DNA of 44,364 bases, taken from Aureispira sp. (lineage in GTDB: Bacteria > Bacteroidota > Bacteroidia > Chitinophagales > Saprospiraceae). Below are positions 1 to 44,364 of this stretch, one piece after another (positions within the stretch are counted from its first letter, which is position 1; every line of letters begins with the position of its first letter). The notes under the pieces were generated by a model. The model worked only from the letters and a program-made list of their open reading frames with translations. It was not told the DNA's origin and did not search any database. A program made the translations under genes and the position numbers. The stretch lies in NCBI GenBank assembly GCA_024222455.1, contig JAAEPD010000137.1:1-44364 (forward strand). Reading direction: 5' to 3'.

Positions 1-275
1 ATATCTTTTACTATTTTCTGTTTTAATGGCTCACTAAATGTTCGCCGTTTCCCTAGTTTAAACTTTTTGCTGTTCGCTTTTCCTCTTTTTGCTGACATTT
101 ATTCTTGCTTTTTTTTGTCAACCTATTTCAGGACGGCACAATCCAAGTGGTGGAGATACTGAAGAAGTAGATGAAGTAACCTTAAGTGAGATCATAGAAG
201 CCAATGAATAACAACCTCTCCTGACTACTAAAAATAGCTATTTCAATCACTTCCATCCCCAAAAAAATAACTATT
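1..275. other. Left-edge non-coding stretch
   Basis: This stretch precedes the first clear gene. The only coding-like signal is a short frame at 89-211, listed separately. I see no strong hairpin, tRNA or TAnnTTTG promoter box. The DNA is T-rich on the left and A-rich just before the start at 276, as is common for leaders in Bacteroidota, which rarely use Shine-Dalgarno sites. Confidence 0.4.
89..211 (+). CDS. Possible tiny lipoprotein with TTG start
   Basis: A 40-codon frame opens with TTG at 89 and ends in TAA at 209-211. It encodes a hydrophobic start ending in LAFFC, which resembles a lipobox, followed by an acidic tail (GGDTEEVDEV...). It contains no ATG and has no ribosome-binding signal. 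It could be a small lipoprotein, the eroded 3' end of a longer gene, or chance. No function can be assigned. Confidence 0.2.
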   Translation: MLTFILAFFCQPISGRHNPSGGDTEEVDEVTLSEIIEANE

Positions 276-875
276 ATGATAAATAAAATACTATTGTTCG
301 TTGGTTTTCTCCTAATTGCTGTAGGGATCTTTGTCTACTACATGATTGACTTAGAGTCTGCCCAAATAATGGTTCAAAATAGACCTGTAACAGATGGTGG
401 TCTAAAAAATATATTAGCCATTAGTATAGGAGGTGGAATTGCAGGTTTAGGAGGAGTTTTTCTTATTTTTGGAATGATTGGAATGGCCCGCAATTCTAAG
501 CTACAAAAAGAAAAGCTTCATATTATGCAAACAGGCATAAAGACTGAAGGGAAAGTAACTTTTGTTGATAAGAACTATTCATTGTTGATTAACAATAGAC
601 CCGTATTTTCAATAGTTGAATATACCTACAAGGACAAATCAGGAAATGATTACAGTCGCAGAATAGACAGTATAAATAGTAATATTGTGATCAGATGCCA
701 AATTCAGGTAGGTGCTATTGTTGCCATCAAATATAAAGCAGATGATCCTTCCAAGAGTGTTATACTTTTGCAACAGGCAGCTAAACAGCCAACAGACAAG
801 GTTAGTTGTGAATATTGTAATGCAAAGTACTCTTTAGCTAAATATGACAGCTGCCCTAAATGTGGGTCTACCTAA
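276..875 (+). CDS. DUF3592-like membrane protein with C-terminal zinc ribbon
   Basis: The 199-residue protein has two predicted membrane spans (about residues 4-24 and 45-67). A soluble beta-rich segment follows (about 85-170), containing an EYTYKDKSGNDYSRR stretch typical of DUF3592-type proteins. It ends in a zinc ribbon with cysteines at 178, 181, 193 and 196 (CEYC...CPKC). The family has no assigned reaction; such proteins are membrane-bound and often lie near secreted proteins. The next gene starts 50 bases downstream on the same strand, so the two may be co-transcribed. The domain assignment rests on overall architecture and is moderately sure; the zinc ribbon is clear. Confidence 0.65.
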   Translation: MINKILLFVGFLLIAVGIFVYYMIDLESAQIMVQNRPVTDGGLKNILAISIGGGIAGLGGVFLIFGMIGMARNSKLQKEKLHIMQTGIKTEGKVTFVDKNYSLLINNRPVFSIVEYTYKDKSGNDYSRRIDSINSNIVIRCQIQVGAIVAIKYKADDPSKSVILLQQAAKQPTDKVSCEYCNAKYSLAKYDSCPKCGST

Positions 876-925
876 TAGTAGTTAACACCTCTTCCCTTTT
901 GAGAAACCAATTCAAATATACTGAT

Positions 926-2527
926 ATGCCCAAACTCAGAACAGACTCAATATTCTATACACTTAGTATATTTTTCTCTCTTTTATTTTTTTGCAGCCCC
1001 GTATTTGGCCAAGAAGGCTGGTCAGGCCTTTGGAGATACAGTCCTGAAAAACAAACTCATTCCAAAAATCTAAGTTGGAGTCAATTATTATCAAAAAACA
1101 CTGAATTAGAGGCAAAAGGTTATCGCTTATTTGATGTTGAATCCCACCTAATAGAAAGTGGAAGAGTCTATCATGCGCTATGGAATAAAGACGATTCTCC
1201 AACCAGATTACTGACCGAAGTAAGAGGATATGACAATCTAATTCAAAAAATACAAACTCTCCAAAGTCAATATACTTTAATTGATGTTGAATCCTACCTC
1301 AACAATGGTACTCGCTACTATATTGGGGTTTGGCAAAAGTCAACAGAATCTCATGAAATTCATATTTTTAAAAATTGGGCAAACCTTTCGAACAAATGCC
1401 TGAAACTCAAAAGACAGGGCCTCTATATTTCTGATTTAGAGACTTTTGACAATGGTGCTAGCAATATCCAATATCTTGCTCTATTCCGTAATTCTGTCCC
1501 CCCTACACAAGCCTTTATGTTCAGTAGTTATGACGACTTGAAAACTAAACGTAGCGATTTAACTGAAAATGGTTGGCGTCCTGCTGACTTTGAACGCCTT
1601 AGAATCAAGGGAAAAAAGCATTTCTTTTTAGTTTTTGAAAAAGGTAGTGGTCGATGGTCAATGTGGGCTAAAGTTAGTTATGAAAAGATATCAGACAAAC
1701 GGACTGAATTTTCAGCAAAAAATGTACAGTTAGTTGATTTAGAAGTACATCAACGATCAAATTTGATCAAAGGTGTTCGTGTGGTTAACGATACTAAAAT
1801 TCAAAAAACTCCTGACTTGTGTCAGTCCGACAAAGGGTTCCCAGAACTTGATAGAGTCAATGATTTATGTGGTCCTACAGCTGTCTCCAATGCCTTTGTT
1901 TGGCTTTCTAAAAATGGTTATTCTAAACTGAGCCCTTATGGTTATTCTAAAAGTGATCAAATTGATTTGACCATGAAATTAGCCTCTGCTGAATACATGA
2001 GAACGGCAGAAAATAAAGGAACGACTGTAGCTGCTATGATTGGAGGGATAGAAAAATATGTGGAGAACAAAGGCTATTCTTACGAAACTATTGATATGTA
2101 CGGCTGGAGTTGCTTAGGAAGTAAGCATTCATCCAAAAAGATTAGCAAAAAACCAGACATTGAAGCTCTAAAAGATGCTATTGCAGATAAAAACTCCATT
2201 GTCATTCTGAATTTTGGTTGGTATTATTATGATAACAGTACTTATAAATATACTCGCAACAATGGCCATTGGGTAACTGCTGTAGGTTATGGTAAAGATG
2301 AGTACAACAACACCTATATTATCATACATAATCCAAGTGGTAGAGGGGGTGTTGACAAAAATCAAGAATATGTAAAGCTAACCAAAATGGGCCATAAAGA
2401 GGTAACAGAAAGTAGATGTGGAATGACAAATACCTATGGCTACTATAAAGCTGGTGGCTCTTTTGGTTTTAAAGCCAAAGTTGATTTATCTATACTAGAT
2501 GCTGTGCTTATTCTAAAAATGGATTAA
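926..2527 (+). CDS. Secreted C39-like cysteine peptidase with bacterial tandem repeats
   Basis: I chose the ATG at 926 over one at 860 because it places a good signal peptide (MPKLRTDSIFYTLS..., cleavage after SPVFGQ) at the N-terminus and removes an overlap with the previous gene. The mature protein (533 residues in all) begins with about four 45-60-residue repeats of the form W...L...G.RL.DVE...G..Y...W, which resemble bacterial tandem repeat domain 1. Residues about 300-500 form a papain-like C39-type peptidase: Cys315 in DLCGPTAVSNA, His448 in NNGHWVTAVGYG and Asn469 in HNPSG form a plausible triad. This suggests an exported cysteine peptidase whose repeats bind a substrate or a surface. 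Target and role are unknown. It could also be inactive or act as a deamidase-like relative. Confidence 0.7.
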   Translation: MPKLRTDSIFYTLSIFFSLLFFCSPVFGQEGWSGLWRYSPEKQTHSKNLSWSQLLSKNTELEAKGYRLFDVESHLIESGRVYHALWNKDDSPTRLLTEVRGYDNLIQKIQTLQSQYTLIDVESYLNNGTRYYIGVWQKSTESHEIHIFKNWANLSNKCLKLKRQGLYISDLETFDNGASNIQYLALFRNSVPPTQAFMFSSYDDLKTKRSDLTENGWRPADFERLRIKGKKHFFLVFEKGSGRWSMWAKVSYEKISDKRTEFSAKNVQLVDLEVHQRSNLIKGVRVVNDTKIQKTPDLCQSDKGFPELDRVNDLCGPTAVSNAFVWLSKNGYSKLSPYGYSKSDQIDLTMKLASAEYMRTAENKGTTVAAMIGGIEKYVENKGYSYETIDMYGWSCLGSKHSSKKISKKPDIEALKDAIADKNSIVILNFGWYYYDNSTYKYTRNNGHWVTAVGYGKDEYNNTYIIIHNPSGRGGVDKNQEYVKLTKMGHKEVTESRCGMTNTYGYYKAGGSFGFKAKVDLSILDAVLILKMD

Positions 2528-2537
2528 AATAAAAAGC

Positions 2538-2672
2538 AAGGTGCTTGAAAAAACACCTCAATAGAATGACTAAAGGCAAATAAAGATGTTATAGACACTA
2601 ATTCCTGATCATTTTACATTCAGAAACATCTATCACATAATCAATCTTTGTCTTTAGTTTTTTGAGCACCTT
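2538..2672. repeat. Imperfect inverted repeat between convergent genes
   Basis: Positions 2538-2554 (AAGGTGCTTGAAAAAAC) and 2657-2672 (GTTTTTTGAGCACCTT) are near-perfect inverted copies about 100 bases apart, between two convergent genes. A shorter hairpin (AGGTG...CACCT) sits inside the left arm. It may act as a long-stem terminator for both genes or be the remains of a small mobile repeat. No T-run directly follows the arms, so terminator function is uncertain. Confidence 0.35.
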
Positions 2673-2709
2673 TTCTACATCCTGTTCCCTACTAGTGTAT
2701 TACAAAAGG

Positions 2710-3024
2710 CTACATTCTACTTGCTACACAGCCACCTTTTTGTTTTTTATTACGTTTGCGGATCAGTTTCAACTTTTTTTTCTGAGCAAACGTTTCTGGA
2801 AACTGATATTCTTTCATTGGAGTTACAGGAGGTTCATAATCCTGTGGCAGCTCAATTTTAACAATCTTCTTTTCAGTAGATTTTGGAGTATCAATTTTTA
2901 CCTGTTGTTTATGTTTACCACAGCGAGGCCGATTAGGTTGGGAAGACTGGCTCTGAGCTAGAGAACTGATAAAACAAACAACGCCTATCGCTAATAAAAT
3001 CTTTCTAGTAGTAGAGTTTTTCAT
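2710..3024 (-). CDS. Small secreted basic protein, unknown
   Basis: The 104-residue protein starts with a clear signal peptide (MKNSTTRKILLAIGVVCFISSLAQSQ). The rest is rich in lysine, proline and glutamine and has only two cysteines. A central KIDTPKSTEKKIVKIELP stretch leads to a basic C-terminal tail (KKKLKLIRKRNKKQKGG). I recognise no family. The high pI suggests a periplasmic or surface-associated protein that binds something acidic, but that is inference. It is convergent with the C39-like peptidase gene and stands alone on its strand. The opposite-strand frame here has no signal peptide and is judged a shadow. Confidence 0.55.
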   Translation of the reverse strand: MKNSTTRKILLAIGVVCFISSLAQSQSSQPNRPRCGKHKQQVKIDTPKSTEKKIVKIELPQDYEPPVTPMKEYQFPETFAQKKKLKLIRKRNKKQKGGCVASRM

Positions 3025-3200
3025 ATTATTGGAGTTTTATGACAAGCCTAATTCTTTAAGATTCACTCATTTATAAAACGTAGGCTAACAGGAAAACGTT
3101 GATAAATCGGCTGATAATTTACAAAATCACGACAAAATAGTACTTAATAACCTTCCTTTCAACACTCAAATTTCTCGACTGTATATAAAAAATAAAACCA

Positions 3201-4106
3201 ATGAAAAAGGCTAAATTTAATGTTGGACTATTCGGAATAGGTGCTATTGGTTCGGTGATTGGATCTGTTTTAAGCCAAAACAAACTCATTTCAATGGCCT
3301 ATTTTAATAGGTCTAAGAAAGAGAGCTTAAAGGTGAAATATGGAGAGTCCAAGAATAATATTCCAATAAAGCTTGAATCTACACTAAACTTAAGTAAAGA
3401 ATTAGATTGGTTGATTATAGCTATCAAAGAATATGACTATGTCAATGCTAGAAAGACATTAAAGGAATTAATAAAACCAAAAACTAATATTGCTATAATA
3501 AGAAATGGTTTGAATTTATACGAATCATTACATGGATTGGCAAACCGAAGCAACGTTTTGGAATGTTTAATTGATTGTCCAACACAAAAGAACGATGAAG
3601 ATTACTATAACCAAATCACAAAAGGTAAAATCGTAGTTCAGAATAATGCCTTATCAAATAGCTTTGCTAAGCTTTTTGGAGAGAATGAGCAATTAGTTAT
3701 TGAACAAACAGTAGACTTCAAAACAGCCTCTTGGGAAAAGCTAATTGAAAGTTCATCTTTGGGAGCAATACTTGCTTTAAGTGGAGAAACTTGTTGGATT
3801 TTTGAAGATCAAGAGTTGATTAATTTATATAAAAAAATAGTAATAGAAAGTCTTCAGGTGGGTATAAAAGATGGAGCAAAAATTGACTCCAATTACAAGG
3901 ATCAGCTCATTCTAAAATTAAAAAAATATCCAAGTACCAAAGGCAGCTCAATGCTAACTGACAGATTGAATAATCGAAGGATCGAATTAATGGCTAAAAA
4001 TGGGATAATTTCAGAACTGGGTAAAAAGTATAAATTAGAAACACCTCTAAATGACTTAATCTATAACCTATTAAAATATACCAACATCAAAAAAAATGTG
4101 TACTAG
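3201..4106 (+). CDS. Ketopantoate reductase family oxidoreductase (PanE/ApbA-like)
   Basis: This 301-residue protein has the length and layout of 2-dehydropantoate 2-reductases, which reduce ketopantoate to pantoate with NADPH in pantothenate/CoA synthesis. The N-terminal Rossmann motif GIGAIG is at residues 12-17. The family's substrate region appears as KTASWEKLIESS, followed by the C-terminal helical domain ending in the typical ...LNNRRIELMAKNG...ETPLNDLIYNLLK. The Asn often seen after the W..KL motif is Ser here, so the substrate could differ from ketopantoate. No other CoA-pathway gene is nearby, so I leave the symbol blank. It is probably cytoplasmic and monocistronic. Confidence 0.8.
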   Translation: MKKAKFNVGLFGIGAIGSVIGSVLSQNKLISMAYFNRSKKESLKVKYGESKNNIPIKLESTLNLSKELDWLIIAIKEYDYVNARKTLKELIKPKTNIAIIRNGLNLYESLHGLANRSNVLECLIDCPTQKNDEDYYNQITKGKIVVQNNALSNSFAKLFGENEQLVIEQTVDFKTASWEKLIESSSLGAILALSGETCWIFEDQELINLYKKIVIESLQVGIKDGAKIDSNYKDQLILKLKKYPSTKGSSMLTDRLNNRRIELMAKNGIISELGKKYKLETPLNDLIYNLLKYTNIKKNVY

Positions 4107-4254
4107 TCAATAAGCGATTTTTTCCTACAGCTATAATATGCAAGTCACTAGTAACCTTTTACAATTTATTTCTAATCAAATATTCTTAAACGTCCATATT
4201 CTATCATTTTTTGTACAAAAACAAAGTTTTATAATAATTCTGAGTACATTTTTA

Positions 4255-4283
4255 TTGACATTTTATAGATATTCTTCTATCTT
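4255..4283 (+). promoter_or_regulatory. Candidate promoter for the 75-residue protein
   Basis: TTGACA at 4255-4260 is followed after 17 bases by TATCTT at 4278-4283, 18 bases before the ATG at 4302. The spacing fits a general sigma-70 promoter, while the TTG...TATCTT pattern also resembles the Bacteroidota type with a weak -7 box. Confidence 0.4.
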
Positions 4284-4301
4284 ATAAAGAAAAAAAGAGA
4301 T

Positions 4302-4529
4302 ATGTCTACCCAAATCAAAATTCTAGGCGATTATACCAAAACTCATAGGCAACAGTTACGTATTTTGAAACGCAACTTGTCAGAATGGGTCGACTTAGTA
4401 AATAGTAATGAAGAATTGCAACAAGATGATGAAGTTGCTGAAAAATTTGATACCTATTGTAGTTTACTCAAAAATGTAAAAACAAAAGCTAGAGCACTCG
4501 CTCATATAGAATTAATGATCCTGCTTTAG
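4302..4529 (+). CDS. Small helical protein, unknown
   Basis: The 75-residue, charged protein is predicted to be almost wholly alpha-helical (KILGDYTKTHRQQLRILKR..., then EELQQDDEVAEKF...). It has no signal peptide, cysteine or recognisable motif. A good promoter-like sequence lies just upstream. Its last 18 bases overlap the 3' end of the convergent hydroxylase gene, so the two transcripts could pair at their ends. No function is assigned. Confidence 0.5.
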   Translation: MSTQIKILGDYTKTHRQQLRILKRNLSEWVDLVNSNEELQQDDEVAEKFDTYCSLLKNVKTKARALAHIELMILL

Positions 4530-5351
4530 ATCATTTTGAACACTCTCCTCTTTCCTTTTTGGCTTTGTCAATTCCTTTACTACCCTTTTGGGTAATAAAG
4601 GATGTACCATTTGTCCTACATAGTTTTTAGGAAATTTCTCTTTTATTCCAAACCGCTCTGGTTCATGATCGGGGCAAGTATATGTTCCAAACATAATATC
4701 CATCAGTGGTGATATATTAGCATAGTTTCCTGCATCTCTATCCAAATCATGATGCCAATGATGTAGCTCAGGTGCTCCTATCAGCATTCTCAAAGGACCT
4801 ATAGGCAATCTAACATTAGAATGTATATAAATGGCCCATATCCCTCTAAAAGCAATAAACCCAGCCAATATATCCAAAGAAAACCCTAACACAAAGGCAG
4901 GTAAGTTGATTAAACCAATAGTATAAATAGAATCTAAGGGATGTTCTCTATGAGCAGCCAACCAGTCCAAATGTTCTGCACTGTGATGCACCTTATGAAA
5001 ACGCCATAAGATATCAACTCGATGTTGCAATCTATGCGCCCAATAGATAATTAAATCACTCAACACGATCACTTCTATAGCTTGCAACCACAAAGGTTGA
5101 TTGGCTACAGCTGTTCTAAAACTTTGAGGAATAATACCATCTAGCCAAAAACTAAAAGAGCTTAAGGCCCACAAAACTAACCAGCCCCAAAGCAAATATT
5201 GCCCTAAAAAAAAGCACAGATCTAATCCCCAAGAAGGTCTAAAGAATCGTTGTTTTTTAGCCGAAAACACCTTTTCCATTGGAAAAAAGGTAATGACCAA
5301 AAAGAAAAAACTCAAAACGGTGGCTTCTACTGAGCCTAAAAAACTTTCCAT
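4512..5351 (-). CDS. Sterol desaturase / fatty acid hydroxylase family protein
   Basis: The 279-residue integral membrane protein carries the eight-histidine di-iron signature of the family: H106-R-L-Q-H110, H119-K-V-H-H123, H134-R-E-H137 and HHWHH at 197-201. Several hydrophobic spans surround these motifs. Members hydroxylate or desaturate lipid chains or sterol-like molecules at the membrane using O2 and a di-iron centre. The particular lipid cannot be read from sequence; in this phylum, sphingolipid or ornithine-lipid hydroxylation are possibilities. The gene follows the SKS-repeat protein gene by 39 bases on the same strand and probably shares its transcript. Its 3' end overlaps the convergent small gene by 18 bases. 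Confidence 0.85.
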   Translation of the reverse strand: MESFLGSVEATVLSFFFLVITFFPMEKVFSAKKQRFFRPSWGLDLCFFLGQYLLWGWLVLWALSSFSFWLDGIIPQSFRTAVANQPLWLQAIEVIVLSDLIIYWAHRLQHRVDILWRFHKVHHSAEHLDWLAAHREHPLDSIYTIGLINLPAFVLGFSLDILAGFIAFRGIWAIYIHSNVRLPIGPLRMLIGAPELHHWHHDLDRDAGNYANISPLMDIMFGTYTCPDHEPERFGIKEKFPKNYVGQMVHPLLPKRVVKELTKPKRKEESVQNDLKQDH

Positions 5352-5390
5352 GCACTTATTTTATTTCTGTTGTTGAAGGTCTATATCTCC

Positions 5391-5945
5391 CTAGTCTCTA
5401 GGTTCTATCATTGCTCCTGATTTGGAGCTATGCATGATTCTTTTCTTGGTATTATTCTTAGTATTGGCCTCCTTCCTTTTATTATTTTTCTTTTCTTGTC
5501 GTTTTCGCTTCTTTTCTTGTCTTTTTTGCTGAGCTGGACTCAAGACTGTTCCTGATTTGGAACCTCCCATTATTGTTATTGGTCTTGTTGTTGGCTTTTT
5601 TGAAGTATCAGGATCTTTTATCCTTACATCCCTTCGCATGTCCATAGACTTAGAACTACTCATAATAGTAGTAGGTTCAAACACACGCCCCGATTTAGAA
5701 CTTGGGGCAACAGTTGATTTATCTATAACAAAATTAGAATCCGTTAAACTTGGAGTTATATTAGAATCTAGTCCACTTCTACCAAAACCATCAATCATAG
5801 AAGCAGAAGACACATTGCCATCCATAAAACCCGATCTATAGGCGACAAAAGACACTAATAAACTCGCAAAACACAAAATAGTAATAGCTTTTACTAAGAA
5901 GTTAGGGCTAGGAGCTGTTGGATTAGCTTTTGATTTGGGATGCAT
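5391..5945 (-). CDS. Membrane-anchored protein with repeated SSKSG motifs
   Basis: The 184-residue protein has one hydrophobic segment near the N-terminus (about residues 17-38, LVKAITILCFASLLVSFVAY) and then a low-complexity, probably disordered tail. The tail repeats a short motif four times: APSSKSGRVFEP, IMSSSKSMDM, IMGGSKSGTVLSP and IMHSSKSGAMIEP. A very basic stretch (QKRQEKKRKRQEKKNNKRK) lies before the last copy. The repeats look like short linear binding motifs. No known family is recognised. The downstream hydroxylase gene is probably in the same transcript. Confidence 0.6.
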   Translation of the reverse strand: MHPKSKANPTAPSPNFLVKAITILCFASLLVSFVAYRSGFMDGNVSSASMIDGFGRSGLDSNITPSLTDSNFVIDKSTVAPSSKSGRVFEPTTIMSSSKSMDMRRDVRIKDPDTSKKPTTRPITIMGGSKSGTVLSPAQQKRQEKKRKRQEKKNNKRKEANTKNNTKKRIMHSSKSGAMIEPRD

Positions 5946-5990
5946 AGATTGTTATAGTTGTTTTTTTAATAAAATACGGCTAAAAAAGAG

Positions 5991-6023
5991 TTATCGCCAT
6001 ACAGTAAAACTATATGGCGATAA
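5991..6023 (-). terminator. Rho-independent terminator after the OmpA-domain gene
   Basis: A perfect 11-base stem (TTATCGCCATA / TATGGCGATAA) encloses an 11-base loop. Read on the minus strand it is followed by CTCTTTTTTAG, and it lies 56 bases past the stop of the gene ending at 6079. Confidence 0.8.
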
Positions 6024-6078
6024 TCTATATATTAAAAATACATTATAATATCTTAAATATCAAGTATTTTAGTATAAT

Positions 6079-8502
6079 TTAACAACCTGGAGGTCGCTTA
6101 CCGATACCAGATTCTTTTACTAATCGAGCCAATAACTTCTCATAGTAATCTAATAATAGCTTATGGATATTCAAGTGAATCTCGATACGACGATAGTCGC
6201 CATCTTTCTCATCTGATGGATGCTCATAAGCTCCAATATCGATTGGCACTTTCATGAAATCTAACTGACCTTTTACAGTCCATGCACGAGCAATACCCAA
6301 CTCCATATTATTTTCTAGTTTTCTATCAATAGCACGAGTTGTTTTTTGTAGAGTATCAACTATTCCACCATTCTTCCCTAAAAAGTGTGTAAATGGTGTC
6401 CCTTCAGCTATGCCCAAAGACTTGTCATAAGTACGACCAGAGAAACGGTGTCCATCAGTATGACCTTCTATATAAATTGTAAATTCTTCCTTACAACGCA
6501 TATTTGCCTCACAGTAAGCTTGCAATACTTCAGTATCTACCCAACTAGCAATTTTTTTGTAATACTCAGGATCTCCCATTTTAGCCAAGTTCACACGTTG
6601 ACAAAGGATAGGTTTGATCAAGTATTTCACACCAATATATCCTAATGGCTCATATTCTACTATAGTAGGACATTCCATTTTATCGGTATTCAAATCACCT
6701 CTCATTACAGCAGCTGATCTTTCTCCAAAACGCTCACGCTCTTCGTGTGTCTCTTTGCGAGCACGCAAAACCAACTCCCAATAACGACATTGCCAGATTT
6801 TAGTACGCAAACGGTTAACATGACAAGTCAACTCTGTATCGTATTTTAAGCTATGCTTCTTTTTGAGTGCATCAATTTTTTTTATGTATGTTTCGCCCTC
6901 TACACAAGCGTCTACAGACCCCTTGATTACCCAAGATTTAGTTTGTGCAATCTTATCGCAATAGAACTCTACCAAACGGATTTCAGACATCAACGTAGTA
7001 TCCTTTTTAGGGAAACCTTCTTCTGGTGTTTTATCTTGATCTAGAGGTACAAATTTGCTCCAAGCATCGTTCAAGTCAGCCAAATCAGCTTCTGACTGTT
7101 GTACAGCAGCTTGTAGTGCCTTTACCTTATCTTCCGTTTCGCTATCTAACTCAGGACTATCTTTTTCTTTTACCTTATCTATGTCAGCCAAACGTTTTTT
7201 ACCACGCTCACACATATACATAGTTCCATCCATAGTATAAGCCTTGATTACAGCTACAGGATCACAGTAGATAAATCCAAACTTCTCGCTAGTTTTATCA
7301 TCTGGCAAGAAATCTTTCCATGCTTTGTTTAAGGCCGCTAAGTTTTCTTCTTCATCCTCAACCAAAGCCTTAAGATTTCTATGCTTTTCTTTAGTTTCAG
7401 AATCCAAACTAGGATTATGCTCTTCAATTACTTTTGCAATATCTTTCAAACGTTGAGCACCTTTCTCACAAACGTTGATAGTACCATCCATGATGTAAGC
7501 TTTCACCAATGCATCTTTATTACAAGGATACTCAAAAGAGAATTCTATTTCGCCATCTAGTTCATCATCTGGCAAGAAATCATCCCAAGCTTTTTCTAAT
7601 ACAGCTACATTCTCTTCAACACCAGCAACTTGACCTTCCAACCATTTTATTTTCTTGGCTAAATCCGCTGGAATCGGGTGAGAGTTTTCTTCTTCTAACT
7701 CTTTGATAAGCTTCAACATTTCAGAACCATTCACACAAGGATCTACAGCTGCACGCAACATATAGATTTTCATGTTTGGAATAGTATAACAATCCATCAT
7801 TGGCATATCATCTTCAAATCCTGAAGACTTATCTGTCTCTATGAATTTTTCCCAAGCTGGATTCAATTTGGTGTGAACAGCAAAAACTTTCTTCATTTTA
7901 GAAATTCCAGATTTCAAACCACCTACTTTATCCATTTTGAAGGACTTAATCTTAGATAGTTTTAATACTGGCTGAAAGCTTTTTTCAGACTTAGTCACAT
8001 TACCTTTACAGTAATAAGCTGTAGAAGTCAAAAAGAAATATTTAGCTAACGTCCCTTTTTCACAAACTGTTCTGCCCTCTTCAGCATCCTTCAATTCGCT
8101 TAAACTGACTTCACTCCCAGTTTGGAACTTGATCCAAAGTCCATCTACTTGACGGTAAGCAGCCATTTTTGTTTTTAGCTCCTCATACTTTTCCGTGAAT
8201 CTAGGAATAGCGCCATAAATATCTTTCCCAATTTCGTCTACATGACGTGCATACTTCATTGCTTCAGACATTTCCCCTTTACAGAAGAAATTGTTGCAAT
8301 ACATCAAACTATACTTTGCATAATCAGGTTTTTGTGAACGTTTATCTGGTTCATCTAACTCACTAATACTCGCAGTTTTTGGATCACTCAAGAATTCTAT
8401 CCAAGTATCCTCGAAGTTGACTACTCCTTGAGCCTCTGTAGTGTTTAAAAAATAGCCCATGCAGACTAGCAAGCATAGGAAATTACGTAGGTTCTGTTTC
8501 AT
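6079..8502 (-). CDS. Six-repeat envelope protein with C-terminal OmpA domain
   Basis: The 807-residue protein has a signal peptide (cleavage near NTTEAQG). Six degenerate repeats of about 86-115 residues follow, each with a W..F start, a tyrosine/cysteine segment and a KGxxxxCExG...L..I helix. The two clearest adjacent copies start AWDDFLPDD and AWKDFLPDD. The last about 200 residues are OmpA/MotB-like: EGHTDGHRFSGR, an ELGIARAWTVKGQL helix matching the NxxLSxxRA region, and DYRRIEIHL matching NRRVEI. This domain normally binds peptidoglycan diaminopimelate. An outer-membrane-to-wall tether or scaffold is likely; the repeats' role is unknown. It is monocistronic, with a clear terminator downstream. 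Confidence 0.75.
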   Translation of the reverse strand: MKQNLRNFLCLLVCMGYFLNTTEAQGVVNFEDTWIEFLSDPKTASISELDEPDKRSQKPDYAKYSLMYCNNFFCKGEMSEAMKYARHVDEIGKDIYGAIPRFTEKYEELKTKMAAYRQVDGLWIKFQTGSEVSLSELKDAEEGRTVCEKGTLAKYFFLTSTAYYCKGNVTKSEKSFQPVLKLSKIKSFKMDKVGGLKSGISKMKKVFAVHTKLNPAWEKFIETDKSSGFEDDMPMMDCYTIPNMKIYMLRAAVDPCVNGSEMLKLIKELEEENSHPIPADLAKKIKWLEGQVAGVEENVAVLEKAWDDFLPDDELDGEIEFSFEYPCNKDALVKAYIMDGTINVCEKGAQRLKDIAKVIEEHNPSLDSETKEKHRNLKALVEDEEENLAALNKAWKDFLPDDKTSEKFGFIYCDPVAVIKAYTMDGTMYMCERGKKRLADIDKVKEKDSPELDSETEDKVKALQAAVQQSEADLADLNDAWSKFVPLDQDKTPEEGFPKKDTTLMSEIRLVEFYCDKIAQTKSWVIKGSVDACVEGETYIKKIDALKKKHSLKYDTELTCHVNRLRTKIWQCRYWELVLRARKETHEERERFGERSAAVMRGDLNTDKMECPTIVEYEPLGYIGVKYLIKPILCQRVNLAKMGDPEYYKKIASWVDTEVLQAYCEANMRCKEEFTIYIEGHTDGHRFSGRTYDKSLGIAEGTPFTHFLGKNGGIVDTLQKTTRAIDRKLENNMELGIARAWTVKGQLDFMKVPIDIGAYEHPSDEKDGDYRRIEIHLNIHKLLLDYYEKLLARLVKESGIGKRPPGC

Positions 8503-8841
8503 ACTTTTAGTAATTTGATTTAATAATTCGTGGTGATTTGATCTTGTAATACCAATATTTCAATGGTCAATCCAATACCCAATTTAACTAATTGAATGCT
8601 AATTACCCATAAAAACTACACGAAATAATATGAATTAAAAACGTTTAGTGCTAAACTCCACTTTGAGATTATTTCCTTCTGCCAATGTTTTGCATCAAAA
8701 CACTAACCTTGTAAATAATCTATTGTCTAAGAAAACCTAGTGGAAGTCCTTTAACTATAAAAATAGTTATTTTTTCTTAAACAAAAAAAACTCCAAACTT
8801 TAGAGCTCCTTCTAAAGGACTCTTATTTGAGTAGAAAGTCA
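8503..8841. other. Intergenic stretch upstream of the OmpA-domain gene
   Basis: This 339-base AT-rich stretch separates the OmpA-domain gene from the MOSC gene. It holds the MOSC terminator at 8798-8817 and presumably the OmpA-gene promoter, though I find no convincing TAnnTTTG box. No coding frame or repeat of note is visible. Confidence 0.5.
8798..8817 (-). terminator. Terminator after the MOSC/LRR/STAND/CHAT gene run
   Basis: A seven-base stem (CTTTAGA / TCTAAAG) with a six-base loop is followed on the minus strand, after TTTGGAG, by a run of eight T. It lies 25 bases past the stop of the MOSC gene. No comparable terminator lies between that gene and the LRR gene, so it may end the whole run. 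Confidence 0.6.
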
Positions 8842-9477
8842 CTACAAAAACTTAGAAAATGTACCTTTAATTCGCTCTGGCAACAAAGGGTGCTCTGCTA
8901 TTATTTTAGTTTTAGCAAGGTCAGCTTTTCCTCTCGATATCATTCCACTCACTATATCCTGAATAGTAATCAGACCAGAATACTCATCTTCTAATACAAT
9001 AGAATCGCCTGCTTCCACTAAGCCTTCTTGCAAAACTTTATAATAAATTCCATGATAGGCTGCTGCATAAAACTGGTCAACCATATTGTCTATCCCAAAT
9101 CGTATATTCAACTTGAAACATGGTATTCGAGGTTGAATAGCTTGGATAATCGCCTCTCCTACCTTATATATATTGCCAACCTTCACATCCTTATCTAGCA
9201 TCCCTTGAGTTGTTAGATTCTCCCCAAAAAGGCCATAAGACCAATCTGTTCTATCCAATATTGTTTTCCAATAATCATAATAACTCTGATCATAAGAATA
9301 CACCGCCTTATACTCTCCACCATGATTTTTTAAATCTGCTTGTTCATCATTCTGTACATGCGTTTTTTTCAACAAGATAGGTTCATCTACAGCAGTTTTA
9401 AAAATACCTGTAGATAGCTCTTTCCCTTTCCATTCCACTCTCCTTTTTGTACCTGTATTGACTGATAATAAGTTCAT
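8842..9477 (-). CDS. MOSC domain protein, YiiM-like
   Basis: The 211-residue protein matches YiiM-type MOSC proteins, which act on molybdenum-cofactor-linked sulfur chemistry; E. coli YiiM protects against N-hydroxylated base analogues. Visible family features are a KNHGGEYKAVYSYDQ segment near residues 50-64, FGENLTT at 84-90 and QPRIPC ending at Cys120, the likely sulfur-carrying cysteine. A C-terminal helical extension (about 160-211) fits the three-helix domain of YiiM. The gene starts 30 bases after the LRR gene stops, on the same strand, so it may be the last gene of that operon. A second, different MOSC gene lies on the other side of the operon. Confidence 0.8.
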   Translation of the reverse strand: MNLLSVNTGTKRRVEWKGKELSTGIFKTAVDEPILLKKTHVQNDEQADLKNHGGEYKAVYSYDQSYYDYWKTILDRTDWSYGLFGENLTTQGMLDKDVKVGNIYKVGEAIIQAIQPRIPCFKLNIRFGIDNMVDQFYAAAYHGIYYKVLQEGLVEAGDSIVLEDEYSGLITIQDIVSGMISRGKADLAKTKIIAEHPLLPERIKGTFSKFL

Positions 9478-9507
9478 ATTTAAATAGGATTTTATGTAGA
9501 TTGAGGA

Positions 9508-11682
9508 TTATTCCCATACAATACTGCTCCATGGAATAAGTTTCCGGATACGAGGTTTCATTTCTTTAGGTACAGGGTTTTCTTCCAAATAAAGAGCTGT
9601 AAGATTTTCTAAATTTGCTATGCAATCTGGAATTTTTTCTATTTGATTTTTCGTGAAAGATAAAATGATTAACTCTGTTAACTGACATATAGATTCAGGT
9701 ATAAATCTAAACTGGTTTTCATCTAACTGTAATGCGCTTAATCTATGCAACTGCCCTATACTAGTAGGTAGTATACCTAATTGATTTCTGTCTAAATATA
9801 ACAACTCCAAGCTTTTTAATTCTCCAAAATTTTCTGGCAATTCAGTCAATTGATTGGCATCTAAATGCAACTCTCTCAAGTTTTGCAACTGACCTAAGCT
9901 CGTAGGTAATCGTTTCAACTCATTATCAGTCATCTCTAACTTATCCAAGTTTTTTAGTTGGCCAATAGCAGCTGGCAGCTCTTCCAAGAAGTTTCCAGAA
10001 AAATCGAAGATAGATAAGTTTTTTAACTCAAAAATGCTCTTGGGTAGTTCTAACAAATTACAATACCCCAATTTTAAGCTATTCAAGTCCTCCAACTTAG
10101 AAAAATCTATGTTAATTTCTTTATATGGATTGATACTTAAATTCAAATCTACCAATTGACCGAGTTCATCCATTCCCTTAGGGGTACTAACTAAGTCACA
10201 AGCACTTATATTTAAGCTTTTTAGTTTAGTCAATTGACTAAAATCAAGATCTATTTTTTTTAATGAATTTGAATTTAAGTTAAGTATTTCCAATTTTTTT
10301 AACTTAGAAAAATCAAGATCTAAACTAGCTAGATTATTAGATTCTAAGTTCAAATCTTTTAACTCTGAAAGCTGAGAAAAAGTACTTGGTAATGTTGTAA
10401 GATTATTATAAGATGCATCTAGATACTCGAGTTTAGTAAGTTGGGCAAAGTCTTCAGGCAATGATGTTAGCTCATTATCAGCTATAGCTAAATAGTTTAA
10501 TTCTGTCAACTTAGAAAAATTAGGAGGAAATTCAGTTAACCCCATATTATCCAAATTTAAGTACTCCAATTTACTCAACTTAGATAAATCATTAGGCAGT
10601 TTTTTCAAATCAGGATTTTTAGACAAGAGCAATACCTCTAAGTCTTTTAGCTTTGAAATATCTTCTGGTACCTTTTCTAGTCTATTATCACTAATATTCA
10701 AAACCTCTAATTTACTCAAGGCCCCTAAACTATTTGGTATATCTTCTATTAGATTGTCATTTAGATCCAAAACAATCAGCTCTTTCAACTGCCCTAACTG
10801 AGTAGGAATACTTTTTAAGTAGTTATCTCCCAAAAGCAAAATTTGTAAGTTTGTATGTTTAAAAACTTTAGGAGGTATTTTACTTAATTGTTCTCTCGAT
10901 AAATTTAACGCTCTAATATTTTCGTCAAGGTCTTGAAGACTCTCTGCAACTGGGTATTTTTTGCCTGTAACATCTATATAAAAAGCACTGTCTTTATGTA
11001 CAACTCTAGCATAGCCTAAATCACTAAAAGGTTGAGCTTCATCATACTGATAATCAATAATAACATCTGCATCCTTATTGATATACCCATACTTTCCATT
11101 CTTATAAGCCAAAGCTAATTTCCCATCATAAAAATAAAAAGCATTAATAATTTTTTCATTTTTTAGCTGCTCAAACTCTGCTTTAGCCAAAGCTTCAGCC
11201 GTTTTGGCTTGTGCAGCCTCTACCTTTGCTAAAGCTGCCTTAGTTTTTATCTGCTCTGCTTCTACCTTTAGCAAAGCCTGCTCTGCCTCAGTTCTAGCTA
11301 CATCTGCCTCTTTCTTTGCCACTCTCGCTTCTTCCAGCGCTTCAGCCTGTTTTAGCAATGCTCTTTCTGCTCGTTTCTGAGCAGCAGTTGCTTTAGCCTG
11401 TTCTTGCTCTACCTTCCTAAGTGTCTTACCCAATGCAACCTTTTGTTCTTCTATATTTTCAAAAACCTTGACTAGTTTTCCATCCACCTCTTGCCCAAGT
11501 TCTGGATCACAAGCACGTGCAGCTAAATAATTAAAGATTGCTTTTTTGTAATCCTTTTCCTCTATGTTTTTATCTGCTGTTTGAAGCATGCAATCACAGT
11601 CATTGGCAGGGCATTGGGCCTGCATTGTCATGGAGATCAAACTCAGTAGCAAAACAAAATATCCTATCTTACAATAGCTCAT
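9508..11682 (-). CDS. Secreted leucine-rich repeat protein with coiled coil (putative sensor)
   Basis: The 724-residue protein begins with a signal peptide (MSYCKIGYFVLLLSLISMTMQAQ). A TPR-like cysteine-containing segment (about 24-65) and a long alanine/glutamate coiled coil (about 75-175) follow. Next is one WG-like repeat (NGKYGYINKDADVIIDYQYDEAQPF). From about residue 250 there are 20 leucine-rich repeats of about 23 residues (L..L.L..N.L..LP), and the end is a PWSSIVWE cap. The Cys after AQ does not make a proper lipobox. The gene begins three bases after the STAND gene stops, so co-translation is very likely. LRRs bind proteins; by analogy with NLRs this is the likely sensor, but with an export signal it should lie outside the cytoplasm. 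That role is inference. Confidence 0.8.
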   Translation of the reverse strand: MSYCKIGYFVLLLSLISMTMQAQCPANDCDCMLQTADKNIEEKDYKKAIFNYLAARACDPELGQEVDGKLVKVFENIEEQKVALGKTLRKVEQEQAKATAAQKRAERALLKQAEALEEARVAKKEADVARTEAEQALLKVEAEQIKTKAALAKVEAAQAKTAEALAKAEFEQLKNEKIINAFYFYDGKLALAYKNGKYGYINKDADVIIDYQYDEAQPFSDLGYARVVHKDSAFYIDVTGKKYPVAESLQDLDENIRALNLSREQLSKIPPKVFKHTNLQILLLGDNYLKSIPTQLGQLKELIVLDLNDNLIEDIPNSLGALSKLEVLNISDNRLEKVPEDISKLKDLEVLLLSKNPDLKKLPNDLSKLSKLEYLNLDNMGLTEFPPNFSKLTELNYLAIADNELTSLPEDFAQLTKLEYLDASYNNLTTLPSTFSQLSELKDLNLESNNLASLDLDFSKLKKLEILNLNSNSLKKIDLDFSQLTKLKSLNISACDLVSTPKGMDELGQLVDLNLSINPYKEINIDFSKLEDLNSLKLGYCNLLELPKSIFELKNLSIFDFSGNFLEELPAAIGQLKNLDKLEMTDNELKRLPTSLGQLQNLRELHLDANQLTELPENFGELKSLELLYLDRNQLGILPTSIGQLHRLSALQLDENQFRFIPESICQLTELIILSFTKNQIEKIPDCIANLENLTALYLEENPVPKEMKPRIRKLIPWSSIVWE

Positions 11683-11685
11683 GAT

Positions 11686-13455
11686 TTATTGACAATTTTC
11701 TTTAGTTTGGGCAATCTCATTTAGTTTACCTTGATAGTAGGCTCGTTGTTCTGCTTGCAGCTTATAATCATCAATAAGGCTCTGAGCAATCGAGGTTGAT
11801 TTGTCTGCCAGCGAGATCACAGTAGAGCATTGCCCTGCACTTACATAAATAGGCAATTGATTATAGTATCGCTCAAATTGTTCTTCATAAAAAGCCCTAA
11901 GCAACTGATTAGATTCTTCCAGTTGATTTTCTAACAAAACCTCTGCTTTATGCACCTTTTGAGTCTCCAAGTACGCCCATACAGAGGCTATAACAGCTAG
12001 AATAGCAAAAATAGAGGCTATAAAACTCCTCCTATTTGCTCGCCCTCTCAGATATTTTTCTTGTGCTAATTGCTTTCGTTGCTCAGCCAACTCTTCTTCT
12101 TGCTGCTCTTTTTCCAGAGCTCGTTGTTTTCTTTCAGCAACCAGTTTTTGTTGTTGAGCTTTTTCTTCCTGTTCCTTTCTTCGCTCCTCATAAGAAGCTA
12201 ATATTGGTTCTACCAATGTATCATGAGCCACCTCATAAGCCAATCCCAAGTGTGTATTTTCTCTACGCAAAATACGTGTCCTCAAGATTTTAGTAAGTAA
12301 GGGTTTTGGGATATTATATTGTGTCAAGATCGAATTCTCTGCCAAACCTACACGTGCTCCACTCACAATCAGGCCTTCCTCGATCAGTATTCGAGCTGCC
12401 AATTGTTCCTCTGCATTACCTAATGTTGCTATTTTACGCCTATAATAACCCTCCAATATTTCTTGAATTCCTTCCTCTCCCCCCAAAAGATCAGGTGCTA
12501 CCCTATTCAGTTTTTGATCTTTTAATTTTTGCTCTATATGTTGACAAATAATCTGCAACTGAAAAGCCTCTATCTCTCCATTTTTATTACTCAACTTATG
12601 AATAATCAAATCCAAGGCATCAGGATCATAATCAAACTGAGGAACATTGAACTGATCACCTTCCAATTGAGCAGGTGAAACAATAGCATCAGTCGCCTGC
12701 TCTCGCTTGAAGGCATACAACTGGTAGCGCTTGTTTAGTATAGCAGGAATCGAATCACTTAAGCGATCTAATAAGCTCAACCGATCTGAACGAATTGCAA
12801 TAATAACTTTCCAATTTAGAGGTGTATTCCAATCATCTTTATGAGTATTAGAAGAAAAATTTTCATCAAAGAAATTTTGTTCTTCTTTTGCACCTGCATC
12901 AACAGTATTCTTTGCCAACAACTTAGGTACTCGATCATATACAATATCGGCTAAACAGTCCACCAATTCTTTTTGATCTTCCTCACTATGCAAAAAGAAC
13001 TCCTCAAACTGGTCTAAGATCAAGACAGGCATGATAGCCACCTCCTGCTCAAAAGGATAAGCTTTTAGATGTTCCCAAAGCAATGGTTTTCGACCTTTCA
13101 CATGATCTTTCAGCCGTTTTTGGCCCTGCTCTTTTATCCAAAAATGTTCAGCTAGAGACTCTATACTTTTTCGAAGGGATTCAGCTGGTGTTAATCCAGT
13201 TTTATCGCCCTCTCCTTTACCCTGAAAACGAACAGAAATAGGATGATATATATCTTGTTTGAGCAAAGGCATAATTCCTGCATTCAGCAAAGAAGTTTTG
13301 CCAATACCTGATTTAGCAAAAAGCACCATGAAGCGTTCAGCTTTGATCAGATCATGTAGTTCTCTTGTCTCACGCTTACGTCCAAAAAACTGCTTACGTT
13401 CATGAGGTTCAAAAGACCGAATACCAGGATAACGACTATATTTAGAGTTTTCCAT
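11686..13455 (-). CDS. Membrane-anchored nSTAND-type P-loop NTPase
   Basis: The 589-residue protein starts with the nSTAND1 signature YPGIRSFEPHERKQFFGRKRE. Its Walker A is AKSGIGKTSLL with Lys53 and Thr54; the first Gly is Ala. Walker B is PVLILDQFEEF with Asp148 and Glu151/152, and a sensor-like arginine occurs in IAIRSDRL (Arg222). A winged-helix end carries YEVAHDTLVEPI (about 407-418). A charged coiled coil (about 420-470), one membrane span (about 477-495) and a 95-residue helical tail follow. STAND ATPases are ATP-driven switches that oligomerise when a sensor is engaged. WD40, TPR or LRR sensors are usually fused; here the LRRs are on the next gene. It is placed between the CHAT and LRR genes with three-base gaps on both sides. 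Confidence 0.88.
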   Translation of the reverse strand: MENSKYSRYPGIRSFEPHERKQFFGRKRETRELHDLIKAERFMVLFAKSGIGKTSLLNAGIMPLLKQDIYHPISVRFQGKGEGDKTGLTPAESLRKSIESLAEHFWIKEQGQKRLKDHVKGRKPLLWEHLKAYPFEQEVAIMPVLILDQFEEFFLHSEEDQKELVDCLADIVYDRVPKLLAKNTVDAGAKEEQNFFDENFSSNTHKDDWNTPLNWKVIIAIRSDRLSLLDRLSDSIPAILNKRYQLYAFKREQATDAIVSPAQLEGDQFNVPQFDYDPDALDLIIHKLSNKNGEIEAFQLQIICQHIEQKLKDQKLNRVAPDLLGGEEGIQEILEGYYRRKIATLGNAEEQLAARILIEEGLIVSGARVGLAENSILTQYNIPKPLLTKILRTRILRRENTHLGLAYEVAHDTLVEPILASYEERRKEQEEKAQQQKLVAERKQRALEKEQQEEELAEQRKQLAQEKYLRGRANRRSFIASIFAILAVIASVWAYLETQKVHKAEVLLENQLEESNQLLRAFYEEQFERYYNQLPIYVSAGQCSTVISLADKSTSIAQSLIDDYKLQAEQRAYYQGKLNEIAQTKENCQ

Positions 13456-13458
13456 CTT

Positions 13459-14970
13459 TTATTGCTTTTTGCCTTCTTTATAAAATACAGGTCGTCCTCC
13501 CTCCGGAAAACTATGCAAGCCTACATGTGCCATAGCTTGGTCAAATGCACTTTGATAACTTCCTCCCGAAAATAAGGCTTGATAAAAACCCTGTGCAAAC
13601 ACAGTTGCCAGAGTATCATCTATTGCATTATTAGTCCCAATGACATTAGGAATATATTGTGCCAACACTTCTGCTTGTTCTTGCGAAAAACAAGCATTCA
13701 AGAGCACACAACTAATCCCTTTGAACTGGCTAAATAGATCTGCCAATTGTTTTCCTGTTACAAACTCTGCATCTCCTGCATCTCCCGAAAATATTAGCCC
13801 TGCACGCCCTGTTCCATGTCCCGAAAAATGTACAATTTGAGGCTGATGGTACAGCAAAACCTGTTGCAATCTGCGTTTATTAATATCCAAAATAGGTTGA
13901 ATCAAAAACTGCTCTCGCTCCGTCCCACTCATCAAAGCCTCTTGCACCATAGTGATCTCCTTATTCAACTTGAGTTTAGTAGTCTCTTCTGGGTTTGAGG
14001 TCATCAGCAATACAGTACTTGTGTTTTTGTCTGCATCAGGTTGTGGTTTATCTACATAAGAAGTATTTACAGCTAGATCTGGTCGATCTTTTACCCATTT
14101 TTCGTAGCCACTCACCAATTCATCTACAAAGACTGTAGATTTTTTATTTTCAATAAATTTAAAGCTAAAAGAATCTTCATAAAATTCTTTAGTTACCTGT
14201 GCACTCTTCCCTTCATTTATATAAAAAGCAGAAGACCCTTCTGATAATTTCAAACTTTTGAACAGTAAGGGTAAATGCCATGTATCTGGTTCAAAACCTA
14301 AAAAAAGATAGCTTTTTTCTCTATCACAATGACTCAAAATGCTCTTAGACAACTCAGACTTTCCTTCTAGAATATTCTTAATAAAATCAACTTGATCATC
14401 CTGCGTTACTACCAATGATTCTTCATCTGTATATTTCCCAAAAAGATTATACATCAAAGGTTTAGCTACTGTTATTTCGGGTAGAGGTACTTTTTGATGC
14501 CGAAGGTAGTTATAATGTATCTTTTCAGGATTTTTCCCTACTTCCTGAAAAGCTTTATATATAAATTTATCAGGGTTAGTATTGAGCACCATAGACAATG
14601 GCAATTGAGCCAATTTAGAGTAAATTGGTGGCACCTCTTTAGCTGTCATTTTGTAGAATTGATTCAGCTTTCCATGCAGAATAGCAGATTCTGAATCTGT
14701 AGCATGTACCCAACGTAAAGCAATATAGGCTAGGTTCTTCTTTTGTGTTGGATCATAGGGTATATTTTGGCTACTCAGTTGACCTGACAAGCCTGTAGAA
14801 AAATGTTCATTGATAGGCGCTTCTACTCCTCTAAAATTGACTGTAGCTAACTTAGGTCCTAATATAAGAATACATTTTTGTTGATATAAGCTTCTATATA
14901 TAGGTTCAAAAGTGGAGGTATCATCAAAGGATTCTTCAAAAAAATTATCTCCAAAAAAATCGTCTGCCAT
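13459..14970 (-). CDS. SIR2-like/CHAT fusion protein (putative protease effector)
   Basis: The 503-residue protein joins two domains. Residues about 20-290 resemble SIR2-like domains: ILILGPK (35-40), VLNTNPD (128-134, the TTNxD position), MYNLFGKYTDEESLVVTQDD (173-192) and YLFLGFEPDTW (221-231). The His expected in the LHG motif is Phe177, so NAD cleavage may be lost. Residues about 315-495 are a CHAT caspase-like peptidase with both catalytic residues: His385 in HFSGHGTG and Cys427 in LLNACFS. It has no signal peptide or membrane span, so it should be cytoplasmic. It is the first gene of the three-gene operon. By analogy with CHAT proteases in gasdermin and CRISPR systems it is the likely effector; its substrate is unknown. 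Confidence 0.85.
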   Translation of the reverse strand: MADDFFGDNFFEESFDDTSTFEPIYRSLYQQKCILILGPKLATVNFRGVEAPINEHFSTGLSGQLSSQNIPYDPTQKKNLAYIALRWVHATDSESAILHGKLNQFYKMTAKEVPPIYSKLAQLPLSMVLNTNPDKFIYKAFQEVGKNPEKIHYNYLRHQKVPLPEITVAKPLMYNLFGKYTDEESLVVTQDDQVDFIKNILEGKSELSKSILSHCDREKSYLFLGFEPDTWHLPLLFKSLKLSEGSSAFYINEGKSAQVTKEFYEDSFSFKFIENKKSTVFVDELVSGYEKWVKDRPDLAVNTSYVDKPQPDADKNTSTVLLMTSNPEETTKLKLNKEITMVQEALMSGTEREQFLIQPILDINKRRLQQVLLYHQPQIVHFSGHGTGRAGLIFSGDAGDAEFVTGKQLADLFSQFKGISCVLLNACFSQEQAEVLAQYIPNVIGTNNAIDDTLATVFAQGFYQALFSGGSYQSAFDQAMAHVGLHSFPEGGRPVFYKEGKKQ

Positions 14971-15020
14971 CCGATTATATTTTAATTCTTAGGTTTAGTT
15001 TAGAGTGTATCAAAATCGTC

Positions 15021-15036
15021 TTAGAACATGTTTAAA
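15021..15036 (-). promoter_or_regulatory. AAACATGTTCTAA motif upstream of the CHAT operon
   Basis: On the minus strand TTTAAACATGTTCTAA lies about 50 bases before the CHAT-gene ATG. A near copy (TTTAAACATTTTCTTAAA) occurs at 15173-15190, and CAAACATGTTCTTAA occurs at 22756-22770 before the FtsX-type permease. The ACATGT core is palindromic. It could be an operator, but three AT-rich matches are weak evidence. Confidence 0.25.
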
Positions 15037-15185
15037 ATTATATTTTCAGATAATATGAGTAGGAATTTTGTTATAGATAAGTCTCTTTTTAGAATTAATA
15101 GCCTTAGCTATTTCCAAAAAAAAAGGCGAAATATAGAAGAAAAAGACTTTTCATATTAGTGAATAAGATAACTTTAAACATTTTC

Positions 15186-15731
15186 TTAAACTCTATCCAG
15201 CTTAATATAAGGTTTTTGGGGAAGTTCTACGATTATTTCATCAGCTATTCTCACAAGGCCACCTTCTTCTACAACAGCCATTACGCCAGCTTTTCTTATT
15301 AGAGTTCCATCTTCAGCCCTATCCAATACCGCTTTCATCAGCCCTTTGGCCAATCCATCTAACTGATGACAGGGGTTTCTTAAGCCTGTAATTCTTATTT
15401 TAGCTAAAGCCCCTATATGTAGGACAGTGTCTTTGGGCAAGGATAACAAATCGATTCCTTTAGTGGTAATATTTTCGCCCATTTCTCCTGCCTTAATCCC
15501 AAAACCCTTTTGTTTTAGTTCTTCATGCAGTTCTTGATGAATCAGATGAACCTGTCTTAAATTAGGTTGACTAGGATCTTTAGCTACCCTAGATCTGTGT
15601 TTTACTGTTTTTCCCAAATGCGCATCACCTTCTACCCCCAGCCCTTTGAGAAGCATTATTTCCTCCCACACAAATTTAGACATGCTATGTGTATCACTCT
15701 TGCTTAACGAAACAACTTTTGCTTTCTTCAT
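15186..15731 (-). CDS. MOSC domain protein (small, stand-alone)
   Basis: I place the start at the ATG at 15731 (MKKAKVVSLSKSDTHSM, 181 residues), because the upstream 11 codons do not look like family sequence. Typical MOSC features are VEGDAHLG (33-40), the RQVHLIHQELHEEL segment, AGEMGENITTKGIDLL (81-96) and GLRNPCHQL with Cys121, the likely persulfide carrier. Stand-alone MOSC proteins of this length are thought to bind the molybdenum cofactor or transfer sulfur; the substrate is unknown. It lies just past the rpsU terminator and 215 bases upstream of the CHAT gene on the same strand, so it probably has its own promoter in the short gap. Confidence 0.82.
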   Translation of the reverse strand: MKKAKVVSLSKSDTHSMSKFVWEEIMLLKGLGVEGDAHLGKTVKHRSRVAKDPSQPNLRQVHLIHQELHEELKQKGFGIKAGEMGENITTKGIDLLSLPKDTVLHIGALAKIRITGLRNPCHQLDGLAKGLMKAVLDRAEDGTLIRKAGVMAVVEEGGLVRIADEIIVELPQKPYIKLDRV

Positions 15732-15764
15732 CACTACTATATTTTGATCAATGTAGAAACACAA

Positions 15765-15801
15765 AAAGCAATATCAAAACGGAGTGTTCTGATATTGCTT
15801 T
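15765..15801 (-). terminator. Terminator after rpsU
   Basis: A perfect 12-base stem (AAAGCAATATCA / TGATATTGCTTT) with a 13-base loop is followed on the minus strand by TTTTTGTGTTT. It lies 35 bases past the rpsU stop. Confidence 0.8.
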
Positions 15802-15835
15802 ATATATATTGTAGTTAATAAGTTAAAAAAACCTA

Positions 15836-16027
15836 TTAAAACATTTCGTTAAACTTACGATCTTTGTATGCTGCCTTTAAGACTTCAGCTCTTCTTGTTA
15901 CAGAAGGCTTCTCAAAATGCTTTCTTTTTCTAATAATTTTAAGCAATTTAGTATCTCTTACTTTCTTTTTGTAACGTCTTAGTGCTTTTTCAATTGACTC
16001 TCTATCGTCTACATTAATGATTAACAT
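15836..16027 (-). CDS. rpsU: 30S ribosomal protein S21
   Basis: The 63-residue protein is a full-length bS21: MLIINVDDRESIEKALRRYKK at the start, then RKRKHFEKPSVTRRAEVLKAAYK. It binds the small ribosomal subunit near the anti-Shine-Dalgarno region. The 5' leader is about 60 bases from a good Bacteroidota promoter, and a strong terminator follows, so the gene is monocistronic. Bacteroidota S21 has been linked to sequestration of the anti-Shine-Dalgarno sequence, which fits the absence of strong Shine-Dalgarno sites in this window. Confidence 0.95.
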   Translation of the reverse strand: MLIINVDDRESIEKALRRYKKKVRDTKLLKIIRKRKHFEKPSVTRRAEVLKAAYKDRKFNEMF

Positions 16028-16092
16028 ATAAAATTAAGCGTTTCTTTAAGTTTTATAAACAAATAAATATGCTTTTTCAGCATTTGGAAGTG

Positions 16093-16124
16093 CAAAGATA
16101 TAAAAGTTATCTGAAAGATATCAA
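16093..16124 (-). promoter_or_regulatory. Bacteroidota-type promoter of rpsU
   Basis: On the minus strand TTG (16124-16122) is followed after 21 bases by TATCTTTG (16100-16093), matching the TTG/TAnnTTTG consensus of the main Bacteroidota sigma factor. The rpsU ATG is about 65 bases downstream. Confidence 0.7.
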
Positions 16125-16161
16125 GTCTAAAATCGTTTTTTTTAGTATAAAATGGTAGAAT

Positions 16162-16839
16162 TTAATCTATTCCTATAAATCTAGGTATAAAACCACCTTG
16201 AGTACAGCCTTGAACAGGTAATAATTGATCTCCCGTTTGGTCAACACCCAAAGCCACAATATTGTTATAAAACGACTTTTTATACTGAGGCTCAATTGCT
16301 GATAATTTCACTAAGATATGGTAACCTCCTCGAGTTTGAAGTATCTCCAAACAAGAGGGATTGATAATAGATTTTAGCTGTTCAAAATCAAACTCCTTAG
16401 TATCTACATCAAAATCTAGATACACCTTACGCCCCACCGACCGTTGAATACAGCTCATAACTTCTTGATGAGGATTGAATCCACCTTGATCCTTTTTGAG
16501 CAATTTGGTCAACTCTATTATACTATCATAAGTTGCTTTTTTTAGGTTGCGTGGATTAGGGTTAATATAGAGTGCCAAGGTTTCTTGCGGAATCTCTACT
16601 CCTCTAATCCTATACCCCCCTAGTTCTATTTCTAGCTGCTTGACCTTATCATACAACCTTGCCTTATCTGACAAGAAGCGTTTGAGTTGTGATTTATCAG
16701 CCTTGAGATCAAGATTAGTGCTGTACTTTTTGCGAGCAAACAAGCAACAATAAAACTTCTCATTTGCCTCTAATTCTGGCAACCAATCAATAAACTTCAA
16801 AAAAGCTTCCTTATCCTTTATAATCTGATAATTCATCAT
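16162..16839 (-). CDS. Archaeo-eukaryotic-primase-like protein, short
   Basis: The 225-residue protein has three segments that match archaeo-eukaryotic primase (AEP) motifs in order: LDFDVD at 141-146 (metal-binding DxD), TRGGYHILVKL at 169-179 (the sxH motif) and GDQLLPVQGCTQGGFIPRF at 203-221, like the PGT region of primase-polymerases. The N-terminal 130 residues are helical and unfamiliar. No helicase domain is fused. If active it would make primers or extend DNA, perhaps in repair. It starts seven bases after the T9SS repeat protein stops. A Toprim-like primase-related gene lies just beyond that one on the same strand. The assignment rests on short motifs and is tentative. Confidence 0.45.
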   Translation of the reverse strand: MMNYQIIKDKEAFLKFIDWLPELEANEKFYCCLFARKKYSTNLDLKADKSQLKRFLSDKARLYDKVKQLEIELGGYRIRGVEIPQETLALYINPNPRNLKKATYDSIIELTKLLKKDQGGFNPHQEVMSCIQRSVGRKVYLDFDVDTKEFDFEQLKSIINPSCLEILQTRGGYHILVKLSAIEPQYKKSFYNNIVALGVDQTGDQLLPVQGCTQGGFIPRFIGID

Positions 16840-16846
16840 CTATTTT

Positions 16847-18355
16847 TTATTCCTTTACTATCTTGATATTAGCCTCTTGACCACTAACAGCCTTTAGGGT
16901 TAGAACATAAACGCCTGCAGGCAAACTCACTAGATTCAATTGGATAGAACCTGTTTGCTGATAAGTCTCCGACCAGATATATTGACCTGTAATTGTGCTC
17001 AAATTTAGCTCCACTTCTTCTATTACTTGCTTCAGCTCAATATTGACCTTATCTTGAATTGGATTGGGATAAACAGCTAGGTTTAATGGCACAGGCTTCT
17101 CTAGCAATTCTATTGAGGTGATAGTTGATTGACTAAGTTTCTGTATGAAAATATCATAACTTCCACCTACAGAAGTTAAGTTTTGCACAGCCATATTGGG
17201 ATCAAAATCTACAGTATCTGCGAAAGTACCTGTAGTATAGACATGACCATTACTATTTATAGCTATTGAGTAAGCTTCGTCATATGAAGGCCCTCCTAGT
17301 TGCTTTACCCACAATAAACTACCATTCTCATCTAATTTTTGAATATAGGTATCGTATTGCCCATTAGACACCAAGTTTTGTACGCCTACACTGGGGTCAA
17401 AGTCTACAGTATTGCTAAATGCTCCTGTGGTATAGACATTCCTGTTTTCATCCAACACTAGCCCAAGACCTCGATCAGAAGCTGTCCCTCCTAGTTGCTT
17501 TACCCACAATAGGTTCCCATTTTCGTCTAACTTTTGGATATAGATATCACGTCCTCCATTAGATACTAAATTTTGGACAGCCACACCTGGATCAAAATCT
17601 ACCGTACCTGAGAAAAATCCTGTACTATAAACATTCCCAAGACTATCTACTTGTATAGTACTCCCCCTATCCGTTAATATATCTCCAAACTGTTTTACCC
17701 ACAATAGGTTTCCATTTGCATCTAACTTTTGGATATAGATATCATCATCTCCATTAGATACTAAATTTTGAACACCTGCTCCAGGATCAAAATCTACCGT
17801 ATTACTAAACTCGCCTGTAGTATAAACATTACCACTGCCATCTACAGCTATTGAATTCCCCCTTTCATAAAAAGGGCCTCCTAGGTGCTTTACCCACAAC
17901 AGGTTTCCATTTGCATCTAACTTTTGGATATAGATATCATCAAAACCATCAGACACTAAAGTTTGAACACCTGCTCCTGGATCAAAATCTACTGTATTCT
18001 CAAAAAAACCTGTACTGTAAACATTGCCACTACCATCTATGGCTATTGAAAATGAAAGGTCATCAAAAATTCCCCCTACCTGTTTCACCCACAATAGGTT
18101 TCCATTTACATCTAATTTTTGGATATAGGCATCATGATACCCATTAGACACTAAAGTTTGAACACCTGCTCCTGGATCAAAATCTACTGTATCTGTGAAA
18201 GCACCTACATTGTAAACATTACCATTGCCATCTACAGCTATCGAACGAGCTATATCGCGATCAACTCCTCCCATCGACACCGCCCAATCCAATGAAGGTA
18301 CTTGAGCACGCAAGTTGAGGCTTGTCATTAGTAATATTAGGATTAATATTTTCAT
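16847..18355 (-). CDS. T9SS-secreted beta-propeller repeat (SBBP) protein
   Basis: The 502-residue protein has a short signal peptide (MKILILILLMTSLNLRAQ). Six or more tandem repeats of about 57 residues follow (residues about 25-400), each of the form AVDGSGNVYTTGxFxxTVDFDP...YIQKLDxNGNLLWVKQ, matching SBBP-type beta-propeller repeats. The last about 80 residues form a type A T9SS sorting domain (AVYPNPIQDKVNIEL ... LPAGVYVLTLK ... KIVKE). The product should therefore be exported by the type IX system and be attached to or released from the surface. The repeats are also conserved at DNA level, suggesting recent expansion. Its place between two primase-like genes looks unrelated to its function. 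Confidence 0.85.
   Translation of the reverse strand: MKILILILLMTSLNLRAQVPSLDWAVSMGGVDRDIARSIAVDGNGNVYNVGAFTDTVDFDPGAGVQTLVSNGYHDAYIQKLDVNGNLLWVKQVGGIFDDLSFSIAIDGSGNVYSTGFFENTVDFDPGAGVQTLVSDGFDDIYIQKLDANGNLLWVKHLGGPFYERGNSIAVDGSGNVYTTGEFSNTVDFDPGAGVQNLVSNGDDDIYIQKLDANGNLLWVKQFGDILTDRGSTIQVDSLGNVYSTGFFSGTVDFDPGVAVQNLVSNGGRDIYIQKLDENGNLLWVKQLGGTASDRGLGLVLDENRNVYTTGAFSNTVDFDPSVGVQNLVSNGQYDTYIQKLDENGSLLWVKQLGGPSYDEAYSIAINSNGHVYTTGTFADTVDFDPNMAVQNLTSVGGSYDIFIQKLSQSTITSIELLEKPVPLNLAVYPNPIQDKVNIELKQVIEEVELNLSTITGQYIWSETYQQTGSIQLNLVSLPAGVYVLTLKAVSGQEANIKIVKE
17160..18270 (-). repeat. Tandem about 170-bp coding repeats of the SBBP protein
   Basis: Six near-identical blocks encode the SBBP repeats. 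Strings such as TTTACCCACAATAGGTTTCC and GGATCAAAATCTAC recur with few changes at regular spacing. The low divergence points to recent duplication or ongoing recombination, which could change the propeller blade number. Confidence 0.7.
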
Positions 18356-18400
18356 AAATTTAGATTATTCACTATTAAATAATTATATACATATTTTCAT

Positions 18401-19348
18401 TCAAACTAACTCCTGCTGCATCAGTTCTTGATAGCATAGAGTGTCTTTCAACATATAATCTGCTATGTCCAAACCTCTGGCTTGCTCCTCCTCTGTAGCC
18501 TGTCCGTCTAGTAAGGAAGAAACTACTATTTCTAAACCCTGTTTCTTTAACCAATAAGCCTTTTCTTTCCATTTTTCTAACGCTCCTAAATCTGGGTATA
18601 ATCGAACACTCCACCCTTTTAGAGGTTCAAAAAGTTGCTTATTTATATTGGATAAACTCCCACAAGCCAACCACTCATATTTAGGGTAAAAATAACTCAT
18701 CAATATGGCTGTTTTTTCGCTTTCGACTACAGCAACTACCTTTCTACCCTTTTTGGAGAGTAAATGTTCCCCAAACAAGCATTGTTTCAAGAAAAAATAC
18801 TCCACCAATCCTTTTTTAAGCATAAGGCTATGTGCCCAATGAATATGATTATAAGGCTCTTTTACACGGTGCCCATCTTCAGGATTGTACAACATCACTT
18901 TCCCTGTCCTAATCTCCCCTTTTATATCTTTTTGCCAAAATATAGTTGCTCCATCCCAATATTTAGAAGTACCAATAGCATAACGCTCTATGAGCTGCTG
19001 ACTAACGTCTTCTCCTAATTCTGCTTTTAAGAATTTCACAAAATTATTTTGTGTATAATACTGTAATGTGCTTTTGTATAATTCCTCACTAACAAAAGAA
19101 GCCTCAAAATTTTCAAAAGGGATAGAAGGCTCTTGTACTGGAGCTAATTGAGGTTCATAATTTTGATAGGCTACCACAGATTTAGGAGTGCAATGGTAAC
19201 CACATTTCACCTCTCGATCACAACGACCAATATGGCTTGGTAAGTAGGCATTATTTTCTAAGTCAACATAGCGCACAAATCGTCGTTTGCTACAATTGGG
19301 ACATTCAAACTTTTTGGAAGAACTATCTAACTGATAACGATAATGCAT
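18401..19348 (-). CDS. DUF6371-type zinc-ribbon/Toprim-like protein (primase-related)
   Basis: The 315-residue protein opens with a zinc-ribbon-like region (Cys16, Cys19, Cys43 and Cys49, with YHC after it) of the kind seen in DUF6371 proteins of Bacteroidota. Around residues 203-260 lies a Toprim-like fold: VVAVVESEKTAIL with Glu209, then SVRLYPDLGA with Asp253, where a DxD is expected but only one Asp remains. GLDIADYML near the C-terminus also fits. Such proteins are common on Bacteroidota conjugative and integrated elements and resemble the primase part of DnaG-like proteins. The gene starts 13 bases after psuG stops. No integrase or mobilisation gene is nearby, so it may be domesticated. 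Confidence 0.65.
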   Translation of the reverse strand: MHYRYQLDSSSKKFECPNCSKRRFVRYVDLENNAYLPSHIGRCDREVKCGYHCTPKSVVAYQNYEPQLAPVQEPSIPFENFEASFVSEELYKSTLQYYTQNNFVKFLKAELGEDVSQQLIERYAIGTSKYWDGATIFWQKDIKGEIRTGKVMLYNPEDGHRVKEPYNHIHWAHSLMLKKGLVEYFFLKQCLFGEHLLSKKGRKVVAVVESEKTAILMSYFYPKYEWLACGSLSNINKQLFEPLKGWSVRLYPDLGALEKWKEKAYWLKKQGLEIVVSSLLDGQATEEEQARGLDIADYMLKDTLCYQELMQQELV

Positions 19349-19361
19349 AGATTGAAGTTGT

Positions 19362-20276
19362 TTAAGAATTGTGATAAGCTACAGCTAGCTGTGCACCTAT
19401 TTTAGCATTGTTATAAACCAACTGTATATTAGAATCTAAGCTTTGGCCACTGGTTAGTTCTACTATTTTAGCCAATAAAAAGGGGGTAATATCTTTCCCC
19501 TGTATGCCTTTCTTTCTTGCTTCTTTTAGTGCTAATTGAATAGCTGTATCTATGATATCAGAATCCATCTCAAAGGCTTTATCAATCGGATTTCCGATTA
19601 CCATCCCCCCTTTTAACCCTAAATCCCATTTAGCATGAAGCGCTTTGGCCAACTCTCCAAGGTCATCCACCTGATAATCGGCCTCAAAACCACTCTTACG
19701 AGTATAAAAAGCCGGAAATTCTTTAGTTCCCACAGCAACTACAGGCACCCCTTGCGTTTCTAGGTATTCTAAGGTCAATCCAATGTCCAATATTGATTTT
19801 ACTCCAGCACAAATAACAGCCACATCAGTAGTAGCCAACTCCTGAAGATCTGCCGAAATATCGAAGGTTTCGGAAGCTCCTCTATGCACACCACCTATAC
19901 CACCCGTTACAAAAATTCGGATGCCTGCTAAATCTGCTAAGATCATAGTAGCAGCTACAGTAGTAGCTCCATTCAAGCCTTTGGCTATGATAAAAGGTAA
20001 ATCTCTACGACTCACTTTCTGCACATTTTTTTCTTTGCCTAACAGCTCCAAATCTGCCTCTGTCAGTCCTATTTTTATTCGACCATTCAGAATGGCTATA
20101 GTTGCAGGGGTAGCAGAATATTTACGTACAATCTGCTCTACTTCACGAGCTGTCTCTACATTTTTAGGGTAAGGCATTCCATGCGATATAATCGTGGATT
20201 CTAAAGCAACTACAGGTTGGTTATTGTCTAATGCTTTTTGAACCTCTGGAGCTATATCTATATATTGTTTGAACAT
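19362..20276 (-). CDS. psuG: Pseudouridine-5'-phosphate glycosidase
   Basis: The 304-residue protein matches PsuG along its length. PsuG reversibly splits pseudouridine 5'-phosphate into uracil and ribose 5-phosphate in the cytoplasm, using Mn2+. Recognisable blocks are [17 protein letters not shown] (23-39, Glu26 as the likely catalytic acid), [24 protein letters not shown] and [16 protein letters not shown] (Lys160, the likely Schiff-base lysine). The partner pseudouridine kinase PsuK is not in the window. The gene is divergent from VF530 with 92 bases between them, and the primase-related gene follows on the same strand. Confidence 0.92.
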
Positions 20277-20368
20277 ACTTGGCTTTTTCTTTAATAATGA
20301 GTCCGAATCCCTAAATTTAGCTTATTTTTAAATAACTTGTAATATTGACATACCAACAATAAACAAAT

Positions 20369-20611
20369 ATGGAAAAGGATAACAAAAAACAAGAACAGCC
20401 TAACAACCCTTTACATGGAGTTAAGTTAGCAGATATAGTAGAATATCTTGTGGATAAATATGGATGGGAATCATTGAGCAGAAAGGTAAATATCAATTGC
20501 TTCAAGAGCAACCCTAGTATCAAATCGAGCCTTAAATTCTTGAGAAGAACACAATGGGCTAGAGATGAAGTAGAAGCACTCTACCTAAAGTCTCTACCTA
20601 AAAAGAAATAA
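20369..20611 (+). CDS. VF530 family DNA-binding protein
   Basis: The 80-residue protein contains the VF530 (DUF2132) core: [21 protein letters not shown], then [22 protein letters not shown] and a basic tail. VF530 proteins are small helical proteins with a suggested, poorly tested DNA-binding role. The gene is divergent from psuG and shares its upstream region. The LRR gene follows after 67 bases. Confidence 0.85.
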
Positions 20612-20678
20612 AATGTTCAGTTTAGATTCAAACAACTACATTTAGCACACTATTTCTTGGACTGAGTAAACATGAACT

Positions 20679-21881
20679 ATGCCTGAGAAACTTATCTTAG
20701 AAAGATTGCAACAGCTTCTGCATTCTGCACAACTCGAAAACATAAAATTAGCTTTTCAGTTAGCAGAAGGTCAGCATATTTCTAAAAAGGTCCTTTTAGC
20801 TCCATGGGAAAGTCTCTCCTTTATTATATACAAGTCTACTCTAGAGGATCTTAGCCCTGATCAATTAGCTAGGATATTAGGCACAACACAATTTACCTTA
20901 ACCAATTATATTTATAAAACGTATAAAACAACTGTTGCACAATTTCACCATCTCCCTCAGCTACAAAAACTATATATCAGGGCATCAGAAATGCAAAAAC
21001 TGCCTCTAAGTATCACAAAAGTCAAGCAACTACAAGAACTTTTTTTGATGAGGACTTCTATCAAGAAACTACCTAAAAGCATTTCTCAGTTAGAAAATCT
21101 TCAAAAATTTTCGTTGAACCACAATCAACTTAAAACCTTACCTTCTAGTCTCTCCAATTTAGCTCAACTTAAGGAGCTTTATTTACAAAGCAATCAGTTC
21201 AAACAGTTTCCTAAATCAATAATGGGCTTACAAGAACTACAACGCCTAGATTTATCTAACAATCAGATTAAAAGCATCCCTAGAAGTATTAGCCAACTAC
21301 AACAACTCAAGTTTTTGAATGTAACCCAAAACCAAATTTCCTCTATTCCTGTCAGCCTAAAAGAGTTGCACCAACTACAAGACCTTCATTTCTCAAACAA
21401 CCAACTAAAAAAATTAGGAAAAAATATAACAACCATCAAGAGTTTAATCCGATTAGATTTATCCAACAATCAGCTTAAGGAGATCCCTAGCCATATTGAA
21501 CAGCTAGCTAATTTGACCACACTCCACCTAAATAATAACCAATTATCGGAGTTACCTCAAGAACTTTTTAATAATTCAAGGCTTTATCATTTAGAACTTG
21601 CTGGAAATAATTTAGACCACTTACCTCAAGAGTTTAGTCAACTATCCCAGATGTACTCTTTGATACTAAGCAGAAATAATTTCAAAACACTACCTTTACC
21701 TATACTAGAGCTGTCAGGTTTAAGGTACTTGAATTTGCGAGGAAATCTATTGACAGACTTGCCAGAAAGGATAACAACATGTCTAAAATTGCGAGATATT
21801 ATGCTTCAAGGAACAGGTATTTCAAAAGCTCGAATTGAAGACCTAAGAGCTAAAATGCCTTGGTGTACAATCACTAGTTAG
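20679..21881 (+). CDS. Cytoplasmic leucine-rich repeat protein
   Basis: The 400-residue protein has no signal peptide. After a helical N-terminal part (about 1-95) come about 13 leucine-rich repeats of 23 residues, for example LKELYLQSNQFKQFPKSI and LIRLDLSNNQLKEIPSHI. It ends in IEDLRAKMPWCTITS, which is like the PWSSIVWE end of the secreted LRR protein at 9508. LRRs mediate protein binding. The partner is unknown, and nothing in the neighbourhood points to one. It is convergent with the DksA-type gene nine bases away. Confidence 0.85.
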   Translation: MPEKLILERLQQLLHSAQLENIKLAFQLAEGQHISKKVLLAPWESLSFIIYKSTLEDLSPDQLARILGTTQFTLTNYIYKTYKTTVAQFHHLPQLQKLYIRASEMQKLPLSITKVKQLQELFLMRTSIKKLPKSISQLENLQKFSLNHNQLKTLPSSLSNLAQLKELYLQSNQFKQFPKSIMGLQELQRLDLSNNQIKSIPRSISQLQQLKFLNVTQNQISSIPVSLKELHQLQDLHFSNNQLKKLGKNITTIKSLIRLDLSNNQLKEIPSHIEQLANLTTLHLNNNQLSELPQELFNNSRLYHLELAGNNLDHLPQEFSQLSQMYSLILSRNNFKTLPLPILELSGLRYLNLRGNLLTDLPERITTCLKLRDIMLQGTGISKARIEDLRAKMPWCTITS

Positions 21882-21890
21882 AGCATATTT

Positions 21891-22223
21891 TTAACGTGCA
21901 CAATTTACACAGTAAGGGCTTTCGGGCATCAATAAAACACGCCCAACCGGAATCTCTATTTTACATTTAGAGCATTTCCCAAAATCTTCATCATCTACCT
22001 TATTGACCATACTTCGTAGAGCACTCAAACGCCCTTCTGCTTTTCGTAATGCAGCTTCTAACACACCTTTATTATTGATAGCATCCATACGGGATACTCG
22101 GCCAATAGAATTTTCGGGAGTGATGGGCTGTGCCATTTCTTGATATAAGGTCACCTTTTTTTCGGCTTGTAGTATTTTCTTCTGGATCAGTTTTTTTATT
22201 TCCTCACGTTGTTTATCATCCAT
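21891..22223 (-). CDS. TraR/DksA-type zinc finger protein
   Basis: The 110-residue protein has a helical coiled-coil N-terminus (about 1-75) and a C4 zinc finger (CSKC ... CVNC in the last 30 residues), the layout of TraR/DksA C4-type proteins. DksA relatives bind the RNA polymerase secondary channel. The acidic coiled-coil-tip motif of true DksA is not clear here, so a general transcription role is likely but not certain. It lies 27 bases after the small lipoprotein gene and probably shares its promoter. Confidence 0.8.
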   Translation of the reverse strand: MDDKQREEIKKLIQKKILQAEKKVTLYQEMAQPITPENSIGRVSRMDAINNKGVLEAALRKAEGRLSALRSMVNKVDDEDFGKCSKCKIEIPVGRVLLMPESPYCVNCAR

Positions 22224-22250
22224 AATATGTTTTTTTTCTAAAACATTAAA

Positions 22251-22568
22251 TTAACTACCCTCTCTTACTCGAACCGTTACTTCCTCACAAGTTACTACTT
22301 TTGGATACAAGTAAATATTTTTACCCATTGCTGTATTCAATCGAACATATTGTATATAAGATTCATATTCCCCCTCTGGCAAAGCTTCTGTACATAGCGT
22401 TTCAAGAGGTTCCACTGCCAATAAAATGCTAGACCCAATATGAACATTTATGCGTGTACTATCCATTTCATTACAAAAACACAAGGTACCTGTTCCCTCG
22501 TCTTTACAGGGTTTATCTTTACAAGAAAACAAGCCAACTAATGCAAGGACTAAAACTAAATATTTCAT
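22251..22568 (-). CDS. Small lipoprotein, unknown
   Basis: The 105-residue protein has a lipoprotein signal (MKYLVLVLALVGLFSCKD, lipidated Cys16). The mature part is cysteine-rich near the N-terminus (CKDEGTGTLCFCNEMDSTRINVHIG) and otherwise beta-like. I recognise no family. It is first in a two-gene unit with the DksA-type gene and has a clear promoter upstream. Confidence 0.65.
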   Translation of the reverse strand: MKYLVLVLALVGLFSCKDKPCKDEGTGTLCFCNEMDSTRINVHIGSSILLAVEPLETLCTEALPEGEYESYIQYVRLNTAMGKNIYLYPKVVTCEEVTVRVREGS

Positions 22569-22605
22569 AATTTATTTATATAGTATAGTTATATTAAATA
22601 GAACG

Positions 22606-22637
22606 CAAAGGTAGCACAAAAAGAGGTAGGAAGTCAA
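22606..22637 (-). promoter_or_regulatory. Bacteroidota-type promoter of the lipoprotein/DksA-type unit
   Basis: On the minus strand TTG (22637-22635) is followed after 21 bases by TACCTTTG (22613-22606), the same spacing as before rpsU. The lipoprotein ATG is about 38 bases downstream. Confidence 0.65.
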
Positions 22638-22789
22638 TACATCCTTTCACAATTTATGTTAAGTCTATCCAAAACATAAGAACATCTATTCTAATCTTTA
22701 ATTTAATGTATTAATTTAGCAAAACTTAAACGTAGAACATTTATGAAATAATATTCAAACATGTTCTTAAACAAACTGTATAGTTATAT

Positions 22790-24331
22790 ATGAATTTACT
22801 AAAACTTAGTTGGAAATACCTTATTGCCAAGCCTTTCTCTACTATTCTTAGTTTAGTTTTGGTGGCTTTAGGAGTTAGCTTGACCTCCATTTTACTATTA
22901 ATCAACAATCAATTTCAAGATCGTCTCTACAAAAACATAGATGGCATAAACCTAGTAATTGGAGCAAAAGGAAGCCCTTTGCAGATGATCTTGTCTAGTG
23001 TTTACCATATAGATGTACCTACTGGAAATATCAAATTGGATGATACTAAATGGGTGGCAAAGTACAATAAAGAGAAACATCGTTGGCTAACCAAAAATAA
23101 ATTTTTGGAAAAAGCTATCCCCCTAGCACTGGGTGACAGTTATGAAGCACATCGAATAGTAGGTACAGACCATCAGTATTCTGAGCATTATAATGCTAAA
23201 GTTGCCGAAGGTAAACTTTGGGATAAAGACATGGAAGTAACGGTAGGTGCATTAGCTGCCAAACGTCTAAAATTAAAAATTGGAGATACCTTTCATGGCT
23301 CACATGGTGTAGTTGGTGATGGAAGTATGCATATACACGAGACTTATGCCTATGAGGTTGTTGGTATTTTTGAAGAGACCAACACCGTCTTAGATCAACT
23401 GATTATGACTAATGTATCGAGTGTTTGGCGAGTGCATGAAGACCATGATCACGACCATGAAATAGAAGAAGAGGAACATAACCACGACCATGGTTCTCAT
23501 GACCACAGCAATGATAGTACGGCTCATGCTCATGATGACCATAGTGATCACAATCATGATCATGGCCATAGTCATGACACTCCAAAAGAAGACAATCACA
23601 ACCATGCACATGATGACCATGGACACGATAACCATGACCATGCACACGATACTCCAAAAGAAGATAATCATCATGCGCATGATGACCACGACCATGGACA
23701 CGATCACAACCATGATCATGGCAACACTAAAGAGTATGCACCATTATCGCATGCGGGCAAAGAGGTAACAGCCTATCTTATTCAATACAAAAAGGATGGA
23801 GAAGGCAACACCTCTGCAATGGCAGCAACTATGCTTCCTAAGATTATTGACGAAACAGAAGGATTAGAAGAACTAGGTTATGCAGTACCTGCTTTTGAAC
23901 TTCAACGCTTATTGGACATGACAGGTGTGGGTATGAAATTCTTGAGAATGCTTTCGCTTATTATTATTATAATTTCAGCATTTAGTGTATTCATATCCTT
24001 GTACAGTTCACTAAAAGAACGTCGCTATGAAATCGCATTGATGCGTGTAGCAGGAGCTTCGAGAGGGCGTATATTTACCATGATTATACTAGAAGGGCTT
24101 TTGGTTGCCCTATTAGGTTTTATAGTAGGCATTGCTATTAGTCATATCGGGATGAGTGTTTTAGCAGGTTATTTACAAGATTCTTATCAATATTCATTCT
24201 CTGGAGCTGTATTCCTAAAAGAGGAGGCTTATCTATTTGTAGGTTCTTTATTGATTGGTTTCTTTGCAGCAGTGATTCCTGCATTACAAGCTTACAAAGC
24301 AGATATTTCAGAAACCTTGTCCAACAGTTAG
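22790..24331 (+). CDS. FtsX/MacB-type ABC transporter permease with histidine-rich periplasmic loop
   Basis: The 513-residue protein has the MacB/FtsX layout: a first membrane span (about 15-37), a periplasmic domain, and three spans at the C-terminus (about 390-412, 430-455 and 475-500) around the typical LYSSLKERRYEIALMRVAGASRGRIF coupling segment. Unusually, residues about 214-313 of the periplasmic domain hold roughly 34 histidines mixed with Asp, in DHDHGHSHD-like strings, with two HDTPKEDNH.HAHDDH copies. Such strings bind Zn, Ni, Co or Cu. The partner ATPase is not in the window. The unknown 171-residue gene follows after three bases. A metal-linked mechanotransmission or export role is inferred. 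Confidence 0.82.
   Translation: MNLLKLSWKYLIAKPFSTILSLVLVALGVSLTSILLLINNQFQDRLYKNIDGINLVIGAKGSPLQMILSSVYHIDVPTGNIKLDDTKWVAKYNKEKHRWLTKNKFLEKAIPLALGDSYEAHRIVGTDHQYSEHYNAKVAEGKLWDKDMEVTVGALAAKRLKLKIGDTFHGSHGVVGDGSMHIHETYAYEVVGIFEETNTVLDQLIMTNVSSVWRVHEDHDHDHEIEEEEHNHDHGSHDHSNDSTAHAHDDHSDHNHDHGHSHDTPKEDNHNHAHDDHGHDNHDHAHDTPKEDNHHAHDDHDHGHDHNHDHGNTKEYAPLSHAGKEVTAYLIQYKKDGEGNTSAMAATMLPKIIDETEGLEELGYAVPAFELQRLLDMTGVGMKFLRMLSLIIIIISAFSVFISLYSSLKERRYEIALMRVAGASRGRIFTMIILEGLLVALLGFIVGIAISHIGMSVLAGYLQDSYQYSFSGAVFLKEEAYLFVGSLLIGFFAAVIPALQAYKADISETLSNS
23434..23735 (+). repeat. CAT/GAC low-complexity repeat encoding the His/Asp-rich loop
   Basis: The DNA is a run of CATGACCAT-like triplets with a degenerate direct repeat built around ACTCCAAAAGAAGA at about 23580 and 23652. 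It probably expands and contracts by slippage. It also creates long false frames on the other strand. Confidence 0.75.
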
Positions 24332-24334
24332 GAA

Positions 24335-24850
24335 ATGATCAAAATTGGTTTTTATCCTACTTTTACAGAACAATGTTTAATAACTTTCCAACCTATTTTA
24401 GGTAAGGAGCAAGAAGCTATGTATAGATTAAAGCTACTGGTTTTTGAATATGATGAAGGTAGTTTGGCTCGGTGGAATAAATGGTTGGCAGAAGATGAAC
24501 CAGTGCCTAAGTATGCACTTAGTGAGCTCAAACTCATGGCAACACATTGCATTCAGAACTCGAACTCAGTTAATCAAATTAAGCGATGGTCAAACGCCAT
24601 TCTCAAGCTTTGGGAAAATGCCGTAGAAGGAAGTGACAATTATAGGGATGGTATTTTCACTTTATTCTCTGTTACGGAAGAAGATACCGAATTTGTATTC
24701 CAACAACACAGTACTTGGTATAATGCTGAGATAAATAAACTTACAAAGAAAGTTCTAAGCTTTTTGAACCACCTAAATTGGAAATCCGAACAACAAGATT
24801 ATATCAACCGTTTAACCCTACACATTACTAATTATAAAGGTATTGGCTAA
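24335..24850 (+). CDS. Helical cytoplasmic protein, unknown
   Basis: The 171-residue protein has no signal peptide or membrane span and is mostly helical. It contains several tryptophans (RWNKWLAEDE, RWSNAILKLWENAVEG). No family is recognised. It sits three bases after the permease gene, and its stop codon shares one base with the ATG of the peroxiredoxin-like gene (TAATG), so it is translated as part of this operon. Confidence 0.6.
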   Translation: MIKIGFYPTFTEQCLITFQPILGKEQEAMYRLKLLVFEYDEGSLARWNKWLAEDEPVPKYALSELKLMATHCIQNSNSVNQIKRWSNAILKLWENAVEGSDNYRDGIFTLFSVTEEDTEFVFQQHSTWYNAEINKLTKKVLSFLNHLNWKSEQQDYINRLTLHITNYKGIG

Positions 24851-25440
24851 TGAAGTTCTTTCTATTGCTTTTGACTATTCTAGTCATTGATTCAAATATA
24901 GCTGCTCAAGATGGATTTAAAACTCCACTGGAGATTGGAACTCTTGCTCCTAGTTTTGAGGGTATTGATCAAGAAGAACAAACGATTAGTTCTACACAGC
25001 TCTTAGAAAAGGGGCCTGTTGTACTCATTTTTTATAGAGGTGCATGGTGTCCATACTGCAAAAAACATATTCATGAGTTACAAGAAAACCTAAAACAGCT
25101 TACGGATAAGGGTGCATCTGTAGTAGTAGTTACTCCTGAAAAGCCTCAGTATATCGAAAAAATGATCTCTAAAACAGGGGCTACCTTCTCTATTCTGTAT
25201 GACCAAAATTACAGCATAATGCAAGCCTATAAAGTAGATTATAAAATCAGTACAGAGACGGTTACAAAATACAAAGGTTTTGTGAAAGGTTATACTCGAA
25301 AACATAGTGGCAATAAAGAGGATATTCTTCCTATACCCGCAACTTATATCATCAGGAAAGATGGAATAATCAATTATGTTCATTTTGATAGGGATTATAC
25401 ACAACGTTCATCTATAGAAGTAATTTTAAAACATCTTTAG
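24850..25440 (+). CDS. Secreted peroxiredoxin/thioredoxin-like protein
   Basis: The 196-residue protein has a signal peptide (cleavage after NIAAQ) and an AhpC/TSA-type thioredoxin fold. PVVLIFYRGAWCPYCKKH at about 57-74 has a CxxC pair in the peroxiredoxin-like family position, and the conserved IPATYIIRKDGIINYVHFD follows. It probably reduces peroxides or disulfides in the periplasm. It overlaps the preceding gene by one base and precedes recF by 22 bases, in an apparent five-gene operon. Confidence 0.82.
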   Translation: MKFFLLLLTILVIDSNIAAQDGFKTPLEIGTLAPSFEGIDQEEQTISSTQLLEKGPVVLIFYRGAWCPYCKKHIHELQENLKQLTDKGASVVVVTPEKPQYIEKMISKTGATFSILYDQNYSIMQAYKVDYKISTETVTKYKGFVKGYTRKHSGNKEDILPIPATYIIRKDGIINYVHFDRDYTQRSSIEVILKHL

Positions 25441-25462
25441 CCACTCTCTTACTTAAAAACTA

Positions 25463-26566
25463 ATGCACTTAGAACAGCTAAAACTCAGCAATTTCAAGAA
25501 CTATAGTAACCAAAGCTTAGAGTTTTCTCCAAAGCTCAATTGTTTGGTGGGTTCTAATGGTATGGGCAAGACGAACCTCTTGGATGCTATTCATTATCTG
25601 TGTATGTGCAAAAGTCATTTTTCAGTGCCTGATCGTCAGATTATTCTACATGAAGAATCTTTTTTTAGGTTGGATGGACTGTTCTATCGAAACAAAAAAA
25701 AGGAACAAATTGTCTGTAAATATCAACCTAAACAAAAGAAAGTTTTTGAACGTAATAAAGTAGCCTATCAACGACTCTCCGAACATATTGGGCTTCTTCC
25801 TCTAGTCATGATTGCCCCTGATGATACTCAGCTTATCATGGAAGGGAGTGAAGCTCGTCGACAGTTTATTGATTTCACTTTAGTACAGCTCGACAATGAT
25901 TATCTAGAGCATTTGCTTAAGTACAACAAAATTTTGGAGCAGCGCAATGCTTTCCTAAAAAAGCATGAAAATCCTGCAAAAATAGACATGGCTCTATTGG
26001 AGGTTTACGACCAACAGTTACTAGGCCCTGCAGCCTATATACATCAACAGCGAAAAGAAATTCTAACAACCTTCAAACCTATTTTTCAAGATTATTATGC
26101 TACTATTTCGGGAGATAAAGAGCAAGTTGATTTTGAATACAGCTCACAACTAACAGAACATAGCTTAGAAGAATTATTGATTGCCTCAAGAGAAAAAGAT
26201 CGATGGCTACAACGAACAACTAAAGGCATCCACAAGGATGATTTAAAACTCTTGATTAATGGTTTCCCTGTCAAACGTTTTGCCTCTCAAGGTCAGCTCA
26301 AGTCCTATCTTTTGGCACTAAAACTGGGACAGTACAACCTCATCAAACAAAAAAATGAGGTCTCCCCTATTTTATTATTAGATGACATTTTTGATAAGTT
26401 GGATAAAAACAGAGTAAAACACTTGTTGACCTTACTCATGGAGGAACAGTTCGGGCAAGTGTTTATCACAGATACGCATCTACAACGTGTAGAGGATATT
26501 ACCAAGGAAATAGGAGGCGATTATAGACAGTTTGAGGTTATAGATGGTCAAATTAAGGTCTCTTAA
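25463..26566 (+). CDS. recF: DNA replication and repair protein RecF
   Basis: The 367-residue SMC-like ATPase matches RecF, which helps load RecA at gaps together with RecO and RecR. Walker A is GSNGMGKT (30-37). The signature region is RFASQGQLKSYLLALKLGQ, and Walker B is ILLLDDIFDKLD near the C-terminus. RecF usually sits by dnaA/dnaN; here it lies between a periplasmic redox protein and an exporter, with a two-base gap to the latter. Its expression may therefore depend on the permease promoter. Confidence 0.95.
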   Translation: MHLEQLKLSNFKNYSNQSLEFSPKLNCLVGSNGMGKTNLLDAIHYLCMCKSHFSVPDRQIILHEESFFRLDGLFYRNKKKEQIVCKYQPKQKKVFERNKVAYQRLSEHIGLLPLVMIAPDDTQLIMEGSEARRQFIDFTLVQLDNDYLEHLLKYNKILEQRNAFLKKHENPAKIDMALLEVYDQQLLGPAAYIHQQRKEILTTFKPIFQDYYATISGDKEQVDFEYSSQLTEHSLEELLIASREKDRWLQRTTKGIHKDDLKLLINGFPVKRFASQGQLKSYLLALKLGQYNLIKQKNEVSPILLLDDIFDKLDKNRVKHLLTLLMEEQFGQVFITDTHLQRVEDITKEIGGDYRQFEVIDGQIKVS

Positions 26567-26568
26567 CT

Positions 26569-27180
26569 ATGCTTATATACCTTTTATTAGGCTGTTTAGT
26601 CAGCTTTTTAGGCTCCTTGCCTGTAGGAATGATTAGTCTCTTGGTGGTAGAAACAACCATAAACAAGAATGCTCATGAAGGTATGCAAGTTGCTCTAGGA
26701 GCTTCTATCATAGAAGTAATACAAGCTTTTATTGCCATCAATTTTATTGCCTTATTTATAGAATATCCTTCCCTCGAGACTGCTATTTCGATACTCTCTA
26801 TTCCTATCTTCCTCCTTTTAGGTTGGCAACACATCAGAAGTGATGGGCAAATGAAACGAAAAACTACTAGACGCTACACTTCTAGTTTTTGGAAAGGCTT
26901 AGTGGTAAGCAGCCTCAATATGCTGGCTATCCCTTTTTGGATACTTTGGGGTGGCGTGTTTATGAAACAGGGTTGGTTAATTGAGGATACCTTTTATTTA
27001 ATTTTATTTTCGGTAGGTGTTGGAATAGGCTCCTTTTTAGCGATGTTGGTTTATATCTTACTAGGGGTATTTTTGAGTGAGCGGTTGCAACAATACAATA
27101 AATGGGTTAATCGCTTTATAGGCGTTTTATTCTTAGGCCTAGCCACTATTCAAATCTATTTTATACTAACTGCTCAATAG
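26569..27180 (+). CDS. LysE family translocator
   Basis: The 203-residue protein has six predicted membrane spans and the LysE/RhtB start (LLGCLVSFLGSLPVGMISLLVVETTINKN...). Members export amino acids or related small molecules with the proton gradient. SSLNMLAIPFWILWGGVF in the middle also fits. It is the last gene of the recF operon, two bases after recF, and is convergent with the unknown gene at 27187. The substrate is not predictable. Confidence 0.82.
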   Translation: MLIYLLLGCLVSFLGSLPVGMISLLVVETTINKNAHEGMQVALGASIIEVIQAFIAINFIALFIEYPSLETAISILSIPIFLLLGWQHIRSDGQMKRKTTRRYTSSFWKGLVVSSLNMLAIPFWILWGGVFMKQGWLIEDTFYLILFSVGVGIGSFLAMLVYILLGVFLSERLQQYNKWVNRFIGVLFLGLATIQIYFILTAQ

Positions 27181-27186
27181 CTCTTA

Positions 27187-27807
27187 TTAACCAGGAAGTT
27201 TATAATTACTAATATTTTGAGCTAGATGTTGTCCCAATTCGATCAGATCAATTATTCGATTGTAATCATCTACACTACTAAATTCTGTATTTGCTTCGGT
27301 ATAATATAGTTTACCTTGTGCGAGTCTAAATTCATATCGACCACATAATATTGTTTGATCAAGCTCTAATAATTGTTCGCAAAAGGCATTGTCCAACAAC
27401 TCTAAAGTGCAGATAGGTTCATTAGATTTTATAATAAACCGTTTATCAAATAAAGGCTTATTGATGATAATATCTTGCATTCCAAAAACCTTTCGCAGTT
27501 TGCTAATATAGCCTTCTGGATATAGCGAAAGGGCTAATTCATCCTTATTAGAGCAACGCCAATACAACTCTACAAAACTGATTTGATCCTCTCCTTTATG
27601 GTCATTATAAATCTCTATTCCCATAGTTCTAGATACCGCTTTTTGATGCAAAACTTGCCCTTTAGGATTCAAATTCTGAATTTCTAAATCATACTCTTCA
27701 GCTAAATCTTCTATATTCCTATCGTTCTTTCTGTTGAGATACCCTACAAAAAAATAGTTGAGAACAAAAAAACCGCCCAAGATTGAAACCCCTACCCAAA
27801 TATCCAT
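27187..27807 (-). CDS. Membrane-anchored protein, unknown
   Basis: The 206-residue protein has one N-terminal span (about 4-23, VGVSILGGFFVLNYFFVGYL) and a soluble mixed alpha/beta domain facing one side of the membrane. It contains ELYWRCSNKDELALSLYPEG and a LCGRYEFRLAQGKLYY stretch. I recognise no family. It is monocistronic and convergent with the LysE-type gene, with a six-base gap. Confidence 0.6.
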   Translation of the reverse strand: MDIWVGVSILGGFFVLNYFFVGYLNRKNDRNIEDLAEEYDLEIQNLNPKGQVLHQKAVSRTMGIEIYNDHKGEDQISFVELYWRCSNKDELALSLYPEGYISKLRKVFGMQDIIINKPLFDKRFIIKSNEPICTLELLDNAFCEQLLELDQTILCGRYEFRLAQGKLYYTEANTEFSSVDDYNRIIDLIELGQHLAQNISNYKLPG

Positions 27808-28390
27808 TTATATCCTTTTATTAATACTATAAACATCTCCTTATTTTGGTCATAGAAACCTATTAATCAGTCCTATTAGGGCTTATTTAAAAAACAACAT
27901 AATTATCAAATAATCAAAAAGTTATAAAAACATATGTTTTTTTGAATCATTTATTATTTATATACGTTATAAGTATTAGTTTAGTAGATTTAGATGCCTC
28001 CATTACTTCAATTTTTGTGTTAAATTGTAGTAATAACCTCTTAGATAGACTTCCTAGTTTTGTTAGTAGCCTTAGCACAGTAAAGCACCTTATACTTAAT
28101 AACTATATCTAATTAGTAGGTAATAGTATATTCAAGCACTCCCAAAAAAATATTGGAGAGCTTGGTAAGTTGTCTTAACTAATAAGGTTAATCTAAATAT
28201 AATTAAACAAAAAAGATACTGTATTGGTCAAAAAAAATAAAAGCTTAGCTACCATTCCAATACACTTATCGTTCAGCATCAACAAGAGTTTTGCACTCTC
28301 TAGTCAACTGATTCAATTTAGTTGACAGGAATTGTACACTCTATTATTTATATATCATCATTTTTATCATCAATTAAAAACCAATCACTT
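27808..28390. other. Long AT-rich intergenic region before the RRM gene
   Basis: This 583-base stretch lies between two divergently oriented genes. No coding frame is convincing. It holds a hairpin at 28303-28326 (GTCAACT / AGTTGAC, 10-base loop), 65 bases before the RRM start. Two similar strings, TGCACTCTCTA and TGTACACTCTAT, flank that hairpin. A long structured leader for the RNA-binding protein is possible. Confidence 0.45.
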
Positions 28391-28624
28391 ATGACTATTT
28401 CAATTGCAAGTCTGAATGTATTTACGCGAGAAAACGCACTTAGAGAATTATTCGAAAAATTTGGAAAAATTAGATCTGTCAAAATTGTAAAAGACGATGG
28501 ATTAAAGATTTCGAAAGGAGAAGGTATTGTCAAAATGGATTCTAGAGAATCTGGATTAAAGGCTATCGAAGAACTTAATGGCCGTCTAATAGATGGCAAA
28601 AACATTGAAGTACGAGAAATCTAA
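28391..28624 (+). CDS. RRM-type RNA-binding protein
   Basis: I choose the ATG at 28391 (77 residues) because RRMs start with a beta strand like MTISIASLN, and the upstream frame (ATG 28322) adds non-homologous residues. The single RNA recognition motif has RNP2-like ISIASLNVF, a degenerate RNP1 (GEGIVKM in place of GFGFVxF) and EELNGRLIDGKNIEVREI at the end. Such small bacterial RRM proteins bind RNA and are often cold-induced. The RNP1 lacks the central aromatic residues, so RNA binding may be weaker. It is convergent with the giant repeat gene over a shared terminator. Confidence 0.82.
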   Translation: MTISIASLNVFTRENALRELFEKFGKIRSVKIVKDDGLKISKGEGIVKMDSRESGLKAIEELNGRLIDGKNIEVREI

Positions 28625-28650
28625 TAGATTGAGTGCCGCTCATAAATATA

Positions 28651-28683
28651 AAATGCCTCTAGTCAATAAGACTGGAGGCATTT
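28651..28683. terminator. Bidirectional terminator between RRM and giant repeat genes
   Basis: A 13-base stem (AAATGCCTCTAGT / ACTGGAGGCATTT, one G-U pair) with a seven-base loop is followed by a T-run on the plus strand (TTTTTTTA) and by T-rich sequence on the minus strand. It can serve both convergent genes. Confidence 0.85.
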
Positions 28684-28705
28684 TTTTATGTCTATTCACA
28701 GTAAA

Positions 28706-31700
28706 CTACTTATTCTCCAACTGCTCTTGAAGCAAAGCATTTTGTTGTTTCAATAGCTCTACTTGCTCACGCAAGAGTTCCAATTCTTCTTCTTTAGCTG
28801 ACGTTTCTGGAGTTTGGGTAGTTATTTCACCAGTTTCTGCATCTTTAGTATACACCAATGTTTCTCCACTCAATTTTTCTACCGTTCGAGCCAATTTAGC
28901 CATATCTACATTGATTGCATTTCCATTTTGCTCAGAGTAATAGGCCCAAGCCAATTTTTCACTAGCTCCACCAGGAATCAAGCTAAAATTGTGTGGAGAG
29001 ATGGTAGTTACATTGTTTGCTTCATCTTTTACACGTAGCTCAGTAGTTCCACTCACATTTTCGGCCCAAATAGCCGCCATACTTGTACCAGTAAGCACTC
29101 CCGCAGTACTAGCAGTTTGGTTGAAGTACATAATACCACGACCTGTAGTCATGCGACTACCTACACCATAAGTCTCATCGCCACCAATATAAACATTACC
29201 ATTTTTGAGCACAGCCATTGCATTAGAACGGGCAGTAGTTCCTGTTCCATTTCCTATCGTAAATACACGATCGGTTGCAGATATTCCAGTAGCAGAAAAA
29301 CCAGCTGTTAAGGTGTCATTATAAACCCCAATAGCCACCTCTGCATAAGATTTAGCATTCAAGTACAGTCCACCTACAGTAGCAGAATTAACAGCTTGAG
29401 TAATGTTGCGATCTCCACTACCTATAAAACTATTATTAGCTATAGCAACATTTGAATATCCTCCAGCGACAGTGCTATAAATAGCTGTATTTTTGTTTAA
29501 ATAACCACCCGAGATAACCGAATAGTTTCCAGATATTGTATTTAGGCGACCTCCTACTATACTAGAATAACTACCTCCAGCAGTATTTTGCCAACCAGCT
29601 AAAATACCATTATGATCTCCTGTAGTAGTATTGGAACGACCAGCTCCAATTATAGAATATATACCATTTGTACGATTTGCGCTACCTGCCACAATAGCAC
29701 TTTGAGTTCCAACAGCGTGGTTGGTTAATCCACCTCCAATAAAGGCATAAGTCCCTGAAATAGTATCTCTATTTCCTCCTCCAATCATGCTATAAACACC
29801 ATCTATATGATTCTGATATCCACCACCTATAGTCGCATAAGAGCTAATCACGCTATTGAGTCCCCCCCCACCTATAGTTGCATAACTATTAGTAACATTG
29901 TTGGTATATCCACCTGCTATAGTTGCATAAGTATTACTGATTGTATTTCTTGCTCCACCTGCGATCACTGCATCTTGTCCAGCATTCACATTGTCGGTAC
30001 CACCTCCCACAAAAGAGCTTGTAGATGTTGCACTATTTCTCAAACCTCCTACAATTACAGAGTAACTACCATTTGTATTGTTCTGAAATCCACTTAAAAT
30101 ACCATTATACGATCCATTAGTAGTATTAGAGTATCCACTCAAAACACCTGACTGTGTGCCAACTGTTCTGTTTAAATTTCCTGCTCCAATAATAGAAAGT
30201 GTTCCATTCGTACGGTTAGCACTACCTGATACAATAGAGCTATTAGCCGCAGCAGCATGGTTGGTTACACCCGCTCCGACAAAAGCATAAGAACCAGACA
30301 CAGTGTCTCTATCTCCACCACTAATCGTTCCATAAGAAGCCATTACATGATTTCGGTATCCACCTGAAATAGTAGCGTAAGGTTGTACTATTGTATTATT
30401 ACGTCCACCTCCTATATTAGAATGACTACTAGCTACTCCTATAATAGCATTCATTTCTCCACTAGCAATACCAGCTGCAGTTGAAGCAACAGCATTGACA
30501 GAACCACCTGCAACTACACTATTAGCACCTGTTACATCATTTTGGTTTCCACCAGCAATAGTACTATTTACTCCAGTTACTTTATTGATATAACCACCAC
30601 CAATAGTACCATAATTAGCCGTTACTGTATCTCTATGTCCACCCGCTATAGTTGCACTAGATTGCAAAGTAGTATTTTGGTATCCACCTCCAATTGTATT
30701 ATAACTTGCTCCATCTACATCATTTTGGTATCCACCTCCAATCACACTATAGTTAGAATTTAGTTTATTAAGATAACCTCCAGCAATAACACCATAAGGA
30801 TTATTAGCTGTATTGTTGACCCCTCCTCCAATAACAGAACTTGTTGCAGCCAATATCATTGAATTACCTGAACCACTACCAATAATCGAATTTGTTGAAT
30901 ATATACTATTATTAGTACCAGCACCTATAAAAGAACTGTTACCTACAATCGTATCTGTATGTCCACCACCTATAGAACTATAAGTTCCGCGAACTTGATT
31001 TCGGTATCCACTCAATATACCTGAATATTGACCTGTAGTCACACTATTTTCATATCCTGCTCCAATCACAGAATAATTACCTGCCATTACATTGTTATAT
31101 CCGGTAAGAATACCATTTTGCTGCCCACCAGTAGTTCTATTTCTAGAACCTGCTCCAATTACACTCAAGATAGCTCCTGCATGGTTATAAGCACCACCTG
31201 AGATTGCTGCTTGATTGGCACTTACGGTATTGTCATAACCACTCAAAATACCTCCATAAGAACTAGTAATGGTATCTAATTCACCACCAGCAATAGTTGA
31301 GTAGGTTCCTGTTATTATATTTCGATAACCACCACCTATAGTTGCATAAGAATTAATAGCCTTATTGTTTCGACCACCAGCTATTACACTGTAAGTCAAA
31401 TCGGTTTGATTGCCTTCTCCACCGCCAATAGTTGTAGCTGTACCTCTTGCAGTGTTTAAGCTACCACCACCTATAGCATGTTGTGTTCCCCCTGTAATAC
31501 TATTTCTATTCCCGGAACCAATAAAAGATAAAATTGCATCTATCTTATTGAATTGACCACCTGCGATACTACTTCCATTAGATGCATCTGTAATGGTATC
31601 TCTATTACCATTCAAAACACCGGCATGCAGTCCACCTACATAGTTTCTATAACCACTACCAATTAAGCTATAAGTTCCTGTCACATGATTTTGATAACCA

Positions 31701-34570
31701 CTTCCTACCAAACCTTGAGTTCCTTCAGCTCTATTGTTATATCCTGCAACAACTCCTGATTGTACACCACTTACTAGATTAAGATTTCCAGCTCCAATAA
31801 AACTATAAGTTGAAGAGACTATGTTATTTGTTCCACTCACTATAGATGAATGTGTTCCACTTACCTTATTGATAGCACCACCACCTATAAATGCATAAGA
31901 ACTTGTAATACTATCTCTATCTCCACCACCGATAGTAGAATAGTTTGCATTGACATAATTATAATATCCTCCATCTATAGAAGTATAAGAGCCATTCACA
32001 TGATTGAAACGACCACCACCGATAGAAGAATAGGAACCTTCTGCTATATTAGCATCACCACTTCCTACTCCTGTGACATTGCCTGTAGCAATATTGTTGC
32101 TACCTCCAGAAATAATAGTAGAAGTACCTGTTGCACTGTTTCTCAAACCACCTCCTACTGTTGCATAATTGGTCGTAGCTATATTATCAGATCCACTAAA
32201 AATACCTCCCATATATCCTGAAACGGTATTTCTATAACCACCACCAATAGTTCCATAAGAACCTGAAGTAGTTATGGTATTCTGACTACCTCCACCCATA
32301 TATGCATATTGCCCAGTTATAGCATTAGTCGTTCCTCCACTAATGTGAGAATAGACATTGCTTACTTTATTTCGAAAACCACTAGAAATACCACTATAAT
32401 TGGCTGTAACGGTATCTTGATAGCCCATTCCAATAAAGCTATATTGCCCTGTAACTGTGTTTTGATACCCCCCTACTACAGCCGAATGGTTGCCACCAGT
32501 CATATTGTAAGACCCTGCTCCAACAAAAGAAGCACTACTGTTAACTTGGTTAAATTGTCCTGCTCCTATAAAGCCTTGTGAGCCTGCTATATCATTTTCA
32601 TAACCACCTGCAATAGTTCCATAAGAACCTGTACTCGAAACAGCATTATTACGACCACCTCCAATAGTGCTATAACTAGCATCCAATGCATTTCCAACAC
32701 CACCTCCTATTGTTCCATAAGTTTGGCGAATCTTATTTTGGCCACCACCTCCAATAATTGAATAATTAGAAAACACTGCATTTTGGTGTCCACCTGCTAC
32801 TGTAGCATAGGTTGCTGTTACGGTATCTCGCTCACCTCCTGCTATAATAGAAGACTGCCCTGAAGCATAGTTTAGATATCCTCCTCCTATAGCATTGTAA
32901 GTCCCCGTTAAGTGATTTAATCGACCTCCATCAATACTATTATAACTACCTCCTAATATCTCATTTTGATAGCCACCTCCTATTTTACCATAAGGACTTC
33001 TTATTATATTCTGATAACCGCTTCCTATGAAACTATGTGTTGCATGAATCTCATTGGAAAAACCACCTCCGATATGATCATATTGTTGAGTAATATTATT
33101 ATTAGAACCACCTCCAATATGAGAATAGGATTGTGTCACTACATTAGTATGTCCACTAGCAATCCCCGAATAGCTGGCTGTAACAGTATCTTGATAACCA
33201 CCCCCTATAACGCTATAGGGGCCTGAAAGCATATTAAGTGTTCCCGCTCCTATAATACTATGAGTGCTTGTTACTACATTAGTAGCACCTGCCGTGATAG
33301 CAGAATAGCCTCCTGTGATATTGTTATTCAAACCTGCGCCTATATAAGAGTAAGCACCTCCTGCTGAGTTCTGATTACCAGCACCTATTCCTGCATGTCT
33401 TCCTGTAGCTGTAATTATGTTGGATCGACCACCACTAATTGCTCCATATTGAGCATTGATGTTGTTGGTTTGTCCCCCACCTATAAATCCATAAGCTTGA
33501 AAAACCTTATTTTGATTACCACCAGCAATAGTTGCAGAACTTGCTGAAACTCTATTTTGGAATCCACCTCCTACAGTAGCATAACTTGCGCTTGCAGTAT
33601 CTCGCTCTCCACCTGAGACAACAGAAGATTGACCCGTAGTATGATTTTGGTATCCACCTCCTATTGCATTATAAGAATTTCCTGATACAGTGTTAGAACG
33701 ACCACCGCTAATTGCATGATAACTGCCTGTAGTAATGGTACTTTGATAACCTTGCGCGATTACATTATAAGAACCTGCTGTACTGTTTTGATAACCACCT
33801 CCTATAAAACTGTAAGTACCTGTAGTACTGTTCTCGTTTCCTGAAAGTATTGTAGAATACGATTGTGTAATACTGTTGTTGATACCTCCTATAATAGCAG
33901 AGTGCGTAGCAGTACTTGCTATAGCATTTGTCTGGCCACCAATCATAGCAGCACGTGAGGCTGCATTTATATTTTGATAACCTCCTCCTATAAATGCGTC
34001 TAAACCAGAAACCGCATTTTGGTACCCACCTAATACTGCAGCATAATTAGCTGTTGATGCATTTTGATAACCATAAGCAAACCCATTGGTATTAGTTGCT
34101 GAAGAAGCATTGCCACCATAAGTATTATAGTTTGTACCTATACGCAAACGCTCTATACTAGAGGTTTTGATAGAAAGTTCTTGGGCATCTGTAGTTCCTA
34201 AAAAATTGGTTCCAGCAGTTGTGCCTGCATTTCCATCTAGTAACCATGCCGCACCAGTATTAGTCATGGTAGAAATAACGACCCACTGTGTTCCATCCCA
34301 GTAGTAAAAACCAATGCCTGCACCACCTGTAATAGCGGCATTTGTATTCCAAACCAATAGACCTGTAGCAGGTGCACTAACTGGTGTCACCCCATTAGTA
34401 ACAGCGACTAAAGCTACTTGAGGGATTAGTAATCCTCGATTGTTGTCTTGAATATGTAGTTTGGCGCTAGCATGAGGTGTAGCGGTACCTATGCCTACAT
34501 TTTGGGCTTGCATCGTTTGCATTCCTAGACCAACTAGAATGCTAACTAAAAGGAGTAAAAGCTTTTTCAT
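28706..34570 (-). CDS. Giant secreted beta-roll repeat protein (YadA-head-like)
   Basis: The 1954-residue protein has a signal peptide (cleavage near QTMQAQ) and a Bacteroidota tail-fibre-like N-terminus (VGIGTATPHASAKLHIQDNN, then VWNTNAA..FYYWDGTQWVV). From about residue 140 to 1770 there are roughly a hundred 15-residue repeats such as GGYQNTVTGSYSVIG, like the left-handed beta-roll heads of YadA-type adhesins. A C-terminal segment resembles the end of tail-fibre-type proteins (KNGNVYIGGDETYGVG, SEKLAWAYYSEQNG), followed by a short coiled coil (LREQVELLKQQNALLQEQL). No T9SS domain or YadA membrane anchor is present. A long surface fibre is likely. Trimerisation is suggested by the coiled coil. 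The tandem array contains a higher-order 258-residue repeat. Confidence 0.82.
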   Translation of the reverse strand: MKKLLLLLVSILVGLGMQTMQAQNVGIGTATPHASAKLHIQDNNRGLLIPQVALVAVTNGVTPVSAPATGLLVWNTNAAITGGAGIGFYYWDGTQWVVISTMTNTGAAWLLDGNAGTTAGTNFLGTTDAQELSIKTSSIERLRIGTNYNTYGGNASSATNTNGFAYGYQNASTANYAAVLGGYQNAVSGLDAFIGGGYQNINAASRAAMIGGQTNAIASTATHSAIIGGINNSITQSYSTILSGNENSTTGTYSFIGGGYQNSTAGSYNVIAQGYQSTITTGSYHAISGGRSNTVSGNSYNAIGGGYQNHTTGQSSVVSGGERDTASASYATVGGGFQNRVSASSATIAGGNQNKVFQAYGFIGGGQTNNINAQYGAISGGRSNIITATGRHAGIGAGNQNSAGGAYSYIGAGLNNNITGGYSAITAGATNVVTSTHSIIGAGTLNMLSGPYSVIGGGYQDTVTASYSGIASGHTNVVTQSYSHIGGGSNNNITQQYDHIGGGFSNEIHATHSFIGSGYQNIIRSPYGKIGGGYQNEILGGSYNSIDGGRLNHLTGTYNAIGGGYLNYASGQSSIIAGGERDTVTATYATVAGGHQNAVFSNYSIIGGGGQNKIRQTYGTIGGGVGNALDASYSTIGGGRNNAVSSTGSYGTIAGGYENDIAGSQGFIGAGQFNQVNSSASFVGAGSYNMTGGNHSAVVGGYQNTVTGQYSFIGMGYQDTVTANYSGISSGFRNKVSNVYSHISGGTTNAITGQYAYMGGGSQNTITTSGSYGTIGGGYRNTVSGYMGGIFSGSDNIATTNYATVGGGLRNSATGTSTIISGGSNNIATGNVTGVGSGDANIAEGSYSSIGGGRFNHVNGSYTSIDGGYYNYVNANYSTIGGGDRDSITSSYAFIGGGAINKVSGTHSSIVSGTNNIVSSTYSFIGAGNLNLVSGVQSGVVAGYNNRAEGTQGLVGSGYQNHVTGTYSLIGSGYRNYVGGLHAGVLNGNRDTITDASNGSSIAGGQFNKIDAILSFIGSGNRNSITGGTQHAIGGGSLNTARGTATTIGGGEGNQTDLTYSVIAGGRNNKAINSYATIGGGYRNIITGTYSTIAGGELDTITSSYGGILSGYDNTVSANQAAISGGAYNHAGAILSVIGAGSRNRTTGGQQNGILTGYNNVMAGNYSVIGAGYENSVTTGQYSGILSGYRNQVRGTYSSIGGGHTDTIVGNSSFIGAGTNNSIYSTNSIIGSGSGNSMILAATSSVIGGGVNNTANNPYGVIAGGYLNKLNSNYSVIGGGYQNDVDGASYNTIGGGYQNTTLQSSATIAGGHRDTVTANYGTIGGGYINKVTGVNSTIAGGNQNDVTGANSVVAGGSVNAVASTAAGIASGEMNAIIGVASSHSNIGGGRNNTIVQPYATISGGYRNHVMASYGTISGGDRDTVSGSYAFVGAGVTNHAAAANSSIVSGSANRTNGTLSIIGAGNLNRTVGTQSGVLSGYSNTTNGSYNGILSGFQNNTNGSYSVIVGGLRNSATSTSSFVGGGTDNVNAGQDAVIAGGARNTISNTYATIAGGYTNNVTNSYATIGGGGLNSVISSYATIGGGYQNHIDGVYSMIGGGNRDTISGTYAFIGGGLTNHAVGTQSAIVAGSANRTNGIYSIIGAGRSNTTTGDHNGILAGWQNTAGGSYSSIVGGRLNTISGNYSVISGGYLNKNTAIYSTVAGGYSNVAIANNSFIGSGDRNITQAVNSATVGGLYLNAKSYAEVAIGVYNDTLTAGFSATGISATDRVFTIGNGTGTTARSNAMAVLKNGNVYIGGDETYGVGSRMTTGRGIMYFNQTASTAGVLTGTSMAAIWAENVSGTTELRVKDEANNVTTISPHNFSLIPGGASEKLAWAYYSEQNGNAINVDMAKLARTVEKLSGETLVYTKDAETGEITTQTPETSAKEEELELLREQVELLKQQNALLQEQLENK
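32294..33613 (-). repeat. Higher-order 774-bp (258-residue) repeat in the giant protein
   Basis: Two 12-unit blocks (33068-33613 and 32294-32839, minus strand) align unit by unit. Both start with GGERDT and have a GYQDTVTAxYSGI unit tenth. In both, the fifth unit is 17 rather than 15 residues long. The block starts are 774 bases (258 residues, 17 units) apart. The matching odd unit shows the array grew by duplication of large segments, not only single units. Parts of the pattern recur closer to the C-terminus. Confidence 0.75.
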
Positions 34571-34899
34571 AGTTATTTTTTATTTTACAAATAATATAGA
34601 GAATTCTTTCTAATCTGTGACGATCATCTTTTTAAGATACTAAAATCAACCTTTTTCTCAAAATTAAACCGCTAAACTTAGACAAGTTATAAATATACGT
34701 CCGTTAAACGAATTCACCTAACCATCTTTTAGCTTAGCTTGCAAATCCCATCGCAACAAACCACCAATTAAACTACTAAAAAACAAATAATTAACCTATG
34801 AAAAACAAATAATTCCAAAGCTCTATACTCAAACAATAGAAGCCAGCTATTCCTATAAGAATAACTGGCTTCTATTGCTGTCTTATTTCTGCTTAAATC
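34571..34899. other. Intergenic region upstream of the giant repeat gene
   Basis: This 329-base AT-rich stretch should hold the promoter of the giant gene and also contains the tlpA-like terminator at 34834-34877. The string AAAACAAATAATT occurs twice about 25 bases apart near 34780-34813. No coding frame is evident. Confidence 0.45.
34834..34877 (-). terminator. Terminator after the TlpA-like gene
   Basis: A 19-base stem with one mismatch (arms 34834-34852 and 34859-34877, core AGAAGCCAG / CTGGCTTCT) and a six-base loop lies 23 bases past the stop at 34900. The T-run after it on the minus strand is short. Confidence 0.7.
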
Positions 34900-36072
34900 T
34901 TATAGCAACTCTTTCACTTTCGCCTCTAATTGTGCCCCTCTTAAGTTCATAAACCGAATTTTGCCATCACGGTCCAACAAGAAAGTTCTAGGAATAGAGT
35001 TAACACCATATTGAATAGCAGATTGTGTACTCCAACCTCTTAGCTCACTTACATGTGACTTCCATTCTAACTTATCTTCTTTGATCGCATTACGCCATTT
35101 GGTACGTTGAGCCTCCATAGCTTGTTTTACTTGTTCTGGTTTTCCTTGAATACTTGCCAAACGACGATCATCAATCCCATCTAGAGATACACTATAGACT
35201 GTAAATCCTTGTTTTTTGTATTTTTTGTAGATACGCACTACATTTGGATTTTCATGACGACAAGGACGACACCAACTTGCCCAAAAATCGATCAACACTA
35301 CCTTTCCTTTCAAATCAGACAAGGCCATATCTTTACCATCTGGATTAGGTAAGCTAATCTCAGGTGCTTCAGTACCTACACGTACTGGTTGAGCAGATAA
35401 CTGTGCTTCTGTTTGGGCTACTTTAGTCTGAAAATTTTTGCTATAAGCTACATTTGGAGCAACTTCAGCTAGTTGTTCTTTCACTTTTTTATACAGGTTG
35501 ATATGTGCACCTACATCTAGTTTGGTCACCAAGAGGCAACTCAACCAAGCTTTGTCTGCTTCAGCAGTTTCTATATAACTAACAATGGCTTTAGGATCTG
35601 GTCTGTTAGGCCATTTTGCCATTTCTTCTAAGATAGGAGAACCTGCCAAAGTATATTCTTTGACCTTGCGCTCTTCTAGAGTAGCGGAAAAAGCAACTTC
35701 TTCATTTCCTTCTAAAATTAGATAAACAGGTGAAGCACCTAAACGCAAGCGGTATATACCTGGTTCATTGATTCCAGTATGAATCAGAAAATCGCCTCCT
35801 GCGCTCACAGGCACGCTAGCAATTACCTCTGTGGCATCAATTGTTTTTTTATCAAAAAACACCTTTTGCCCATCTCCCATACCTGTTACATTACCTCTAA
35901 TGGTAATTGGAGTACCTTTTATCTCCTTTGGTGCAGGAGTATTACTAGCTGTATTATTGGCTGTGGTTGTTTGCGTTTCTGTAGAGTTGGAGTTGGCCAC
36001 TTCTGTTCCCTCTCCACCACAACTCACCCAAAAGAGGGCTATTCCAACTGCTATTGTTACTAAAATTCTCAT
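34900..36072 (-). CDS. TlpA-like thiol-disulfide oxidoreductase lipoprotein
   Basis: I set the start at the ATG at 36072 (390 residues), which gives a lipoprotein signal MRILVTIAVGIALFWVSC (Cys18). An Ser/Thr/Asn-rich linker follows. An N-terminal domain (about 50-150) of the DUF4369 kind comes next, with GNVTGMGDGQKVFFDKK and GIYRLRLGASPVYLILEGNEE. The C-terminal thioredoxin domain contains VLIDFWASWCRPCRHENPNV, with the CxxC active site, and SIPRTFLLDRDGKIRF with the cis-Pro. It probably reduces disulfides in the periplasm or in cytochrome maturation. A possible MITE lies between its promoter-like box and its start. Confidence 0.88.
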   Translation of the reverse strand: MRILVTIAVGIALFWVSCGGEGTEVANSNSTETQTTTANNTASNTPAPKEIKGTPITIRGNVTGMGDGQKVFFDKKTIDATEVIASVPVSAGGDFLIHTGINEPGIYRLRLGASPVYLILEGNEEVAFSATLEERKVKEYTLAGSPILEEMAKWPNRPDPKAIVSYIETAEADKAWLSCLLVTKLDVGAHINLYKKVKEQLAEVAPNVAYSKNFQTKVAQTEAQLSAQPVRVGTEAPEISLPNPDGKDMALSDLKGKVVLIDFWASWCRPCRHENPNVVRIYKKYKKQGFTVYSVSLDGIDDRRLASIQGKPEQVKQAMEAQRTKWRNAIKEDKLEWKSHVSELRGWSTQSAIQYGVNSIPRTFLLDRDGKIRFMNLRGAQLEAKVKELL

Positions 36073-36114
36073 GTTTTCTTGTTTTATTATAATATGTAAT
36101 AGTCTGCACATTTA

Positions 36115-36354
36115 GGACAAACGCATCTAAATTTCTTATAGAAATTTAGCCCCTTTTCACCAATTTTTGGTGCTTAAATGTTGAATTCTTAATGACTTTC
36201 CTCTTTAATCGCTCCAATTTTGAGTTCAACCTTATTTTTAAGGCTTAGAAAAGGCTCGATGGCTTGTTTTTTATTCAACATTAAAACATTTAACCTTCAA
36301 CATTTGGGCTAAGAGCTCTAAAATTATTGAAAATGATTTTAGATGCGTTTGCCC
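36115..36354. mobile_element. Possible 240-bp MITE with TA target duplication
   Basis: Near-identical inverted ends (GGACAAACGCATCTAAA at 36115 and TTTAGATGCGTTTGCCC ending at 36354, one mismatch) bound a 240-base stretch with no coding frame. TA dinucleotides flank both ends (36113-36114 and 36355-36356), as for IS630/Tc1-type insertions. Just inside each end is a hairpin (CTAAATTTCTTATAGAAATTTAG on the left), and CACCAATTTTTGGTG is another. It lies between a TACCTTTG promoter box at 36367-36374 and the tlpA-like ATG. No second copy is in the window, so mobility is not shown. Confidence 0.5.
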
Positions 36355-36366
36355 TAGACTCACTTA

Positions 36367-36374
36367 CAAAGGTA
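36367..36374 (-). promoter_or_regulatory. Candidate -7 box for the TlpA-like gene
   Basis: TACCTTTG on the minus strand fits TAnnTTTG, but no TTG lies at the right distance upstream. With the 240-base element in place the leader is about 290 bases; without it, about 50. Confidence 0.35.
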
Positions 36375-36422
36375 TAAACTTATAACGAATAGAAAAGATA
36401 ATCTGGCTGCTTTAAGGCTTTC

Positions 36423-37847
36423 TTAAAAATCACAATTGATTTTCTCACCAGCCTTATTGACCCAAAACCACTCTCCTTTCTGTTGTACCTGGAAAAAGTC
36501 TATGGTGTAAGTTCTAATACTTTCATAAGCTATTTTCAACACCTTTTTTCCATCTTTATCTAATATCCCTACCTTTTTATTCTGTTCTACCACCATATAA
36601 TCCTCTGTAAGCGAATATATTCGATCATATTGATGAGGAATAACTAACTTGCCCTCTAGGTTTAAAACACCCCATTTATCTTCTTTTTGGACAGCCATTC
36701 CTATATTCTGCAAGTATCGAACATCTTGGTATTCTGGAGCTCTAAATTCTTTACCATTATCATAATAAATCCCCCTTAGAGCCTCTATATGAACTACTGC
36801 AAATTCATTAGCTAGATCACGTACTTCATCAAATTTTGCAGGAATTGTTAAGTCCCCATTTTCATCTAACAGACCTACAGCCCCATCTATATAAACCATT
36901 GTTTTGTTCAAATTTCTTCCAGCCCAGCCTTCTATTTTATTCTCGAATCTTAATTTAGCATCCCAGCCAAAAACTGTCCAAACTTCAGCGTTTTCCCCAA
37001 GTAAGTAGTTCCCTCCTTTGTGGTCTATTCGTTCAAGTGGTTTTTTATTTAATTTCTTAGCATTTTTATTATAAATATCCCAAGTGTCTCCTGTTCTTAC
37101 TGTATATATTTCTCCACCAAAATATTCTAAGTTGACATATTGAGGAGTTACCAACTCTTCACCTTTGTTATTAATCAAGCCCCATTTACCACCTTTAGCG
37201 ACTGCAAGCAAAGATCTTTTTTCAGCTATTTCTATTTTGATATCAACCTGATCAAAAGTATATATTGGTTTAGTTTTACTATTGAGCAACTGAAATTTTT
37301 CATCTTTTAGTACAATCCAATTATTGATATTCCAATTATAAACTGCATCGTATTGGGTAGCTAATATTTCTTTCCCTTCTGTATTGAGCACACCAAACAA
37401 GTCTCCTACTTTCACCAACAAATAATCTTTATTAATAGCGTCAACCAGATCATAACGCATTAGGGCTAAACCTTGACCATCAGTGTTGATTAAACCATAT
37501 TTTCCACCAGATTTCACACCTAATGTTGTTTCGGTAAGTTTAAACACATCATCATAAGGCAACTCAATAAGTTGTTGTCCTTTGTATAACCAAAATATGT
37601 TTCGCCCACCTTTTTTTGCTATAATTAACATCGCTTCCCCTAGTTTTTCTATAACTATGGTTTGATATTTGGGGAGAATAATTTGTTTATCATTCTTATC
37701 CAGTAAGCCCCAATTACAATTCTCTAACAAGACACGAGAAGTACCTTCTAGATAGCTTTGTTTATGGATATAATCGTTTTGGCTATAGCCAGTATTAAGG
37801 ATAAAACACATTGCTATTAGTAGCCCTGATATTAATTTTCTATTCAT
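36423..37847 (-). CDS. Secreted WG-repeat protein
   Basis: The 474-residue protein has a signal peptide (cleavage near NTGYSQ). It consists of about nine WG repeats of 40-50 residues, each with a WG.ln..G...i...YD.i pattern (NCNWGLLDKNDKQIILPKYQ, GKWGLINNKGEELVTPQYV, DKWGVLNLEGKLVIPHQYD). WG repeats are thought to form beta-propeller or sheet-like binding surfaces; no reaction is known. It is probably periplasmic or surface-exposed, and monocistronic. Confidence 0.85.
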   Translation of the reverse strand: MNRKLISGLLIAMCFILNTGYSQNDYIHKQSYLEGTSRVLLENCNWGLLDKNDKQIILPKYQTIVIEKLGEAMLIIAKKGGRNIFWLYKGQQLIELPYDDVFKLTETTLGVKSGGKYGLINTDGQGLALMRYDLVDAINKDYLLVKVGDLFGVLNTEGKEILATQYDAVYNWNINNWIVLKDEKFQLLNSKTKPIYTFDQVDIKIEIAEKRSLLAVAKGGKWGLINNKGEELVTPQYVNLEYFGGEIYTVRTGDTWDIYNKNAKKLNKKPLERIDHKGGNYLLGENAEVWTVFGWDAKLRFENKIEGWAGRNLNKTMVYIDGAVGLLDENGDLTIPAKFDEVRDLANEFAVVHIEALRGIYYDNGKEFRAPEYQDVRYLQNIGMAVQKEDKWGVLNLEGKLVIPHQYDRIYSLTEDYMVVEQNKKVGILDKDGKKVLKIAYESIRTYTIDFFQVQQKGEWFWVNKAGEKINCDF

Positions 37848-38342
37848 AATTAGTCAACTGTTGTCTAGTAATCTACGTTAAAAGTATTGAGTGATGATTG
37901 TTACAAAAATAGTCAATATTTTTTAAGACCTTATTTTTAATAATCTTGTTAGAAGGAAAAAATTAGATAAAGAGCCAAAGTATTGAAGAAGATTCTAATT
38001 TAGAGAACTCTTTATTTGACCTTTCAGCTTCTAATCTACTATAAAACAGGCCCAAAAACCCGAATAAACAACACCCTAAAATAGGCGTATAGAACATGGT
38101 CAATTTCAATTATAAAATAGTAAATAACACTAATATATTGTTTTTTATAAGTAGGTAAAACTAGTAGTTTTTTTACGAAAAATGCAAAAAAAAGTGTTTT
38201 GATAGAAAAAGGGAATAGCCTATTTTTAAAAATCCTATAGATTAGTCTTATTCTTGGTTTTTGAAGTGTTTCGATTAAAGAACAGCTTAAAACAATGACT
38301 TCAATCATAAAAGTATTAGCTTAAAAAAAATATATTTGCAGC
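37848..38342. other. Divergent intergenic region between WG-repeat and mbnP-like genes
   Basis: This 495-base AT-rich stretch must hold both promoters. TATTTTTG on the minus strand at 37911-37904 is a weak candidate for the WG gene, and TATATTTG at 38331-38338 is one for mbnP. An 89-codon frame within it has no coding features. No strong hairpin is seen. Confidence 0.45.
38331..38338 (+). promoter_or_regulatory. Candidate -7 box giving a leaderless mbnP transcript
   Basis: TATATTTG (TAnnTTTG type) ends four bases before the ATG at 38343. The usual start point is a few bases past this box, so transcription would begin at or next to the ATG. No clear TTG is found upstream. Confidence 0.35.
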
Positions 38343-39098
38343 ATGAAACACCTATTCTTTATTTTAGTAGCGTTATCACTTTTATCTTCTGGTTGTGATA
38401 AAAACAAGGAAAGCAATTTGGAACTTGTTTTTAAAGCCACACATGAGGGGCAAGCATTGGTAATGTATGATCAATACAATGCCTCTAATAATCGGGCAAT
38501 TATCTACAAAGCTTTAGAGTTTTTTATTAGTGATATTAATATTACTAATACAGATGGAAGTGTTGTGAATATAACAGATGTTGATTATGTCAAACTTTCG
38601 AGCTTAACTACTCAAAACAAGGCAGAAGAAGGCATCAAACTTTTATTTACGGATGTTGAAGCTGTGGGTAGTTTCCAAAGTATTAATTTTGGAGTTGGAG
38701 TATCTGCTTCACTCAATGCTAAAGAACCTGGGGACTATAGTACCACTTCACCGTTAGGAGATGAAGGAAACTATTGGACGGCGTGGAACAGTTATATTTT
38801 TTCTCGCTTAGAAGGGAGTTATTTTGATGCAAGTAATAACAAAACTCCATTTTTATATCATTCGGGAGTTGATGGTTCTTATCAACAATTATCATTTAAT
38901 AAAGATTTTAGCCTCAAAAAAGGCGAAACAACTACTATAGAATTTGAGCTCACTGCAGAGGATATCATATTTAAAGATGGGTCAGAAATAGATGTTCCAA
39001 ATAATCCGATTAGTCATTCTGGTGCTGAAGGAACAGATGCATACAATCTAGCTTTAAGCACTGTTAGAAATATAGCACAAGCTATTCATATAAAATAA
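38343..39098 (+). CDS. MbnP family copper-associated lipoprotein
   Basis: The 251-residue lipoprotein (Cys18 in LLSSGC) matches MbnP over its length: LVFKATHEGQALV, the EFFISDINIT segment and FGVGVSASLN. Tryptophans 145 and 148 in GNYWTAWNSY are the only two in the protein. In the known MbnP/MbnH pair, MbnH oxidises a Trp of MbnP to kynurenine, creating a copper site; one of these two is the likely target. The mbnH-like gene begins five bases downstream, which supports the pairing. The location is the outer periplasm or membrane. Confidence 0.82.
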   Translation: MKHLFFILVALSLLSSGCDKNKESNLELVFKATHEGQALVMYDQYNASNNRAIIYKALEFFISDINITNTDGSVVNITDVDYVKLSSLTTQNKAEEGIKLLFTDVEAVGSFQSINFGVGVSASLNAKEPGDYSTTSPLGDEGNYWTAWNSYIFSRLEGSYFDASNNKTPFLYHSGVDGSYQQLSFNKDFSLKKGETTTIEFELTAEDIIFKDGSEIDVPNNPISHSGAEGTDAYNLALSTVRNIAQAIHIK

Positions 39099-39103
39099 GA
39101 ATC

Positions 39104-40276
39104 ATGGATAAAATCATAATGTTCATAGGCCTTTTCATTCTATCAATTGGAGCTTGCAAAAAGCCTCCAATCCAAAATGGAGATGAATCTTTGGAGGATA
39201 TTCCTTATAATCCGACAACCTATCAAGTACAATCTCCTCCAGGCTTGCCCCAAATGGAAATGCCTACTACTAATCTGATGACAACACAAGGAATCAAACT
39301 AGGACGTTTTTTGTTTTATGACCCAATCTTGTCTAGAGATTCTAGTATCTCTTGCGGTAGTTGCCACAAAATAGAAAAAGCGTTTACAGATGGTAGAGCT
39401 ACGGCTTTGGGTATAGAAGGTAAAATAGGTACTCGAAGTTCCATGTCCTTGATTAATGTAGGTTATTTTTGGAAACAGAATCGCCAAAACAATTTCATGT
39501 GGGATGGTAAATTTGCGACCTTAGAGGAACAAGCTTTAGCCCCAATTGAACACCCATTAGAAATGGATTTCACTTGGGATGAAATTATAGTTCGCTTAAA
39601 ACGCCATCCTCATTATCCTAAACTATTTAGAGAGGCTTTTGGAATACAATACAAATCAGGTATTACTAAAGAATTGGCAGCTAAAGCAATTGCTCAGTTT
39701 GAACGCACTCTAAATTCTGCTGATTCTCGCTATGACCAAACTGAGGGGCCTGCAAAAATACCATTTGAATACCTTTCTGAACAAGAATTGAGAGGTTTGC
39801 AATTATTTTTGGGTGATACAGATGGTTCTGCACCAACCAAAGATGGTGAATGTGCACATTGTCATACATTTACACAAAATAAGTCTTTATTTGCTCGCAA
39901 TGATTTCTCTAACAATGGTCTAGATTCGACACAGAGCCTTAATGGGTTTGTGGATAATGGCCTTGGAGATATTATTTCGGATGCTACAGCTAATGGTAAA
40001 TTTAGAGAAGTTACCCTTCGTAATATAGGTTTGACTGCTCCTTATATGCACGATGGCCGTTTTGCTACACTAGAAGAGGTGCTAGATCATTATGCTACAG
40101 GAGGACACCCTTCTCCTAATTTAGATAATATTCTAGAGACTGCTCCTGATTTGAAGTCGCTTACACAAACGGAAAAAGGTGATATTATTGCATTTTTGCA
40201 TACCCTTACAGACAGTTCTTATTTTAATAAGGCTGAATGGAAAACTCCTTTTGACCAAGCTAATCCTTGGGAATAA
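39104..40276 (+). CDS. MbnH-like di-heme cytochrome c peroxidase
   Basis: The 390-residue protein has a lipoprotein signal (LSIGAC, Cys18) and two c-type heme sites, CGSCH (84-88) and CAHCH (250-254). Both halves of the di-heme peroxidase family are present, including MWDGKFATLEEQALAPIEHPLEM and the C-terminal APYMHDGRFATLEEVLDHYATGG. Following an MbnP-like gene it is probably MbnH, which makes a high-valent di-heme state that oxidises MbnP rather than only reducing peroxide. A classical cytochrome c peroxidase is the alternative. Confidence 0.85.
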   Translation: MDKIIMFIGLFILSIGACKKPPIQNGDESLEDIPYNPTTYQVQSPPGLPQMEMPTTNLMTTQGIKLGRFLFYDPILSRDSSISCGSCHKIEKAFTDGRATALGIEGKIGTRSSMSLINVGYFWKQNRQNNFMWDGKFATLEEQALAPIEHPLEMDFTWDEIIVRLKRHPHYPKLFREAFGIQYKSGITKELAAKAIAQFERTLNSADSRYDQTEGPAKIPFEYLSEQELRGLQLFLGDTDGSAPTKDGECAHCHTFTQNKSLFARNDFSNNGLDSTQSLNGFVDNGLGDIISDATANGKFREVTLRNIGLTAPYMHDGRFATLEEVLDHYATGGHPSPNLDNILETAPDLKSLTQTEKGDIIAFLHTLTDSSYFNKAEWKTPFDQANPWE

Positions 40277-40300
40277 AAGGAGACTAAACGCATAAAAATA

Positions 40301-40335
40301 AAATAGCCTAAGACAATTTTAGTCTTAGGCTATTT
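40301..40335. terminator. Bidirectional terminator after mbnH-like and Kazal genes
   Basis: A perfect 14-base stem (AAATAGCCTAAGAC / GTCTTAGGCTATTT) with a seven-base loop, A-rich on the left and T-rich on the right, lies between convergent genes. It can end both transcripts. Confidence 0.88.
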
Positions 40336-40338
40336 TTA

Positions 40339-40554
40339 TTATTTGCACTCTCCTTGAGTATATTCTGTTATGCCTGCACAGGCTGCCCCACAAGCATTGC
40401 CATAAGTCTTATTATTACAACCACAAACAGGGTCATATTCCATTGTACACATACAATCTGGATTGATATTCTCTACACAAGTTGTAGATTTTTTGCAGCT
40501 AAAGATTACAGCTACTCCCAAAAATAAAACACTTATTAATACTAACTTTTTCAT
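40339..40554 (-). CDS. Kazal-type protease inhibitor lipoprotein, copy 3
   Basis: Start set at the ATG at 40554 (71 residues) because it matches the starts of the two paralogues and gives the lipoprotein signal [20 protein letters not shown]. One Kazal domain follows ([42 protein letters not shown]), with six cysteines in the family pattern. Kazal domains block serine proteases such as subtilisin by presenting a loop to the active site. It may protect the cell surface from its own or foreign proteases. It is the last of three tandem copies. Confidence 0.82.
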
Positions 40555-40574
40555 AGAATTATTCTTTTTTAGAT

Positions 40575-40793
40575 TTAAGGACATGCACCTTCTGTATACT
40601 CTTTTATACCAGCACACCTTGCTTTACTAGCATTTCCATAAGTTTTACCATTACACCCACAGACAGGAGCAACATCTGTAGTCCAAAAACAATCTTGGCT
40701 AATATTCTCTACACAGCCAGTTGTAGATTTTTTGCAGCTAAAGATTGTAGCTACTCCTAAAAACAAAACACTTATCAATACTAATTTCTTCAT
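40575..40793 (-). CDS. Kazal-type protease inhibitor lipoprotein, copy 2
   Basis: The 72-residue protein has the same lipoprotein signal (VATIFSC) and one Kazal domain with CWTTDV.. hence a different reactive-loop sequence ([21 protein letters not shown]). One Cys position is changed near NASKARC, where the other copies have NACxARC or NACGAAC, so one disulfide may be missing. It is the middle copy, about 20 bases from each neighbour. Confidence 0.8.
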
Positions 40794-40811
40794 AGAATTA
40801 TTCTTTTTAGA

Positions 40812-41027
40812 TTAAGGACATTTACCTTCTGTATACTCTTTTATACCAGCACACCTTGCCATACAAGCATTACCATAAGTCTTATCATTACAACCACAAA
40901 CAGCTTTATATTCTTTGGTACAAGCGCAGCTTGGACTACTGTTTTCAGTGCATGTTGTAGGCTTTTTACAGCTATAGGTTACAGTTACTCCTAAAAATAA
41001 AACACTTATTAATATCAACTTTTTCAT
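40812..41027 (-). CDS. Kazal-type protease inhibitor lipoprotein, copy 1
   Basis: The 71-residue protein has a lipoprotein signal (VTVTYSC) and a complete six-cysteine Kazal domain (CTENSSPSCACTKEYKAVCG, CNDKTYGNACMARC, EYTEGKC). It is the first of the three tandem copies; no gene lies within 49 bases upstream on the strand except the unknown 41077 gene. Confidence 0.82.
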   Translation of the reverse strand: MKKLILISVLFLGVTVTYSCKKPTTCTENSSPSCACTKEYKAVCGCNDKTYGNACMARCAGIKEYTEGKCP

Positions 41028-41076
41028 TTGTCTTTTTTATACTAAGAACGGTTAACAATAGTCAAAAGGTTGGTAT

Positions 41077-41634
41077 CTAGCTAGAACCATTTGTCATTAA
41101 TATAGCTATTTTGGAGGCTGTTATAATAGCCGTAACTCGATCTAAACCACAAGACCACAAATACTCTAATCCAACTCCTGCTCCTACTTCATACAAAAAA
41201 TTAGGCTTTATTTTATAGCTATTAGAATTCTCATCCACATCTAGATAAGCTAAAATCTTAAATACTATTGATTCTGCTTCTCGAATAGATAATGCTGTTT
41301 GGTAAGGACTAGAAAAACCAACCTCAGCATTAGCTATTAGCATGTTGACTAAATATTGATTTATAGACTCTATCTTGTCCAATTCTAACTTCACCTTCTT
41401 TTTGATACTTTTAGAATTATTATCCTCCTTCCATTCCAAAAACAACTCCCAACCTCGCTTCTGATCTTGTTGCTCCCATTTCTCATCAAATTCTTTTGAA
41501 AAGATTATATTTTGGATTGTCTCCTGATCTGTCTCTCCTTTATATTTGATAATATTATCAAATACAAGAAAAAAAGATTGACTGTTGAGCACTTTATCTG
41601 TTGCACCTAAGAATTCTTCAATAACTTTGTTCAT
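41077..41634 (-). CDS. Unknown helical protein
   Basis: I prefer the ATG at 41634 (185 residues) over an upstream TTG. The protein is cytoplasmic and helical, with a C-terminal hydrophobic stretch (SCGLDRVTAIITASKIAILM). No family is recognised. It is divergent from the phosphoesterase gene with 35 bases between the starts and may share a transcript with the Kazal genes. Confidence 0.55.
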   Translation of the reverse strand: MNKVIEEFLGATDKVLNSQSFFLVFDNIIKYKGETDQETIQNIIFSKEFDEKWEQQDQKRGWELFLEWKEDNNSKSIKKKVKLELDKIESINQYLVNMLIANAEVGFSSPYQTALSIREAESIVFKILAYLDVDENSNSYKIKPNFLYEVGAGVGLEYLWSCGLDRVTAIITASKIAILMTNGSS

Positions 41635-41669
41635 GGAACTCAATATACAAAAATGAGGTTATAGCTGTC

Positions 41670-42476
41670 ATGAAAATTATCAATTTAAACACTGACTTTA
41701 TACTAACTATCCCCTACCTAATGGCGGTAAGTGGACATAAAAAACCTCCTGTCAAAACACTTTTACCTGTTTATGAAGGTACTGTTGACTCTTTGCCTAA
41801 AGGAATAGAAGCATTGGTAACTGTCTCTGACCTTCAAGGTCGGATTATGGTAGATGGTAAGGATATTTTGATGGGTGAAGTAGTGCCCGAAACACTCTAT
41901 AACTTTATGCGTTCTACCTATCCTGATTTAAATTTGGATAAAGTAGGTGTGTTGCTCTGTGGCGATCTATTTGCACACTTAGATCAGCGTGGAGGATTGG
42001 GAGACGTACGCAAGGTCTGGCAGGCTTTCAACTGGTTTTTTGGTTGGGTAGCTGGAGTAGCTGGCAATCATGATAGTTTTGGTACAGAACAGGAGTTTGA
42101 AGAGTTTAAGAAGGAGGCCAATATACATTATCTACAAGCCGAAATACAGTCTATAAAAGGGTTAAAAATCGGTGGTATGAGTGGTGTGGTGGGTAAAAGC
42201 AAAAAGCCTAATCGAATTCCAGAAAAAACATATACGAGTCAACTCAAAAGAATCATAGAACAACGTCCTGACTTAATCTTATTACATCAAGGTCCTAATA
42301 CTGCTTGGAATCCATACAAAGGGAGTTTCCAAATCCGTAAAATGGTAGAACAATATGCCAGCAGCCTAATTTGTTTTGGACATGAGCAATGGCCTGACCT
42401 CCTCAATAGTCTAGAAAATGGTACCCAATTGCTCAATTTGGAAGGTCGAGTAGTGATTTTGACTACCGAAAAATAG
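41670..42476 (+). CDS. Calcineurin-like metallophosphoesterase
   Basis: The 268-residue protein has the family motifs in order: VSDLQGR, CGDLFAH, AGNHD, LLHQGP and CFGHEQWP. Two metal-binding positions differ from consensus: the first motif has DxQ where DxH is usual, and the last GHEQ where GHxH is usual. It probably hydrolyses a phosphate ester using two metal ions, but with altered chemistry. The substrate is unknown. Confidence 0.75.
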   Translation: MKIINLNTDFILTIPYLMAVSGHKKPPVKTLLPVYEGTVDSLPKGIEALVTVSDLQGRIMVDGKDILMGEVVPETLYNFMRSTYPDLNLDKVGVLLCGDLFAHLDQRGGLGDVRKVWQAFNWFFGWVAGVAGNHDSFGTEQEFEEFKKEANIHYLQAEIQSIKGLKIGGMSGVVGKSKKPNRIPEKTYTSQLKRIIEQRPDLILLHQGPNTAWNPYKGSFQIRKMVEQYASSLICFGHEQWPDLLNSLENGTQLLNLEGRVVILTTEK

Positions 42477-42553
42477 TGATTCTCATTTTTTATGGTAAAT
42501 TTAGGTACACACTAGTTTAACTACTCTGTAACACTTTACTATAACACCATTTT

Positions 42554-43783
42554 ATGAGATTATTTTTAATTGTCTTAGGGATAGTTTTGCAAACACCTAT
42601 TAGTCTAAGTCTGTATGTCAATGAAGACAAGCAAACTACTACCACTAATGAGGTATTTGATCAAGATATTCTGCCTGCTGCTGATCAGTTTTATAAATAC
42701 AAAAATTACATACAAGGTAAACGTTTAGGCTTAGTTATCAACCATACTGCTATGGTGGGTGATGTCCATTTGGTGGATACCCTATTAAATATTGGGGCTA
42801 ACATTAAGCGTATTTTTGCTCCAGAACATGGTTTTAGGGGCAATGCTGATGCTGGCGAAAAGGTGAAGGATGGTGTTGATGTGAAAACTAAAATTCCGAT
42901 TACTTCTCTGTATGGCTCTAATAAACGACCTACAGCAGAGCAAATGAAGGAATTGGACTTGGTTATTTTTGATATCCAAGATGTAGGCACTCGTTTTTAT
43001 ACCTATACTTCTACCATGACTTATATTATGGAGGCTTGCGCTGAAAATAATGTCCCCCTACTCATTTTGGATCGTCCCAATCCTAATGGACATTATGTAG
43101 ATGGTCCTATTTTAGAGTCGGATCAACGTTCTTTTGTAGGTTTGCATCCTGTACCTATTGTCCATGGTTTGACAGTGGCAGAATATGCTCGAATGATTAA
43201 TGGTGAGTATTGGCTAAAAGACAGCTTACAATGTGAGCTCTATCATGTAGAATGTCTGAATTATAACCATAAAAAGTTCTACAAACTGCCTGTAAAACCT
43301 TCTCCAAACCTACCCAATATGCACAGTATTTACTTGTATCCTTCTCTCTGTTGGTTTGAGGGTACAAGTGTGAGTATAGGTCGAGGAACTAACAAACAAT
43401 TCCAAGTGTATGGACATCCTAAATATCCTAAAGGAGATTATAAATTTACGCCAAGCCCAAAACCTGGCGCAAAGAAACCTAAACACAATGGGATCAAATG
43501 TGCTGGATATGACTTGAGTAAAACCTCCATCAAAAACTTACAACAGGTCACTCAACTACAGTTGGAATTTGTGTATAATCTATACCAAGAGATGAGCAGT
43601 ACAGAGCAAGCTATTTTCTTTCGTAAAAACGGTTTTTTCAATCTCCTAACAGGTAATGATCGTTTGCACAAACAAATAACAAAGGGTGAATCCTTGGCAA
43701 GTATTCGCAAGGGCTGGCAAAAGGAACTAGATACTTATAAAGTGATTCGGAAGAAATACTTATTATATCAAGATTTTGAATAA
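42554..43783 (+). CDS. DUF1343 family exo-N-acetylmuramidase, NamZ-like
   Basis: The 409-residue protein has a signal peptide (MRLFLIVLGIVLQTPISLS) and the DUF1343 core: GLVINHTAMVG, FAPEHGFRG, VFDIQDVGTRFYTYTSTM and LDRPNPNG, then GTSVSIGRGTNKQF. NamZ of Bacillus subtilis releases N-acetylmuramic acid from peptidoglycan ends, and the conserved regions of the family are present. It is probably periplasmic, in wall recycling. It is convergent with the desaturase gene over a shared terminator. Confidence 0.85.
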   Translation: MRLFLIVLGIVLQTPISLSLYVNEDKQTTTTNEVFDQDILPAADQFYKYKNYIQGKRLGLVINHTAMVGDVHLVDTLLNIGANIKRIFAPEHGFRGNADAGEKVKDGVDVKTKIPITSLYGSNKRPTAEQMKELDLVIFDIQDVGTRFYTYTSTMTYIMEACAENNVPLLILDRPNPNGHYVDGPILESDQRSFVGLHPVPIVHGLTVAEYARMINGEYWLKDSLQCELYHVECLNYNHKKFYKLPVKPSPNLPNMHSIYLYPSLCWFEGTSVSIGRGTNKQFQVYGHPKYPKGDYKFTPSPKPGAKKPKHNGIKCAGYDLSKTSIKNLQQVTQLQLEFVYNLYQEMSSTEQAIFFRKNGFFNLLTGNDRLHKQITKGESLASIRKGWQKELDTYKVIRKKYLLYQDFE

Positions 43784-43786
43784 AAA

Positions 43787-43811
43787 AAAGCCACCTTTTA
43801 GAGGTGGCTTT
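43787..43811. terminator. Bidirectional terminator after NamZ-like and desaturase genes
   Basis: A 10-base stem (AAAGCCACCT / AGGTGGCTTT) with a five-base loop has an A-run on its left, so it fits a terminator for the minus-strand gene in particular, and also follows the plus-strand gene by four bases. Confidence 0.8.
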
Positions 43812-43841
43812 CATATTTATATTGGCTTCTTAAGCTACAGC

Positions 43842-44364
43842 TTATTTACGTTTAGTTCTTGCGTAAAGGTTCATTTTCTTATCAAATAAGAACTTCACAA
43901 TTACACCAATCCAAGAGTTGTACGAATGTAAATTGTCATAATATTCTGGAGCCATTTTTTTCAATTTTGGTAAGCGGCTACCTGGAATACGAGGAAAATC
44001 ATGGTGCTCATTGTGGTAACCTACATTAAATGTAAGTAAGTTTAAAGGCCCATAGTAAGAATAGGTCTCTTGCCCCTCATGGAACACATAGTGCTCAGAG
44101 ATAAAGTGCCCAGAAGTAGGATGTAAACCACCGGCTAACAACATAGACATCAATAAGTATAAGAAACCTACAGGTCCTGCTATATAGTAATATAAAGCCA
44201 TTCCTGCTACTTGAAAGATGATATTACGAATCATCCATTTGTCTACCTTGATACGCTTAACGAACATTGGTCTCAAAGCATAAAATAAGATTTGGTGCAA
44301 AAACCAAATAACTTTCCCTAAAAACCCTCTAAAAATCTTTGCTTCCGTCTCTGTAGGAATACCA
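43842..44364 (-). CDS. Fatty acid/sphingolipid desaturase, partial (5' end outside window)
   Basis: The frame stays open to the window edge and continues upstream of the ATG at 44300, with GIPTETEAKIFRGFLGKVIW just before it; the true start lies outside. The visible C-terminal about 174 residues carry HPTSGHFISEH and GYHNEHHDFP, two of the three histidine boxes of membrane di-iron desaturases, and resemble the sphingolipid delta-4 desaturase (DEGS) family. The PTETEA segment matches that family's N-terminal region. It probably acts on sphingolipid or fatty-acyl chains in the membrane. Bacteroidota make sphingolipids, which fits. Confidence 0.8.
   Translation of the reverse strand, partial: GIPTETEAKIFRGFLGKVIWFLHQILFYALRPMFVKRIKVDKWMIRNIIFQVAGMALYYYIAGPVGFLYLLMSMLLAGGLHPTSGHFISEHYVFHEGQETYSYYGPLNLLTFNVGYHNEHHDFPRIPGSRLPKLKKMAPEYYDNLHSYNSWIGVIVKFLFDKKMNLYARTKRK

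What the first reader, a model, noticed from the sequence alone, without database searches (positions are those of the whole stretch)
9508..13455. Predicted trans-envelope topology of the STAND/LRR pair
The LRR protein has a signal peptide, while the STAND protein has one membrane span at about 477-495 with the NTPase on the N-terminal side. LRR and NTPase would lie on opposite sides of the inner membrane and could meet only through the STAND's 95-residue tail, which like the LRR N-terminus is helical. NLR-type receptors are usually cytosolic, so a periplasm-to-cytoplasm signal path would be new.
Basis: partly seen in the sequence, partly recalled or inferred. Interest (0 to 1): 0.65.

Follow-up and report, generated by a model that had tools for sequence, protein, structure and literature searches.

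The report
Bacterial NLR-like switch spanning the membrane
A bacterial relative of our cytosolic immune sensors appears to be split across the inner membrane, with an exported leucine-rich-repeat sensor outside and the ATP-driven switch and its protease-like effector inside, and the same plan with exchangeable sensors recurs in other bacteria.

Summary
The window encodes a tight three-gene unit: SIR2-like/CHAT protein, nSTAND1 NTPase with one membrane span (478-496), LRR/WG protein with a signal peptide. Among 106 nonredundant full-length NTPases of this kind, 87 have the same SIR2-like gene upstream; 100 of 105 testable ones have a span after the NTPase, mostly with more positive residues on the NTPase side. 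When the tail beyond the span is short (<=125 aa), the adjacent downstream gene has a predicted signal peptide in 23 of 25 cases (191 of 693 among other ORFs). Fused sensors follow the span. Three span-less NTPases are self-contained.

New here: exported sensors of unrelated kinds (LRR, WD40, WG, FGE, TssR) share an N-terminal TPR-like hairpin, absent from 46 of 46 fused proteins; the NTPase tail ends in a similar hairpin, and 13 of 50 tails carry a cysteine pair at its ends, as expected outside the cytoplasm. Best reading: periplasmic sensing relayed through TPR-TPR docking and a single span to a cytosolic STAND switch that triggers effectors. Topology is well supported by sequence; docking, ligand and immune function are inferred.

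The parts
13459..14970 (-). Upstream effector gene, 503 aa: SIR2-like region (127-248) + C-terminal CHAT protease-like domain (335-481); no hydrophobic span
   Evidence: Pfam SIR2_2 7e-10, CHAT 1.7e-12; no span; HFSGHG at 381 and NAC at 425-427; gene of this kind upstream of 87 of 106 full STANDs
13528..13968 (-). CHAT domain of the effector (residues 335-481)
   Evidence: PDB match 8tl0 'CHAT domain-containing protein' 2.7e-13
14227..14592 (-). SIR2-like domain (residues 127-248); F177 where active sirtuins have the catalytic His (motif recalled)
   Evidence: Pfam; aligned column lacks H in 40 of 40 rows
11686..13455 (-). nSTAND1 NTPase with one membrane span, 589 aa
12145..13431 (-). nSTAND1 NTPase core (residues 9-437), cytosolic side
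   Evidence: PF20703 5.7e-31
13291..13314 (-). Walker A, KSGIGKTS (48-55)
   Evidence: G50, G52, K53, S55 invariant in 22 and in 16 aligned STANDs
13000..13026 (-). Walker B region VLILDQFEE (144-152)
   Evidence: D148, F150, E151 invariant
12049..12222 (-). Long cytosolic helix (412-469) between NTPase and membrane
   Evidence: AlphaFold2 model
12025..12048 (-). Basic patch RGRANRRS (470-477), positive-inside signal
11968..12024 (-). Single transmembrane span (478-496)
   Evidence: Kyte-Doolittle 2.36
11689..11967 (-). Predicted periplasmic tail (497-589): helical stalk + hairpin
11692..11829 (-). TPR-like helical hairpin at end of tail, Cys543 and Cys588 at its two ends
   Evidence: AlphaFold2 H543-563/H568-588; Cys geometry in 13 of 50 tails, shuffle mean 0.44
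9508..11682 (-). Exported LRR/WG sensor protein, 724 aa
11617..11682 (-). Signal peptide (1-22, cleavage site approximate)
   Evidence: heuristic; adjacent gene of short-tail STANDs has a signal peptide in 23 of 25
11506..11616 (-). Docking module: Cys-rich TPR-like hairpin (23-59; C24, C29, C31 and C58)
   Evidence: profile A2, HMM specificity, model H29-41/H45-58
11140..11505 (-). Long helix (60-181), 122 residues
   Evidence: AlphaFold2, low to medium pLDDT
10933..11136 (-). WG-repeat beta module (about 183-250)
   Evidence: PF14903 at 198-228, 9.8e-9; strands 189-246
9547..10917 (-). LRR solenoid (about 256-712)
   Evidence: LRR_8 4.2e-53, LRR_14 2.7e-48; model

Best explanation
A trans-envelope STAND (NLR-like) receptor. 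The LRR/WG protein is exported by Sec and sits in the periplasm; its N-terminal Cys-TPR hairpin docks onto the TPR-like hairpin at the end of the STAND's periplasmic tail. Something bound by the LRR (a product of an attacker or of envelope damage) changes that contact; the change passes through the helical stalk and single span to the nSTAND1 NTPase, which exchanges nucleotide, oligomerises and assembles the SIR2-like/CHAT protein into an active effector that harms the cell or the invader. Shown by sequence: gene order, span, orientation signal, signal peptide, module, intact Walker motifs. Inferred: localisation in vivo, physical docking, nucleotide switching, CHAT activation, ligand, and a role in defence.
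For: 100 of 105 full STANDs with a testable region have a span >=1.5 after the NTPase (99 at >=1.6); K+R in the 15 flanking residues: N-side mean 6.07 vs C-side 3.43, N>C in 91, N<C in 4, ties 5 of 100; window 5 vs 2. Short tails: adjacent gene with signal peptide 23 of 25 vs 191 of 693 other ORFs, 6 of 117 upstream-type genes, 0 of 100 STAND N-termini; medium tails (126-220 aa) 11 of 13; fused 2 of 9. Docking module in 22 of 25 and 7 of 13 of those adjacent genes and 0 of 9 next to fused STANDs, in 0 of 46 fused proteins; all 27 STANDs found at 40 module-selected stretches have the span (at least four of the 40 repeat contigs already in the first set). Sensor domains interchange: of 30 partners scanned 12 WD40-like (L112 below curated cut-offs), 6 LRR plus 1 weak LRR, 3 WG, 1 TssR+WG, 1 FGE, 2 TPR (L088 below cut-off), 4 none. 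Effector domains interchange too: SIR2_2 40 of 40, EAD11 18, TIR_2 16, CHAT 3 at E <= 0.01 (40 of 87 scanned). Tail and module profiles align as TPR-like hairpins, hhalign probability 50%, E 1.6e-4; the module matches consensus TPR structures. Tail Cys pair 13 of 50 vs shuffle mean 0.44, maximum 4.
Against: No experiment. My signal-peptide caller is a heuristic with a 28% rate among other ORFs in these secretion-rich genomes; one of its 23 positives (L142_6) looks like a spurious ORF, while one of its 2 misses (L132_4) is a visible signal peptide. Tail-module co-evolution after controlling for the NTPase is not significant (partial r 0.144, P 0.089, n 27). 37 of 50 tails lack the Cys pair and 23 of 52 have no Cys; the position ranges for the pair were chosen after seeing the tails. 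Of 38 adjacent partners 9 lack the module. The own-genome paralogue L062 has STAND, WG and LRR in one protein without a span, so sensing of this type can be cytosolic. No phage or defence test; PADLOC gives only weak hits.
Confidence: 0.72

Rival explanations
1. Same trans-envelope topology, but not immunity: an envelope-stress, surface-contact or developmental switch that uses death-type effectors or proteolysis as output.
For: No defence-island evidence was collected; one sensor is a whole TssR-like type VI secretion protein (L047) and others are generic repeats; sensors expand in tandem and as apparent orphans.
Against: Effector side is CHAT, TIR or EAD11, domains known from conflict systems; sensor and effector parts are exchanged between loci as in such systems; patchy distribution (56 of 198 genomes searched have any match, own included).
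Confidence: 0.25
2. The LRR protein is exported and the STAND is membrane-anchored, but they do not signal to each other; the span only tethers a cytosolic sensor and the tail is a spacer.
For: No significant co-evolution signal beyond the NTPase; tails are poorly conserved (18% mean column identity).
Against: Coupling of short tail with an adjacent signal-peptide gene; natural fusions of the span to WG-LRR and WD40; a dedicated module on several sensor kinds that is absent from fusions.
Confidence: 0.12
3. Ordinary cytosolic NLR: the LRR protein is translated from an internal Met (18 or 20) or its signal is not used, and the tail folds back in the cytosol.
For: Internal Met codons follow the hydrophobic run; the signal peptide is only predicted; the span-less fusion L062 exists.
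Against: The first ATG lies 3 bases after the STAND stop; relatives keep an export signal of roughly 17-28 residues before the same module; basic patch and Cys pairs place the tail outside.
Confidence: 0.05

Closest known systems
nSTAND1 NTPases of bacterial conflict systems with FGS/EAD partners (Kaur et al. 2021, PMC8195603; passages read)
   Same: Same Pfam NTPase family; variable effector and variable sensor parts; an FGE-type (FGS) sensor also occurs here (L139)
   Different: In the passages seen, STAND and FGS are fused in one protein; no exported sensor gene or docking module is mentioned ('signal peptide' and 'periplasm' occur 0 times)
[quoted passage not shown] 2020, PMC7159879; 12 of 37 places read)
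   Different: The span protein there is a small constant component; here the span is in the STAND itself and a separate exported repeat protein is the candidate sensor
DGR-diversified STAND/CLec targets of Thiohalocapsa (Dore et al. 2024, PMC10907252; six passages read)
   Same: Putative sensors with STAND NTPases, some predicted periplasmic
   Different: There the NACHT and CLec of one protein are placed in the same compartment; no split across the membrane with a separate exported sensor in the passages seen
Eukaryotic NLRs and Apaf-1-like proteins; Avs/bNACHT antiphage STANDs (recalled)
   Same: NTPase switch with LRR or WD40 sensor and death-type effector
   Different: Sensor and switch in one cytosolic polypeptide; here they are separated by the membrane
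Thoeris ThsA and other SIR2-like effectors
   Same: PADLOC ThsA model matches the SIR2-like region at 2.8e-7
   Different: No His at the aligned catalytic position in 40 of 40; the domain sits as a common part beside TIR, CHAT or EAD11

Membership tests
nSTAND1 (PF20703) STAND NTPase | Profile match over the domain above the curated cut-off | tested here: met
   108.9 bits vs 27.1, residues 9-437
nSTAND1 (PF20703) STAND NTPase | Intact Walker A and B | tested here: met
   KSGxGK[ST]S and DQFEE present and nearly invariant in relatives
nSTAND1 (PF20703) STAND NTPase | Nucleotide-driven oligomerisation | not testable with these tools
   needs protein
CHAT protease family | Profile match and His/Cys dyad | tested here: met
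   47.8 bits vs 24; HFSGHG and NAC present (dyad motif recalled)
NLR-like receptor (works like) | Central STAND NTPase + repeat sensor + death-type effector | tested here: met
   for the window, as three separate genes; relatives
NLR-like receptor (works like) | Sensor and NTPase in one cytosolic protein | tested here: not met
   separate LRR gene with predicted export signal; span in the STAND; met only in span-less paralogues such as L062
Sec-exported periplasmic protein | Cleavable signal peptide, no span | tested here: inconclusive
   heuristic only; no SignalP; no span by Kyte-Doolittle
Known antiphage system in PADLOC | Strong matches of the proteins to a system's models | tested here: inconclusive
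   only weak single-domain matches: mad8 1.5e-4, chat 3.1e-8, ThsA 2.8e-7, none for the LRR protein; PADLOC's system rules were not run

The most novel reading that the evidence does not exclude
A plug-in extracytoplasmic immune network: many exported sensors (LRR, WD40, WG, FGE, TssR-like), encoded next to a STAND, in tandem or as orphans, share one Cys-TPR plug and compete for a few transmembrane STAND hubs that fire interchangeable cytosolic effectors (CHAT, TIR, EAD11), analogous to sensor and helper NLRs but across a membrane. The window's genome would hold such a network: apparent orphan sensors whose modules are 42-61% identical to the window's, and a transmembrane STAND without an adjacent sensor (L061).
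Probability: 0.4. Interest if true: 0.88.

Novelty: new variant of a known kind. Interest (0 to 1): 0.72.

Why it matters
STAND/NLR immunity is usually treated as cytosolic. A STAND whose sensor sits in the periplasm would let a bacterium react before or during envelope penetration, functionally closer to a Toll-like receptor than to an NLR, and would show how a STAND switch can be driven through a single-span helix. The separable docking module also makes sensor swapping directly testable.

Tried and rejected
Mirror-tree test of tail versus module: r 0.197 (P 0.042), but after controlling for the NTPase 0.144 (P 0.089), n 27 pairs; treated as inconclusive. I first labelled every upstream gene 'CHAT' because my HMM came from the window protein; the motif check showed HxSGHG-type motifs in only 3 of 87, corrected by Pfam to SIR2_2 40 of 40 and CHAT 3 of 40 (40 chosen from the 87). 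The genome-contig scan with the single protein found nothing; the profile scan worked. A first count of spans at module loci gave 16 of 27 because extra HMM domains moved the search region; with the region anchored at the start of the core it is 27 of 27. L094 counts as span-less in the automatic table, but its span lies further on, at 637-655, so it is not listed as span-less. A sensor secreted by T9SS was considered; no sorting domain appeared in the Pfam tables shown, but several tables were cut at 25 rows, so this was not fully tested. A Cys-parity argument (even counts in tails) was dropped: 38 of 52 even is unremarkable. Solved-structure search with the STAND profile gave only sc-CC-6-95, OR280 and EngC; Foldseek gave ORC/Cdc6 proteins, the archaeal Walker-type ATPase 2qen and a plant resistosome, i.e. 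the fold class only.
Full report
What is there. The minus strand of 9508-14970 holds three ORFs separated by 3 bp each: a 503-aa protein with SIR2_2 and CHAT domains, the 589-aa nSTAND1 protein, and a 724-aa protein with WG and LRR repeats. Genomes of the same GTDB family include contigs of 119352 and 314529 bases that reappear as named Saprospiraceae and Neolewinella records, so the window is most likely from a Saprospiraceae-type Bacteroidota genome.

Topology of the window proteins. The STAND has one span, 478-496, with five K/R in the 15 residues before and two in the 15 after (net +4 vs -1). The LRR protein starts with a short basic region, a hydrophobic run and a plausible cleavage site, and shows no span. 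Its ATG lies 3 bases after the STAND stop. AlphaFold2 (mean pLDDT 85 for the STAND, 83 for the LRR protein; 16 and 6 aligned sequences) gives for the STAND a helix 480-539 holding span and stalk (weak around 471-500) and a confident hairpin 543-563/568-588; for the LRR protein a hairpin 29-41/45-58, a 122-residue helix of low to medium confidence, the WG sheet and the LRR solenoid. If straight, that helix would be about 183 A long, enough to place the LRR far from the inner membrane; this is inference.

Comparative test. Of 106 full-length ones 87 have an upstream gene of the window's SIR2-like type; of the 19 without, three lie within 132 bases of a contig end. Of 105 with a testable region 100 have a span of >=1.5 (99 at >=1.6; L102 is at 1.55). 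Of the other five, L100 is cut by the contig end, L094 has its span further on (637-655), and L048, L062 and L079 have none; none of these three has an adjacent gene with a signal peptide.

Split or fused. Short tails (<=125 aa, n 29) have an adjacent co-directional gene within 120 bp in 25 cases, 23 with a signal peptide; tails of 126-220 aa 11 of 13; fused forms 2 of 9; other complete ORFs of >=250 aa in the same loci 191 of 693 (uncurated ORFs, redundant loci not removed). Natural fusions carry the sensor after the span: WG-LRR (L149), LRR (L043), WD40 (L097, L169, L174), YCF48-like/PDZ (L145) (7 scanned, L062 being the seventh). This reaches beyond Bacteroidota: records titled Nitrosomonas, Acidobacteriaceae, Opitutaceae and Minicystis have a fused STAND with a span.

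The docking module. After the signal peptide, sensors of unrelated kinds share a roughly 95-residue region: Cys, TPR-like hairpin, 'YxAAxxC', then helix (A2, 28 rows). HMMs from half of 23 seeds recovered 12 of 12, 11 of 12 and 11 of 12 held-out members. Among 1057 ORFs of >=250 aa in the loci the full HMM hits 45, duplicates included; the hits outside the adjacent genes are duplicates of the same loci, further or cut-short exported genes of the same cluster, or a STAND tail. It is in 22 of 25 and 7 of 13 adjacent genes of short- and medium-tail STANDs, 0 of 9 next to fused ones, and in 0 of 46 fused STANDs. In 248 family genomes 60 have it. Of 40 stretches taken around such hits 27 hold a STAND, all 27 with a span; at least four of the 40 repeat contigs of the first set. 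The other 13 are contig ends or apparent orphan sensors (in L234 my HMM did not recover the module). 14 of the 27 STANDs score low with my HMM and belong to a more distant nSTAND1 clade (one checked by Pfam), so the module serves more than one STAND lineage. Of 52 module genes in these stretches 46 pass the signal-peptide heuristic; the module HMM partly covers that region, so this is not independent.

The joint. The STAND tail ends in a hairpin whose profile aligns with the module (hhalign probability 50%, E 1.6e-4), and the module itself matches consensus TPR structures. In 13 of 50 tails a Cys lies 33-47 residues from the end and another within the last 8 (5000 shuffles: mean 0.44, maximum 4); I set these ranges after seeing the tails, so the contrast is somewhat flattering. 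In the window these are C543 and C588, the two ends of the predicted hairpin; in the sensor C24/C29/C31 and C58 stand at the two ends of its hairpin. This is the pattern expected of disulfide-stapled hairpins outside the cytoplasm. Docking itself is inferred, and the co-evolution test did not establish it.

Both ends are modular. Sensor kinds are counted above (30 scanned). Upstream genes (40 scanned of 87): SIR2_2 40, EAD11 18, TIR_2 16, CHAT 3 at E <= 0.01, and no His at the aligned catalytic position in any of the 40. The window's CHAT is therefore one of several output types, and the SIR2-like part is probably a scaffold (inference).

Own genome. One search finds, besides partial copies, a transmembrane STAND (L061, 51% identical over the aligned part) with no co-directional gene directly after it (an exported-looking ORF without the module starts 852 bases on), and the span-less STAND-WG-LRR fusion L062. 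One search finds module genes on contigs 375 (three intact in tandem and one with stops), 77, 657 and 140. In the 15 pairs where both parts could be aligned, the module is more alike than the WG-LRR part in all 15 (e.g. 85% vs 43%, 61% vs 41%; closest 61% vs 60%; local alignments of different lengths). This is what a shared plug with diversifying sensors would give, but it is not proof.

Literature. The listings (20 of 425 shown) showed no paper on exported sensors paired with transmembrane STANDs. Read in passages only: PMC10907252, PMC8195603, PMC7159879 (12 of 37 places), PMC13236601 (12 of 19 places). Most subscription papers are not in the library, so absence is weak. Kaur et al. 2020 propose a membrane sensor (EACC1) feeding caspase-type effectors, and Dore et al. 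2024 predict periplasmic STAND/CLec targets; the idea of envelope-facing conflict systems is thus not new, the split STAND/exported-sensor design is what I did not find.

Verdict. Topology: about 0.9 likely. Signalling from an exported LRR through the tail to the NTPase: about 0.75. Defence function: about 0.6. A new variant of STAND/NLR-like conflict systems.

Noticed in passing
L047:7616-10894: Exported partner of a transmembrane STAND is a docking module + WG + TssR-like protein (four TssR models, TssR_VWA 5.6e-28): possible type VI secretion decoy or monitor.
   Followed up: partly
L205:7404-13061: Own-genome array of three intact exported WG-LRR sensors plus a remnant LRR ORF, no STAND within the 18 kb fetched.
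   Followed up: partly
L091:6139-7146 with 4674-6101; also L092, L147, L152: nSTAND1 domain split into two adjacent ORFs (335-336 + 466-475 aa), the second with the span; seen in four loci.
   Followed up: no
L221, L222, L223, L228, L229, L232, L233, L243: A second, distant nSTAND1 clade (start PFKFLD[AP]) also pairs with docking-module sensors; of two upstream genes scanned one has CHAT (L229, 1e-9), one only weakly (L228, 0.0029).
   Followed up: partly
window 8842-9477 and 15186-15764: Two different MOSC-domain genes flank the three-gene unit on the same strand.
   Followed up: no
window 6079-8502: 807-aa protein with signal-peptide-like start and repeated AW..F[LV]P units, no Pfam family above cut-off.
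   Followed up: no
L076, L095, L099, L125: One STAND followed by two exported module-bearing sensors in tandem.
   Followed up: partly
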